A stretch of DNA of 64,000 nt, from assembly GCA_015039365.1 (NCBI GenBank), contig WION01000128.1, positions 62,001-126,000 on the forward strand. Direction: 5' to 3'. This DNA is from Amanita rubescens. Its lineage: Eukaryota; Basidiomycota; Agaricomycetes; Agaricales; Amanitaceae. The notes under the pieces are model-generated. The model worked only from the letters and a program-made list of their open reading frames with translations, did not search any database and was not told the DNA's origin. Shown one piece after another: positions 1-64,000 of this stretch. Positions within the stretch are counted from its first letter, which is position 1. Each line of letters opens with the position of its first letter. A program made the translations under genes and the position numbers.

Positions 1-16
1 ATCTACCAAGCTATGA
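1..16 (+). CDS. C-terminal codons of an unidentified gene (partial at window edge)
   Basis: These bases match 10066-10081, where they form the last codons (Ser-Thr-Lys-Leu-stop) of a two-exon fragment at 9733-10081. The window therefore opens at the end of another copy of that gene. The rest lies to the left of the window. This is an inference from the direct repeat only; nothing else of the gene is visible here. Confidence 0.5.
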
Positions 17-1554
17 AACACGTATATTTATATGTTGTTCACTCGTACTGTATCAATGATTATTAGGAACTGCGTGCTGTTACTGATAACGGCTCGAACC
101 TGATGATGTTGTATTATCAAGACTATGGAAAAGAATAGAGGTTGGAACTTGGGAGAATGATGGCATTTGTATCACAACGGCGCTTTTGACCGGGGACGAG
201 AAACTCATTAATCAGTATATGTGCGGTCGTTGGCAGTTGTTCCAACCCAACGGCAGGGTACGTGGTTGGGGCGCTCGACGTCTCAACATTTGTGGCGTTT
301 TATGACATGATTTCTAAAATATGCCCGGACTATCGGCGTGCGTAGCTGTATATCAGCGTTTTGCGCACGAGAAAAGAAAAAGATCCTGTTGCTAGATAGC
401 GAACAACTTAGATATAGGATCGGGGAAAGAAAAAAACCACAGCACCCAGGATTCCCGCGTGGTCCCCCACCGTGGTACTAACTAGGCGGCACTCTGGTTG
501 ACTGCGCAGATCGGACGGGATGCGGTGCTTTCAGAGTCCTATGGCCGTGGATGTTGGTGAATAATCTAAATTCCCTATGTACCCATTTTCTGACATTGCT
601 GGTGGCAACGACAATTGGTGCGCTGCACTTACCAGAAGTGCGGTACCACGCGCACTTTGATGATGAAACGATTTTATATCGAACTTCCAAATTTATGGTC
701 AAATAAAGCGGCTCGCAGTACGCATTCACATGGAAAAAGATTAACCACAAGGCACATGTATACACCTGGTTGCTCGCAAATCGAATCATAGATCACTTGA
801 GATGGAAAATTGGTCAGAGGGCGAACAACGCGAGCTGAAGCGCCTTACAGTAACGCTTTCAAAATCGATTGCTGCAAATAATCAAGAGGAGTGTACGCAA
901 GAGCAACTGTGTGCAAAGGCGAGGTCGCGATAAGTGCATCCGTGGGGTTAGTATTAATAGGGTTACCACCTGAAGGCCTGACGCGTAGTAACAGCATGGA
1001 TGTTTATTTCGCTACCTCGCATGACGGAATAGCAGATCACCATAACGTAGCGCGCATTCACACGTCAGGCGAGAAAGAATCACGCGGTTCAAGCTATGCG
1101 CCAATCGTCATTCGCAAAGTAACATTCTGAGTAACATTACGCTGGATATGCATGTAAGCAACATGTACTACTATGCGACAAAGAGAAACGCAAACGATGC
1201 ACACACCTAACTCATACCACCGAGGGTCTCTGTCTATGGATAAAAGCTGCTTGAACAAATCCAGTTCCTCCACAGCTGTGGGACCTTGGTGAATAAGCCG
1301 AGCATTGTGAGTTGCGAAGCAAGGGACGACTGCCGCTCCCGAATAACTTGACAAAATTACTGGATAACACTCTGCCATCTCAGCAATATTCCGCACGATA
1401 GATATTTTTGAATCTCGGCTGTAGCGCTTTCCTTTCTCTCCGTGGTAGTCACCCAGGAAAGCATCATCTATGAAGTAACCGAATCCAGCTTTTCGGTCCT
1501 TCAAGTCGTCTGGCACTGGTAGCATCTCAATAATCGCCCCTCTGGAAGATGAAA
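1..1554. repeat. Direct repeat, copy 1 (partner 10066-11397)
   Basis: The sequence from base 1 to about 1554 matches 10066-11397 in the same orientation. There are scattered substitutions and several indels; copy 1 is longer in the middle, around 790-1130. The match ends abruptly at a shared intron acceptor (TTCATCTTCCAG on the minus strand). The two copies flank the left codon-array gene. Bases 18-1210 hold no gene I can support. A short open stretch around 480-660 is conserved in both copies on the minus strand but has no clear start and no family I recognise. Confidence 0.85.
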
Positions 1555-1949
1555 AAAGACACTTACCCAATTGCACGGACAACGTTCATACCCGCTTGCA
1601 GTTGCGCTGCTGCTTTTTCCACCATCAGGCTTTTCTCCACCGCCACCGCCCCCGCGACCATACGTTCACTTTGCCTTTTTGGTAGTCCTGTGATGGAGCT
1701 GTGTAGTGGTAATGACAGGACCGGAACGAAGGAGAGCCAGACCGGTCGGGGACAATGCGGGAAGTAGTAGAATGTATTGCCAGGGGTGTAAGAGTGGATT
1801 GTGAGGTCCGGAGCAGATAGAACGGTGGACATTGATGAAGCGAGGCTGAAGCGAGTGATCGTCTGGATAAGAGTGGGCGTAATACTTATACAGCCGCCGT
1901 TCGAGCAGGCGGCCTGAACACGTCTTGCGTGGGCACGACTATCTTCCAT
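1199..1949 (-). CDS. Small hypothetical protein, copy 1
   Basis: I do not recognise this family. Reading from 1949 down, a possible first exon (MEDSRAHARR...) runs to 1563. A conserved exon with motifs such as AGFGYFIDDAFLGDYHGEKG follows to about 1206, ending ...RWYEL before a GTGTGT donor. The next exon would give a stop almost at once in both copies. Joining the first two parts needs removal of about 25 nt with good GTAAGT and CAG ends. That is too short for a normal fungal intron, so the model may be damaged or the true intron shortened. The second part is conserved at 11060-11395, which suggests it was once coding. It has no signal peptide or membrane segment. Confidence 0.4.
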
Positions 1950-2792
1950 GAAGAAATCGGAAAAAGAGTGGCTGAGGTCCTGACGAGTTGGTGGGCGCCG
2001 GGCGTAGATCAAGGATAAATGAAGGATTTTTGAGGCCTGCGGAAGAGGTCAGGAAAGGTATATACAATTGAAGGGATGAACACACCTTGCGAAACGGTCC
2101 GCATACTCCATCCTGGTAGGACGCCACGATATTGCAAAAGGGGATTCAGAAATCACGACGCTAGTAGGGAGGTGGTTCCTCGCTTAGCGTGATGTTGATT
2201 ATAAGGTTGGATGTGGTTGAGCAGTGTGTGAAAGCGGGACAGTGAACGGAGCACCTTCATAGTAAGCGGGTGCCCGTGAGAAGAGAAGTTATCCAAATAC
2301 GTACGACTGGGCCTGAGAGCTGCCTGGTTCCTGGGGTCAGTGCTGCCTCGTGAACTTATAGTCCTGCGCGCTTTCAACCCTTTGACCGGACGCACCATTC
2401 GATTCGCTCGTAGCCGTACCATACAGTACACTCGCATTCGCTCTGCGCGCTCTCAAATCTTGACCAAACGCGTCGTTTCTAACCACTGCCGCCTAGTATC
2501 GCACGGTCACCTGACGCACCGTTATCTCCTTGCCATCTGCATTTCACATACTACTAGGTGGGGCTACGTCATTGGAATAACCACTGATGCCTGCTGATAT
2601 CTTAATCCAGAGTCCAGGAATCATCCGTTGCCCCCGTTGAGGAGCTCATTTCACACTACTGGTCTCCTTGATTCACACCATAACACACACCCAGCTAGTC
2701 TCACCACTGTTTTTTTGATCAGCTCTGGTGACTTCCATTTTGTCACACCCACAATCAAACAATCTGATCTTGATCCTAGCACAACGTCAGTC
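1950..2792. other. Intergenic stretch upstream of the left array gene
   Basis: No gene can be supported here. The last 200 bases are rich in CACAC/CAATC-type sequence, as in many basidiomycete promoters and 5' UTRs. They lead into a good start context (GTCATGGCA) at 2793. Base composition changes from about even GC to AT-rich and CpG-poor across 2600-2800. Confidence 0.5.
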
Positions 2793-5700
2793 ATGGCAGC
2801 TACAACTGGTGCACCATCTTTGAGTAGGCTGATTTATGAGTCTCAGCATTGCTAATCCTTGACTAATGCATATCAGATGTAGATGAGGCACATGTTCAAA
2901 TACTCAGAGAACACTACCTATGCCCACACTTTCGTATCCTTGTCATCGGGAGGGCCAATGCAGGCAAAACAACCATCCTTGAGAAGGTTTGTGGTGTGGC
3001 AAAGGGGGCAAAGCCCATTATATATAACAAGGATGGTAAGTCAGTCTCAGTTTTGTGCTTCTTTTGACTGTTGAATTTCTTGCAGGCAATCAGCTTAAAC
3101 AGTCTGATATTCATTTGATGCCATCAATTGAGGTGAGTCAGATAATGATTTATGGCCCTGTCAGATGGATGTACCCATTCACATGCAATGATAACAGAGA
3201 GGCGAGCATGATATTGAGCATCAAATTACATACCCTGGAAGTAACTTTATCTTCCATGACTCTCGGGGTTTTGAATCTGGTTCAACTGAGGAATTGGAGA
3301 TTGCTTGGGAGTTCATTGAAAAGAAGTCTGCAGAAACTGAGCTAAAAAATCAGCTGCATGCAATCTGGTATTTTGCTTTATCCCTTTATAGTCTCTCTGA
3401 CTTGGCTTCCTATAGGTACTGTATACCCATGGACAGCCCTCGTCCTGTTTTACCTGCAGAACTTGAATTTTTTAATAAAGGGACAGGCAGAGGTAAGTCA
3501 TAATGAATTCACAAGTCATCTTATTGGTTTTGGAGAGATTGGTTCCCCTTAACTCCTTTCCATTGGCCAACTTGCCACAAATCTGATAGTACTGACTAAT
3601 AAATATTTCCTTTACAGTCCCCTTGGTGGTTGTATTCACTAAATTTGATGGTCAAATAGCCAGTGAATTTGTCAACTTGCCTGATGCAAAGGATGAAGTT
3701 AAGTGGGAGAGAGCCAGGGAAATTGCTGAAATCACTTTTCAGAAAGTTTATCTTCCTAAAGTTTTGAATGCCAAATATCCTCCCAAGGGATATGTGAAAT
3801 TGGAAGGTGAGAATGATGAGAGCTTCTCCCTAAAAATGGCAGTAATGTTGTCTCATAGACATGGATTTACCAGAAATGAATTGTGCTGAATTAACTCAGG
3901 AAACTGCTGATGCAATAGATGATAACAGCATGAATCAGCTGTTTGTTTCAACCCAGATGAATAATCTTGACCTTTGTGTTAAATCTGCACTTCGGTGAGG
4001 GCCACTTTCAAAAGTCACTTATGGACATAATTGACATTGTTCAGACATGCCTTGGACCATAAACAACATTGGACATGGAATGATATCATTGTCATAGTTT
4101 TTGCAAAATTTCCACATTTCTGGGTATGCATTTTTGTCAACTGCACTTCAGCATAGGAAAAATCAAATGCAAATAGGTGGACAGGGAGGTGGGTGCCTTC
4201 ATATGAAATAATAAATATTTGCAACAAGTTCATCAGGAGGTAAGCAACACTCCAATGCCTTTACATGAAAACAAAATTACTGATACTTCAGGTGGCCAAT
4301 AAACAACTGAGTGAAACACAGGTCAGGTGTCACCACATTCTTAGTGGCAAGACCTGATGTTATTTATATCAGTGGGTAAGTCACATTGAACTAACATAAA
4401 TCTGATATATTTTCTCATGACAACAGTTTGTAAGTAATGCTGTCTTTTGTGATCAGAGATCTTGTCTCATAATCTACAGGAAGTGAGTGACATGACTCAA
4501 TTCTGATTTTGGTAAATGATCCCATGCACATCATATGACCAATAGCGTGTAAGTTAATTTATCACTGAAAGCAGACTTGTTAATCCAGTCTCTCATGGAC
4601 AGGGAGTGAGTAACAAAATACTGCCTCACATCACATCTGACCTGCTTAAAGAAAGTAAGCAATGTTGACATTTCTGCAGTTTAGAGTCATAGATAACTGA
4701 ATGAACTATAGAAAGTTGGTGACATACTACTGTTATCTGAAAGAGAGTCTCAACAAGTTTCATAACAGGATGTAAGTGACATCTCCTTTCTATCTGCTTA
4801 TAAACATTACATCTTGCCTCAAATGACAGATAGTAAATATTTATAATTTTTCCCTTTCAAAGCCTCTTCATAAACTATTGCAAAATGAACAGGATGTATG
4901 TGATACTTTCATGACATGAAAATTCATCAGATGAACAACTATGGTAACAGAGAGTCTGTGGAATTGTCTTTTCCCCAACTCAATACACTAACTTGTCCAC
5001 CCTAAAAGGAAGTGAGTGATGCAGCATGCTCACCACTCTGGTGCAAGATAATTTGGACACATACAATTTAAACTTATTCTTTGTTATATAGATGGTGAGT
5101 TATATTGAACTTTCTGTGAAAAGCAGTGAAATCACAGCTTTTTCTATAAATAGCAGGTAAGCAGTATGTCATGTTGTTTTAGTAGTTCAAATGACCTTAT
5201 CAAAATGTTGCCTATGGTTAACAGCATGTGAGTAACATTGCAAATGATGCTGAAAAGCTGTCCTATCTATTTTTCCCATGACCAACAGGAAGTGAGTGAC
5301 TTTGGAGATTCTTGTGAAAGACATCTTTTCTGAACCATGACCAACAGAAAGTGAGTTACATTGCACATTTTGTGAAAGGCAGTGTCATCACATCTTTTCC
5401 TATGAACCATGATCAACAGCAAGTGAGTTACATTGCACATTTTGTGAAAGGCAGTGTCATCACATCTTTTCATATGACTAACAGAGAGTGAGTGACATTG
5501 CACATTTTGTGAAAGGCAGTGCCATCATATCTTTTCCTATGACCAACAGTTTGTGAGTGACATTGCACATTTTGTGCAAGGCAGTGTTATCATATCTTCT
5601 CCCATGACCAACAGGGAGTAAGTGACATTGCACATTTTGTGAAAGGCAGTGTCATCACATCTTTTCCTATGACCAACAGGGAGTGAGTGACACAAGTTGC

Positions 5701-8700
5701 ACATTTTGTGAAAGGCTGAGTGTCATCACATTTTTTCCTTTGACCAACAGCGTGTGAGTGACACTGCACATCTTGTGAAAGGCAGTGTCATGACATCTTT
5801 TCCTATGAACAACAGATTGTGAGTGACATTGCACATTTTGTGAAAGGCGGTGTCATCACACCTTTTCCTATAACCAACAGGCAGTGAGTGATGCTGCACA
5901 TTTTGTGAAAGGCAGTGTCATCACATTTTTCCTATGACCAACAGCTTGTGAGTGACACTGATTGCAAATTTATGAAAGGCAATGTCATCACATTGTTTCC
6001 TATGACCAACAGAGAGTGAGTGAAATTGTACATCTTGTGAAAGGCAGTGTTATCACATGTTTTGTTATCACATTTTTTCTATGACCAACAGGCAGTGAGT
6101 GACATTGTCCATTTTATGAAGGCGTTGTTGTCACATCTTTTCCTACTATGACCAACAGAAAGTCAGTGACATTGCCCACTGTATGAAGGCAGTGTTATCA
6201 CATCTTTCCCTATGACCAACAGCCAGTGAGTGACATTGCACATTTTGTGAAAGGCCTAAGTGTTCCTATGACCAACAGTTTGTAAGCAACATTGCTTATT
6301 TGTGAAAGGCAGCAACATCACATCTTTCCTATGACCAACAGGAAGTAAGTGACATTCCCAGCACATTTTGTGAAAGGCAGTGTCATCACATCTTTTCCTA
6401 TGACCAACAGGGAGTGAGTGACATTGCCCATTTATGAAGGCATTGTTGTCACATCTTTTCCTATGACCAACAGGATGTGAGTGACATTGCCCCATTTATG
6501 AAGGCATTGTTGTCACATCTTTTCCTATGACCAACAGGATGTGAGTGACATTGCACATTTGATGAAGGCAGTACGGTCATCACATCTTTTCCTATGACCA
6601 ACAGGGAGTGAGTGACATCACACATTTTGTGAAAGGCCTGTGTTCCTATGACCAACAGTTTGTAAGCAACATTGCTCATTTTGTGAAAGGAAGTGTCATC
6701 ACATCTTTTCCTATGACCAACAGCAAGTAAGTGACATTGCTCATTTTGTGAAAGGCAGTGTCATCACATCTTTTCCTATTTGGACCAACAGTTTGTGAGT
6801 GACATTACACATTTTGTGAAAGGCAGTGTCATCACATCTTTTCCTGTGACCAACAGGTTGTCAGTGACATTGCACATTTTGGGAAAAGCAGTGTTATAAC
6901 ATCATTTCACATCATTTTTTATGACCAACAGGTTGCAGTGAGCAACATTGCACATTTTGTGAAAGGCACTGTCATCACATCTTTCCTATGACCAACAGGG
7001 AGTAAGTGATATTGCACATTTTGTGAAAGGCAGTGTCATCACATCTTTCCTATGACCAACAGATTGTGAGTGAGATTTCACATTTTGTGAAAGGCAGTGT
7101 CATCACATCTTTTCCTATGACCAACAGGGAGTGAGTGATATTGCACATTTTATGAAAGGCAGTGTCATCACATTTTTTCCTATGACTGGCAACAGGGAGT
7201 GAGTGACTGTACATTTGTGAAAGGCATTGTTATCATATCTTTTCCAGCAGGTGAGTTACATACATTGCACATTTTGTGAAAGGCACTGTCATCACATCTT
7301 TTCCTATGACCAACAGGGAGTGAGTAATACTGCACATTTTGTGAAAGGTTTGAGTGTTATCACATCTTTTCCTATGACCATCAGGCAGTGAGTGACATTG
7401 CACATTTTGTGAAAGGCACTGTCATCACATGCTTTCCTATGACCAATAGATTGTGAGTGATATTGCACATTTTGTGAAACATAGTGTCATCACATCTTTC
7501 CTATCACCAACAGGGAGTGAGTGACATTGCACATTTTGTGAAAGGCAGTGTCATTACATCTTTTCCTATGACCAACAGGGAGTGAGTGACATCACACATT
7601 TTGTGTAAGGCAGTGTCATCACATTTTTCCCTATGAACAGGAAGTGAGTGACAGTACATTGCACATTTTGTGAAAGGCAGTGTCATCACATCTTTTCCTA
7701 TGACCAACAGCAAGTGAGTGACAATGCACATTTTGTGAAAGGTAGCATCTTCACATCTCTTCCTATGACCAATAGCAAGTGAGTGACATTGCAAATTTTG
7801 TGTCATTGTATCTTTTTCTATGACCAACAGGAAGTGAGTGACATTGCACATTTTGTGAAAGGCAGTGTCATCACATTTTTTCTTACAACCAACAGGAAGT
7901 GAGTGACATTGCACATTTTGTGAAAGGCCTGAGTGTCCACTGTCATCACATCTTTTCCTATGATCACCAGGGAGTGAGTGACATTGCAAATTTTGTGAAA
8001 GGCCTGAGTGTCATCACATCTTTTCCTATGACCAACAGAGAGTGAGTGACATTGCATATTTTGTGACAAGGCAGCATTATCACATCTTTTCCTGTGACTA
8101 ACAGGAAGTGAGTGACATTGCAAATTTTGTGAAAGGCCTGAGTGTCATCACATCTTTTCCTATCACCAACAGGGAGTGAGTGATATTGCACATTTTGTGA
8201 AAGACAGTGTCATCACATCTTTTCCTATGACCAACAGCTTGTGAGTGACATTGCACATTTTGTGAAAGGTTTGAGTGTTATCCTATCTTTTCCTATGACC
8301 AACAGGCAGTGAGTGACACTGGACATTTTGTGAAAGGCAGTGTCATCACATCTTTTCCTTTGACCACCAGAGAGTGAGTGAAATTGCAAATTTGTGAAAG
8401 GCAATGTCACCAAATTCTTTCCTATGGCCAACAGGCAGTGAGTGACATTGCCAATTTTGCAAAAGGCAGTGTCATCACATCTTTTCCTATGACCAACAGG
8501 AAGTGAGTGGCATTGCACATTTTGTAAAAGGCAGCAGTGTCATCACATCTTTTCCTATCACCAACAGCAAGTGAGTGACATTGCACATCTTGTGAAAAGC
8601 ATGTCATCACATCTTTTCCTATGATCAACAGGCAGTGAGTGACATTACACATTTTTGAAAGGCACTCAGTGTTATCACATCTTTTCCTATCACCAACAGG

Positions 8701-9441
8701 GAGTGAGTGACATTGCACAATTTATGAAAGGCAGTGTCATCACATCTTTTCCTATGATCAACAGGCTGTATGTGACATTGCAAATTTTCTAACCTGCATT
8801 CTCAGCATCCCATCATTCATGAATGTTTGATATACCATTAAATCCTACTAATGTCAGAAAGTGAGCATGTTGCCTTATCTTTTTCCTGTCTTCTTTTACA
8901 CTAAAGTTATTGTAGATTGTAAGATTACATTTCATCTCACCCACTCTCACTGCCAAGTGATGTGACCATTCCTCTCATTTAAATCACTTTCCTTGATTTC
9001 CAGGTGAGTGATTCTGGTTTATGAGGTACTATGTACTACTGAGATGTTTTACTCTATCTCATGATTAGCATGAGCTTTTCTCCATCTTTGGATACAAGCA
9101 ACAACAGAATTTTGCTTTCAAGGTCTTTCTGTTGTTTTTTTTGTGTAGTACACAACTGATCCTATTTCAACAAGCCTACTGATTTCCAAATCTTAGTTTG
9201 TAAATTACTCCTTTCACTTTTACTGGATTTATGCTTAAACTTTCAAGCAATTATTATCATTGCAAAGATATCATTTTGGATCAATAAACCACTTCTGCCA
9301 TCAATCATGGAGGCCTTGGATCAATACAAGCAAAAAGGCTATGTTCAGAAGCTGAAGACTGACATTACTCCTAACTTTATGGGCTCTGGTGTTCAAGATT
9401 TTGTCACATTACTCTATAGTCAAGTGACTCACATTGAGTAG
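2793..9441 (+). CDS. G-domain protein with long single-codon exon array (left copy)
   Basis: I can splice 85 exons by hand into 473 aa with no stop. Exons 1-11 are 2793-2823, 2877-3035, 3086-3132, 3198-3367, 3416-3492, 3618-3806, 3859-3994, 4045-4123, 4177-4188, 4237-4239 and 4292-4321. Then come 71 micro-exons from 4373 to 8918, and finally 9069-9122, 9175-9199 and 9248-9441. The N-terminal part is a GTPase-like domain: P-loop GRANAGKT (about 2958-2981), a DxxG-like HDSRG (about 3255), and TKFDG (about 3638), which fits the G4 NKxD motif. Exon 11 encodes VANKQLSETQ, and the array follows. After the array comes HELFSIFG..., then a hydrophobic segment (SIIIIAKISFWINKPLLP) and ...VTHIE-stop. 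The right homologue continues into a kinase where this copy stops, so this one is probably truncated. Start ATG 2793 is in good context and phases match the next exon. GTP binding is inferred from motifs; the function is unknown. Confidence 0.8.
4373..8918 (+). repeat. Tandem intron array with single-codon exons (left, 71 micro-exons)
   Basis: Each unit is an intron beginning GTGAGTGACATTGCACA and ending CCTATGACCAACAG, followed by exactly 3 nt before the next donor. Codons by first base: W4373 F4427 E4480 R4546 G4603 K4652 K4712 D4769 I4830 D4893 R4951 E5009 M5092 Q5154 H5225 E5289 K5348 Q5420 R5485 F5550 G5615 G5680 R5751 I5816 A5881 L5945 R6013 A6092 K6159 P6223 F6279 E6342 G6411 D6474 D6538 G6605 F6659 Q6724 F6792 V6857 V+A6932 (six bases) G6999 I7063 G7128 G7196 Q7248 G7317 A7385 I7450 G7514 G7579 E7641 Q7711 Q7776 E7831 E7896 G7971 R8039 E8105 G8173 L8238 A8306 R8371 A8435 E8500 Q8568 A8632 G8700 A8765 K8858 I8916. 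There is no stop among 72 codons. Introns before about 5289 and after 8765 are diverged; those between are near-identical copies of about 62 nt. A branch-site-like TGAC lies about ten bases before each acceptor. The phase is set by the flanking exons: VANKQLSETQ ends in phase 0 and HELFSIFG starts in phase 0. Confidence 0.88.
9004..9004 (+). promoter_or_regulatory. Possible zero-length exon (recursive splice site), left gene
   Basis: After the last single-codon exon (ATT at 8916) a strong acceptor, TTGATTTCCAG, is followed directly by a strong donor, GTGAGTGA. The next coding exon starts only at 9069. Any exon placed here with another acceptor meets a stop. The homologous right gene has the same acceptor-donor join at 51926/51927. 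The site fits recursive splicing (an intron removed in two steps with nothing left behind), or one undivided intron. Confidence 0.5.
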
Positions 9442-9732
9442 AGCCAAGATATGGTATGCATTAATGTGGATCTTATACCTATATATGTTTAACAAAGAAC
9501 CATTTTTTTCCCAGAAGTGAATATAGCAGTTGAAAGCTAATGTACATATATGGCATATCAACCCTAGAAGTAGTTTTTGAGATATGAAGACAACAATGTG
9601 TAGCTCTTTTCATTGACATTCCATATTTGGAGTCATGTGACTGGCAGTGTCAGAGTTGGGTGATCACCGTTAAATTCCACAGAAAGGAAATCACATTAAT
9701 CCCTCCGCAATACTATATCCTCTAAGTATCAG
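9442..9732. other. Junction between the truncated left array gene and the next gene fragment
   Basis: About 290 bases without a supported gene. The AT-rich, CpG-poor composition of the array gene continues to about 9660 and then gives way to normal sequence. No kinase coding sequence like that of the right homologue is present. The missing 3' half was presumably lost at a breakpoint here. Confidence 0.5.
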
Positions 9733-10081
9733 ATATCCTCCCGAGAGGCATCAATACCCAAAGCCAGCGTGAGAAGGTGGAGAGGCTATCTCGAGGAGCA
9801 TTTGGCAAGTTGTCCTTCAATCCAAAGCATTTTCCCCCAGAAGATGGCGATGCGGACCCAAAGCGGATGCTGCTGGTGTACGAAGGCGACGAGACGCGAG
9901 GTGGTCCACCTGGTCGTTTGCATAGGGCATTTGTGAAGCATGACGAACATGGTGTAAGTATTTTTCATGATATATCCATTCACCCCGACGAAGCTGACCG
10001 TGATGTTAGGTAACTCGTGAAATAGAACTTCATCGGAACTTTGACATATTCGAGTCGGGACCTGCATCTACCAAGCTATGA
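9733..10081 (+). CDS. C-terminal exons of an unidentified gene (fragment)
   Basis: An exon after acceptor TATCAG at 9733 reads ILPRGINTQSQREKVERL... to HDEHG at 9953. A GTAAGT intron follows, then a last exon (10010-10081) reading VTREIELHRNFDIFESGP and ending STKL-stop. I do not recognise the family. The last bases are the start of the direct repeat and recur at window positions 1-16, so a second copy of this gene lies to the left of the window. No upstream exons are visible, because the array gene ends only about 290 bases before. This is probably a 3' fragment left by duplication. Confidence 0.5.
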
Positions 10082-11397
10082 AACACGTATATTTATATGT
10101 TGTTCACTCGTACTGTATTATTAGAAACTGCATGCTGTTATTGATAACGGCTCGAACCTGATGATATTGTATTATCAAGACTATGGAAAAGAATAGAGGT
10201 TGGAACTTGGGAGAATGATGGCATTTGTATCACAACGGCGCTTTTGACCACGAGAAACTCATTAATCAGTATATGTGCGGCCGTTGACAGTTGTTCCAAC
10301 CCAACGGCAGGGTACGTCAAGGAACGGTTGCCCCGCTCGACGTCTCAACATTTGTGGCGTTTTATGGCATGATTTCTAAAATATGCCCGGGCTATCGGCG
10401 TGCGTAGCTGTATATTAGCGTTTTGCGCACGAGAAAAGAAAAAGATCCTATTGCTATATAGCGACAACTTAGATATAGGATCGGAGAAAGAAAAAAACCA
10501 CAGCACCCAGGATTCCCGCGTGGTCCCCCACCGTGGTACTAACTAGGCGGCACTCTGGTTGACTGCGCAGATCGAACGGGATGCGGTGCTTTCAGAATCC
10601 TATGGCCGTGGATGTTGGTGAGCAATCTAAATTCCCTATGTACCCGTCTTCTGACATTGCTGGTGGCAACGACAATCGGTGCGCTGCGCTTACCAGAAGT
10701 GCGGTACCACGCGCACTTCGGAAAAGATTTTAAATCGAACTCCAAAATTTATGGTCAAATAAAGTGTAGCATTCGGTCATTTCCATTGCCTCGCGCGATT
10801 TCATGTCTAGGCTAATCTAACCTCTCGATCCTCATTGACCCACGCTGCCAGTATACTATCACGACATCTGTTAACAGTGGACAACCTCATCGAAACCCCC
10901 ACACCTTTGAATCACACGTCAGGCGAGAAGGAATCAAGCGGTTTAAGCTATGCGCCAATCGTGAACACTGAGGCTTTTCGCAAAGTAATATTCATTACGC
11001 TGGATATGCATGTAAGCAACATATACTAGAAACGCAAACGATACACACACCTAACTCATACCACTGATGGTCTCTGTCTATGGAGAAAAGCTGCTTGAAC
11101 AAATCCAGTTCCTCCACAGCTATGGGACCTTGGTGAATAAGCCGAGTATTGTGAGTTGCGAAGCAAGGGACGACTGCCGCTCCCGAATAACTTGACAAAA
11201 TTACTGGATAACACTCTGCCATCTCAGCAATATTCCGCACGATAGATATTTTTGAATCTCGGCTGTAGCGCTTTCCTTTCTCTCCGTGGTAGTCACCCAG
11301 GAAAGCATCATCTATGAAGTAACCGAATCCAGCTTTTCGGTCCTTCAAGTCGTCTGGCACTGGTAGCACCTCAATAATCGCCGTGCTGGAAGATGAA
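10066..11397. repeat. Direct repeat, copy 2 (partner 1-1554)
   Basis: Same orientation as copy 1 with scattered differences and shorter in the middle. It carries the conserved part of the small hypothetical minus-strand gene (about 11060-11395). It ends exactly at that gene's intron acceptor, beyond which the two copies are unrelated. Bases 10087-11050 hold no gene I can support. Confidence 0.85.
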
Positions 11398-11483
11398 CAG
11401 CTGATATCAGCCGGGACTGTAGACATAACGTCCGGGCTAATTAGTGGCACCTTTTGGGCGTGACAGGTGGAATTTGAGTCCAT
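11048..11483 (-). pseudogene. Small hypothetical protein, copy 2 (5' end replaced)
   Basis: The region from 11395 down to about 11060 encodes the same protein segment as 1206-1547, including FGYFIDDAFLGDYHGEKG and YPVILSSYSGAAVVPCF. Upstream of the shared acceptor the sequence differs from copy 1. An in-frame Met at 11483 gives a different N-terminus of about 30 residues that may be chance reading. As in copy 1, a GTGTGT donor after ...WYEL is followed by an exon with an immediate stop. I treat it as a 5'-truncated duplicate, though a short functional protein of about 145 aa cannot be excluded. Confidence 0.4.
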
Positions 11484-11761
11484 TCAAGCTCCGAGCGCAG
11501 CTCGCTTCCACCATATTGGCCTCTCCCTCTGGCAACCTCGCACTTGACCTCAAATTGTGACCACACGTTCGCGTGCCCTTTTCGTCTCCCTCTCCTTCGC
11601 CCCTTGCGCTCGCTCTTCATAAGTTTCTCAATCGTGCTCGTCCACAGCATATTGTCTGAGCTGGTGGTCGTTAACCGGGGGAGGGGAAAGCTTGATGTTC
11701 TACGTGGAGAATGTCATGACGGGGCCGGTATCAGGGGTCCACGTGCCAACCGCTCACTCTC

Positions 11762-14700
11762 ATGGCCGATCATCGACCCTCGTCGAAGACGTTCCTAAAA
11801 GCATTTCGAGGATGGGTTAAGACACCCAAATCAGTCACGAGTCCGGTTTCTGCCTCTAATGCAGTAATTGCAAAGTCGACGACTTCAAGTCAGTGTATTG
11901 TATCCGACTCAACAAGAAGATCTCCACCTCCTTTGTATACGAGCGTTCCAGATCTGTTGGGTCAAGGTGAGATTACAAGACGCCGAACTTTCAATTGACC
12001 TCGGATACGTCTCAAAGGGCGTGACGACGGCGAAACAAGCCGTATTTCGACTTCTACCCCATGTGGTTCAACATCCATCTCCCCAACACCCGCCATCTCA
12101 GGAATAGCCTTTCCCGATACGCACCCAGATGCGCTTTCGGTGTATTCTCAAGCGCAAAACTCCTATTCGGCCAAAGATATACTCGCAATCGCTTGGACTG
12201 GCATGGAAATGTTGCTCAAGAAGGTCGAGGGATGTCTCGGTGGAACCCTGGCAAAGGCGCCTGTTGCCGCTGCTAACGCCATCATCGACATAAAAAATGT
12301 ACATTGTCAGCCTGTCTTAGTGGACCACACACTCACTGATTCTCTGCCTCAGGCGGTTAAAGACAACAAGGACACCCTCGAAGAAATCATCATTCAGACT
12401 GCTGAAAGACTCCTTGCCGTGAATAAGGCCGTGGACGAAGGTATACCTGACTCTGCAAAACCACGAATGATGGCCTTTGCCGGGTAAGCCATTCACATAA
12501 CAAAATCGTAGACATTACTAAACCAATATGCGCAGGATCCTCCGGGATGAAATCCGCAAGCTAGAGCAAATGGCATCGAAAGGAACACTTAGACAGTTAT
12601 TGGAGAACGAAGCAGACAGGAGCGCCATAGAGGATGCATTCAAACGGATTGACGAGGCTAGGAAGACTTTCCAGGTCAACCCTATTGAACTTCCTAACAG
12701 ATTACCAACTTGCTCACTCGTCGCATCCAGCTCGACATCGCCTGGACCACCGAGAGAAAGGTGGATGATATACACTCTGAGATCAAAGTAAACATCACAA
12801 TCTTCTACTAGGACGAGTGCTAATCATCCATTAGCTATCGCAGCTTGACCATATGCGCGCTCGGAAGGCGATCTACAACGCTGACTTGGGGGGCGGGGGG
12901 ACAGTGACCCGCGACCCATGCACCGAAGGAACGCGCGAGCAGATTCTCAAGGATGTAATCACATGGGCCGAGGCCATCTCGGCGGACTGCCCGCCTGTAT
13001 TCTGGCTGACCGGTCAAGCTGGCTCTGGCAAGACAACAATCGCATATACCATTGCCCAGCACTTCGATGGGCTTGAGAAGAAAGAACATACGGGACGACA
13101 TACCGTCTTGGGCGGCACCTTTTTTGTTCCCGCCAATTTGAAGAGACAAGACGACAAGTCCATATTATACCCACCCTTGTATACCAGCTCGCTCGAAAGT
13201 CGAGATCGTACGCACACGCTTTGCATGAATCAGACAAGTTCGACTCGGCCGACAAGTTGACCGAGCAGATGGAGAACCTCTTTATTGGCCCATGGGAGAA
13301 GTCCAAACCCCAACGTCATACAGAGCTCCCACCTTACCTCATCATCGTTGATGCATTGGACGAGATCGAAGCCGTTGGAGGGTCCAAGTTTCTTCAAGAC
13401 ATACTCAGGACAATTAACCGACATCCCCTCCGAGGACTCAAATTTCTTATCACAAGCCGACCAGACCCTCATGTCGTCGAACTCTGCAAGTCTTTCTCGT
13501 CCAACGCCGTCTGTCGCCTGCAAGACGTGCCGATTGAGCATATAGAATCAGATATCACCAAATACCTGCACGTCAAGCTTCCGAACTTTGCGGGAAAGCC
13601 AGAGTTGGAGACCACGGGCACGACTGGCGGACGGTCTGTTTATTTCCGCCGCAACCATCGTGAGGTATTTGACACCACGTCCACTGATCACGGTAGACGA
13701 GCAGTGCAAGCTACTGCGAAAACTGCACGTCCGGCAATCATTTTCAGCAAGTGGTACACGGAGACCATTACTCATTGACGAGTTATATCAGCAAATCCTG
13801 CGTGAACGCATTTTCTGGCCTTGACGACGACCTCTTCGACTCTCGTCTGCGCATCCTTCATACCTTCCTCTGTACATTTGAACGCACATCGACATCTCTT
13901 GCTGCTACCCTCCTCTCTGAATCAGATGAAACTGCGATCACGGTGTTGAATGAACTTCACGCGGTTCTCTATTGCAAAGATGACCAGGTTCTTTGGTACC
14001 ACGCATCATTTCCCGACTTCATCTTCAGTCAGACACGATCGACATTCGAGCTTGATGGTCGTCGGATTTCCATGTCAATCCAGCCCCACCACCCACGCTC
14101 TCCTCACAAACCATTGCTTCGATTTCATGTTGAAGTTGCTACGTTTCAATATAGGTGACATACCATCGTCATTCGTTCTCGATTCCGAGGACCCAGAACT
14201 GACGCACCGGGTTGACACTAATATCAATGCCATCCTGAGGTACGCCTCTCGGCACTGGGCTCATCATTTGGCCCTGACCGATGAAACGGAGGCCGATGAC
14301 AAGTCGAATCTCTGCGATCGTATCACGGACTTTCTTCGTATCCGGATTCTCTTCTGGATTGAGGCGATGAACCTACTTGGATCCAGCGGTCAGTGTACCA
14401 GAATCCTCCAATCTGCGCGTGGGTGGGTCTTGAAGGTGAGAATACTATCAGTTTGGATTCACAATTTCCAACGTTTGGTCAATCAGAACGCGAACGCAGA
14501 ATCCAAGCTTGCTGCCAATATTGCGGAAGCAGCCAATTTCGCCACTTACTTTGTTGCACATCCACCTGCTTTGTCCACACCGCACCTGTACATCTCAGCA
14601 TTGGCGACCTGGTCAACAGGGTCCACTCTCTCTCAACAGTGGAGAGATCAGTTCCCTCACATCCCTTCTTTCACTCATAGGACGGCTAGTGATGTGTCAC

Positions 14701-16793
14701 TGGCGGTTATACAAACCGAAAGTTCTATTCAATCTGTCGCCGTCTCTGCTGACGGCACGCGCATTGTCTCTGGCTCATACGACAACGGAGTGCAAGTGTG
14801 GGATGCCTCAACTGGGGCTGAACTGAGGGGGCTCAGGGACTCCCACCCCGCTTTTATCCGTTCCGTTGCCTCTTCTGCTGATGGCATGTACATCGTCTCT
14901 AGCTCGACCCACTCCTTGGAGGTGTGGGATGCCTCGACTGGGGCTAAGCTGAAGGCGCTCTATGGCCACACTGGGTCCATCTATTCCGCCACCTTCTCTG
15001 CTGATGGCACACGCGTCATCTCCGGCTCAGAAGACCGGTCTGTGCGGGTGTGGGATGCCTTGACTGGGGCTGAGCTGAAGGTTCTCAATGGCCACACCGG
15101 GACCGTCTATTCCGTCGCCTCCTCCGCTGATGGCAAACTCATCGTCTCTAGCTCAGACGACAAGTCTGTGCGGGTGTGGGATGCCTCGACTGGGGCAGAA
15201 CTGAAGTTACTCAATGGCCACACCGGGCCCATCTATTCCGTTGCCTTCTCTGCTGACAGTAAACACATTGCCTCTGGCTCACGTGGTGCCTCTGTGCGGG
15301 TGTGGGATGCCTTGACTGGAGCTGAGCTGAAGGTGCTCGAGGGCCACAATGGTGATGTTAATTCCGTCGCCTTCTCCGCTGATGGCACACGCATCATCTC
15401 TGGCTCAAGTGACCATTCTGTGCGGGTGTGGGATGCCCTGACTGGGGCTAAGCTAAAGGTGCTCAAGGGCCACACCAGGGTCGTCTATTCGGTTGCCTTC
15501 TCTGCTGATGGTACACGTATCTTCTCTGGCTCCGAAGACAGGTCCATGCGGGTGTGGGATGCATCGACTGGGGCTAAGCTGACGGTGCTCAATGGCCACG
15601 CCAGTATTGTCTATTCCGTCGCCTTCTCCGTTGATGGTAAATGTGTTGTCTCCGGCTCACACGACGACTCTGTGCGGGTGTGGGATGCCTTGACCGGAGC
15701 TGAGCTGAAGGTTCTCAATGGCCACAGCTGGACCGTCTATTCTGTCGCCTACTCCGCTGATGGCAAACTCATCGTCTCTGGCTCAAGAGACCAGTCTGTG
15801 CGGGTGTGGGATGCCTTGACTGGAGCTGAGCTGAAGGTGCTCAAGGGCCACACTGAGACCGTCTATTCCGTCGCCTTCTCTGCTGATGGCACACATATCG
15901 TCTCTGGCTCAGGTGACAAGTCTGTGCGGGTGTGGGATGCCTCGACTGGGGCCGAACTGAAGTTGCTCAATGGCCACACCGGGGCCATCTATTCCGTTGC
16001 CTTCTCTGCTGATGGTACGCGCATTGCCTCTGGCTCAGGTGACCGGTCTTTGAAGGTGTGGGATGCCTTGACTGGGGCTGAGCTGAAGGTGCTCAATGGC
16101 CACACCGATGATGTCAATTCTATTGCCTTCTCCACTGATGGCACACGCATCATCTCTGGCTCAGATGACAAGTCTGTGCGGGTGTGGGATGCCTCGACTG
16201 GGGCCAAACTGAAGTTGCTCAATGCTTATGCGACTGTCTCCTCCGTCGCCTTCTCTGCTGATGGCATGTACATTACCTCTGCATCCGCGGGTCGGTCTGT
16301 GCAGGTGTGGGATGCTTCAACTGGGGCTAAGCTGAAGGTACTCAATCATGGCCACATCGATAGAAACCCCTTCGCTCCTAACGGCGCCTCGGGTACCATC
16401 ACTTCCGTCGCCTTCTCTGCTGATGGTACACGCATCGTCTCCGGAGCATACGACGGGTCTGTGTGGGTGTGGGATGCCTCAACTGAGGTGCCAAACCTTC
16501 ACACAGATTCAGCCAATTCCATTACCTCCCCCGGGACTGACGGCACCTGCATTACCTTAGAGCCGGAAGAATCTGCACAGTCGTACATTGTAGGCCGCAC
16601 TTACCCTGCCTGGACTAGTGATACCAAAACAGGCTGGACCCATTCAGTTCATGGTGGTTATCGACTCATGTGGGTTCCAGAGCAGGCTTATCCATACAGC
16701 ATCATCATAATTTCCCGGAAAGCATCTGCCTATATCAACTTTCAAGGTTGCAAGATTGGTCGTGATTGGGCTGGTTGTTACATACCTAGCTAA
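11762..16793 (+). pseudogene. NACHT-WD40 (NLR-like) gene with several frame breaks
   Basis: This is a STAND-type signalling protein of the fungal NACHT-WD40 class, related to het-type incompatibility proteins. The first exon (11762-) and a helical N-terminal region are joined by short introns: GTGAGA near 11968, GTAAGC near 12484 and GTAAAC near 12788. The NACHT domain follows, with Walker A GQAGSGKTT (about 13015) and Walker B LIIVDALDEI (about 13340). WD40 repeats fill about 14700-16490, and the C-terminal tail is YRLMWVPEQ... to 16793. The conserved protein jumps frame four times: in a T6 run at about 13120, then near 13600, 13810 and 14085. No intron explains these jumps. The 947-codon frame covering the WD40 part is intact. 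Frame breaks concentrated in the NACHT domain suggest a pseudogene or an assembly problem. If it is dead, only the repeat part would be translated from internal starts. Confidence 0.8.
14700..16490 (+). repeat. Fourteen 126-bp WD40 repeats
   Basis: Fourteen tandem 42-residue WD repeats, each ending in VWDA(S/L)TGA(E/K)L. They are very similar at the DNA level except at a few positions, mainly within the SGSxDxSVRVW stretch. There the variable residues are ED-R, DD-K, RG-A, SD-H, HD-D, RD-Q, GD-K and so on. High identity with a few hypervariable surface positions is known for fungal NWD incompatibility proteins (het-d/het-e type), where repeats are reshuffled by recombination. Confidence 0.85.
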
Positions 16794-17837
16794 GCCTAAG
16801 CGTCGTAGTTTGTAAACGTCCTGTATTTCAGACCACCGCGTCGCTCGGACGCATCCCACTAAATCCTAATGTAATATACTGACTTTTATATATATGAATA
16901 TTATCATTGTGCTTCCAATACATATTAATCGGACTAAGCTTTGTAGTGCATATGAGCAAGTGATTATCGATTATGGACAAATCTCATAAAACCTCATTTA
17001 CGACCTGCCCGTCTCTTTTCATTTTCTGCTTCTCCATAACCTTCCCTTCCGACCGTTGTCCTTCCAACGTCCCGAACAGATGCTTCACTTACTTCCCATT
17101 GTAACCACAATCCCCGTCCGTTTGCTTTCAAAAAGACGTATGGGTAAGGTGGTTTTCAGAGGCATCGCCTGCCTGGAAAATGTCTGAAATTGGCACAAGA
17201 TCCGACCCACTACCTGCCCAAGACGAGCGGCCTCCCTGATCATGTTCATCAGAACAAGATTTACGCGATTATCAGGGAGGCTACACACCTACCATGCGCG
17301 TCACAGCAGAAGTTGCCCATCGTAGCTCATCTGGCGGCATGACATCTGGTATGCAAGCATGGCCATTGTTGGGGTAACATTGAGTCAGTTCAACTGCCTG
17401 AAGCAACCTCGTTTCACCACTCGGATGTTTAAACCCATTCTCAACATATTTCGGCTTCTTCCCGCAGATCTGAGGTTTTCTTTGAACCACTGTAGAAGAT
17501 GACGACAGCAAGCTTACGGTTTACCTCACAAAGGTCAGGCGCCAGCGTCGGGAACATGGTAGCTCTGGGATTGGGGCTCGATGGATTTCACCAGTGAAGA
17601 CATAACAAAAGGTTCCTCGGTCGAAACTTGCGCACGCTCGTGTAAACCATGATGTAGAATTCGAAGGTTGCTGGGCCGCAGCATGCGTGAGCCGCAAATT
17701 TGCACACAACATTGTCCACCGTAGATCGATCAATATCAATCCCAACCCATCCGCCGCAACCCAATTTCACATACCACGAAAGAATATACCCGCTTCGCGG
17801 TCGAATACCACGTCAAATCACAAAGCAAATAGCTCAA
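16794..17837. other. Intergenic stretch, possible zinc-knuckle relic
   Basis: No intact gene. On the minus strand around 17400-17470 a short reading (QICGKKPKYVENGFKHP) resembles the first zinc knuckle of the PARP-like family encoded next door, but the following Cys positions are not kept. It could be a decayed relative. The rest shows nothing I can support. Confidence 0.3.
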
Positions 17838-19396
17838 TGGCTGCGGGCAGTCTGTCAAACTCCAATCTGTGCAATGCGAGTGATTGCGGACTTTTTGAGC
17901 CAAATCTTTGCTGACCTTCAATTGGCAGTACTGCAACCTCCGTCCCAAGCACGCTGACGCTTTCAGGACACACTTGTATTGTAGTACGACATGTGCGAGG
18001 ACGGCAAAATCTTATAGAGCTTCGTCGAATAGCATCACCTCTAGTTCGCGCAATTCATCGAACTGCGATGTACGCCGTTGTCCCTTTTTTATTTTACGGT
18101 TCTGAGTTTAACTAGGAACATGGCAGTGCTGTCATACGCGCTCCAATGGTGTTCAAACACATCGTTATTGCAGCGACGACTGTGCAATCAGCGCCTGGTA
18201 CAAGAAATTTGGATCAAAGAGTAGGTGTCGAGATCAAACTCGTCCTCCATCTTCCAACCGATCCCTTCGCTAGGAGGAACGTGTCAAACGCCTAATTGTA
18301 CGAAACTGGTGCATGATATTTCGTCCATTGGCGAATATTGCTCGGAGCTCCACAGGATGGTAGATCTTGTGATGATATATACCTCGAATTTTTGCTTGAT
18401 GTGCCAACAAGCACCGAAGACGGCCGACTCCTACTTCTGTGGCCAAACCTGCATAAATGATGCGGAGAACAATGCTCCGATGATCCTAGAGGTGCCTCAA
18501 GGACACAGCGCTTTCGAGAGCGGTATGGACATGGTTTTAAGTAACAACCAGAATGACATTAAAAATGCGTATCAGTTTCCGATCAATTCAAGTCATCATG
18601 GAGGCACAGTTCGAAATCATGTCCGCCTGTGAAACACATGTATAAGATTATTAATTCCCAGGAGACTCTGATTGCCTATAACACGTATCGGTAAGCCCAA
18701 TTCACATTTTGATGATTGAATGATACCTGAGATTAATATGATAGAGATGAGATGGAGGCTCGGGGGCAATTCGTTGCCACTGGCAGGTCAGCTGGAAATG
18801 AGAATCGACGCTGGCACGGCACAACTCGTGAATGCACCCTTGGCGACAGGGGCCGAACGCAGTTTTGCTCGTCCCAGACCTGTTCTCTTTGTTGCATTAT
18901 CAGATGGTCTTTTGATCTAAGTCTCTTCGGAATGAAGACAGGGTGGGGAAGGTGAAGTCTTGACCCAGTTAATTGCCACGAACAAACTAAGACCACGTGC
19001 CAGGTTCGGCAGAGGCATCTATACTTCATCCACGTCGTCGAAGTGAGTGACATGGCATCGGTCTTTTCGGGCTGTTTTTTTACTCACGAGCATAACATAG
19101 GTCCGATGACTATTCCCAAAATGCTTCGCGTTGCAGCTCGAAATTGAAGGCCATCCTCCTCAATAACGTCGTCGTCGGCAGGGGATGTAGAATCCTGCAT
19201 GATAACACATCTTTGACAGCTCCGCCAAGTGGCTATGACTCTGTATGTCTGAACTTCAACTTGTTCCCTCTCGTCTTTTCTCTGACAAAGCGGGCAGGTT
19301 CTCGCGGAAACAGGCAGAGGTCTAAACTACGACGAGCTCGTCGTTTACAACAACGATGCGATACGGCCGTCCTTCCTGGTGATGTACGAGCCTTGA
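17838..19396 (+). CDS. Zinc-knuckle protein with PARP-like catalytic domain
   Basis: This matches a family common in Agaricomycetes: Cys-rich knuckles followed by an ADP-ribosyltransferase (PARP)-like fold. Visible parts in order are YCNLRPKHADAFRTHLYC (from about 17930), CQTPNCTK...YC (about 18288), CLMCQQAPK...YFCGQTC (about 18400), and a stretch ending ...YNTYR with a GTAAGC donor. Then comes the catalytic part with RRWHGTTREC (about 18797), CSLCCIIRWSFDLSLFG (about 18880) and FGRGIYTSSTSSK (about 19007). A further exon reads KLKAILLNNVVVG (about 19144) and ends TAPPSGYDSV. The last exon reads LNYDELVVYNNDAIRPSF and ends at 19396. The HG and YTSSTSS motifs fit the H and Y of a PARP-like active site. 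The 5' exon is uncertain; ATG 17838 is one candidate. Enzymatic activity is inferred from family resemblance only. Confidence 0.65.
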
Positions 19397-19712
19397 GTAC
19401 ATACGTAAACAACTTCGCTTTCCAACTAGTCTGACGAAATTAGAGGCCGGAATAAAAATAGATGCGGCGCTTATCCTTTTATATGTAGTTGGCCACAATG
19501 TTCCAAAAGCTACTGAAGCTCTATTTATGAGACTGCATACTACATATTCGATTACCAGAGTCGAAGATGTTCAATACGAATACAAGGGAGTCATACAGCG
19601 GGTGCTATGCTACATCAAAAATAAGCAATAAGAAAAAGGAAGGAAGGAGAAATACAAGGACGAGGCTCTGCTATTCATATACGTCTCGAGACAGGACCGA
19701 AAAAAAAACAAT
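19397..19712. other. Convergent intergenic region
   Basis: The 3' ends of the PARP-like gene and the esterase gene face each other here. No gene seen. Confidence 0.5.
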
Positions 19713-21639
19713 TTAGATCCCGTAAACTTGATAATCATACGGTATGCGCTGTCCCCAAAAGGTGGGTTCGCATGCACCAATTGGAACACTTCCCGAACCA
19801 CCCAGGTTGTGCGCATTGACAGTTGAACCGGCCACAGCAGCCCATGCTTCAAGGCCCTGTGCATTCGGATTCCCGCTGTATATGAATGCTTTATATCGTT
19901 GCTGCACCTCTGAGATGAGGGAAGACTGCGCTGGAGTTGGATTTGGGACCGTCCCGAACTAGAGTGAAATACAATCAGGCTTCTTTAGGAACGGGGTATT
20001 CAGGATGGAGCGCTTACCACGATCATAATATCATCCTGATGACACACAACACCAGCTTGTTCGCAAAATGGAATTTGTGCATTGGGAGGATAAGTTGCGC
20101 CAACAGTGTAAAGGCCGACGTATGCAGTGCCACCGTTGTGAACCCAATTCCTCGCAAACGTCCACGACGCGCATTTCCACAACCCATCAGTTGCGATAGG
20201 TTCCAGTTGGTCTCGAGCGTCAACCGATTGATTTAACAAAATCATAGGACGATAAAACGCCGAGTTTATGACTTTGGAAGTACGCACGGGGCCCAAACTT
20301 GCATTACAAAAGGCCTCCAAGCCACTTTCGCTTAGGGGAGATGTGAAAAAACCATAAATAGCGGGTCCGGCGTCATTTAAGACGGTGGAAATCATAAGCG
20401 GTTTGGAAACCGGGGGAAATGGCGCCGTGGAATCCAGTGGAGAGGTAATGAGCACACCGTCCTTGACTGGTCGCATTGGTTCGCCTGTACCGGTTGAGGG
20501 GTCGATAGTGTAGGCCAATTGAAACAGGCTATTTTGGGCTTCAAGTATCACATCGAGGCTCAGAGAATCCCAATACGTCCTATTTGACGAGGTGCAGTCT
20601 ATGAGAGAATTATACTTGCTTTGAAGCCGTTGCTGTGTGGTAATAGATAAGAATCCATAATCCTACAATTCGGCATCAATTATAAGTGAAAAACTAGCAG
20701 ATTAGACAATACCATTGGATCCGAATGGATGATTGCAGATTTGAAGAGCGAATTTGCCGATGGTGTAGCAAGCAGTGCTCGGATCATTGTTGCACCACTG
20801 CTCTGTCCAGCTAACGTGATATCAGAATTTCCACCAAGCAATGGTGTGACCGTTTTGATAAACTTCATTGCATTGATAGCGTCTTGGACGGCAAAATTGG
20901 TTTTACCGTCAGGGGATAAGAACCCAAGCTGCACGTCCTAACATTAGAAAACCCATCGTTGACTTATGCATAAATAAAACCTACAGCTCCAAGTCGACAC
21001 TGAACAACGGCAACAATCGAGTTCGTCACGAAAGCCAGGTTGGAACCGTCAAGCCCGGGGTCCGTTGCAGAACCAATGATAAATGAACCGCCAGGAATCC
21101 TGCCATGAAAAATGTATCATTCAACCCGCGAGTGTGAGAAGTGGGACCCACCACATCAATGTCGCAGGATGCTTCTGGATGTTCCGTGGGACGTACAACA
21201 CCATAGAAAGACAATTCTCGGTATAGTTTGATGAGTCCAAACCAGGTTGGGGACAAGGAAGGGGCAACCCGGCGGCATTTGCTGCCCTAGACCTAAAATG
21301 TTATAGCATGACTTATTTCAAATGTTGAAATAAAAAGTTCTTCATAACTGACGGTAAGTTCCATCTAGTCGCCACCGTTGATTCCTCCCAACGGTTCGCC
21401 GTCGCATATTGAACGGAAAATCGCGTAGTGCCAACAACATCCATTATGCCCCTAGCAAGACCAACTGGGGTTTCAATGATAACATTCGAATCTGTCGGAT
21501 GTAAAAGAACGCGTTGAGCATGAGCATGGTTGCCATTGTAAGAAAAGAAGCCAGGATAATCACCTTGCAAAGGATATGCCAACGATAAGCACCGTAGGAA
21601 AGACAATAAAAGAGGAGCGATCTTCGTGGCTGCGATCAT
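19713..21639 (-). CDS. Secreted type-B carboxylesterase/lipase
   Basis: An alpha/beta hydrolase of the carboxylesterase type-B family, expected to hydrolyse esters outside the cell. Start ATG 21639 opens a hydrophobic signal peptide (IAPLLLSFLRCLSLAYP). Next come NVIIETPVGLARGI, the family N-terminal pattern TENCLSMVLYVP (about 21195), the oxyanion loop PGGSFIIGS, and the nucleophile elbow GQSSGA (about 20805). A His-containing CHQDDIMIVFG segment lies near 20045, and the C-terminus is ...RIPYDYQVYGI at 19713. The exons are joined by short introns. Motif order and overall length fit the family. The exact substrate cannot be told. Confidence 0.85.
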
Positions 21640-22378
21640 AGTAAAAGATTCTCGGCCCCAACCTTTAAGCGCACGGGGACCGGAGTTCTTGGGAGGGTAT
21701 AACGAATGCGGAGATTGGTATACAGCGTAGCATAAATATGTGCGGCGGTAGTCGGTCGCAAGAGCATATGACACGCGGAATGCGTATAGAACCAGTCCGG
21801 ATCAGGGAATTAGGTTCTCCGGAGGGAACAATGACCTTTCAAGGGACCGAAGTCCATGTGAGATGAAAGTCGGGCATACGAGAAAAACAGGCAACGTACA
21901 ACATTAAACAATCCAAAAGGGGAAGAAAATTGATTTTTGCCGCGCAAACATTAAGTTGAATTTGCCATGTGGGAGCATGTGGGTGCCTGCCTTGTCCCAA
22001 GTTCGTGATGTCGAATGTGTTGATTAGATGACCTGCTGTGAATCCTCCTTATCTCGCGGCTCCGTGTATGTATTGCGGGTCAGACGCGGATACTATTGCG
22101 AGATAGCGGCGTGAGTCGTCGTGAAGGCACAAGAAGAAAGGTAAAACACAAGATTTCGAAAACAACAAATTTCCAATTTGGTGACTGCGTGCTCAGCGCT
22201 CAGGTGCGGTAATTCAAATCGGAACGGCGTCGCGCAGACAGCCCAAGTTTTAATATTCAGTCTACAGCCTCTCAGGCGCTGCTTCAAGCTTTATCTAAAA
22301 AATCCAAGTAAAAGTAAACGTGAAATTGAAGTGAAATGCATATAGTAAAACTGAATACAAATACAATGACATCGATAT
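21640..22378. other. Intergenic region between two secreted hydrolase genes
   Basis: About 740 bases without a supported gene. It should hold the esterase promoter (right of 21639) and the 3' region of the protease. Confidence 0.4.
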
Positions 22379-24183
22379 TTAGTTTGTTGTAGCACTGGTA
22401 TAAGGGGTGGCAGCAAAGCCGATGCGTTGGTTGGTGGTATCATAGGTGGTGTAGTATCTCTCGAGGAAGGTGTAGCCATTAATGAAGTCAAGTCCTAGGC
22501 CACTTGTTGTACCGATGTCTCCAACAATCAAATAGATAGAACCAGCGGTGCCGCCGATGGCAGAGTTAAGAGAGCGAGGCCATATCTGCGCATTGGGCGA
22601 TAGACTGAAGGTTTGCTGTGCGCAGAGTCAGTAATGTAATTCAAAAGAGACAGATGCAGTGACGTACGCCGTTGATATGGAAGCTTAGAGGCTTCAGTGC
22701 GTTGTATTGGGATGTAGTTATTTTGAGCAAGCCGGTAGCTGAGTCCGCCGTGCTACCTGTTGCTTTCTGATATCGGTTGAACGCATCGGTCGCTATAAGG
22801 ACAAGGGTTGTGCCTGGGAGTAACATGTAATTAAGCACTCCCAGATTAATAACGGTTTGTTTTCGGACGTACCAGTATCGACGATGCCCGCCGTGCTGCT
22901 CAAGATCGTTGTCGTACCATACGTAATGGATTCGTCGATTCCCCAGTAATAGCTAGCAGGATAAGTGCTCGTGACGTTTCTAGCATGAGGTTTGTTTTGT
23001 GGTACCAATTGACGTTATGTAAATCTGACTCACGCAAAGTGGATCGAGCCTGTGTACTTTGTGCTGTCGATACCACCTGTTGATAGTCAGGTCTTTGTCT
23101 TTCCGTGAATTAATCAAATAACCAACCCCACATCAATTCTCCGTTCTGAACTGAATTTCCCGTCGCCGGCTGAAATGAAACACTGACACAGTGGGTACTG
23201 ATCTTCTTTTCAGAAAATGCTGTATCGGTTACTGTGGGGATAGTGGTCCCAGTATCGGGTGAAAGTGTTCCTGGCGAACGTCTCAGGAACGGGCGCTTTC
23301 CCAAAAGAGAAGAAGGGTTGACATACCTCGAGTCAGATCAGCGGGGCCGATTCTAATCGGGAATATCAGTAAGGCTTAGTATTCGTGGCTAATGATGACG
23401 TTGTACCCCAAGATCCCATCAAAGCCTGTGAAGCCAGAGGACTGAAAATTCGAAATAAAATCATGACCACAATTATTAACATTATCTACGTACCGACGAT
23501 GCGACACCGATTGATTGCTTATCAAGCACCAAACTGCCGAGCGTGATGGTATCCGTATACTCCGTTCCTTTTGAAGAAGACTCGGCGTCAGGCATGATCG
23601 TCAGGGTAAAGATTGCCTACCTGAAAAGGATCCAGAGCCGTATGAGACGGCCTACGAAGAGATACAATTGCACCCTCAATGAATTACGGTGAACATATTT
23701 GACTTACCACGGCATCCTTAGTTTTGACACTGGTGCCCGTTGTGGTGTATGGTGTGCCAGCCCCCACCCAGGTGTTTGAACTGCACGACTGTTAGGATGC
23801 CAGGAATATCGTCGAGCCAGGGCGACCCTCACCTTCCCGTATCAACGATAAGGTTATCTGGAATGATTTAGCATCGCTGAAGTCTGCGGGTCATTGAACG
23901 TACATGTGGTGGTGGGATTTCCAACTCCAACGGCTGCAGCGTAAATTATAGCGTCATTGGTAATAGGCTCGCTAGTCGCAGCAGATTGGAGATCGAGTTG
24001 TCCAGTCGCCTTGGCCACAAGATGACGGGCTCGGGCCTGGTCATGTTTGAGGATGTTGAGAACACCAGTAACATTGAGATGCCTAGAAAGGGATAACTTG
24101 ACATGAGATTCCAGAGTAGGGACCGGGTTAGCGGCAACAACTATGGCGAGGAGTAGGGTGCTTAGCAAAGTCTTGGAGAACAT
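22379..24183 (-). CDS. Secreted pepsin-like aspartic protease (A1 family)
   Basis: Start ATG 24183 opens a signal peptide (MFSKTLLSTLLLAIVVAANPVP) and a propeptide region rich in basic residues. The first catalytic motif, IVDTG then SSNTW, is split by an intron near 23830. The second, GIVDTGT then TLVLI, is split by an intron near 22870. Many short introns interrupt the gene. The C-terminus reads YTFLERYYTTYDTTNQRIGFA, the usual end of the family, with the stop at 22379-22381. It is a bilobal endopeptidase active at acid pH by family knowledge, and resembles polyporopepsin-type enzymes. Expression is probably extracellular or vacuolar; the signal peptide favours secretion. Confidence 0.9.
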
Positions 24184-25619
24184 GCTGTGGGTCTTGGGTC
24201 AAACTGGAAAAGATTCCATCCCTTTATACCTCAGAATGCGGTATACCATCTGCATAGCTAGCGTTAAAAACATAGAACTGAACTGAATAGTCCGCAGCCG
24301 CCTTGCCCACATGAAAATTGGCATTTCGGTGATGTTGCCGTCGGGTGGATCCTAACATTGCACGTGGAATCACCTCCTTCCGCCTCGATCATTGATAAGT
24401 ATCATCAACGCCAAGGCGTTCGAAACGAGCGAAAGTTGAATGGCATATCCGCGCGGCCCTATAAACGACGGCTTGGCAATCAGCAGGTGAACTGTAATTA
24501 GGACTCTCAGCATTACACCACAGCGACCATGGCTAGCCTGATAGAAGTCACCGGCACCCTCCATTTCAGTCTTGCTAAGACATCGTTCTTGGTTGGTATT
24601 TCCTGTTCTATTAAAAACGCAATCAGTAGGTTGCCGGTTCTATATTTGTAACACCAACAATCTTAGCTTGGCCAAAAAAACACTGAAGGCAGTCTGATCT
24701 GCGAAGGACACCTCAGCGCAACTGACAGCTGTCAATCATTTTTTCTTGCTCCTTGATGTCTTCTTCAACAAACACATGAAAAGTCCATTCCCCCATTCAG
24801 AGTGATATCAGTCGCCGACCTAGGTGGCTTCGGCAGTAGAAGCGACGCGATTAAGCTTCTTGCCAAGTGTAGCGCTGCCAATAGAGAAACGCGCCATTCT
24901 CCCCCGCACCAATTGCGAAGGTCGAGCGACATCTGCGCCTTTACGTTCCTAATCTGTGCTTGTTTCTGAGCCTTCTTAATAGAAGAGCTTGACTTGATGA
25001 AGGTGGCGTCCTTGCGTCCTCGTATTGACACGTTATCATGCGGTGCTGATAAGACGTCGCGACATTTGGGCAAATAATGGCGCATCTTGTCAGAAGCACC
25101 CTAATGCAAGAGCATGAAGAACTGATTGAAGGATGTGCCGTCAATGCCTTCATCAAGTATAAACTTGCATAAAACTCCAAAAGCAGCGCTTTGAAGGTTC
25201 TGCATCATTTGACTGCTATCGTGGCATATAGTGGGGCGCTTGTGTTGATCGTGTTATGTACATGCTATGTCACGTCAGTGCATTTGATGACTTCGATGCT
25301 AGCAAAGAGTTCTGTGCTTACTCTGGGTAGCCAAACCTATACGAAGACCCTGTTGGGATCTTCCTTGAATAATCGTAGACATTAAGCCACGAGGTTATTA
25401 GGCGCCTGACGGCGTATTTTTTCGGATTTAATCAGATCTGACTTGGGTGGCGTGCCAAGGCACGATACAGTGCATTTGTAACGTTCCATTAGGAATATTT
25501 TAGGGTAATAACAGCTTCGTACACAGGTATAAACCACTGTTATGATACAGCAGGTCAGCGGTCACCATCCGGAGAGAGAGGAAGGAGACGCACGCACCTA
25601 AGAGTATATCACATACGAA
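24184..25619. other. Gene-poor stretch of 1.4 kb
   Basis: I find no exon chain, conserved motif or repeat I can support. Short reading frames on both strands lack consistent splice sites. The protease promoter should lie just above 24183. Confidence 0.4.
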
Positions 25620-26175
25620 TTAATCAGAATACTCCACAACACCATTAGCATCCAGGCTCCCTCTAGTAACTTTTTCTCCTTTCGCCCTTAGTAGAGCTTC
25701 CACCGTCTTCAATTTACCTTCTTGAGTGCTATCTTTAAACCAGCCCAAATGGTCGGCTATCAGGTGTCTTGCGAAGGGGAACATGGCTGAATCAGCGTGC
25801 CATTCTTACAAGTTGGGGAACAGAGACAGACCTATTCTTACACTTTGGACATTGGACAAGAACGATACCCTTCTCGTAGGATCGCTTTGTAAAGTGATGT
25901 GCAGAACGTTCGCCACACCCTTCTACGGTGCATGTAAATGCGATAGCCATGCGTGGTTCAGACGATGCTGTTTCTGCTGGAGTGTCGCCAGCACTTAACA
26001 CAGAAGCGCCATTATTACTTGAATTTGCCCGATCTGATGTTGAGAAGAAAAGCCTTTTGTGCTGCTGCGGTGGTGTCACCGGAGCATAAGCACCTCCCCG
26101 GAGGTTCGTCCTTGACACATGTAAGAATGCACTTCGTTGCGCCGAGCGAGCCAATAGCCTCAAAGCGCTGGGCAT
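25620..26175 (-). CDS. zim17: Mitochondrial DNL-type zinc finger protein
   Basis: Zim17/Tim15/Hep1 keeps mitochondrial Hsp70 soluble during protein import. Exon 1 (26175-25832) has an N-terminus rich in Arg/Ser/Ala without acidic residues, as expected for a matrix targeting sequence. It is followed by AFTCTVEGCGERSAHHFTK and LVQCPKCKNR. The two CxxC-type pairs bind zinc. A 64-nt intron (25831-25768) interrupts an Arg codon. Exon 2 supplies HLIADHLGWF, the DNL-type signature, and a short tail ending VVEYSD. Length (about 160 aa) fits the family. Confidence 0.92.
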
Positions 26176-26247
26176 AGTGAGGTATTACATAATAATACAC
26201 GAAAATTATTTGAGTTATTTACAGGTACGACTAAATCTAATCTAATC

Positions 26248-27350
26248 TTAACCAGACTCCATCCCGGCGGAATCGGAAGAATCAGTAGTCGTAGTGTTAC
26301 CTGCTGCTCCTGCAGAGCCGGTTGCACTTGGAGTAGCCGCTACCGTAGCGCCGGAAACCGACGTAGACGCCGCAATCGTATGGCTAGCGTTGGCCGACGC
26401 TGACTTGTTCCCTTTCTTCCCAGCTTTGCCCTTCCCGTTCCCCCCGTTCTTAAGTTCCTTGTGGTTCTTATGGGCACTGGTACTAGAGTTCGTTGCACAT
26501 GACCCTTGCGCTGTCACAGTCTGAGGATTGTCATGACATTTGAGCTTTTGATTGTGCAAAGAACTGAACGATACAGACCATAGTGACATAGACAGTCTGG
26601 GCGCTAGCTGCATATGTTTGTGTTGAGTTCTAAAACTCTAGTTAGCAGCTCGTATCAAATTTGAGCAGAGCATATACTAACAGCTCCGGTAGATGCAGCG
26701 CTTGTAGACGTTGTATTAGTGCTTCCTCCACTTCCATCCATATTAGTACCCTTGCAATGACATAAGAACAGGTACGTAGGACGTAGATTAGGAATGACAC
26801 CTACAGCTGCAGAAGAAGTCGCATTTGTACAGGTAGCGTTGCAAGCAGCGGTAGACCCTGTATTCTATAAGATGAAAAATACGTATCAGCCAGCCCGTCT
26901 TTTATACTCCACTATCATGACAAAAATAGTCAAAGCTAAAAGCGACGTACCGAGGCCATCGCCGTTGCAGTGGCACTTGCAGCGGAATAAAATCCTGAGG
27001 CTGCCGTGCCAGTCGCCATCGCAGAGCTATTTAGCTGGGGAGGATCAATACAGGTATCATTTGTAAATCAGGACTCTTACCCAGGTCGTAGTTGCCTGGG
27101 CCATAACAGAAGTCTAGGAACAGCTTAAGATATGATACTTGCGCAAATACGCGTCGGGAACGCACAGACGTAGTAGTTGAACCAGCAGAACCATTACGTG
27201 CCTACAATCATTCGTTACTAGATTTTCGAGCTAAAGAAAAGGATAACGTACTTCCAGAGCACCTTCACCATACAATGGGAAGGCTATCGTATCTCTCAGC
27301 AGAGAGCTAGTAGCAACCAACAAGATAACAAAAGTCGAGAAGAAAAACAT
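26248..27350 (-). CDS. Secreted Ser/Thr/Ala-rich low-complexity protein
   Basis: Start ATG 27350 begins MFFFSTFVILLVATSSLL, a clear signal peptide. Several small exons follow: one ending YGEGALE, then ARNGSAGSTTTSVRSRR, a Ser/Ala/Thr-rich piece (SSAMATGTAASGF), a piece with ACNATCTNAT, one with GSGGSTNTTSTSAAS, and QTYAASAQTVYVTM. The last exon (about 26555-26248) carries a Lys/Gly-rich patch (GNGKGKAGKKGNK) and a Ser/Thr/Ala tail ending GMESG. I recognise no catalytic family. It is likely an O-glycosylated wall or matrix protein; a GPI site is not obvious. The exon chain is inferred from short GT-AG introns. Confidence 0.55.
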
Positions 27351-28038
27351 CTTGTCTGTGCAACCGGTCTGTGGGCACCTGCTTTCCTGAAGCTAGTGAA
27401 AGGGAAATTGAAATAGGGCAGTAATTGCAAACAGGGAAATTTGCAGTGCCCAGCACCAGGATCCTAGGTGACGAAGAAGTGAAGAAGAATAAAAGCGAAG
27501 TTGAACAAGCGAAAAGAAGAGAGAAAGAAACCGAGACAAATCCAGGTCTCGTTGAAAGGGGGCGAAGATGTGTGGTAAGGTCCTGAGCTGAAGAAGCTGA
27601 GGCCTTTATACCTTCTCTTGTGGGGAACGCCAAGACGACATAACACAAATCATATGTCCATTGCCCAATGATGCTTATAGAAGGCGACCCATTTGGTTGT
27701 TTGTTTCGTTGCCTCTTCTCATGCGCAGGCGTTGCGCGTGGAGCGGTTGCGAACACCGTTTCTACGCACCTCCATCTGTTATTCGGTTGTATGGGCATGG
27801 CATGGAGCCGGCATGGAAGCTGTCATTCAAAAAGAAACTGCGGCGTTGCTGGTTCACATTCGGGGTGGCGACTGTCGTCGTTCATGTGACGACGAGCGAC
27901 AGAAGGCGACAGAGTAAGCATAGCCGTAAGTAGTAGTTACCATACTACATTGCAAGGTGACAATGTCAATCCCACGCTTACAATTATCATTGCAAGCTCT
28001 AATACTCCGCGACTGCGGATATCCAATCCCATCTCTAC
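27351..28038. other. Intergenic stretch
   Basis: About 690 bases with no supported gene. It contains the upstream region of the secreted protein and the 3' side of HGH1. Confidence 0.4.
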
Positions 28039-29751
28039 TTAGACTTCTTCGATCCTGCTATCCTCGTCATCTTCATCTCCAACCAAAGTTTCCTTCTCTG
28101 GCTCTTTACCGATATCACCGGATGTCGCCTCAAATTCATCCCCTTCTGTTGGATTTACCGCTGGCTCATCTCCTTGAATGAGCTGAACTAGGCGTTCCAT
28201 ATGTTCTTGTACCTAATCCGAATACATCATTATGGCACTATTTAGTACCAATGTACTTACCTTCTCATTTGTATCATTTTCATGTGCGACACGAATGATT
28301 TCGTACACTCCATGATTTCTTAGAAAGTCCCTTCCCCATCGCGTATGACAGAGAAGTAGAAGGGTTTCGACATGCGTGAGACGAATCACGGTATCTGGTT
28401 CCCTTTTCTTGGTGGGTGGGAGAAACTGAAGTGGTTCTAAAAGTTTTTCTTGGTCCTGTTACCATCGTCGTCAACAAACGCATTCACGGGCCGCTGCTTT
28501 TAGCGAGCGCAGGACAGCGAAACGTACCTCGAGATCGTACTCCTCTGGACCAGCTAATGGAAGAAGGAGGTAAGGCAACACATCAATCCCAGGGGCAAGC
28601 AGATTTGAGGATAGGACAGAAATTTGCGTCGATTCAGGAGATAGTAGAGCTTTATGAGCTCGTGCATGAAAGGCGCAGTTTCTAACGATGCGGATACCAG
28701 TCAAGCGCTGCAACTGATATAAATCAGAGTACACACTTTATCGTAGAAGCAACGCCTCCACGCCTGATCGTGTCTTCATGCTCTGTGAATGTAATAATTT
28801 TGGCTAGCGGGTATTCAAGACGAGACGCGTCTGGTTGAAGAGGATCGACTGGTTGCGGTGCGCAAAAGAAATCCCGGCCCACAGTTGACTAGAAGATATT
28901 TCAGTACAGTTCGAATTTCACCCAGTTAGATGAGTTCCTACTGCTGACAAGTTGGCGAATACGCTTGCCAAGAAATGTAGTTGCCCTTTTCGCATGCGTT
29001 TTGAGAGATCCCCCTCTATCTGCGCTCCTTGTACAAATGCATCTATGAGCAACGAGAGCGCAGGCACATCATGCGGTTCTTTTGAAGGGTAAGGAACGGG
29101 GGCTGGGCATGAACCACAGCGTGATTGGACAGGAAAACATTGGCCAGCAAGCTTAGACTCTGGGACGACTTTGATCGTCATGGATGCAATAGCGGCACAA
29201 ATGGCGGAAGAGGAAGAGAGATTAGACAAGAGCATAGATGCCAAATCTGCCAGGACAGCCTGTGGACTCTGCATCCAGTGTTGAGTAGAATGTCTCAAGC
29301 CTTAGTCGAATACATACAACGATGTACGACACAAGAAAATCGAGGAAACTGGGTTCAGTCAAGGGCCCGACGAGGGTGGGCGAGTCTGATAAGTTAACGA
29401 GTGCTCGAAATGCATCGTGAGCAACGGCCTATAATTTTGCGGAATCAGAATGACGTTGGCCATCCAGATAAGATAAAAGTTGCTCACAACTTGATCTCTG
29501 CAAAGGAGTTTTAGATCGCGGATCAGATTACTGTCCTTGGGCTTTTGTAGCCCTCCCGTCTGTAACCCTTCAAAAAATAGATTTCTATGAGGTGCTCCTT
29601 TGGGTGTTTGAGGCAACAAATTCGACAAAGCGACCTGTCGAACTTGAGGGTTCTTGTCGCGCAAGAACGAAATTAACTGCAAAAATTACGTGAACGCAGA
29701 TCTCCTTTGAGACCAGAATCACATACCGACCTCGCGAAGCTGAGCGTCCAT
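28039..29751 (-). CDS. hgh1: HGH1 homologue (eEF2-folding cochaperone)
   Basis: Hgh1 is a HEAT/armadillo-like protein that helps fold translation elongation factor eEF2. ATG 29751 gives MDAQLRE, then an intron, then LISFLRDKNPQVRQVALSNL and PKDSNLIRDLKLLCRDQ (about 29520). Later exons read LADLASMLLSNLSSSSAIC (about 29240), PSKEPHDVPALSLLIDAFVQG, RKGQLHFLASVFANLS (about 28960), and IVRNCAFHARAHKALL (about 28680). Then comes LPYLLLPLAGPEEYDLE, and the final exon is acidic, ending SRIEEV at 28039. These correspond to the conserved N- and C-terminal halves (DUF383/DUF384). Introns are short and phases appear consistent. Confidence 0.9.
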
Positions 29752-29854
29752 AGCAGTGTCGAGGAGCGGAAATAGTTATTCAGGAGCACGTGACGCGATA
29801 TGAAGCGTGCTTACCTAAGCCAGTTAACATTGCGGACGGAATTCGGCGACACTC
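29752..29854. promoter_or_regulatory. Bidirectional promoter region HGH1/SPT20
   Basis: The divergent start codons at 29751 (minus) and 29855 (plus) leave 103 bases, so both promoters must overlap here or within 5' UTRs. No specific motif is claimed. Confidence 0.5.
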
Positions 29855-32432
29855 ATGGCGGGCCACAACAAGTCCCGTTTCGTCCAGGATCTCCTCCAGC
29901 GGACTGAAGGAAAGCCACCGTCATTTACGGTCAATCTATACCCGGATTACTGGAGTCTTAACAATGGTGCAAGATTCCACTATCATATCCCAATGGCGGT
30001 CCGACCCTTTTGTCCCTGTCTTTGTTTCGCAACTGAATTAATCTTAGTCGCTCCTCGACGACATACGCGCCCAGAGAATCCCCGTGGATTTCCTCGAAAT
30101 ATTCGACTCGGCACGCGTGCCCTTTTACGACGGTCCGTTCGTTTATGACGTATTTTCAGCCATTAGTAATGTTCCTGAACCGAGGCTCATTCATAGGCTG
30201 CATGATCGTTCAAATATTGGACTATCGTCCGCAGAATCACAAGGATCCGGTCCTTGAGAGAGCCGAGCAGACGCGCGTGGTTCTGCATCCTAGCTCGGAA
30301 AGTCTGTGGGCGGATATTTGTTCGCTCAACCAGCGCTACGGGACCAAGTGGACGGACATGGACGCGTTGGAGGTGGAGGCGCGCGTATTGGTCAGTTCCC
30401 CTCTGCATGCTTTGACATCGGCAAAGTCGCTGACCTCGACGTCTGATTGCTGTGCAGCTCGCCACTAGCTCCCCTCTATGTCTAGATCCTGACCCACATT
30501 TGACAAGGATGACGAATCATATCATGAGGGCAACGGTGCTTCCGATTCCTGCCCCGCTGAAGAGGAAGGCAGCGGCTATGGAGCATGAGGACGACGAAAA
30601 CGACAAGGCTCGTAAGATCAAAATCATGCAACACATGGCGACGAGACCGAACCGCACGACTCCAAGGTATTTTATTTTTGCAACTGGTTTATTTCACTTT
30701 TCACGAGATGTACAGTTTCCAACTATTCGATGCCATTCAGCAGGCAAGACAAAATAGGGAGGCTCAACAGTCTGCTTCGGCCCAACAACCCCAACCACCT
30801 CCGGCCCCATCCAATCCGTCTACACAATCTTCACCGGCACCTCAACCACCCGGAACACCTGGGCCCAATGGTGTTCAACTTCAATCACCTACCGAATCAC
30901 AGGACGACAAGAAGAAGGTGAAGAAGAGGAAGTCGGAAACACCTCAAACGCCTTTTGCCACCACAGCTTTCATCCGCGCAAATGGGACGCAAACACCTGC
31001 GCCCCCTACCCCGACGACTCATCAATTTGTTAATGCTCATCCGCCAGCCCCTACAACTGCATCGTCACCCGCACCACCCAATGTACAATCACCCATGCAG
31101 ATCCCCGTTTATTTAGCTGTACAACCAGTTCCAGACTCTACGTTACGTGTATCTACGCCTTTGCAACAGACAGCATCACGGTATACCCAATCACCACGCC
31201 CTCCTTCTCAGACGTCTATTTCTGCGCAACAAGCGCAACCTCAACCTCAACCTCAGCCCCAAGCACCACATGTACCGCAAACCGCCAAGCCATTACCAAC
31301 CATGCCAAGTTTTCCACCTCAGCAAGCCGGTCAGCCATTTATCCCACAACAGCAGCCCGTTCGGAATGGAGTGCAGAAACCAGCGCCCGCGGCTCTCGCA
31401 GCCATGGCCGCTCATCTGATTCAGGGTCAAGGTCTCGCGTCCTACCAACAATTCTATGCACAGCAACGAAATTTGCAACAACAGCAACAACAACGTCTTC
31501 AATCGCAAAAAATGGGCGGACGAGCGACCCCGCAGGCGGGCGTGGCAAGTCCAGCACAACAGCCACATGCTGCACTATCACCTGCAAACCAGGCGTCGAG
31601 TCCTCTCCCCGCGGGTCAACAGTTGGCCGCGGCTGTCTCAAGGTCTCCTATGCCCCCTAATGCACCTAAGCCTGCGCAAGCTCCACCGTCGGTGGCTCAA
31701 CAGCAGGCGCAACCACAACTCCAATCATCAACCATGCCTCGTTCACCTGCGCAACAGCCTGCCCAGCATGGTCAACACGCTGGCTATGGACAATTCAATC
31801 TGCGCGCGATGATGCCTACGAACCCTTCCGCGGCTCATCGGGCGCTGCAGGCTGCCGTTACAAACGTTGCTAATACAGGGGCCGCGATACCGCCAAATCC
31901 CGCTGTCGCTGACCACCATCAGCAACCTCAACATCCTACCCATCCTCAGATCCCTGCGCAGCCCATGCTGCAGCTTCCCAATCAGTCAGCGCAACCTCAG
32001 CAAAATCAACAACCACCACAAACACAAACACAACCTACCCAGCATCCACAGCAACAACTCACGCAGCAACAATTACAGCAGATGTATCCTCAGGTGTATG
32101 GCTATCACCACCAGCTTCCGTTCAATATGCAAGGTGCCCCTGGCCGTATGCCCCAAGCATACTGGAGTAGCATGGGGATGCAAGGCATGCCCAATATGGC
32201 GAATATGGCGAACATTGCTGGAATGCAGGTTCAAGGTGTGCCAGGCATGCAGGGAGTGCAGGGGATGGGAGGTATACCTCCAGTAATGATGGCGGGCGTG
32301 CAGGGGATGGGGAGGGGTATCCCTATTGGTGCCCAACAGATGGCTAATATGGCCGCGGCAGCAGGGGCAGGCCACGTCCCAGGTGCGAGTGGCCAAGGGA
32401 AGGCGACGGTTCAAGGTGGTATGCAGAGATAA
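29855..32432 (+). CDS. spt20: SAGA complex subunit SPT20
   Basis: Spt20 is a structural subunit of the SAGA transcription coactivator. ATG 29855 reads MAGHNKSRFVQDLLQR, followed by FTVNLYPDYWSLNNGARFHY. An exon from about 30047 reads SLLDDIRAQRIPVDFLEIFD. Then comes GCMIVQILDYRPQNHKDP (about 30197) and SLWADICSLNQRYGTKWTD (about 30303), the conserved Spt20 domain. After the intron near 30670 a long Gln/Pro-rich tail of over 500 residues runs to 32432, with Met/Gly-rich repeats (GMQGMPNMANMANI) at the end. Low-complexity Q-rich tails are common in Spt20. The start is only 104 bases from the divergent HGH1 start, so the two share a promoter. Confidence 0.88.
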
Positions 32433-32823
32433 CAGTGAGCACGAGCGCCTTTTTAAGCTCTTCTCCTTTTTTTCTGTATCCCTCACTCTGCATTCTTCAT
32501 CCTTTCTTTCTTTGGCTGACACACATGCATGATGCACATATACATTACAAGCCTACTTTTTATTAGTGTATTATATTTCGCCGTTTTAGAAGGTTTTTAA
32601 AACAGTAATGGGACTTGTACGTATTTTACGAAGGATAACGGAATTGATATTATAGACCATGGCTCCGTTGGCACGTGGGCGTGATTGCTCGCCTCGACTT
32701 GAACGAATTTGATCAAAGCTTCTCGCGCGAACCGCCAGGCTTGTTGGTGGCATCGTCGCATTCGGTGCAGTATCACCTCGTGTTTCTAACTCAGGCTTCA
32801 CCACAATCAGTATTGACGAACGA
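32433..32823. other. Intergenic stretch between SPT20 and the FunK1 gene
   Basis: T-rich sequence just after the SPT20 stop fits a 3' UTR. No gene seen. Confidence 0.4.
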
Positions 32824-35244
32824 ATGATGTCTAGGTTGTACTCGTCTAGCTCAGAGTCCGCCGGCTCCAGTTCAAACGCATCCTCAAATTCCAGTGAGTT
32901 TTGTGATTTAGTAGGTCATCGCATCAAGGTCTCTCATGCAGTGAAACATCCAGCAAGCTCTATACCCATTTCTTCTTCTTTGTCAAAACTCAAGGAAACT
33001 ATACGAGAAGCCCTTTACGATGATGTTTCCGTGGAGCAGTTCGTCCAACATGCCTGGGGTCTCCATCACATCGACACACAGCGAATTCTTGATAAAATGC
33101 GCAACTGGGGTATTCCTCCACCGTTTCTCGAGGAATATAAAGATGCGTACGGGAGGATGAATGAAAACACGTTACCACCTCGTCGAGGTCCCAACGCGTT
33201 CTCCGCATTCCTGGACGTGATAGAGGAGACTCTGAGCGATATCCGGGCTCGGCTTAATGACAAGAAACGTCCAACGAATAGTATCTCTTTCAAGTGTAAC
33301 ATGGATGGATCCAGGGCAAAGGTTCCGGACATCACTACTGCTTGGGACGCGACATCCAAACCTGACTGGTCAGTTATCCAGACCATTTTTGAATTTCAAA
33401 GGCCAACTACCCAAGGCCCCCTCAATCAGCATACAGCATTGGATTACGATGTTCCAATGAACGATAGCCCCTTTCTCCGTCGTTCATCATCATCTTCACC
33501 ATCCCATTCGTCATCACAATCCTCCGTCCAAGGTTCAATATCCTCCGCCAGCGCTTCTTCCTATGCCACGACCGCCAGCAGCTCCTCGAGCAGGGCAAGT
33601 TTTCATGGAAGGAAAAGGCCAGCTGGTAGTGTCGATTCTCTGGTCTCCAAGCGTTTGCGGCATAAAGAAAAGGATCATATCTCATGTGGGGAACTTCGAC
33701 TCGCGCAAAAAGCACTTGAATGCATGAGCTCCGCCGGTAGACGTTATATGACGGGGATTTATATCAACAACTGCTCATTAACTCTGTGGTACTATGACCG
33801 GATGAGCGCTATTCGGAGTCGACCATTCAATTTCGAGGATTCACCCGCGTATTTTGCGCTGGTGCTCTACGCTATCACCAGATGTGACGCGTATCAAGCT
33901 GGCTTTGACCGCTTTATGCAATTTCCGAGTACTCCCTTTAGGGGTCTGCTTCCTGGTACGAGCTTCAAGAATAGCAGGCTCGTTGTTCCAACTTCAACGG
34001 CGTCTTACTGTTTCAAGATAACTCACGAAAAACCGGTTTACGCATCTCGCGAACTCATGGGTCGAGGGACAATTGTGCATGCTGTAACGCTACAACCGGA
34101 CGATGATGAGGTTCTCGTCGATGAGGAAGAACAAGTACTAAAGCTCTATTGGCCAAACGCTGATGATCCATGCGAGGCGGATGTGATAAACCAGCTCCGT
34201 GATGACGTTCCCGAAATTGCAGATCATCTTCCTGCCATTTCGTTTTCTGCTTCATTCACAAGAGAGGCGTTAAACCTTCCATCGTATCGACTCAAGTCTT
34301 ATGCTGGTCCCGATTCGGAAGAACGGTTACTTCACCTGTTCGCCATGAGACGATACGAAAAGTTGTGGCAAGTCAACAGCATAGAAGAGTTTCAGGAGGT
34401 GTTTCTTGATTGTGTGGAGTGTGAGTAGGAAGCATCTAGTGGTGGACTTGAAGCTCATTGTGTGCTAGGCCATTACCACGCCTACAAGCAGGGCCGCGTG
34501 TTACATCGGGATCTGAGCGAAAACAACCTCATGGTCTGGCGTCCGCGGCGTCATCGTACAGATAGGCACAGAGCTGGCAATTCCGAATCTCATAGGCGGG
34601 CTCTTGGGATTCTGAACGACTGGGATATGTCAAGCCGGGTTGGACGATATTCGGGAATGGCATCTGTTGTAACGATGGTGACCAACGATCCTTCTCTAGC
34701 GGCCGAGGCCGAGGCGCTCAACAGCCGGACGGGCACAGTTCCATTCATGGCACTAGACCTGCTCAACGAGGATGGTCCCGTCCCGAAACACCTATACCGC
34801 CATGACCTCGAGTCCTTCCTTTGGATACTCATCTGGGCTGCAGTGCACTATGATATTCCCAACAAGAAGAATATATCAGAATCGCAAGACGAGATTGACC
34901 GGGAGCTCAAGGTATGGGACGAAGGCACCCGTCAAGAAGTTTGGATGTGCAAACGTGCATTGATGCGAAGAGTGTGCGGTGGCTCTCCACGACACAGCAG
35001 CGATAGTGATGTCGAAGATGTGTTGGATCGCGTTCGTCCCGAGTTTCGGAGACTCAAGACGGAGTGGATTATGCCTCTCATCCAGATGTTCTATCGTGCA
35101 TATAATGAACTCCGTTATACCGACGTGGACGAGGAAACATGTGGCGGCATCGTTACTTTTGAGAGATTTATGGCCGCCATTAATGCGAAACCTAGGCTCG
35201 TCCCTAGCCGCAACGAGGACAGTTGGGGATGTATCATTGCTTGA
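32824..35244 (+). CDS. FunK1-type fungal protein kinase
   Basis: FunK1 kinases are a family expanded in mushroom-forming fungi. Exon 1 (32824-34420) and exon 2 (34469-35244) join across a T/GC-split Cys codon to give about 790 aa. The N-terminal region has QHAWGLHHIDTQRIL. A Ser-rich linker follows (about 33480-33600), then the kinase N-lobe part (LMGRGTIVHAVTLQ; VLKLYWPN). In exon 2 the catalytic loop is LHRDLSENNLMVW (about 34500). The metal site reads LNDWDMS (about 34610), DWD in place of DFG, as often seen in this family. TGTVPFMALDLLN (about 34730) is the activation/APE-like segment, followed by HDLESFLWILIWA. Two adjacent ATGs (32824, 32827) could serve as start. Confidence 0.9.
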
Positions 35245-35407
35245 TTTACTTCATCTCGGACTATTCATATCTATCTGGCAGGAATTTCTTGTGTAATATC
35301 TTACTTATTTTCTACCTTGCTCCTGTATTAATAACATGTATAAAATCGATGACAGCAAGTGTTAGCAGGAGAACAAAAGCAAATAATGTACAACTCCATG
35401 GATTCCA

Positions 35408-36656
35408 TTACTTCCCAGGTGCAACGTAGTCTCTCGACAGGTCAATCTCCCCCCTCAGATGCACGTTCGTGATGCGGACCGGACGCTGCCGGGGCGCACC
35501 TCCACGTTTACCTTTCCTCTTCGTCGTTGGTGCCTTTGGCATAAGAGCTTCTGCTGCGGTAGCTTGCAAGCCCTCTGTTGCACATGTTGTTAAGCGTCGA
35601 TACCAATATAGCAGCAAGCTTCATACCTGATGCTAATTGCTTGAGCAGGTCTACCTCGTTCGGAACTTTCAGCGAGTGCCACAGGTCATGGAACTCTGAT
35701 GTTTCCAAACGAGGGAAAGAAAACGGGTCAACATTATCCGAATGTGCATTGGGCGAACGAAGCAGTCAATTATAAAGCAATGCTTCTCGAGGAGAAACCT
35801 GGTCCTCCAATAACACGAAAGGTGCAAAGCGTACCTTTCTCGACAAGCATACCTCCTTCCTCCTCCGTCGGCTTTATCTCATTCCAAAACACCATCCGCA
35901 ATTGACCGTCTTTCACAGTTCGGGTCACGAGAACTTCGCCTTCCTTCTCCAGTTCCTCGATAGCTTGCGGTGCTTCTTTCCAAGACTCTTTTAGTGCCCT
36001 CACAGAAAGACCTCCACCTTTCCTCGTCTGACGCTGAATCTCCGTTAATAAGGCTGCCTTGTTCCTAAAGTTGAATTCGTGCTAGAGGTTTCGCAACATC
36101 AGAAATCAGATACTGAGACAAGCGAAAGACTAACCTTGTAGGAATAGAGGTCTGTTTTTGGATCATATTGAACACGATCGTGACTCCTAAATCGTTCGAG
36201 CAGGACAGAGTCCGTGTCCAGAGGTGTGTTGGTAACGATGGCCAAGTCTTGCAAACGCATTGGATTATGCGTCGACTGGACGACATGGCTAAGTCAGACT
36301 GCCCTGGGAGTGTGCACGATTATATGAAACCTTTAGATGATCGACGGCGTATACAAGCTGTGTATTGACATGTGTTCCGGTTCCCGTGTCTGCAGGCTGG
36401 GAATATACAATATCTTCGAGTTACAAGCGTAAGTCATAGGTCCGAAAAACGAAAGGCACTTCTTACTTGATTTTGGCCGTTTCTTCTTGGTAGGTGAGTT
36501 TGAAGGCTCCGCTGACGGAGATGGTTCATTCGAGGCCTCATCTGGGCGTGCGTGTGAGTGCCAAGATGTGGTATCTTGCCGCTGTAGAGTCGACTTGAAA
36601 GCAGCGGCGTCTTTGGCAAGGCTTGACATGAAGGACGACTGGATCGTCTTAGTCAT
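35408..36656 (-). CDS. tfa2: Transcription factor TFIIE subunit beta
   Basis: TFIIE-beta recruits and regulates TFIIH at RNA polymerase II promoters. The N-terminus has MSSLAKDAAAFKSTLQ (Met at 36629; an earlier in-frame ATG lies at 36656), then a basic/Ser-Pro linker. Next is YSQPADTGTGTHVNTQLVYA (about 36390), the first winged-helix part. A later exon reads EFNFRNKAALLTEIQRQT and ALKESWKEAPQAIEELEKEG (about 35990). EFHDLWHSLKVPNEVDLLKQ follows (about 35690), and the C-terminus is basic, ending DYVAPGK at 35408. Order and length fit a fungal Tfa2. Confidence 0.9.
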
Positions 36657-38337
36657 CCGATGACAATAACTTGAGAACCAAATGAGTACATCTAGAGAAC
36701 AACACTCCCTTGCCAAACAAATGCAATATCTTATCCGACATTTGACAGGGCCACCTCATTTAATCAACTTGGCACCTCAGCCTCACGAAAAAAACAATTC
36801 ATCAGATCTAAAAGGCTCACTACCCAAACTCAACAAGACGGATATATTTGAAAGATGTCTCATTTGACAAAGCGCTCCCAAAGAACACTATTCCTTCGTA
36901 AGTTAGCCACCACGAGCTAAATCATATCTTATGGTATGTCACATGGGTGTACCTGCAGGATACAGGACGGAACGGACCCCTCTCAAAGAGCTGCCATTTT
37001 TTCGAAACTCTAACTTTGGTGCAGAGTACTCGATGGCGCTCCTGGATTCCGGACCGACACTACATCCCATGGTGTGGCTAAGACTTCTTTCTCACACAAG
37101 ATCTTGAGAATGGCCACTTGGCGCAAATTCATTCAGCCTCCGTCTAATACCCGGACTCTAACATCACGGAACAAGGGGTGCGCACCAGTTTGTTACGATA
37201 TGGATAACGGACGGATATGAGAACACTTGGTGACATGAACACGGACATATTATCGAAGCTTTCGAGACCGAGCATGGTCTTACTTATTCCAGTTAGCGAC
37301 GAAATGCAAGATGCGAAGTAGATGCACTTAAGGCTAGACTCATGCTGCTGGGCCACACGTTGCTATTTCAAGCTGCAGCTTTTGGTCAGGTTCTTATTAC
37401 TCCCGAACCTGATACTGTGAGCTCCTGAGGCTACTGCTGTTCGCGCGAATGCCAACAGATAGATCTAACACCTCTGGAGTATTGTCCTTATTGCAAAGAA
37501 TGGGTCAAATCATCCCAAGGAAAATTAACTGGTGCCGGCTCGATGCTCTCGTAACTCTTTCTCGGCGACAAATTGGCAATACTGTAACCGAGATACGCTA
37601 CTTCAGGCGGTGAAGGAACCGACCATAAACCGAACTGCCCGGAGAAATTCAAATTTGGAACAATTCTTTTTACTCACGCACCAACTGTTTTTACTCCAAA
37701 ACGTACAATCCTCGTGGAGTCGCCACGGAAGCCCGCACATAACTTAGTTCAATGGCCAAACTGGGAAACACCGAGCCGTGTTACGTTCGCTCATTCAAAC
37801 CCACCCGTTAATGATCTGTTTGATGTGGGTGCAATGACTGCTCCAGGTTACAGCAAGTTACCAACAGGATTGCGCCTGCGGGGCTGGTTTAGCATCTTGA
37901 TTGTCTTTTGCTCCATCTCGTCATTATAAGATGTATTTGTTGTCCTTTCAAAAGAGCGTGGAGTTTCGCTTCGCGATCTCACGAGGCACGACTGCCACAG
38001 GATTTCGGACGCTGGAAGTTGGAACCCCAGACGCTGTTGACAGTCGCCGACAATTACATTTCAAATAGACGATGTGGCAGCGCATTTCACAGTAGTCATG
38101 AGCGCTCGCGTGCCGACCCCGATTACGCGCATTCAGGGGCGTGCAAGCCGAAGCATACCACTACTTTCCACTTTTTACATGAGGAAAAGGTTTGTTTTGA
38201 GCTCCCATACAGTGTCAAACGTTAACATTATACAAATGGTAATTATAATTAGGCAAAGGCAACGAGTCACCGAAAGGGTGTACATGCAACTACTATACAC
38301 GGAACTTGAATCGCGTTTCTTCAGGAGTCCATGGTCA
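36657..38337. other. Gene-poor stretch of 1.7 kb
   Basis: No convincing exon chain. A short reading near 37560 (NWQYCN) resembles the first zinc knuckle at 17925 but nothing around it continues the resemblance. Otherwise nothing can be supported. Confidence 0.35.
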
Positions 38338-39234
38338 TTACGGGATATTGCTATGATTAATGCCTCGCACGATTCCGTAGCTCGTCCCTGCGGCCAGTGC
38401 ACCGACAATCACCGTTTGGACTGCACCATAGAAGCCAGCACGTTTTGTTTTGATCGTGACATAATTTTTGACGAAGCCGAAAGCTACCAGAACAACGAAA
38501 GTAATTGCGATTGAGACGAACAAGGCGCGGGTAACGTTGTTTATGGCGAAATAAGGGATCATAGGTAGGAGACCGCCTTAATAACATTATTAGCACCTCA
38601 TGTATAGTTTCAGATGACGGGTTAAGTTGGGCACCGACCAATAAAGTAAGAAAGTCCCATTGTACCTGCGGAAATCCACGCTCGGGAAACATTGGGCTTC
38701 TCAAGTTTAAGTTCAAAGTCCATCATGAACTTATTTGGAAATGCGTTGTGTCAGCTATACACTGTCCAGAGCCACATATTCAGAACATACCCGAACCCAA
38801 TGGTCTTCATTTTTAACCAAGTCATCTACAACAGCCTGGCTTGCATCTTTGCTTATTCCGTACTGAGAAAATATGTCGTGGATCTCCTGCTTCTCTGCCT
38901 CGGGTTTCGTTGCCACTTCCTCCCTTTCGCGCTTCTCTTCACTTATGTAACGGTCTCGGTCTGTCACCGCAGCGAGGTAAGCCCCCAGCCCCATCGAAAT
39001 GGCGCCGCTGAACAGCTCTGCTAGGCCACCAGTTATGACAAGCTTGGAAGAACCAAGGCTGGACAGGCCAGCCGTGAGCGCGAATGGCACAGTGAGGCCA
39101 TCTGCGAAGCCAATGATGGCGTCGCGTATAATGTCGGCTGCGTTTGAATGGCTTTCACCAGCAATGTGACTTTTTAGCAGTGAGCTTGATGAGTCTTGTC
39201 CTTTTTCTGCAGAGGAGAGAGGTAGGGAAGCCAT
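38338..39234 (-). CDS. ccc1: CCC1/VIT-family iron/manganese transporter, copy 1
   Basis: Members of this family move Fe2+ or Mn2+ into the vacuole. Exon 1 (39234-38791) reads ADIIRDAIIGFADGLTVPFA (first transmembrane helix with conserved D and G), LVITGGLAELFSGAISMGLG, and YLAAVTDRDRY. The cytosolic metal-binding loop rich in E/K (EEKREREEVATKPEAEKQE) follows. The second exon reads FMMDFELKLEKPNVSRAWIS, then GLSYFIGGLLPMIPYF, and the final helices are FVVLVAFGFVKNYVTIKTKR and VQTVIVGALAAGTSYG, ending at 38338. A second copy lies 3.4 kb away in the same direction. Residues needed for transport look conserved. Confidence 0.92.
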
Positions 39235-40857
39235 TATGTTTGAGCTTGAGCGTTGGTTTTCGCGCCGTTCTCACAACTTATAAAGGTTAGCGTTCAATCC
39301 CCTCTAGCCTGAAATCGAGGTAGGCATCTGCGTGCCGTGTTGTGCCGCGTTGCACAAACCAATCATCGATGGTTTGTTTCAAATCCCCGAAAATAGCTAA
39401 CCAATCGCACTGGATGGATTTCAAAGGTAACGTTAATTTCCTAATCCAGCTGGATGCTCGTTTCCTAATCTAGTGACCGGTAATCCCTTGCAACTGCCGG
39501 AGCTTCGTATACCACTACCAGATGACTGAGCTTTCAAGCCATCCAGGTCAGGGTTGAGCTTTTGAAATCAAAGGAATTGAGCCGTGGCTAAACTTACAAG
39601 AATCTTGGTCCCGAGTGGACGGGATTGTAGGGAGCGTACTAGCGATATTAATGTAGATTCCCGCCCGGCCGCCCCAGTGTAATAACGTTTAATGAATGGA
39701 TGTGAATGTGTTTTTATTTTTGGAAATGTTTCCAGGTGCATCTACTATGATCTAGGCAAGTTAACGCGCACACGGCAGTCGTAAATTTCCAATTGCAAGT
39801 TCATATGCATATTGTGATTGGACCTCGACCATGTGCGATGACCGGTGATAATCACCTTGGACACGGGCGCCGGTGCACAGTAGTGGAAATTTGGAAAAGG
39901 AGAAACGGGAAGCCATCCACTGATGTATGAACCCCGGACCCGGGAACTGGCTACTCGTGCAGCTGAAACAACGAGGCTGTGTCCTACTAGTGCCGCCGCG
40001 TATAACGCTTACCAATATCTTGCTATCCATTCGTGATATGTGCACCGCGGTTTAGGCGAGCCGCACATTCTGCTTAGGCTCATGCATCCTGGATTTCGTG
40101 ATCCGTTGACTGATGGCCTTTTGTTCATCTGGTAATGCTGATATCAAACTGGTATAGCCGTTATTCAACCAAATATTGATGATATCTTAAATAGCGACTG
40201 ATCATTTTGGTGTCGCATGCAGAAATATTATTGCACGAACTACGTCTTGTCCATTCAAGCTATCTGGCGAAGACCTTTCTGATCTTCCCCTCCTGCTGTA
40301 TTTCTGCTCTTTCCTTTCGTTCAGCTGTCGTCGCTCTCCTATACCCATATCTCGCTAGTCGCCAGACGTCTTTGCAGGATAATAGGACGGCGCCCGCTGG
40401 CCGCGATGGGCATTGCAGGAACGAGCACCAACGTAAAAAGGGGGCAAGAGAGTTAACGCTCCGTTTCCTTCGCTGACGCAAGTCTTTCGTCCGTAAGAGA
40501 GCATACGGAGGATCCGAGGAACAACCAAAATACGGGTCGGGAAGAAAGCTTCGCTATGAACTATTGTTCGCTTTGGATCAGACCAGAAGGGTGTAAGGAC
40601 AGTCATTGATGCTCGTCGTCATTCCGCTACTGGGGGTCAAATAGTGACCGGATGGACTCTCTAAGCCTTGACCTCAATCCTGTATTAACCGGTAGCTCAC
40701 CGACCTAATAACAAGTTGTCGTGCCAAGATTTAGCTTTTGCCGCATTCTCATCCTCTTTCCATAACCCAGTTCACTTCTAGCTTGAGTTTCGCGACTGCT
40801 TCTATCGCGCACACAACTTTTCCATCTGTTTATCTGCAGTAAATCTTGACGAGTTGT
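39235..40857. other. Upstream region of CCC1 copy 1, duplicated in part
   Basis: Stretches at about 39370-39420 and 39800-39960 resemble 42990-43020 and 43340-43600 upstream of the second transporter gene. The promoter region was therefore duplicated together with the gene. Inside it a tRNA-like palindromic stretch near 39900-39990 does not fold into a complete tRNA. No gene is supported. Confidence 0.4.
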
Positions 40858-41615
40858 TCACATAGGGCACATAGAGTGAGCATGTCCTCGGCGGGTTGAT
40901 ACTCGTGCTATAGGTTCTTGAATGAGGTCAAGATCAGCATAAGCATCGAACACATCGTGTCGAAAAATGAGGATAACGCGAGCTGGTAGATGAATCGTAG
41001 ACCGGAAGTTGAGTCGGCTCGTAGATGGCTCTTGAAGTTTTCCAGACCGGTCTTCTCTCCTCAACGAGTTTCTCGATTCATTTCCAAATTTGAAGATACT
41101 TTGTCGGTTGCTCCCTAAGGCTGTCAGGGTGGTCCAGAGATATTCGTTGCAAGAGACGGTGACGTCAGCCGCGTCCGTGCGTACGCCGACGAATGGGTCA
41201 ATATAGCAGAGTATCGGTCCTTCGTCCATCACCTGAGTGACAAATGAATCCGATATTATATTTTTCGCAGAATACGGCGCGCAATGGCATTAAATTCATT
41301 GACCTGCAATGAGAGCTGAAGCGTTGAGGAATTCGAATGGAAGTGGTCGAGAGCCGAACTTTGAGGATAATATGAGTTGCGATCAGACACGACGAGCCAC
41401 AAGGCTGGTGACCTGATCCCCGTGGCAAGGTCGTGAATAGAATCACGGGAATGGCGAGTACCTCCAAGGATACAGTGGACAATGAGGGTGACCTGCTCAA
41501 TCATCATGGTTGACATAGAACTTAACAACAATAATGCACAATCACCCCTTTTGGCAGATAACGGCAAAGTCTCATCTCCAAGTGTTCCATTGATCTCGAC
41601 GTCGTTTGCATGCAA
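40858..41615 (-). CDS. Hypothetical two-exon protein
   Basis: I do not recognise this protein. The first exon (up to 41615; the first ATG gives MHANDVEINGTLGD) includes TLIVHCILGGTRHSRDSIH and SPALWLVVSDRNSYYP. A GTCAATG...CACTCAG intron joins it in phase 0 to VMDEGPILCYIDPFVGVRTD, which ends at 40858 with GHAHSMCPM. The chain is supported only by open frame and matching splice phases. It sits between the two transporter genes. It could be a chance reading, so confidence is modest. Confidence 0.4.
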
Positions 41616-41970
41616 GCCTCTAAGCTAACCTTTGCCAAATCCCAGACATAATTTTGCTTGTTAATACATGTGCCCCTATTAGGAATTTTGTGAATGGCTA
41701 TGATTGAGATGCGCTGTGGATTGCCGATGCTCTACTAGTTGTTGTCCGAGGGTTATCACCATGCTGAGAATGGGGAGCTCGCAACGGGCTGACTGTTCTA
41801 TATCCTTGCCATATCCGTTTATTGATTTCTGGCAGAGATTCAGGAAAGCCGAATCCCAACAGTCCCAATTGTTATTAGACAAAAGAGCAAAAAAATCACC
41901 AACCGATACACTATATTTTAACTATACACGAAACTCATTGCGAGTTCCTGCTACAGGTCCATGGTGGGGA
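41616..41970. other. Intergenic stretch
   Basis: About 355 bases between the hypothetical gene and the stop of CCC1 copy 2. No gene seen. Confidence 0.35.
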
Positions 41971-42853
41971 CTAGGCATTGCTATGATTAATGCCTCGTAC
42001 GATCGCGTAGCTCGTCCCTGCAGCCAGCGCGCCGACAATTACTGTCTGCACCGCGCCATAGAAGCCAGCGCGCTTCGTTTTAATCGTGACATAGTTTTTG
42101 ACGAAGCCGAACGCTACCAGTACTATGAAGGTAACGGCGATTGAAACGAATAATGCGTGGGTAACGTTGTCTATGACGAAGTAGGGTATCATAGGTAGGA
42201 GACCACCTTCATAACATCATCAGTAACTCTTACAATTTCAAATGCGAGAGAGAAATTACACACCAATAAAGTAAGAAAGACCCATTGTACCTGCAGAGAT
42301 CCATGCCCGGGAGACGTTAGGCTTCTCAAGTTTAAGCTCAAAATCCATCATGAACTTTTTCAGATGCGCGTCAGCTATGCACGGATTAGAGCCACTTATT
42401 AGAACGTACCCTGACCCAACTATCGTCATCTCTACCTAGCTCATCTACGATGGCCCCGCTTGCTTCTTTGCTTATTCCGTATTGCGCAAATAGGTCGTAA
42501 ATCTTCTTTGCCTCAGGTCTCGTAAGCACCTGCTCCCTCTGACGCTTTTCTTCACTGAGGTAACGATCGCGCTCCGTCACCGCGGCGAGGTAAGCCCCTA
42601 GTCCCATCGAGATGGCACCGCTGAACAGCTCTGCCAGGCCACCAGTTATGACAAGTTTGGAAGAGCCGAGACTAGACAAGCCAGCGGTTAGCGCAAAGGG
42701 TACAGTAAGGCCATCTGCGAAACCAATGGTGATGTCTCTTATAATATCGCCCAGGTCTGAATGGTTTTCGTTCGTAGCTTGACCTTCCAGCAATGACTCG
42801 TATAACACCGAATCGCGTCCTTTTTCGGTGGAGGCGAGAGGTAGGGGGGCCAT
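41971..42853 (-). CDS. ccc1: CCC1/VIT-family iron/manganese transporter, copy 2
   Basis: Close paralogue of the gene at 38338-39234 with the same exon plan: DIIRDITIGFADGLTVPFA, LVITGGLAELFSGAISMGLG, YLAAVTERDRYLSEEKRQRE, then FMMDFELKLEKPN, MIPYFVIDNVTHALFV and VQTVIVGALAAGTSYA. The coding start is likely ATG 42853 (MAPLPLASTEKG). An upstream in-frame ATG at 42961 would add 36 residues without family support. The loop after the first helices differs from copy 1 (LTRPEAKKIYDLFAQ), which may alter regulation. Vacuolar location is inferred from the family. Confidence 0.92.
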
Positions 42854-43883
42854 TGCACCTGGTGCTTTAGCTGGGGTAGACTGCGCTGGTTGCCAAGTAT
42901 AGGAGTAGAATCGTTTCCCTTGAAATATGGACGATAGCCATCGAACGTTCAAGGTCCACATGGCACCAGCCAATCAACGATGACCTGTATCAAATCGTAA
43001 AAATAGCTAGCCAATCAATTAATCGCTTCCAAGCTCATGGGAAATGCCTGACAGGACCAGATGGTTAAGTTCCTGATCCAGTCTGACGCTGATACGGTAG
43101 CATTCCAGCGCTTTGCGAAGCGTCGTTCGTTAGGCATCACCACTGGATGAATATTTGAACCTTTCCAGCCAAGAATGACTTTTCCCAAGTATTATCCAGG
43201 GTCATGGCACTTGCGCTTCTAAAACCCAGTAAACAATCTTGGGAGCGAGCAAGATGTCACATGCAATACTATGATACCGAAATTTCTAAATGGAATAGCC
43301 TGAGCGAGAGAGCGCACGCACCTGGTCGAAGAGACGCGAGTGATTGGACCATCCTGTTCGCATGTGCGGTGGCTAAAATGATAATCACCGTGTCGTACAT
43401 ATGGCGCACGAGCGGAAAAGGAGAAACAGAAATATAACTTGCACATACAGATTCCAGAATCTCACGACCGTCCATCTTATGCGCTTAATGCCACTTACGA
43501 GTGCCTTCGAAGCTTAGCTATCCCTTACGGTGTCAGTTACGTGAGTCGCCCCGGGCCCGTCGTACTCACGCATCTGAAACAACCTCCTGGCGTCACGTAC
43601 AATGCTGACGTGCAGTCGTTTTGGCACATACATTCTAGATAATGATAGTTGCAGATAATGGTAAAGTGGGGCTGAGAGATATAATCACATTGAGATGGAA
43701 GTGCATACGGCGAGAACCAGGTTTGAAGACGTCGTTTCACTTTCCAATCTATCTTAGTATCTATATTGATACACGTAGCACCAGAGACGCGAAAGTGGTT
43801 TGTATAACTTGACAGGACGGTATGCGTAGAACAGGTAGTCCGGAATCCGGAATCCATTTCCGGTCCGGTTGTTACTTTATATC
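42854..43883. other. Intergenic region, duplicated in part upstream of CCC1 copy 1
   Basis: It shares pieces with 39370-39960 (see that entry). This is probably the promoter region of CCC1 copy 2 and of the divergent HD-domain gene. No gene seen. Confidence 0.4.
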
Positions 43884-44983
43884 ATGTCTTTCATGTCAAC
43901 CACTGAATCCAAACGCACATTTCCTCCTCTGTATTCTCCTACTGGCAATGAATCGGTAGATAGGCTCGCATTCTTCCATATCCTGGAGAAGCTAAAGGTA
44001 ACTAGGCTCTCACTATTCTTGTGTAAGATTTTAGTTCACTTCGGGAGTCAGACGCAAAAGCGCACAGGGTGGATTAACCAAAACGTACGTCTAGTCATCT
44101 ATTTTCATTTATCTCACCGACATAACGAACGTAAAGATACCGGGCCCCGAAAGGCAAGCACGAACAGTATTCGTAAATGTTATATTGACTTGGATCAAGT
44201 ATATCCGATCACATGTACCGAATGGCGGTCCTGGGGATGTGCACGACGGATACTAGCCTAGATGTCTCAAGGTACGTCCACTGCCTAGTCATGATTTACA
44301 ACGGATGCGCATATAATTCAATTCACATTAGATGTGTGATGATGGCTATCGTCCATGATCTCGCAGAAGCACAAGGTTGGTGCAATAAAGGGTGACAACA
44401 TACCTGTGACTAAAACCACCACAGTTGGTGATATTGCACCTCAGGAGGGTATAACAAAGGCGGAGAAACGGAGATTGGAAGAGGTATGTATGCCAATAAT
44501 CGTTGTAATCGGACTTTCCCAAGCTTTGCAGGAAGCGATGCACAATTTCGTGCACGACATGCTACATTTCAGCCCCGCTGCGCAACGCATATATGCCCTG
44601 TGGAAGGTGTGCCTGGTGGTTCCCTTTCGCGCTACAGTTGACATAACTCGTCGTTTTAGGAATATGAAGAAGGCCAAACTGCCGAGGCAAAGTTCGTGAA
44701 AGGTAACAACTGATACCCATAGCCAAACCTTCATCATCGAATGAAATTTGAAAATTTCTAGATCTGGATAGGTTCGAAATGGCATCTCAAGGCGCGTCTC
44801 TGTGTTTCTTGGTATTTTCTGCTTTACGAACTCACAACAGCTCTTGAATACGAGAGAAGAGGCGCTGCTAATCTTCAAGTCTTTTATGACTCTAGTATTC
44901 CTCTGATACAACATCCAGAGGTACAGTCTTGGGCAAAAGACCTTACAGACGAGCGCCAGCATATAAATCATGTAGGGGTTTAA
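43884..44983 (+). CDS. HD-domain nucleotidase-like protein (HDDC2/YfbR family)
   Basis: The family (human HDDC2, bacterial YfbR, yeast YGL101W) comprises metal-dependent 5'-deoxynucleotidase-like phosphohydrolases. The exons give FFHILEKLK (43973), TQKRTGWINQN (about 44060), and SISDHMYRMAVLGMCTTDTS (about 44205; first His). Then come RCVMMAIVHDLAEAQ (about 44333; the HD pair), VGDIAPQEGITKAEKRRLEE (about 44428), EAMHNFVHDMLHFSPAAQRIYALW, DLDRFEMASQ (conserved D), and LQVFYDSSIPLIQHPEVQSW, ending with the stop at 44981-44983. At least six short introns interrupt it. The metal-binding H...HD...D set is complete. Confidence 0.85.
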
Positions 44984-45201
44984 AATAAACAAAAGTAGTG
45001 CGCAATCGCACGCTTCCGATACACTTTTAAAGGGATCTGATACCCAGTGCACAATGGAACCGAGCTTTGCAAGTTTAGGCGGTTAAATGGAACGTGATGT
45101 TATTGTCCTGCGCCGATGTTTTCTGGGTGCAACCACGAGTCTGTGAGGTTCATGCACATGCCTGATGACGGTACCAATCTTCGAGGCCGAGCCGGCAAAT
45201 A

Positions 45202-47651
45202 TCACATCTGCGCCTTGCGCATCAGATTCCTTCTCACACGTCTTCGCTGCGAACCTGCTCCCTCGCCTTTACCCCATTGAAGATACGGCACCCGTCCCCA
45301 CTCCACCCCAGCCACGCCGTTCTTCCATTCATCATCATCTCCACCCGCATTATAGTCGAGCATACCCCAAACAGGTAACTCCATCTCTCCCTTGACGAAT
45401 ACGCGGGAGTGCTTGAGGAAAGTAGGTGGTACGGGCGTAAGAACGTGCATCTCCACCTCAGAAGATTCCGTTTCAGGAACCCCAGGCCTAGTTGTTGGAG
45501 AGGAATGAGACATGGAACGAATAAGCGCTATCCCTAAACAGGTTGAGGACGTCGGTGCAGGCGGCTGAGCTCCTTGCACATAAGGCAGCATATGGTGCGT
45601 GGACGATAACTCTTGCGAATATTGATTCCCGCTATCCGTAATCAACACGTCACCGTTTGAGTTTACACCATCTTCCCAACTGGACACAAGGCCGACCAAA
45701 GCCCCATTCAACACGCGTCCCACTTCCGCGGGAATAACATCTTCTGCGCTACTTCCTACGAGGACGACTCGATCCAGGGCGACTCGCCAATCTACAGCGT
45801 AAGGTACTTGAGAACAAAGCGGCAACGCCGTTCTCCAGGACGTGGCTGTGATTTGCTCAAGTGAGGTCGTACTAGACATGTCCGCGATCTCCCGAGATGG
45901 CGTTGGGAAAACGGCATGGAGATGTGAGAGAAGATTGATAACACGATGGTCGGCAGGAGTATATAGAGTGTGGAGGGGCGCCACAGACGAGGGTACGATG
46001 GGATCAATCTGCGCGTAAAATTGAGACTTTGATTCAAACCCAAAGTCGGGTGGGTTTGTCTCGTAGTTAAAATCGTCGAGAGAGTTTAAGGCAGTGATCT
46101 CAAATACGTGCGTTGGCTGGACAATGTCTTGGATTCTTTGGGTCAGGTCGGCACCAATACCTTTATTCCAACCCATTGTGTTGACCACGAGTGGGATGAC
46201 ATCCGATATGCGGTTCAGCAGCTCCAGCTCGGACTCTACGTGAACATCCATACGATCATCATAGGAAAGAATGGGGGTGCGAACGTCAAGCTCGTACACC
46301 TGGAATAGGGCTTGAACAGAAGCCAGGTAATGTGCAGGCGATGATCGTGGCGTTGTAGCTCCAATATAGTGCGCTCTGTTAGACAGTGTCGGATGAGAAA
46401 ATGGAGGTCCTGTTCCGTTCTTTAGTCGTGTTTCGTCGAAGGATATACAAAACACGCACCAAAGCAATAGTCTTCGATGACATTCAATGCCACCATGCCA
46501 CCGGGCGTGAATTCAGATTGGCCCGGATCGCACTCTAGATACGCAACACGTTCGAATCTAAAGCCATCTAGTTGGTCACCAGGAGGAAGAATACGACGAG
46601 ATTGGATTACTTACTGTGCTAGCAAGCGATTGAGAAGGGTTCTGGCAAAAGTACTCTTGCCAGTTTTCTTAGGACCCTTGATGAAATAAACGCCCCCGCT
46701 AGCTGGCGGCGACATATTATCAAACGCAGTAGCCCAAGACTTTGGGAGTACATAGGGTTCAAAATCTTTCTCCTGATTCCTAAGCTTGTCTACGTTAAAT
46801 CAAAGACTCTGCAAAAGAGAGGAGAATACTACCATATATGCACCAGGTACATTTAGCATCTTGGTATCTTCACTTGGGCTATCATAATCAAATATGCCTG
46901 AAAACACCTTGCAAAGGTTTCCTAAACTTTGAATTCCGGTTCGCAACTCTTGAATCAAGACGATGGCGCCGCATAGGCCATCGAATCCTAGCCAACTAGA
47001 TACTTCGTCGCTCAAGATCGACGGCTCGGAGGAAACTGCCTCTAGCACCGGAAGCGGAGATGATTTCGGTGCATATACGCGGTGACATCTCGTGGAAGCC
47101 CCAATCGACGTCCCAAGCAAAGAAATCGTTCCCCTGAGAATTGTAAGCAAGTACGTGCCCCCAATACTGAGAGTCTCTTCCGCCGATATTGCAATAAGAG
47201 TTCCTTGCGCCGACTTTAAGCCCAAAACAGAAAGCTTGTCTTGAGACAAGTGAAAAATATTTTGGTTCAGAGTCGGCGTGAAAGTCGTCAAACGTTGCAA
47301 AGTCGCCGGCGATTTGACTCGATTTTGTTCTTCATCTGAAGCATCTTGGAGGGGTACGCTGGGAGACCACGCCCGCCCGATGGGCTGGTCAATTTCCGCG
47401 TCGCTGGACGACGCCGATCCAGGAATGGGTTCCCCTTGTTTTTCCGCAAAATACCGAGGCTTCTTTTTTGTCGTCCCGCCGCTCAGAGAACGGTTGGCGA
47501 GTGGCTTGCGTTTAACTCTCTTTTTGACATGCACAATGACGTCTTCTTCTTCGATATTCGTGTCTTCTGACTCCTCTTCAGCAACTTGGATGGTTGAAGT
47601 ATCAGCACGCAAAGTCTGGGCAGCCTTGCGCGCTGCGATGGCGCTCAGCAT
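45202..47651 (-). CDS. grc3: Polynucleotide 5'-hydroxyl kinase GRC3
   Basis: Grc3/Nol9 phosphorylates RNA 5' ends during rRNA processing and termination. ATG 47651 opens a charged N-terminal region with Lys/Arg patches (VKKRVKRKPL) that suggest nuclear import. The pre-kinase domain includes FHLSQDKLSVLGLKSAQGTL (about 47240). The P-loop exon reads VYFIKGPKKTGKSTFARTLL (about 46660). Then come FERVAYLECDPGQSEF (about 46540; Walker B-like DPGQ), SNRAHYIGATTPRSSPAHYL (about 46360), and PLVVNTMGWNKGIGADL (about 46180). The C-terminal region runs to 45202. Motif order matches the Clp1/Grc3 family. Confidence 0.9.
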
Positions 47652-49918
47652 TAAGCCTAGGAGAAATCTATTACTATTGGGTTCTGTTTAGGTTCTGTTT
47701 GGCGCAGCGTCGTGGGGTGATCCGAAATGCAATCAAGTTATCCACTCTTGTCAGTTTAACTTGACTGCTCGCGACGAGCCTCAGTTTCGATTTGAATACC
47801 ATGCCGACTAGTCATCAAGCGGGGTCGAAGAGGAGGTGCTATTCCCAGCGTCTGTCTTCAAAATTCCAACTCGTGTGTGCGATATCCTACTCGTTGAACG
47901 CCCCACAAAATATATCAAACACAGACCTATCCCTTCCGGCCCGTCAGCATCACTCGCCCGTAACGCAAGAACAACTCACATTTGCTTTGGTCGTTGTTTA
48001 TCCGTGCCGCATTTCACCTATCCTCGGACGATATCGATTAATGAGGAGGTATTGTATCGGGGATTCCGACGGGGGTGGTACGAGGCTCACAACGGCGACG
48101 GACCCGATTATCAGCGTTCTCTCGAAGCTCAGCCTATGCACCGGAAGGGCCTTGCGAATAGAAGAAATACGCCTTGAAGACTCCAGAGAGAACTAACCCT
48201 GAATGGACATAAACGCTCTGCATAGTATATTCGTGTATCTTACAGGCTGAAGCTACAGAAGAAGGGAGGTGGCATGTGGACGACAGTAATCAAAGTAAAA
48301 AAACCCGATAGGCTAAGAAATCATCGGAATTCTGGTTAGATCAGAGGGACCAGGGGGTTGGTGCGTCGAAATGGATAATATACATCTTCATCATATCCTG
48401 GAGGCGACTCGCCGTTTTCCTCGCCTTGATGCTCTAGATGTGCTTGCAAATCGCGATACTTCTGCTGCGATTCCAGCTTCAATTTCCCCAATTCTTGTTT
48501 CAACAGACGTTGCTCTTTCTCCTCCTGCGTTCGTAGCAGGCGTTCTCTCGCTTCCCGTTCGCTCCTAAGCCCCACTCGCTCCAACGTGAGAAATCCCACT
48601 TGGTCACCAAGTTTTTCGAGTGACCGGAGTCGGTGACACCCCGAGTCGATGAGAACCCGTAGCAACACTGCCAGAAGGCCTGACGGAAAGGGGAAAGGGC
48701 GCGCGTGACGCGTGACGGATACAACAGGGATATCAGTGGAGGGGCGCGGGCCCAATGAGGGTAGGAACGGCTGATCTAGGACGTTGTAGGGCGCGCATCA
48801 GATGCAGCGGGAGACCGCGGGAATGAGTGAGGGTGCGGGCGCGCATCTCACCTTTCCTTGAACGCTTGAACCCTCAGGCCTCCGAAGCTCTCCTGACAAA
48901 TCTCATGACTTGTTCTCTCTCCTTCCATCTCTACCTGCCGTATACAGTCAAAAGGAACAAAAAGGAGACGAAAGCCCAGGTTTATCAATCACCCGCTACC
49001 TTTGAACCATGAGGTGCACGATTCAGAGGCTCTGTGACGCGTGCGATAAGTATCCAAAGGTAATCTCACAAATCCTTGCCCTCCCCGTTCCGCAAGTTGA
49101 TAATTTTATCAGCGCATCGTGCACGAGGATTTACGGAGAATAGCATCGTTGGGAAATACGAGTCACTTCGCTGACGCCAACCTTACTAGCCCTCTCTGCT
49201 GAAGTTTCAATATGAAACCACGCACGCGTGCGCGCCGGCCCAGATAATGCTCCTCCTGCATACTTGCTCACAATATCGACAACCCTGAATCAAATAAACC
49301 AAATGACGTCAAACGTCGGTCGGCATTCGCATACGTGCCTGTGACACGGGGTACCGCGCGAGGAGTGGATCCGTGCGCTGCGGCGACAATGAGGTAACGG
49401 TTCTAAACCTGCAATGAAACCTCAAGAGTTAAAATCTGTATGTCGATTTGCGCCGTTGCGTCCTACAAAGAAAGTCAACAAAGGGGTCGCAAGCTCCCCC
49501 AAAAGCACAAGGTGATAACGCAATCGACGCACCCGTAAACAGTGCAAGCAATATTTTAACCGTCTCATGTTTTCGTATCTAAGGGCTGCGCTTAGGCCTC
49601 TCGCTTCCAAAAAACAGCTTGCAATCCCCTTTGCCTGCCAATCCCAGCCCGTGATCACGTCCGGCAGCAAAGCGGCCAGGAATACTACATCGTGTACTTA
49701 TTTCAACTGACTGGGCATGTTACCAAGCCAGCGAGTCGGCGATAGTATATATCACAAACTTACGAGCATGTGAATACCGCCACAATATATCCAATTCGTG
49801 AGCACTACAAATTACATCGATGACAAATTGTGAAATGACTGGAATTCGGTTAGTGACGACACTCTTGGCCCATTCCGTCAGCTCAGTTAAGTTCTGAAGT
49901 GGATTTATTAGACAGACC
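47652..49918. other. 2.3 kb without a firm gene, with a repeat and a helical reading
   Basis: Bases 47858-48004 repeat 56918-57078 (see the repeat entries). On the minus strand 48660-48336 is open and encodes a charged, helix-prone sequence (EREARERLLRTQEEKEQRLL) ending NPLVPLI, but it lacks an ATG and clear splice partners. On the plus strand ATG 49010 with a GTAATC...ATCAG intron could encode a very short protein (MRCTIQRLCDACDKYPK...). Neither is strong enough to call a gene. The 3' end of the right array gene lies at 49919. Confidence 0.35.
47858..48004. repeat. Short direct repeat, copy 1 (partner 56918-57078)
   Basis: About 145 bases beginning TTCCAACT(C/T)GTGTATGCG-like and ending CACATTTGCTTTGGTCGTTG are shared with 56918-57078 in the same orientation. 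In the partner, the right part is the very end of the F-box gene (its last codons and stop on the minus strand). This copy thus looks like a stray piece of that 3' end. The two copies flank the right array gene. Confidence 0.75.
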
Positions 49919-52900
49919 TCAAGCCAATGCCGCCGCAATGTCCTTTATCGTCGAGCGTTTAGAAGGAATGGACTCCCAACATCTCTGAATGAGATGCCAG
50001 GTATCGTCTTCCATTCTCGGACTTTCTAATCGATCCGGGCGCTTTCCATTTGTGACTAGTCGAAGAATTTGAATGTCGGTCTTGTCATGAAAAGGAACGG
50101 AACCAAAGAATGTCTGTTTAAGGTCTTGGATCAATGCACCAATCAAGCAAAAATCTATACACACTGCATAATAAAGGCAACCGAAAGCATAAACATCTGT
50201 TGCCATTGTTTTGCTTCTTTTCAGTAAAGCCTGATCTCTCTGACATCCATCACAGTCGAACAGACCACACGTGGTGCACATGCCAAAGAGTTCGGGTGCA
50301 ACAAAATTGATAGCAAATGCTGTTGTAGATCGTGTAACAATGGCTTCGAAATGTCGAGTTGATCCAAAATCAGTGATTTGGCAATGGAATTCAGAATTAA
50401 GGAGGACATTATGCTGGTAAATAATGTGATGAATGATTTGGGAGGCACAAAGATATTGGAATCCTTACCCCATGCAAGTCACCATGTACAATTCCTTCTG
50501 AGTGAAGATACTTCACACCTTCTGCTACCTCTAGCATCTATGTAGAAGATGTTAGCAAATTCATCACAAAGTACGTGCAGGAGTCCCACCACTCTGTGGA
50601 TCTCATTAATCTTGATTGGCTCCTGCTGAGTCTTTCTCCATCCAGTCAATGTCCCATTTGCCATGAATGGTGACACGAGAAAGAGCTGTGATCCCTCCTC
50701 AAATATCCCTAAGAGAGGAAGGATAAAATGGTGTGAGAGTGATTTCCATGTTAGAGCCTCCTGGCAAAAGTCTTTACTAAGTGAGTTCTTATTAAACTTT
50801 TCAGAATTGTTAAAAAATAAAAACTTAGAAAAGCACTAACATTGGTATGGCCCCTGTCCACCACTTTCAATGCTACTGGCAATCCTTTGTATGCACCCTT
50901 GAAAACACGCCCAAAGCCTCCAATACCAATCACTGTCATCTTGGCAGTTTTAACATCTGTCACAAAAAGAGATTTTGGTATGATATTTTTCTTGGACACC
51001 AGTTCAAGCATGAGCCTCCTAGCCTTTTGATTTTCACTCTGAATGTGTAATTTGTCATGGCAGAGTGACTAAAGGGAAAATATTGCACATAAACTAACAA
51101 AAGAGTGTATACATACATACATGGAGAATAAAATCAAGCAATGACTCAATGTTTAAGGTGCTCAGTTCAGATGCTGAGACAGAATATTCAGATAGATGCA
51201 ACAATTCACCCATAAAATCATGGGCAGATGTTTTAGCCATTGAACCACCACGTGCTGTTGACTAGTGGTTGTGAGTTAGACTCTGTGGTACACTGATGCT
51301 TGGGAAGTACAACTTGAATACCTTAAGGATGATTTCAAGCAATGCTTCCATGGGTGCATTGTCACCATTTTTTTCCTCCTGGTCCCAAGGCAAATGGAAA
51401 CTTGCTGTGCCATGAATTGTTCATATGTGGTGTATGAGTAGGTAAGGCACACACCATCAATGTTAGTCACCTGCTTGTAGAGGAATTGGACCAAATCTTG
51501 ATAACCAGAATGCACAAGAGTAGTAGGTGTAATGTCAGTCTTCAGCTTCTCAACAAAGCCTTTGTGCTTGAATTGATCCAAAGCTTCCGTGACTGATGGA
51601 AGAAATGGTTTGTTGATCCAAAATGATAACTTGGCAATGAAAATAATTGCTTGAGAGTTTCAGCATAAATAGAGCAAATGAAGTGGAAAGATTTACAAAC
51701 TAAAATTTGGCAAGAAGTAGGCTTATTGCAATAGTGTCAGTATTAAATTACAAGAAAAACAAACCATACATACATCAACTAAAAAGTTCTTTTGTTGACC
51801 TCCAAACATAGAAAGAAGTGCATGCTAATCATAAAAAAGAGTAAATCCTTCAATGTACCATCAGACATACACACTAGCATGTGGGCTGATATGAAATTTG
51901 ATGTTTCATAAGTCAGTTTCACTCACCTGAAAATCAAAGAAATCATGATGTAAGTCAGAGGACAATCATGTGAGGCCCTGGGATTGGGTAAGCTGATATA
52001 GAATCTTACAATCTATTGACAATGATAATGTAAGGCAAAGAAATAGAAAAGGTGAGACTATGTGCTCACTTCCTGATATAGTACAGTACATATGTAGGAC
52101 ATGATGAGACTACCTTTTGGAAGTGTTCACAAAATGCCACTCACTTTCTGTTGGTCATGGGAAAAGATGTGACACTGTTCCACAACAGTGTGTAATAATA
52201 TCACATACTCGCTGTTGTTCATAGGATAAGATGTGATCAGACTGTTTCACAACAATGCACAATGTTGCTCACTTGCTGTTGGTCATAGTAGGAAAAGATA
52301 GGATGAAACACCCTTTCACAAAAATATGCAATGTCACTCACAAGCTGTCAGTCATAGGAAAAGATGCAATGGGACTGCCTTTCTCAAAGTGTGCAATGTC
52401 ATCACTCACAAACTGTTCATCATAGGAAAAGATGTGATGAGACTGCATCTTATGAACTTATGTGCAATGTCACTCACTCGCTGTTGGTTATAGGAAAAGA
52501 TGTGATGAGACTGCATTTCAGAAATGTGGAATGTCACTCACCTGCTGTTGGTATAGGAAAAGATGTGATGAGACTGCCTTTCACAAAATGTGCAGTATAA
52601 CTCACTCCCTGTTTGTCACAGGAAAAGATATGATAGAGTGCCTTTCTCAAAATGAATGTCACTCACTCCCTGTCCATCAGAGACAAAAGATGTGATGAGA
52701 GTGCCTTTCACAAAATGTGCAATGTCACTCACAAACTGTTGGTCACAGGAAAGGATGTAGACTGCATTTCACAAAATGTGCAATGTCACTCACAGCCTGG
52801 GTCAGAGGAAAAGATGTGATAATGTGCCAACTGCCTTCCACCAAATGTGCAAACTCACAAACTGTAGGTCATAGGAAAAGATTCAATGAAACTGCCTCTC

Positions 52901-55900
52901 ACAAACTGTTGAGTCAATGTCACTCACAAGCTGTTGGTCATAGTTGGAAAAGATGTGATGAGACTGCCTGTCACAACATGTCCAATGTCACTCACAAGCT
53001 GTTGGTCATAGAAAAGATGTGATGAGACTGCCATTCACAACTTCATGCACTTGAATGTGTCCCTCACTTCCTGTTGGTCACAGGAATTGAAGATGCCATG
53101 AGACTGCCTTTCAAAAATGTGCAACTTGTCACTCACAAACTGTTTGTCAATGGTCATGGGAAAGGAAGTATGATAATGAGACTGTCTTCATAAAATGTGC
53201 AATGTCACTCACTGCTCCCTGTGGGTCATAGGAAAAGAAGTGATGAAACTGTCTTTTACAAAATGTATAATGTTACTCACAAACTGTTGGTCATAGGAAA
53301 AGATGTAATGAGACTGCCTTCCTCAACATGTGCAATGTCTAGCACTCACTCCCTGTTGGTCATACTAGGATGAGATTGCCTTTCATAAATTGTGCATTGA
53401 ATGTCACCCACTTCCTAGTGAAGTTATAGGAAAAGATGTGATGAGCCTGCCTTCCACAAGAATCTTCAATGTCACTCACATCCTATCAGTCATAGGGAAA
53501 ATATAGATAGAACAACTTTTCAGAAATGTTTGCAATGTAGTACTCACACACTGTTGGCAATAGGCAATAATTTTGATAACTGTCTTTTGAACCACTGAAC
53601 CAATGTGGCATGCTGCTAACCTTCTATGTTTGTTGTGATCCCACTGCATTCCACAAAACTTGCAATATCACTCACAATCTGTAAAACAAAGGAATGTGTC
53701 CAAATTGTCTTGAAGCAGAGTGGCCAGCACCACTCACTTCCTTTTAGAATGGAGTTACATATGTAGCATAACAAGTTGGAAAAAAAAAAGAATGTCACTG
53801 ACTCTCTTTTGCCATAGCATTTCATATTCATCATGGATTCACATCTCACAAAGTATCACATACATCCTGTTTGTTTTGCAATAGTTGGTCAAGCCTAGGC
53901 TTTGAAAATGAGAAATATTTACTGTCTATTATTTTAGGATAAGATGTAATGTTCATAAGGAGATAGAAATGAAATGCCACTTGCTTCCTGTTATTAATTG
54001 AATAAAATTTGTTGAAGCTCTCTTTCAGATAACAATATGTCACCAACTTTCTATTGTTCATTGAGTCATGTCTGATTCATAAACTTCAATGCTGCTTACT
54101 TTCTTTAAACAGGTCAGATGTGGTGTGCCAAGGCAGTGTTGTATCACTCACTCCCTATCCACAGGAAACTGAATTAACAAATCTGATCACCATAATAGAT
54201 CACTCACTTGCTGTTGGTTATATAATACACAATGGGATAATTTACCAAAAACTGCAATGAATTTGGATATCACTCACTTCCTGTATATTATGGAGCAAGA
54301 CTACTGATCACAAATGGAAGCATTACTCACAAACTATTGTCATGACAATATATCAGATCTAGTACATATGCAAGGTCAATTTCACTTACCCACTGATATC
54401 AATAGCACCAGATCCTGCCAATAATAATGTGGTGACAACTAACCTGTGTTTCACTCAGTTGTTTTTTGGCCATCTGAAGCATGACTAATCTTGGTTTCAT
54501 GTGAATGCAGTGGAGTGTTACTTACCTCCTGATGAACTTTTTGCAGTCATCCACATATCATTCCATATGAAGGCCACCTACCTCCCTGTCCACCTGTTGA
54601 CAGTTGATTTATCCTATGCTTATGTGCAGTTTGATGAAAGTGCATACCCAGAAATGTGGAAATTTTGAGAGAACTATGAGAACGACATCATCCCATGTCC
54701 AGTGTTTATGTTTCAGAACATGTCTGAACAATGTCAATGTTAGTAAATGACATTTTGAATGTGACCCTCACTGAAGTGCAGATTTAACTGAAAGATCCAG
54801 ATTATTCATCTGTGTTGAAACAAAAAGTTGATGTATAGTGGTATCATCAATTGCATCAGCAATTATCTGAGTTAATTCAGGGCAATTCTTCTTTGGCATA
54901 TCCATATCTATAAAGCAGGATTTCTTTTTCACTTTGGAGAAATAAATGTTCACCATTCTCACCTTCCAATCTCACATATAACTTGGGAGGATATTTGGTA
55001 TTCAAAACTTTAGGAAGATGAACTTTCTGAAAAGTGATTTCAGCAATTTCCTTGGCTCTCTCCCATTTATCTTCATCATTTAAGTCAGTCAAGTTGCCAA
55101 ATTCCCAGATTATTTGACCATCAAATTTGGTGAACATAACCACCAATGGAACTGTGAACGAAATATTTACTAGTCAGTGTGCTGTAGATTACTATTAGTA
55201 GATCCTGTGGCAATTTGGCAATTTGGTCAATGGAAAGGCAGTAACAATGAATAATCTCTCCAAAACCAACAAGATGAGATATGAAATCAGCAGGACTTAC
55301 CTCTGCCTGTCCCTTTATTGAAGCATTCAAGGTCTGAATGTAGAATGGAACGAGGGTCATCCATGGGTATACAGTACCTAGAGGCTTGATCAGCCTTCAG
55401 TAATGTAAAGGAATAACACAAAGTACCAAATTGCATGCAGCCGATTCTTCAGCTCAGTTTCTGCAGACCTCCTTTCAATGAACTTCCAGATAATTTCCAA
55501 TCCCTCAGTTGAACCAGATGCATGGAAGATGAAGTTACTCCCAGGGTATGTAATCTCTTGTTCAATAGCATATGCTCCCTGTTATTATTACATGTGAATG
55601 GGGGTACATGCATACATCCTTATCTGACTCACCCGACTGCCAGTGTCAGGCAATGTACTACCATCCTTCTCATATATGATGGGCCTTGTCCCTGTTGCTA
55701 GTACACCACAAACCTTCTCCATGATAGTTGTCCTTCCTGAATTGGCCCTTCCAATGATAAGGATGCGAAAGTGCAGGCATAGGTATTGCTCCCTGAGAAA
55801 TTTAATATGTGTCTCCTCTGTATCTGGTTGTATCTGTCAGATAATCAGATAATGTGAAGATATCATATTGGTTTACTTGATGGAAGTGCACTATCTGCAA

Positions 55901-56009
55901 GCACTGGCAGTGGGGTGTTTGACTGTGGGATGGTATGAGAGTGATCCTGGGCAGCCTGGGCTCGGGGGAGAACTTGATGAGAGAGAAATGATAACTTTGT
56001 GTTTGGCAT
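49919..56009 (-). CDS. G-domain / single-codon exon array / protein kinase fusion (right copy)
   Basis: I splice 58 exons by hand into 852 aa with no stop. The first ten lie between 56009 and 54444 (56009-55877, 55823-55633, 55578-55427, 55377-55301, 55151-54963, 54907-54772, 54723-54648, 54593-54582, 54538-54536, 54473-54444). Then come 38 micro-exons (54392-52010), then 51824-51774, 51721-51697, 51649-51455, 51404-51322, 51261-51121, 51068-50841, 50796-50590, 50537-50469, 50413-50165 and 50113-49919. The G domain is degenerate: the P-loop reads GRANSGRT (Lys to Arg) and the DxxG segment is deleted (FIFHASGSTE). TKFDG is kept. After the array come HALLSMFGGQQKNFLVD and a hydrophobic piece (SIIFIAKLSFWINKPFLP), then the kinase: GIGGFGRVFKG, VALKVV, HGDLHGHN, ITDFGST, and the closing CWESIPSKRSTIKDIAAALA. 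Kinase activity is plausible; the substrate is unknown. Confidence 0.85.
51926..51927 (-). promoter_or_regulatory. Possible zero-length exon (recursive splice site), right gene
   Basis: On the minus strand TTGATTTTCAG is followed at once by GTGAGTGA, in the same place as 9004 in the left gene. It lies between the last single-codon exon (ATT, 52010) and the exon at 51824. Conservation of both acceptor and donor in two diverged genes supports function. Confidence 0.5.
52010..54392 (-). repeat. Tandem intron array with single-codon exons (right, 38 micro-exons)
   Basis: Same build as the left array, on the minus strand. Codons 5' to 3', each with its lowest plus-strand coordinate: W54390 F54331 E54278 Q54208 G54152 K54100 K54048 E53985 T53923 D53864 R53803 E53738 I53676 K53621 C53548 D53480 E53412 G53350 F53281 G+A53213 (six bases) F53137 E53068 L52996 L52928 F52859 A52794 F52733 G52667 G52606 Q52542 R52478 F52410 L52342 Q52273 R52209 K52145 E52070 I52010. 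There is no stop among 39 codons. The first 13 positions align one-to-one with the left array (W F E x G K K x x D R E x), and each of those introns matches its left partner. From about the sixteenth position on, the introns are copies of one sequence and the codon order no longer matches. The donor after E53985 is GCAAGT, a GC-AG intron. Confidence 0.87.
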
Positions 56010-57052
56010 GAGAATTGGCTGCCGTGTGTGAAGTAAGAATGGTGTGCAAGTCTGACTCAAATAAAAATAACGAAGTGGATGCCAGGTGCTAGATTCAAGG
56101 TACTAATGAGCACGCCGTGATGCAATAATTGATGTGGCTAGACTCACCTACTGGTACTATGTGAAATGCCACGAAGCACGCAGGACGGCGTGAACGATGT
56201 GAGTGGACAGTGGGTTTGATCAAGGAAGTGAGCGCGTGGCATAGTATATATTCATGAGGTAGCAGTGACCCCTGGAACCGGTGGCCGAGTTCGGAGTCGC
56301 ACGTATTTCGACCTTCTCCATTAGGCATCATTGAAGCTCACTCGCCGCCGGGCAAAAGGATGCGCTGGTAATACCCAATGGAGAGATACGGCCGTTTACG
56401 AACGTACCAGCAAGCCGATCCGCTTCCAAAGTTCCACCGTCCGTCCGCAAATCTTCCTTTGAACTTCCATGCCGCAGTGACATCATCTATATTCCCAGGC
56501 TAATTGCCAGAACTTCACCTGCATGTGACTTGAATATCCTATCAATCTCCGCAGAACATTACTTGAGAAGGCGGCAATGGCCGCTCATAGCGTGACACAT
56601 GTGACAAGCGACTAGGCAACGATATGATGACAATATCTCACTGACGACCCTCACTGACCGCAGCCGACAAATCACATCCATAAACGGCGGAACTACTCGA
56701 GTGACGGGCGACGCGTGATCCATACTGTTTTCTCTCAGTATACCCGGGCCCTACAGTACTTGGCAAATCTGGGCCACTTCGTGCGGCAGCTTTTTTAGGA
56801 TGTTTGGCTCGGCGTGGCAATCCGCGTTCGGCTGCCGGCTAATCATTAATCAATACCCGGGATACCCCTGCACTTCGAAGTTCGTTTCGGCCTCGGAATA
56901 CGTTACTAGTAATTCCAATTCCAACTTGTGTATGCGTACAAATGAAAAATTTAAATTACTACTACTCATTGAACACTCCACAAAATATGTCAAACACAGA
57001 CCTATATCCCTTGGATCAGCACCAGTGACTCGCCCAATAACGCAAGAACAAC
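56010..57052. other. Intergenic region upstream of the right array gene
   Basis: About 1 kb. It must hold the promoter of the array gene (minus strand) and the region past the F-box gene's 3' end. CpG frequency returns to normal here. Its right part (56918-57052) belongs to the short direct repeat. No gene seen. Confidence 0.4.
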
Positions 57053-57078
57053 TCACATTTGCTTTGGTCGTTGTAACT
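56918..57078. repeat. Short direct repeat, copy 2 (partner 47858-48004)
   Basis: See the partner entry. This copy includes the stop and last codons of the F-box gene (LQRPKQM-stop at 57053) and its downstream flank, so it is probably the source copy. Confidence 0.75.
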
Positions 57079-58608
57079 TTATCCTCACCTCTCCATCGGT
57101 AGCACTTTCCCCGTTCCCATTCCCATTGATCCCCACCATCGAACCACCCAATTGCCGACCAACAACCAACCGCATATGATCCCCCCTCTCCTCATCAACC
57201 GTCACATGATCCATCTGCCTCAACTTTGGACAAGCCCTAGCGATACTCGCCATCGCCTGGGAATAATCCATCACCCCTTGCGATGACTGCCTCAACGTCT
57301 CCCAAATCCCCGACCCCTTAAACACCTGCAAATGACGAAACTGCGGCAAAAGCTGGAGCCACCCATCCATAGTAAAAAAGTACCGCTCGTGATGCCTCGA
57401 GCCGGTGACAGATGCGGGAAACCGTAAATGGGCAATGTTGGGAAAGAGGATTGGGATTTGTTCCAATCTATCGTCGCGATGGAGAGCGTGGATTAGGAGG
57501 GTTCGGAGACTCGCTCTGTCGTCGTGCGGTGTTTGTTCGAGGACGTGCATCAAGGAAGGGGGGATCGTTCGGATGTTGAGGCATTCGATGGTCCGTCGGA
57601 TCGTTGGATCTGGCATGTCGTTGGCATAGAGCGCTTCGGTGAGCGAGACGTCCGTGCTGAGGCGTTTGAGGTTGGGGAGGAAACCTGGGGGTAGAGCGAG
57701 ATCGTTGCCTATCGGGAACCATACGAGGTCTTGTATCGTCGGATGGTGGGAGAGGAATTGGACGTGGATTCTGTCGATGTGGGCGGGTGCGCCGGCGGTT
57801 AGGGTGAGTCTGAGCCGTTTGAGGCGGGGCAAGCGGCAGTTGGCGAGACGCGGGAATTCCATGGGGATGTCGAGATGTTCTAAATCGGGGTTTCGAGATA
57901 AGAGGTGTTCGAGATGGGGAGAGTTGTAGGGGGTCACCCATGCTGAGCCGTGGAGGCAGAGGGTGGTGAGATTGGTGAATCTCCATCCCTAGGGATTTGT
58001 AAAAGCAGGTTGGAAGCGAGGTGGGGAGAAGTGCTTACGGGATACTTGGTGCTATCTGGATCGTCTCCAATGTTGTGGGTGTACCGAGCAAAATCGCCAC
58101 CGAGGTAGAGGTGGCGCAAGTGAGCGTGCTTGTGAATGAGAATGTTGAGGAGATTGTATTCCCATAAGATGTCTTTGGAGGGGTAGCGTGAAGTGCCTGT
58201 TAGCCAAACAAAGGTGTTGAGGAGATCCATAGGGATAAGAGATCTACAGAGAGCAAGCATATATTTGGCCTCGGCATCTGGAGCGAATTCGTCGAAATCG
58301 AGGGTTGGGACGAGGGTTGTAGGGGATCTATCTCGAAAACCAGAGCGTTGTTTATTGAGGATATATAAGTGTCGTACGTTGCGAGCAAGACTAGTTGCTG
58401 AAGCGAGATGAGCCCATAAAGAATAAGAAAGGTCTAAAGTACGAATGAAGCGGTACTGAGTGTGTCTTGGTATTGCATGTCGAGCGCATTCTTTTGAAAC
58501 CTGAGCAAAAGCAGCGAGATGATCAACGCGGTCGATGTGAGCGAGAATACCGTCGATGATCTCAGGCGGAAGACAAAGCAACGACATCGACGTGACTGTC
58601 ACACTCAT
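57053..58608 (-). CDS. F-box protein
   Basis: F-box proteins of this kind serve as substrate receptors of SCF ubiquitin ligases. The N-terminus has the F-box: LLCLPPEIIDGILAHIDRVD and HLAAFAQVSKECARHAIP. Leu-rich irregular repeats follow. Exon 1 ends DPDSTKYP at a GTAAGC donor (about 58040), and exon 2 starts GWRFTNLTTLCLHGSAW (about 57990). The LRR-like part includes HLEHLLSRNPDLEHLDIPME and LPNLKRLSTDVSLTEALY, and the end is IKLQRPKQM at 57053. Two start codons are possible: ATG 58608, or ATG 58587 just before the F-box. The first lies only two bases from an ATG on the other strand (58611), so 58587 is more likely. Confidence 0.75.
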
Positions 58609-58677
58609 CTATGTTTCCCTTCACTTTCAAGTTCCCCGTCCCAGACATCGTTAACCCATTCGCTTCTACTCAAATCA

Positions 58678-59899
58678 TGTCCCAGAGGCGCTCACCATCA
58701 CCACCAGTCATCGTATCAAGAAAGAGGACAAGGGTTCCTGAGCGTGAATACCACGAGGTCAATACCCAAGGTATGTCTCTAGCATGTGGCCTTCACGTGT
58801 GCTTGTCTATATAGTTGCTTTCAACTATCACCCTTTCACTATCAACGATCATGATGTATCTCTCTCTCTCTTCTCTCTTCTTCTTCTGTGCTGGCAAGAA
58901 GAACATTAATACTAACTCGCAATCTCGTCTGTCTCTAGATCTCCCTCCCCCGGACAAACGTCGCCGTGGTCTCACTGATTCCATCGTATCAACCGCTCTT
59001 AGTGCCGCTTTCTTTAGTACCGCCGTCGGTCTCACCGTTTATAGACTGTAAGCGACCACCCGCTCCGCCACACCCCATCACTTAACCAACGTCCTATAGA
59101 TGGAGAGGATCCTCCGAACCACGCGCAACCGATCAACTACCTCCTCCCCCTTATCGAGAATCCGAGATTGAGCGGTCACCAGGCCCAACCTCTCCTAAAC
59201 CGTCACGTAAACACCGCCCCGGAGCCGGTTACTCTAAACGGTCTAATCATCGTCAACGTTCTACGCGTGCGCGTTCCAACATCCCCCCCGCCCTCACTTC
59301 CGGAACACCTGAGCTCGACTTTGAGCCCTCCACTGTCCTCGATGAACCGGTAAACGAAGTGGATGACCAGGTATGTCTCTTCCCATGACGTCACGTGCAC
59401 GGAACAATAAAACTCTACTTGACAGATGGACTGGATCGGAGACAAACTCTCGGTTCTGATAGCTGAAGGTAAACGAGCTCTCGGTTGCGAAATAGTTGTT
59501 ATATCCGACTCGAAAGAGGATGAAGTTGATGATGGCTCAGGTGCATGGGAAGACTCTGACCCTGCTTCCAGTTCACTGCGGACAAGAACCAGTCGTCGTC
59601 GTTCACATACTACTTCCGCCTCTGCCTCTACATCGCAAAGACGTCGTCGGGGTCACCAGCAACCTGATCCCGGGTCCATCTACCAATCCTTCTCAGCCAG
59701 CACCTCTTCTCTTCCTCAAGCCCCGTCCACTCCCCGCCGGACACACCGCACAGGACTCTCGCTCGATTCCTCGCCCGCTTCTTCCGGCAGGCTTTGGACA
59801 AGCAGCGAGGACATCAATACCTTTGATAGTCCTGAGCTGAGGGAGTCGATGGAGAAAGCCAGGCAGCGCGCCTTGGCTGCCAGAAGTGGCGGGCAGTGA
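58678..59899 (+). CDS. Predicted single-pass membrane protein with PPPY motif
   Basis: A family I have seen only as uncharacterised in Agaricomycetes. From ATG 58678 (MSQRRSPSPPVIVSRKRTRV; an upstream ATG at 58611 is also open), exon 2 starts DLPPPDKRRRGL. It is followed by a membrane segment IVSTALSAAFFSTAVGLTVY (about 58980-59040). Exon 3 carries LPPPPYRES, a PPxY motif that usually binds WW domains of Rsp5/Nedd4 ubiquitin ligases, then basic and Ser/Pro-rich sequence. Exon 4 starts MDWIGDKLSVLIAEGKRALG (59426) and ends in a Ser/Arg-rich region and a helical tail (LRESMEKARQRALAARSGGQ) at 59899. A helper in membrane-protein turnover is a guess. Confidence 0.65.
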
Positions 59900-60863
59900 G
59901 TCCAAGCAAGGCAATTGCCGTGTACTCTATTTTTTTTTCCCAACGGAGTTACCTCGGAGGAGAGCCGGCTGCGACGCTGCTATGTTTTTAGTAGGGTCGG
60001 CTCTCTGGACAGCACAACAACTCAAGAGCTAACGAACAAACGAACGGGCGAAAACGACGGTTCTCTCTGATGATGACTAATTCACAACGGGACTTTTTGA
60101 TCGCGCGCGCCTACCATTCCGTTTTTGCACATTCATACATTACGTTTTTTTTATTTTAAAAACTACAATAACTGGAACTTGGTATCTCAACTGTATTTTT
60201 TCGTCATTATATCCGTCGTACCACATAGATTTTATTTGTATATCGTATATTATATTAACTCGTGTTTATTCGTCGTCTCTTTTTCTTTTTCTTTTTGTTC
60301 GAGGTTTTCTGCTTGCTTTGTGTAGCGAAGATGATATAATTTTTCATACGGAGGAGGTATTTCACACTAACTAGTCTAGACATCATACTGAGCCGAAATG
60401 CCTCAACGCTTCCTTGCATCTGTACTACCTAGCAGCCCCTTCCTCTCGTGAACATGTCTTGATGGCGGTCCGTTTCAACGTCAATCCTCACGTTTACGGC
60501 CGAACCTGATTTTTCACGACGTAACCTGTCGATTCCCTCACGTCCAAGCTTAAGGTCTTCGTCGACTGACGTTGCGCGTCGGCCCAAAAGGGGAGATGAG
60601 GACTACATTAAGCGACGAACTTTTATCTTATTCCGCCGCAAATGTTACGAGGACCGCTTAGGAGGAGGGAGCCCGAGTCAGTGAGTTGACTAACTTGGCC
60701 GCCACTAATGTTAACGATAAAGTCATGAATTCCGAGTCAAACCTACCGTTGGGGTCGTGCAATTTTTCAAATATTTGCGCTCCTTTATTGCGCAGACCTT
60801 CAGCCAGGATCGCATCCCACCGCATTTGTATATTACTTAATACTTGATACAACACAATCATGA
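59900..60863. other. Convergent intergenic stretch
   Basis: Holds the 3' ends of the membrane protein gene and the Crinkler gene. A T-rich stretch at 60130-60310 fits a 3' UTR or terminator region. An open frame at 60658-60861 on the minus strand just past the Crinkler stop has no supported start. No gene called. Confidence 0.4.
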
Positions 60864-63405
60864 CTATTTTGCCCCGAACACCTCCGCTTCTGATAGCGCA
60901 AGAATGTACTGATCAGTCTTCCCATACCAAAGTGTTTGTGCACCCTTCTTTGCGCCCTCAATTGTCTGCTTTGCAAAAGGCACCCCCAACGTGTCCGGGA
61001 CAACAAAAAGAATGATCATTTTTCTTTTTGTTGTTGGTCGAAGATCTTTCATCCCAGAGACTTTAGGCTTGAGTGACGTTTGAACATCCTCCAAACCTTT
61101 AAGCTTTATAGGATGGTCGGCAGCTGTAGTTGCCTGCAAAGCGACAAGAGGCGAGAATTGGGAAATATCGGGTTGATACAGGAAAGAGTCGAAAGGTGGA
61201 AAGACAGGAGAGAGCGGCTGGAGGTAGCATGATGTTTTATTCTGGACGGACAATGCTAATTCGCCTGTGAAACATTTCATGTCTCCGAATTGTTTTGTGT
61301 TGGGAGTGAAGCGAATGTTATGAGTAGTGGAGCGTTTATCGAGAGACTGAATAGTAAAGGTCCGGGAAGAAGTTTTCAGGAATTTGTGAAGGTGACATTC
61401 AAATGTCTTTCCAACGAGTGTAGCAGATTCACGGCACGCTTTGATGGCACAGTAAAAATCGTATGCAGAACCCACCCTTCGTTGGTCCAGGACAACCATC
61501 ATCTCCGAGAAAGCCCAGTCCGAAACTGGTTCCACGGCACACTTGTTCCACAACCGATGCTTGGACAATGGGCGTATTTGGAATACGCGATGGATCACTG
61601 TGCCACCATCCACCGTCATCGTGATGATAGTATCAGACAACTCCTTGGTCTGCTCAATCGCTTTCCTGATCTTCGCTTTGGTATCGTCAAGAGCACGAGA
61701 GGATACTGCCGCTGCGAAACATTCACGAGGTATGTTCCCGCAAATACGGGAAGCTTCCTGAAGTCGCTTGAGAGTGATGTCGTTGCTTTGCAGGAACAAC
61801 CTATAAATCATAAGCAGGCGAATTAATCAAGCAGAATGCACGAACGATGCAACAACAAGTTCTTCTCGCGACCATGGCTCCATCATAAACATCGCATGCT
61901 GATCGTTAACTCTTTGGGTAAGCCACCGTCGGTCTTTCCTCTTTTTTGGCGAAGACGTTAGCAGTATGCGATATTCGTCATGACAAAAGAGATATTCATT
62001 AGGTTGATAGACTTTATCGTCGGCATCGACGAGTGCAAGAACGTCGTCGGCGTCGGCCGATACTCCCGGTGCCATGCCCTCTGGGAGCACCGTATTACCA
62101 ATAATGAAGACCTTGCCAGACACATCCTGAAACACGATTGGCTGGGCAAGAATGATGCAAAGAATGAGGATGGAATACAACATGCATGTTTTCCCTGGTT
62201 TGTTGGTTGGAAGTGGCAGTCAGATACCAATAATGGTGCTCACCGATACCCGGCTGACCTGAGAAGAGGGCACTTCCATTCTTGCCCTTTTTCCTCTTGT
62301 TAAAGATGTCTATCATGGTATTCCACTCGTTTCGGAAGAGCATCAACCGTGGCACGCGAAGCTTCTTCTTCGACTGGAGGACAGTCAGGTCCACATACCG
62401 AATGGTGTAGGGGAAAATCCCCGTGGCTTCGTTTGGAAGATGAGTGTCGCCTGAGCAGTGGTCGGAATCAATGACCATGGCAGCGTCGTCGTCGTCGTCG
62501 TCTACAATATCGTCGTCCACAACATCATCGTCCACAACATCGCAGTCTACAACATCGTCATCCACAACGTCGTCGTCGAGGACATTATCAGATGGGGGCT
62601 GGGAGGCATCTAAACGGGGGACTAGGCCATCACCAAGGTCTAGGTCAAGACCAGTGCTCCTCTCGCGTAAGAATGCGGATTTCGTGGCAAGAACATCCTC
62701 CGCCTCATATTCATCAGAGTTGCGTTTCGGATTCAGTGCGTCCAGGTGACATTGAAGTTCGGTGAAGTCACCTTTGGTCAGGGTTGCGGTACGAAAAATC
62801 TTGCCAAAAAAATCACGCTTTCCCCACAGTTCATTATGAATTTCAACCAGCCAGGATGGTCCTAATAAGATGAGAGCATTGCGAACGGAGTTTTGATTAA
62901 TGATGGACAAATGACACGACAGCGATGGGCTCACCTGTGGAGGGAAGGCGCACCAGAACATGGACATGGTTGTCGAGAGGGTCCCGGTCCGGAAAGAGCG
63001 CCGACATGGTTTGTGTAGCGGGCAACCGCTTTGCGAACGTCGCCACATCGCCTCTCGACCTAATACGCTGCGTGAGGGTATCTTCTGGATCCACAGGTTC
63101 TGGATCATTTAGCTGGCAAGATAGAGTCAGTCAGCTGTTTGCGTTAGCCTGTAGAATGCCCTCGCCATCCAAAGTACTAGAGTGGAGGCATTAATACCAG
63201 GAAGATATGTTTCCGCCTTTATAGCCTTCTTCAAAAAGTCGACCTTGACGTCGCGATGTACGGATACCTGAAATGGAGGACCGTCGCCAACAAGACACCA
63301 AAGTGTAATGAAATCCGGCATCAAGGACGGTGGAAGTACGACGTGGTGGTAAGGATAGAGCGAATCGGAAGGAGTAAATGATCTGTTGGATTGGAAGTCA
63401 CTCAT
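60864..63405 (-). CDS. Crinkler (CRN)-like protein: ubiquitin-like header, P-loop NTPase, nuclease-like C-terminus
   Basis: Crinklers occur in oomycetes and some fungi; several act in the host nucleus. Exon 1 (63405 to about 63166) holds the ubiquitin-like header FITLWCLVGDGPPFQVSV and STLVLW. Exon 2 (63112-62935) reads LNDPEPVDPED and ends HVHVLVRLPSTG. Exon 3 (62861-62244) has WLVEIHNELWGKRDFFGKIF, an acidic Asp/Val repeat (about 62490-62590), and the P-loop start LFSGQPGIG. Exon 4 (62194-61846) completes it as GKT and carries Walker-B-like NEYLFCHDEYRILLTS. Exon 5 (61800-60864) holds the C-terminal domain with FPPFDSFLYQ, as in the REase-like nuclease part of fungal CRNs. The intron after exon 1 most simply uses a GC donor, which keeps the LW motif. 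No signal peptide is visible. The exact action is unknown. Confidence 0.75.
62488..62590 (-). repeat. 15-bp tandem repeat coding an Asp/Val tract
   Basis: Units of about 15 bases (ACAACATCGTCGTCC-like on the plus strand) repeat about six times inside the Crinkler gene. They encode alternating Asp-Asp-Asp-Val-Val. The number of units is likely to vary between strains. Confidence 0.7.
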
Positions 63406-63668
63406 CGCAATAGTTATAGGAGGGATGGTCGGAGTTTCAATTCGCGTCTGGCCATTACGTCACGACGTTCCATCGTCATAGGGGCGCTCAATTAGGAAAT
63501 ACTGGTAGTGCTGGTCCCCACTAGAATCCACGCATATAAGCGGACAATTTATCAACGCGTGCCCAACCGCCTCTAATGCGTTATCTTCGCGTTACTGCCT
63601 TTTTTGGAGTTATCGATGAGGAAATCCGTCGGTCGAGTGTTATACATAATACAAACAGCCTATGATGT
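63406..63668. other. Short intergenic stretch
   Basis: Upstream region of the Crinkler gene and 3' flank of the transporter. No gene seen. Confidence 0.4.
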
Positions 63669-64000
63669 CTATACTTGAAGAAGCCTGCTAGCAACTTTAC
63701 TCCGTTTGCGGATCACTGGGCCCCAGAAAAACAGAACCTACCGTGTCCAACATCATCAGCACCATCTCATTAAGATGTAGTAGAGCTTACATAGGGTATA
63801 GGGATCATCAAGACAGCTATGCACGCGAAAAGCGTGCCTGCCCATTTGAATGTGAGCCTCTCGAACATTTGAGTGGAGAATAGCGGGAATGCGGTGGCGA
63901 CGAGGTTACCTATGTGACATAAAAGTGTAAGTAAAAGGTTAACGGCGTGCTTATGAGGCGGAGCTTACGTGCTAGGCTCTGCCCAGCAGAGGCAGATGAT
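63669..64000 (-). CDS. MFS transporter, C-terminal exons (partial)
   Basis: The last exons of a major facilitator superfamily transporter. The exon at 64000-63969 reads SSASAGQSLA. After a GTAAGC intron, 63909-63791 reads NLVATAFPLFSTQMFERLTF and WAGTLFACIAVLMIPIPY (last transmembrane helix). After another intron, 63737-63669 reads VLFFWGPVIRKRSKVASRLL and stops. This is the usual end of fungal drug:H+ antiporter-like MFS proteins. The rest of the gene lies beyond the right edge, so the substrate cannot be judged. Confidence 0.8.

What the first reader, a model, noticed from the sequence alone, without database searches (positions are those of the whole stretch)
4373..8918. Seventy-one consecutive exons of one codon each, separated by tandem introns
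Seen directly: every acceptor (mostly CCAACAG) is followed by exactly three bases (once six) and then a donor (mostly GTGAGT), 71 times in a row. Flanking exons fix the phase, so each triplet is a whole codon; none of the 72 is a stop. The total model stays in frame over 85 exons. A plain minisatellite would not keep the spacer at 3 or 6 bases nor avoid stops. I know of no established gene built this way, but I could not check the literature.
Basis: partly seen in the sequence, partly recalled or inferred. Interest (0 to 1): 0.97.

Follow-up and report, generated by a model that had tools for sequence, protein, structure and literature searches.

The report
Gene arrays of one-codon exons
In a mushroom genome (likely Amanita rubescens, the blusher) a gene keeps one open reading frame across 71 consecutive tiny exons, 70 of one codon and one of two; intronless relatives of both ends of such arrays suggest that they are really spliced, and because the codons in the middle of the arrays vary far more than the repeated introns between them, the arrays likely encode a hypervariable protein segment.

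Summary
A splice-site chain allowing exons of 0-9 nt finds 71 consecutive microexons in window 4373-8918 (70 of 3 nt, one of 6). The whole gene (2793-9441) assembles into 85 exons, 84 GT-AG introns and one 473-aa frame. In 18 non-duplicate arrays none of 1093 codons is a stop (68-90 expected). Synonymous codons avoid internal GT and initial AG. Unnamed intronless JGI proteins continue a GTPase domain straight into the peptide that the arrays spell one codon per exon (P0002, P0022), or join an array's 3' end to the downstream exons (P0124); their nearest genes here are only about 90% identical. Middle codons are 36-70% divergent per base while introns are 1.4-19% divergent; the first codons show the opposite. 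Best reading: spliced single-codon exons encoding a hypervariable insert in a GTPase (sometimes GTPase-kinase) family. No comparable gene surfaced in ten paper searches. How identical introns come to flank different codons is open.

The parts
2793..4321 (+). Gene A, exons 1-11 (ATG at 2793): GTPase-like domain with P-loop GRANAGKT; includes one upstream 3-nt exon GAG 4237-4239 and the 30-nt exon 4292-4321
   Evidence: Exons 2793-2823, 2877-3035, 3086-3132, 3198-3367, 3416-3492, 3618-3806, 3859-3994, 4045-4123, 4177-4188, 4237-4239, 4292-4321; one open frame
4373..8918 (+). Array A: 71 consecutive microexons (70 x 3 nt, 1 x 6 nt = 72 codons) separated by GT-AG introns
   Evidence: Length-unbiased splice chain, whole-gene assembly
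5409..8788 (+). Repeated core of array A: unit of about 65 nt, 51.5 copies (about 62-nt intron plus codon)
   Evidence: Tandem Repeats Finder
9003..9004 (+). Zero-length exon candidate CAG|GTGAGTGA inside the intron after the array (AG|GT site; possible recursive splice site)
   Evidence: A zero-length exon at this place of the chain in 14 of 18 non-duplicate arrays
9069..9441 (+). Gene A, last three exons 9069-9122, 9175-9199, 9248-9441 (TAG); C-terminal region, no kinase
   Evidence: Open frame; protein order HELFSIFG..PTDFQILVS..IIIIAKISFW matches JGI protein P0124
54648..55792 (-). Gene B, GTPase-domain exons found (55792-55662 or longer, 55578-55427, 55377-55301, 55151-54963, 54907-54772, 54723-54648)
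   Evidence: Exons located and translated; two ends adjusted by eye
52010..54392 (-). Gene B, array of 38 microexons from TGG to ATT (37 x 3 nt, 1 x 6 nt)
   Evidence: Splice chain on the sequence; counted by eye from the chain
49919..50960 (-). Gene B, protein kinase exons downstream of the array
   Evidence: Joined kinase exons match PF07714 at 5.4e-40; boundaries read by eye

Best explanation
The array lies inside a GTPase-type gene whose reading frame stays open when all 71 microexons are joined, and it is likely spliced in full, adding a 72-residue segment between the GTPase domain and a C-terminal region predicted to be helical. Shown here: the gene family, the 3-nt spacing, the open frame, the absence of stops, the splice-aware codon choice, the opposite behaviour of codons and introns, and intronless relatives covering both array ends. 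Inferred: each roughly 62-nt intron is recognised on its own, and because the 3' site of one intron and the 5' site of the next are 3 nt apart they can hardly be occupied together, so introns would be removed one after the other or in alternating rounds. Inferred: since every unit is one intron plus one codon, gain, loss or exchange of units by recombination in the repeated introns never breaks the frame, so the segment can change length and sequence one amino acid at a time. Inferred and untested: the segment forms the variable tip or linker between two helices of an IRG/dynamin-like GTPase and serves as a variable contact surface, perhaps in nonself recognition or signalling, in some members coupled to a kinase domain.
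For: 3-nt rule: 1210 exact units with 3-nt spacer against 3+13 with 1 and 2 nt, 6 with 4 and none with 5, 12 with 6. Stops: 0 of 1093 codons in 18 arrays, 68 expected from base frequencies, 90 given second-third base pairs; TAA/TGA in 1 of the 1210 exact units (TAG not counted). Codon choice: GGA:GGT 95:2 in arrays, 47:93 in flanking exons (p 2e-27); CGA:CGT 91:4 vs 8:14 (p 2e-9); Arg AGR:CGN 19:96 vs 161:45 (p 9e-28). Selection on codons: over the first 13 array positions of 12 arrays, codon divergence 0.095 against intron 0.154, five positions invariant. Transcript-like relatives: P0002 ..LSETK WFEKGKKESDREIEYDGG.., P0022 ..LSEAQ WFEHGKKDTDKQIVYDGE.. match WFEQGKKETDREIKYDG spelled one codon per exon; P0124 ..LKIC DELFSMFG..PTDCQVLVSIIIIAKLSFW.. 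matches the array end CTT AAA ATT (zero) TGT and the three downstream exons. P0058 and P0062 are near-identical in the GTPase domain and C-terminal part and differ at the array position. The model of P0044 puts that position in a low-confidence stretch (338-360) between two confident helices.
Against: No RNA or protein shown to come from this gene or this genome: the nearest own exons to P0002, P0044 and P0124 are 90, 91 and 92% identical. No transcript was matched to the variable middle of a known genomic array. That the JGI contigs are RNA-derived is inferred from their lack of introns; relatives that never had these introns are not formally excluded. Some arrays break the rule: C749 holds 16 of the 22 spacers of 1, 2 or 4 nt, C13 four, and L039/L050 are not clearly in frame. 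NCA codons, which make a CAG at the exon end, are not avoided (41 NCA, 36 NCT). Gene A lacks the kinase that gene B has. The GTPase part of gene B matches no Pfam family at E 0.001 and P0001 reaches PF01926 only below its cut-off. Helical periodicity of the peptides is weak (3 of 18 arrays below 0.05, combined p 0.015). Function is inferred from architecture alone.
Confidence: 0.85

Rival explanations
1. The array is a minisatellite inside one giant intron: 4322-9068 is removed as a whole and the triplets mean nothing.
For: The unit is a typical 65-bp tandem repeat; leaving out all units keeps the frame because each is a multiple of 3.
Against: No stops in 1093 codons; spacer length 3 or 6 in 1222 of 1244 exact units; synonymous choice avoiding GT and AG; conserved first codons in diverged introns; intronless relatives contain the conserved array peptide.
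Confidence: 0.05
2. Neutral ratchet: units are spliced as single codons, but the array grows by tandem duplication and its codons drift, held only to no stop, splice accuracy and harmlessness; the segment has no specific function.
For: Adjacent identical codons are in excess (115 vs 82.8 +- 8.1 shuffled), a sign of unit duplication; six allele-like pairs show no faster codon change (1/883 codon sites, 29/17961 intron sites); peptides differ freely between arrays.
Against: In the three arrays with introns 1.4-2.6% divergent the codon bases are 36-66% divergent, 25-32 times more; L039 vs L050: 61/154 microexon sites differ, 24/3294 intron sites, in the best-scoring register. Drift alone should change both alike. 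The first codons are conserved.
Confidence: 0.28
3. Intron copying: identical introns are pasted or converted between codons (introner-like insertion, or RNA-templated conversion limited to the intron), so codons are old while introns are constantly renewed.
For: Unit pairs with identical introns share their codon in only 395 of 1871 cases (21%), against 1075 of 10871 (10%) for pairs more than 5 changes apart; within L049 145 of 835 and 4 of 29. In the unit listing of L039 and L050 the differences stop at the splice sites.
Against: Random insertion would not give one intron per codon, always phase 0. In the pair L039/L050 the array codons differ although the upstream gene is 98.4% identical, so the codons there are not simply old.
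Confidence: 0.2
4. Dead repeats: the arrays are pseudogene debris or assembly error.
For: C749 and C13 arrays carry spacers of 1, 2 and 4 nt; gene A lacks the kinase.
Against: Gene A is one intact 473-aa frame over 85 exons; its near-identical copy on contig C437 has no change in 207 microexon bases; 17 of 17 fetched loci show the structure.
Confidence: 0.04

Closest known systems
Schistosome micro-exon genes (MEG)
   Same: Many tiny exons interspersed with introns; a family of variable proteins (abstract of PMC10526429: exons of 3-81 bp, introns up to 5 kb)
   Different: There exon sizes vary and introns are long; here 70 of 71 are exactly one codon, introns are repeated copies of about 62 nt and the rest of the gene is an ordinary GTPase-type gene
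Aphid bicycle genes
   Same: Fast-evolving family recognised by many small internal exons of one phase (passages of PMC9168663)
   Different: Phase 2 exons of mixed small size; introns not described as repeated copies, and no one-codon exons, in the passages read
1-nt and 3-nt microexons of animals and plants
   Same: Exons of 1-3 nt can be spliced (1-nt exons of APC11 and VPS55 in plants; passages of PMC8831610)
   Different: Isolated exons in the passages read, not arrays of tens
Introner-like elements of fungi
   Same: Introns that multiply in many copies (PMC4457414, start of abstract in the listing)
   Different: As recalled, dispersed single introns, not tandem arrays with one codon between copies
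Fungal NOD-like receptors with repeat domains (recalled; PMC4986451 seen only as start of abstract in the listings)
   Same: Large families, fast-changing repeated segment, possible nonself recognition
   Different: There the repeat unit is coding; here the repeat is intron and the information sits in the one-codon spacers
Immunity-related GTPases (Irga6, IRGB10)
   Same: Best structural matches of the predicted GTPase plus helical architecture of P0044

Membership tests
Spliceosomal (GT-AG) intron-exon gene | All introns GT-AG, frame open after removal | tested here: met
   84 of 84 introns GT-AG, one frame of 473 codons
Spliceosomal (GT-AG) intron-exon gene | Spliced RNA from this locus | not testable with these tools
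   Only intronless relatives P0002, P0022, P0124
Micro-exon genes (MEG) | Symmetric tiny exons (multiples of 3; recalled definition) | tested here: met
   71 of 71 in array A
Micro-exon genes (MEG) | Most of the coding region in microexons (recalled definition) | tested here: not met
   72 of 473 codons lie in the array
Micro-exon genes (MEG) | Secreted product | not tested
   No signal-peptide test was run; the family is a fungal GTPase/kinase one
Introner-like elements | Near-identical introns inserted in unrelated genes | tested here: inconclusive
   2110 unit matches in the assembly, 0 for the reversed pattern, only the first places listed; the 17 loci fetched have family exons in or next to them
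Plain minisatellite | No reading-frame constraint on the unit | tested here: not met
   0 stops of 1093, spacer 3 or 6 nt in 1222 of 1244 exact units
Recursive splicing site | Conserved AG|GT zero-length exon in an intron | tested here: met
   14 of 18 arrays in the splice chain
Recursive splicing site | Use of the site in RNA | not testable with these tools
   No reads
IRG / dynamin-like GTPases | GTPase domain followed by helical domain of that fold | tested here: inconclusive
Protein kinase (gene B only) | Kinase domain PF07714 | tested here: met
   5.4e-40; a TKL label would rest on recall and on PMC2838846 about Laccaria and was not tested

The most novel reading that the evidence does not exclude
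These arrays are a write-and-shuffle device for peptides at single-codon resolution: a repeated intron serves as a uniform recombination and splicing spacer, codons between copies are replaced or rewritten in bursts independently of the introns, and a large family of GTPase and GTPase-kinase genes thereby makes endlessly variable recognition segments (with, in principle, any subset of codons skippable by alternative splicing without losing frame).
Probability: 0.22. Interest if true: 0.98.

Novelty: categorically new. Interest (0 to 1): 0.95.

Why it matters
If transcripts confirm it, this is a gene in which tens of successive codons each form their own exon, about 4.5 kb of DNA for 72 amino acids, in a family with some 150 GTPase-exon matches in one assembly (likely haplotype copies included; arrays themselves read in 18 non-duplicate cases). 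It would test how a spliceosome handles 3' and 5' splice sites three bases apart dozens of times in a row, show how a family can vary a protein segment one residue at a time without frameshifts, and may explain why the predicted Amanita proteins read here lack the conserved array peptide. The codon-intron decoupling (identical introns, different codons) also gives a direct handle on how spliceosomal introns are copied and homogenised.

Tried and rejected
Considered and rejected: giant intron/minisatellite without coding meaning (stops, spacer length, codon choice, relatives). Considered and weakened: ongoing hypermutation of codons, because six allele-like pairs show 1 change in 883 codon sites and 29 in 17961 intron sites. 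A single acceptor-avoidance rule for third bases fails for NCA codons. Coiled-coil coding in all arrays: only L033, L036 and L050 of 18 show helical periodicity at p below 0.05. Contiguous genomic copy of the array peptide: no candidates in the assembly, but without a positive control for such short queries this shows little. A third protein search with 13 predicted spliced segments found 5 proteins, one of them (P0124) informative. Lengths of 1, 2, 4, 5, 7, 8 and 9 (46 of 1153) are partly such parsing errors, partly the C13/C254-type arrays. L037 and L055 were left out of the 18; L040 and L051-L054 were left out as near-duplicates. The L039/L050 comparison uses the best-scoring of several possible registers, because units are near-identical; downstream of the array the C254 stretch L057 gave no match over 150 nt to L039, so whether the two are alleles or recent duplicates is open. 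The pairing of GTPase and last exons used 114 of the 150 rows and all 103 rows. Ten paper searches returned no description, in their listings, of arrays of one-codon exons; the library holds open-licence papers only. What I saw of papers: passages of PMC2838846, PMC8831610, PMC11121469, PMC10526429 (81, one abstract passage) and PMC9168663; all others as search listings. [quoted passage not shown]
Full report
WHAT IS THERE. The window is contig C33:62001-126000 of an assembly of 75.7 Mb in 786 contigs. Protein hits named Amanita rubescens lie on contigs whose lengths equal those of this assembly (1667397 = C1, 736667 = C46, 134765 = C41, 123375 = C56), so the source is very likely A. rubescens. 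On the plus strand a gene runs from ATG 2793 to TAG 9441. I joined it from 85 exons: 84 introns, all GT-AG, 46-150 nt (mean 62), one frame of 473 codons. Exons 1-11 encode a GTPase-like domain with P-loop GRANAGKT; 71 microexons follow at 4373-8918; three exons (9069-9122, 9175-9199, 9248-9441) close the gene.

THE OBSERVATION, CHECKED WITHOUT ASSUMING IT. I scored introns by donor, acceptor and a branch-like motif and chained them with any exon length from 0 to 9 allowed. The window array came out as 70 exons of 3 nt and one of 6. Eight loci with shuffled bases gave chains of 3-7 introns and no peak at 3. All 17 loci fetched because they match the unit show the same structure (one is a contig-end fragment). 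In 18 non-duplicate arrays 1069 of 1153 chained microexons are 3 nt and 12 are 6 nt; the 26 zero-length ones are partly a parsing artefact and partly a conserved AG|GT site after the array.

GENOME-WIDE TEST OF THE SPACER. A 35-base unit pattern has 2110 places at up to 3 mismatches, its reversed control none. Exact matches to CANCAG-N(k)-GTGAGTGACATTG in the whole assembly: k=3 1210, k=1 3 and k=2 13, k=4 6, k=5 none, k=6 12. Thus 1222 of 1244 are 3 or 6; of the 22 others 16 sit in one array on C749 and 4 on C13, with one each on C254 and C599. These look like arrays that have slipped the rule and show that the spacer can change when nothing holds it (inference).

THE TRIPLETS BEHAVE AS CODONS. 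Of 1093 codons in the 18 arrays none is a stop; 68 are expected from base frequencies and 90 if second and third bases are kept together. Of the 1210 exact units one holds TAA or TGA (TAG was not counted). Synonymous choice differs from that in flanking exons of the same genes in the direction that protects splice sites: GGA:GGT 95:2 against 47:93, CGA:CGT 91:4 against 8:14, AGR:CGN 19:96 against 161:45. A codon with GT inside would offer a second donor and a codon beginning with AG a second acceptor. This does not explain everything: NCA codons, which make CAG with the following G, are not avoided (41 NCA to 36 NCT).

TWO OPPOSITE REGIMES. Over the first 13 positions of 12 arrays codons diverge less than introns (0.095 vs 0.154), with TGG, TTT, AAA, AAA and GAA invariant at positions 1, 2, 6, 7 and 12. 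In the middle the reverse holds: codon bases diverge by 0.36-0.70 in every array measured, introns by 0.014-0.19 (two loci with fewer than six core units left out, near-duplicates included). The young arrays L039, L049 and L050 have ratios of 25-32, the others 3.4-7.2. One search shows dozens of L039 units with identical 62-nt introns and codons CAA, CTA, CGA or CTT. L039 and L050, whose upstream DNA is 98.4% identical over 2.5 kb, differ at 61 of 154 microexon sites and 24 of 3294 intron sites in the best-scoring register. Pairs of units with identical introns share the codon in 395 of 1871 cases, pairs more than five changes apart in 1075 of 10871: codon and intron histories are only weakly linked. 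Against a constant codon mutator stand six allele-like pairs with 1 change in 883 codon sites, 29 in 17961 intron sites and 47 in 8545 sites outside. Adjacent equal codons are somewhat in excess (115 vs 82.8 +- 8.1), so unit duplication contributes.

EVIDENCE OF SPLICING. A search with the GTPase part of gene B returned JGI proteins on short contigs whose ORFs run through GTPase-domain sequence without the introns that interrupt genes A and B. P0002 (386 aa, contig 1446 nt) continues LSETK-WFEKGKKESDREIEYDGG and P0022 (311 aa, contig 1903 nt, starting after the P-loop) LSEAQ-WFEHGKKDTDKQIVYDGE; a search restricted to that part found only these two among 32 candidates. The arrays spell WFEQGKKETDREIKYDG with one codon per exon. 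P0124 (156 aa) joins an array-like variable stretch to LKIC-DELFSMFG...PTDCQVLVS-IIIIAKLSFWINKP, that is the array end CTT AAA ATT (zero) TGT and the three downstream exons as in gene A. P0058 and P0062 are nearly identical in the GTPase domain and the C-terminal part and differ between them. The nearest exons of this assembly are 90% (P0002), 91% (P0044) and 92% (P0124) identical, so these come from relatives or unassembled copies. That they are RNA-derived is inferred from their lack of introns; even a retrocopy would have come from spliced RNA.

HOW IT LIKELY WORKS. Ordinary spliceosomal removal of each short intron, in sequence or alternating rounds, would deliver a segment of some 40-90 residues. 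Because the repeated part is intron and the unit adds one codon, recombination inside introns is frame-safe, which permits rapid change of a segment flanked by a conserved start. The role as a variable contact surface is inference from family size, variability and architecture. How introns stay identical while neighbouring codons differ remains open between strong selection after amplification, intron-limited conversion or copying, and burst rewriting.

COMPARISON AND NOVELTY. Micro-exon genes of schistosomes and aphid bicycle genes are nearest in spirit, single 1-3-nt microexons nearest in size, introner-like elements nearest in intron identity; as far as seen none combines these. Ten paper searches (listed under Tried and rejected) gave no match in their listings; subscription papers were not searchable.

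Noticed in passing
window 14736-16346: Tandem array of about 126 bp (12.8 copies, 77% matches) whose consensus reads as a WD40-like repeat (VAFSADGTRIVSGSDDQSVRVWD..), as in repeat-bearing fungal NLR-type genes (recalled); it lies a few kb from gene A.
   Followed up: no
window 9003-9004 and the matching site in 14 of 18 arrays: A conserved CAG|GTGAGTGA inside the intron after the array behaves as a zero-length exon, a possible recursive splice site.
   Followed up: partly
G000 contig C749 (2068-4150): One array with many spacers of 1, 2 and 4 nt, a possible decayed array and natural control.
   Followed up: partly
L039 (C13) and L050 (C254): Recent gene copies with nearly identical introns but different codons; both carry a few 2- or 4-nt spacers, so their frames are doubtful.
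   Followed up: partly
window gene A 9248-9441: Gene A ends with TAG shortly after the array and lacks the kinase domain of gene B.
   Followed up: partly
window gene B, first exon found (55792-55662): The P-loop reads GRANSGRT, with Arg in place of the usual Lys; GTP binding may be changed.
   Followed up: no
G000 C456 and C97: GTPase exon and last exon are about 13.5-13.9 kb apart, over three times the median; insertion or very long array not examined.
   Followed up: no
window 62495-62577: 15-bp tandem repeat, 5.5 copies.
   Followed up: no
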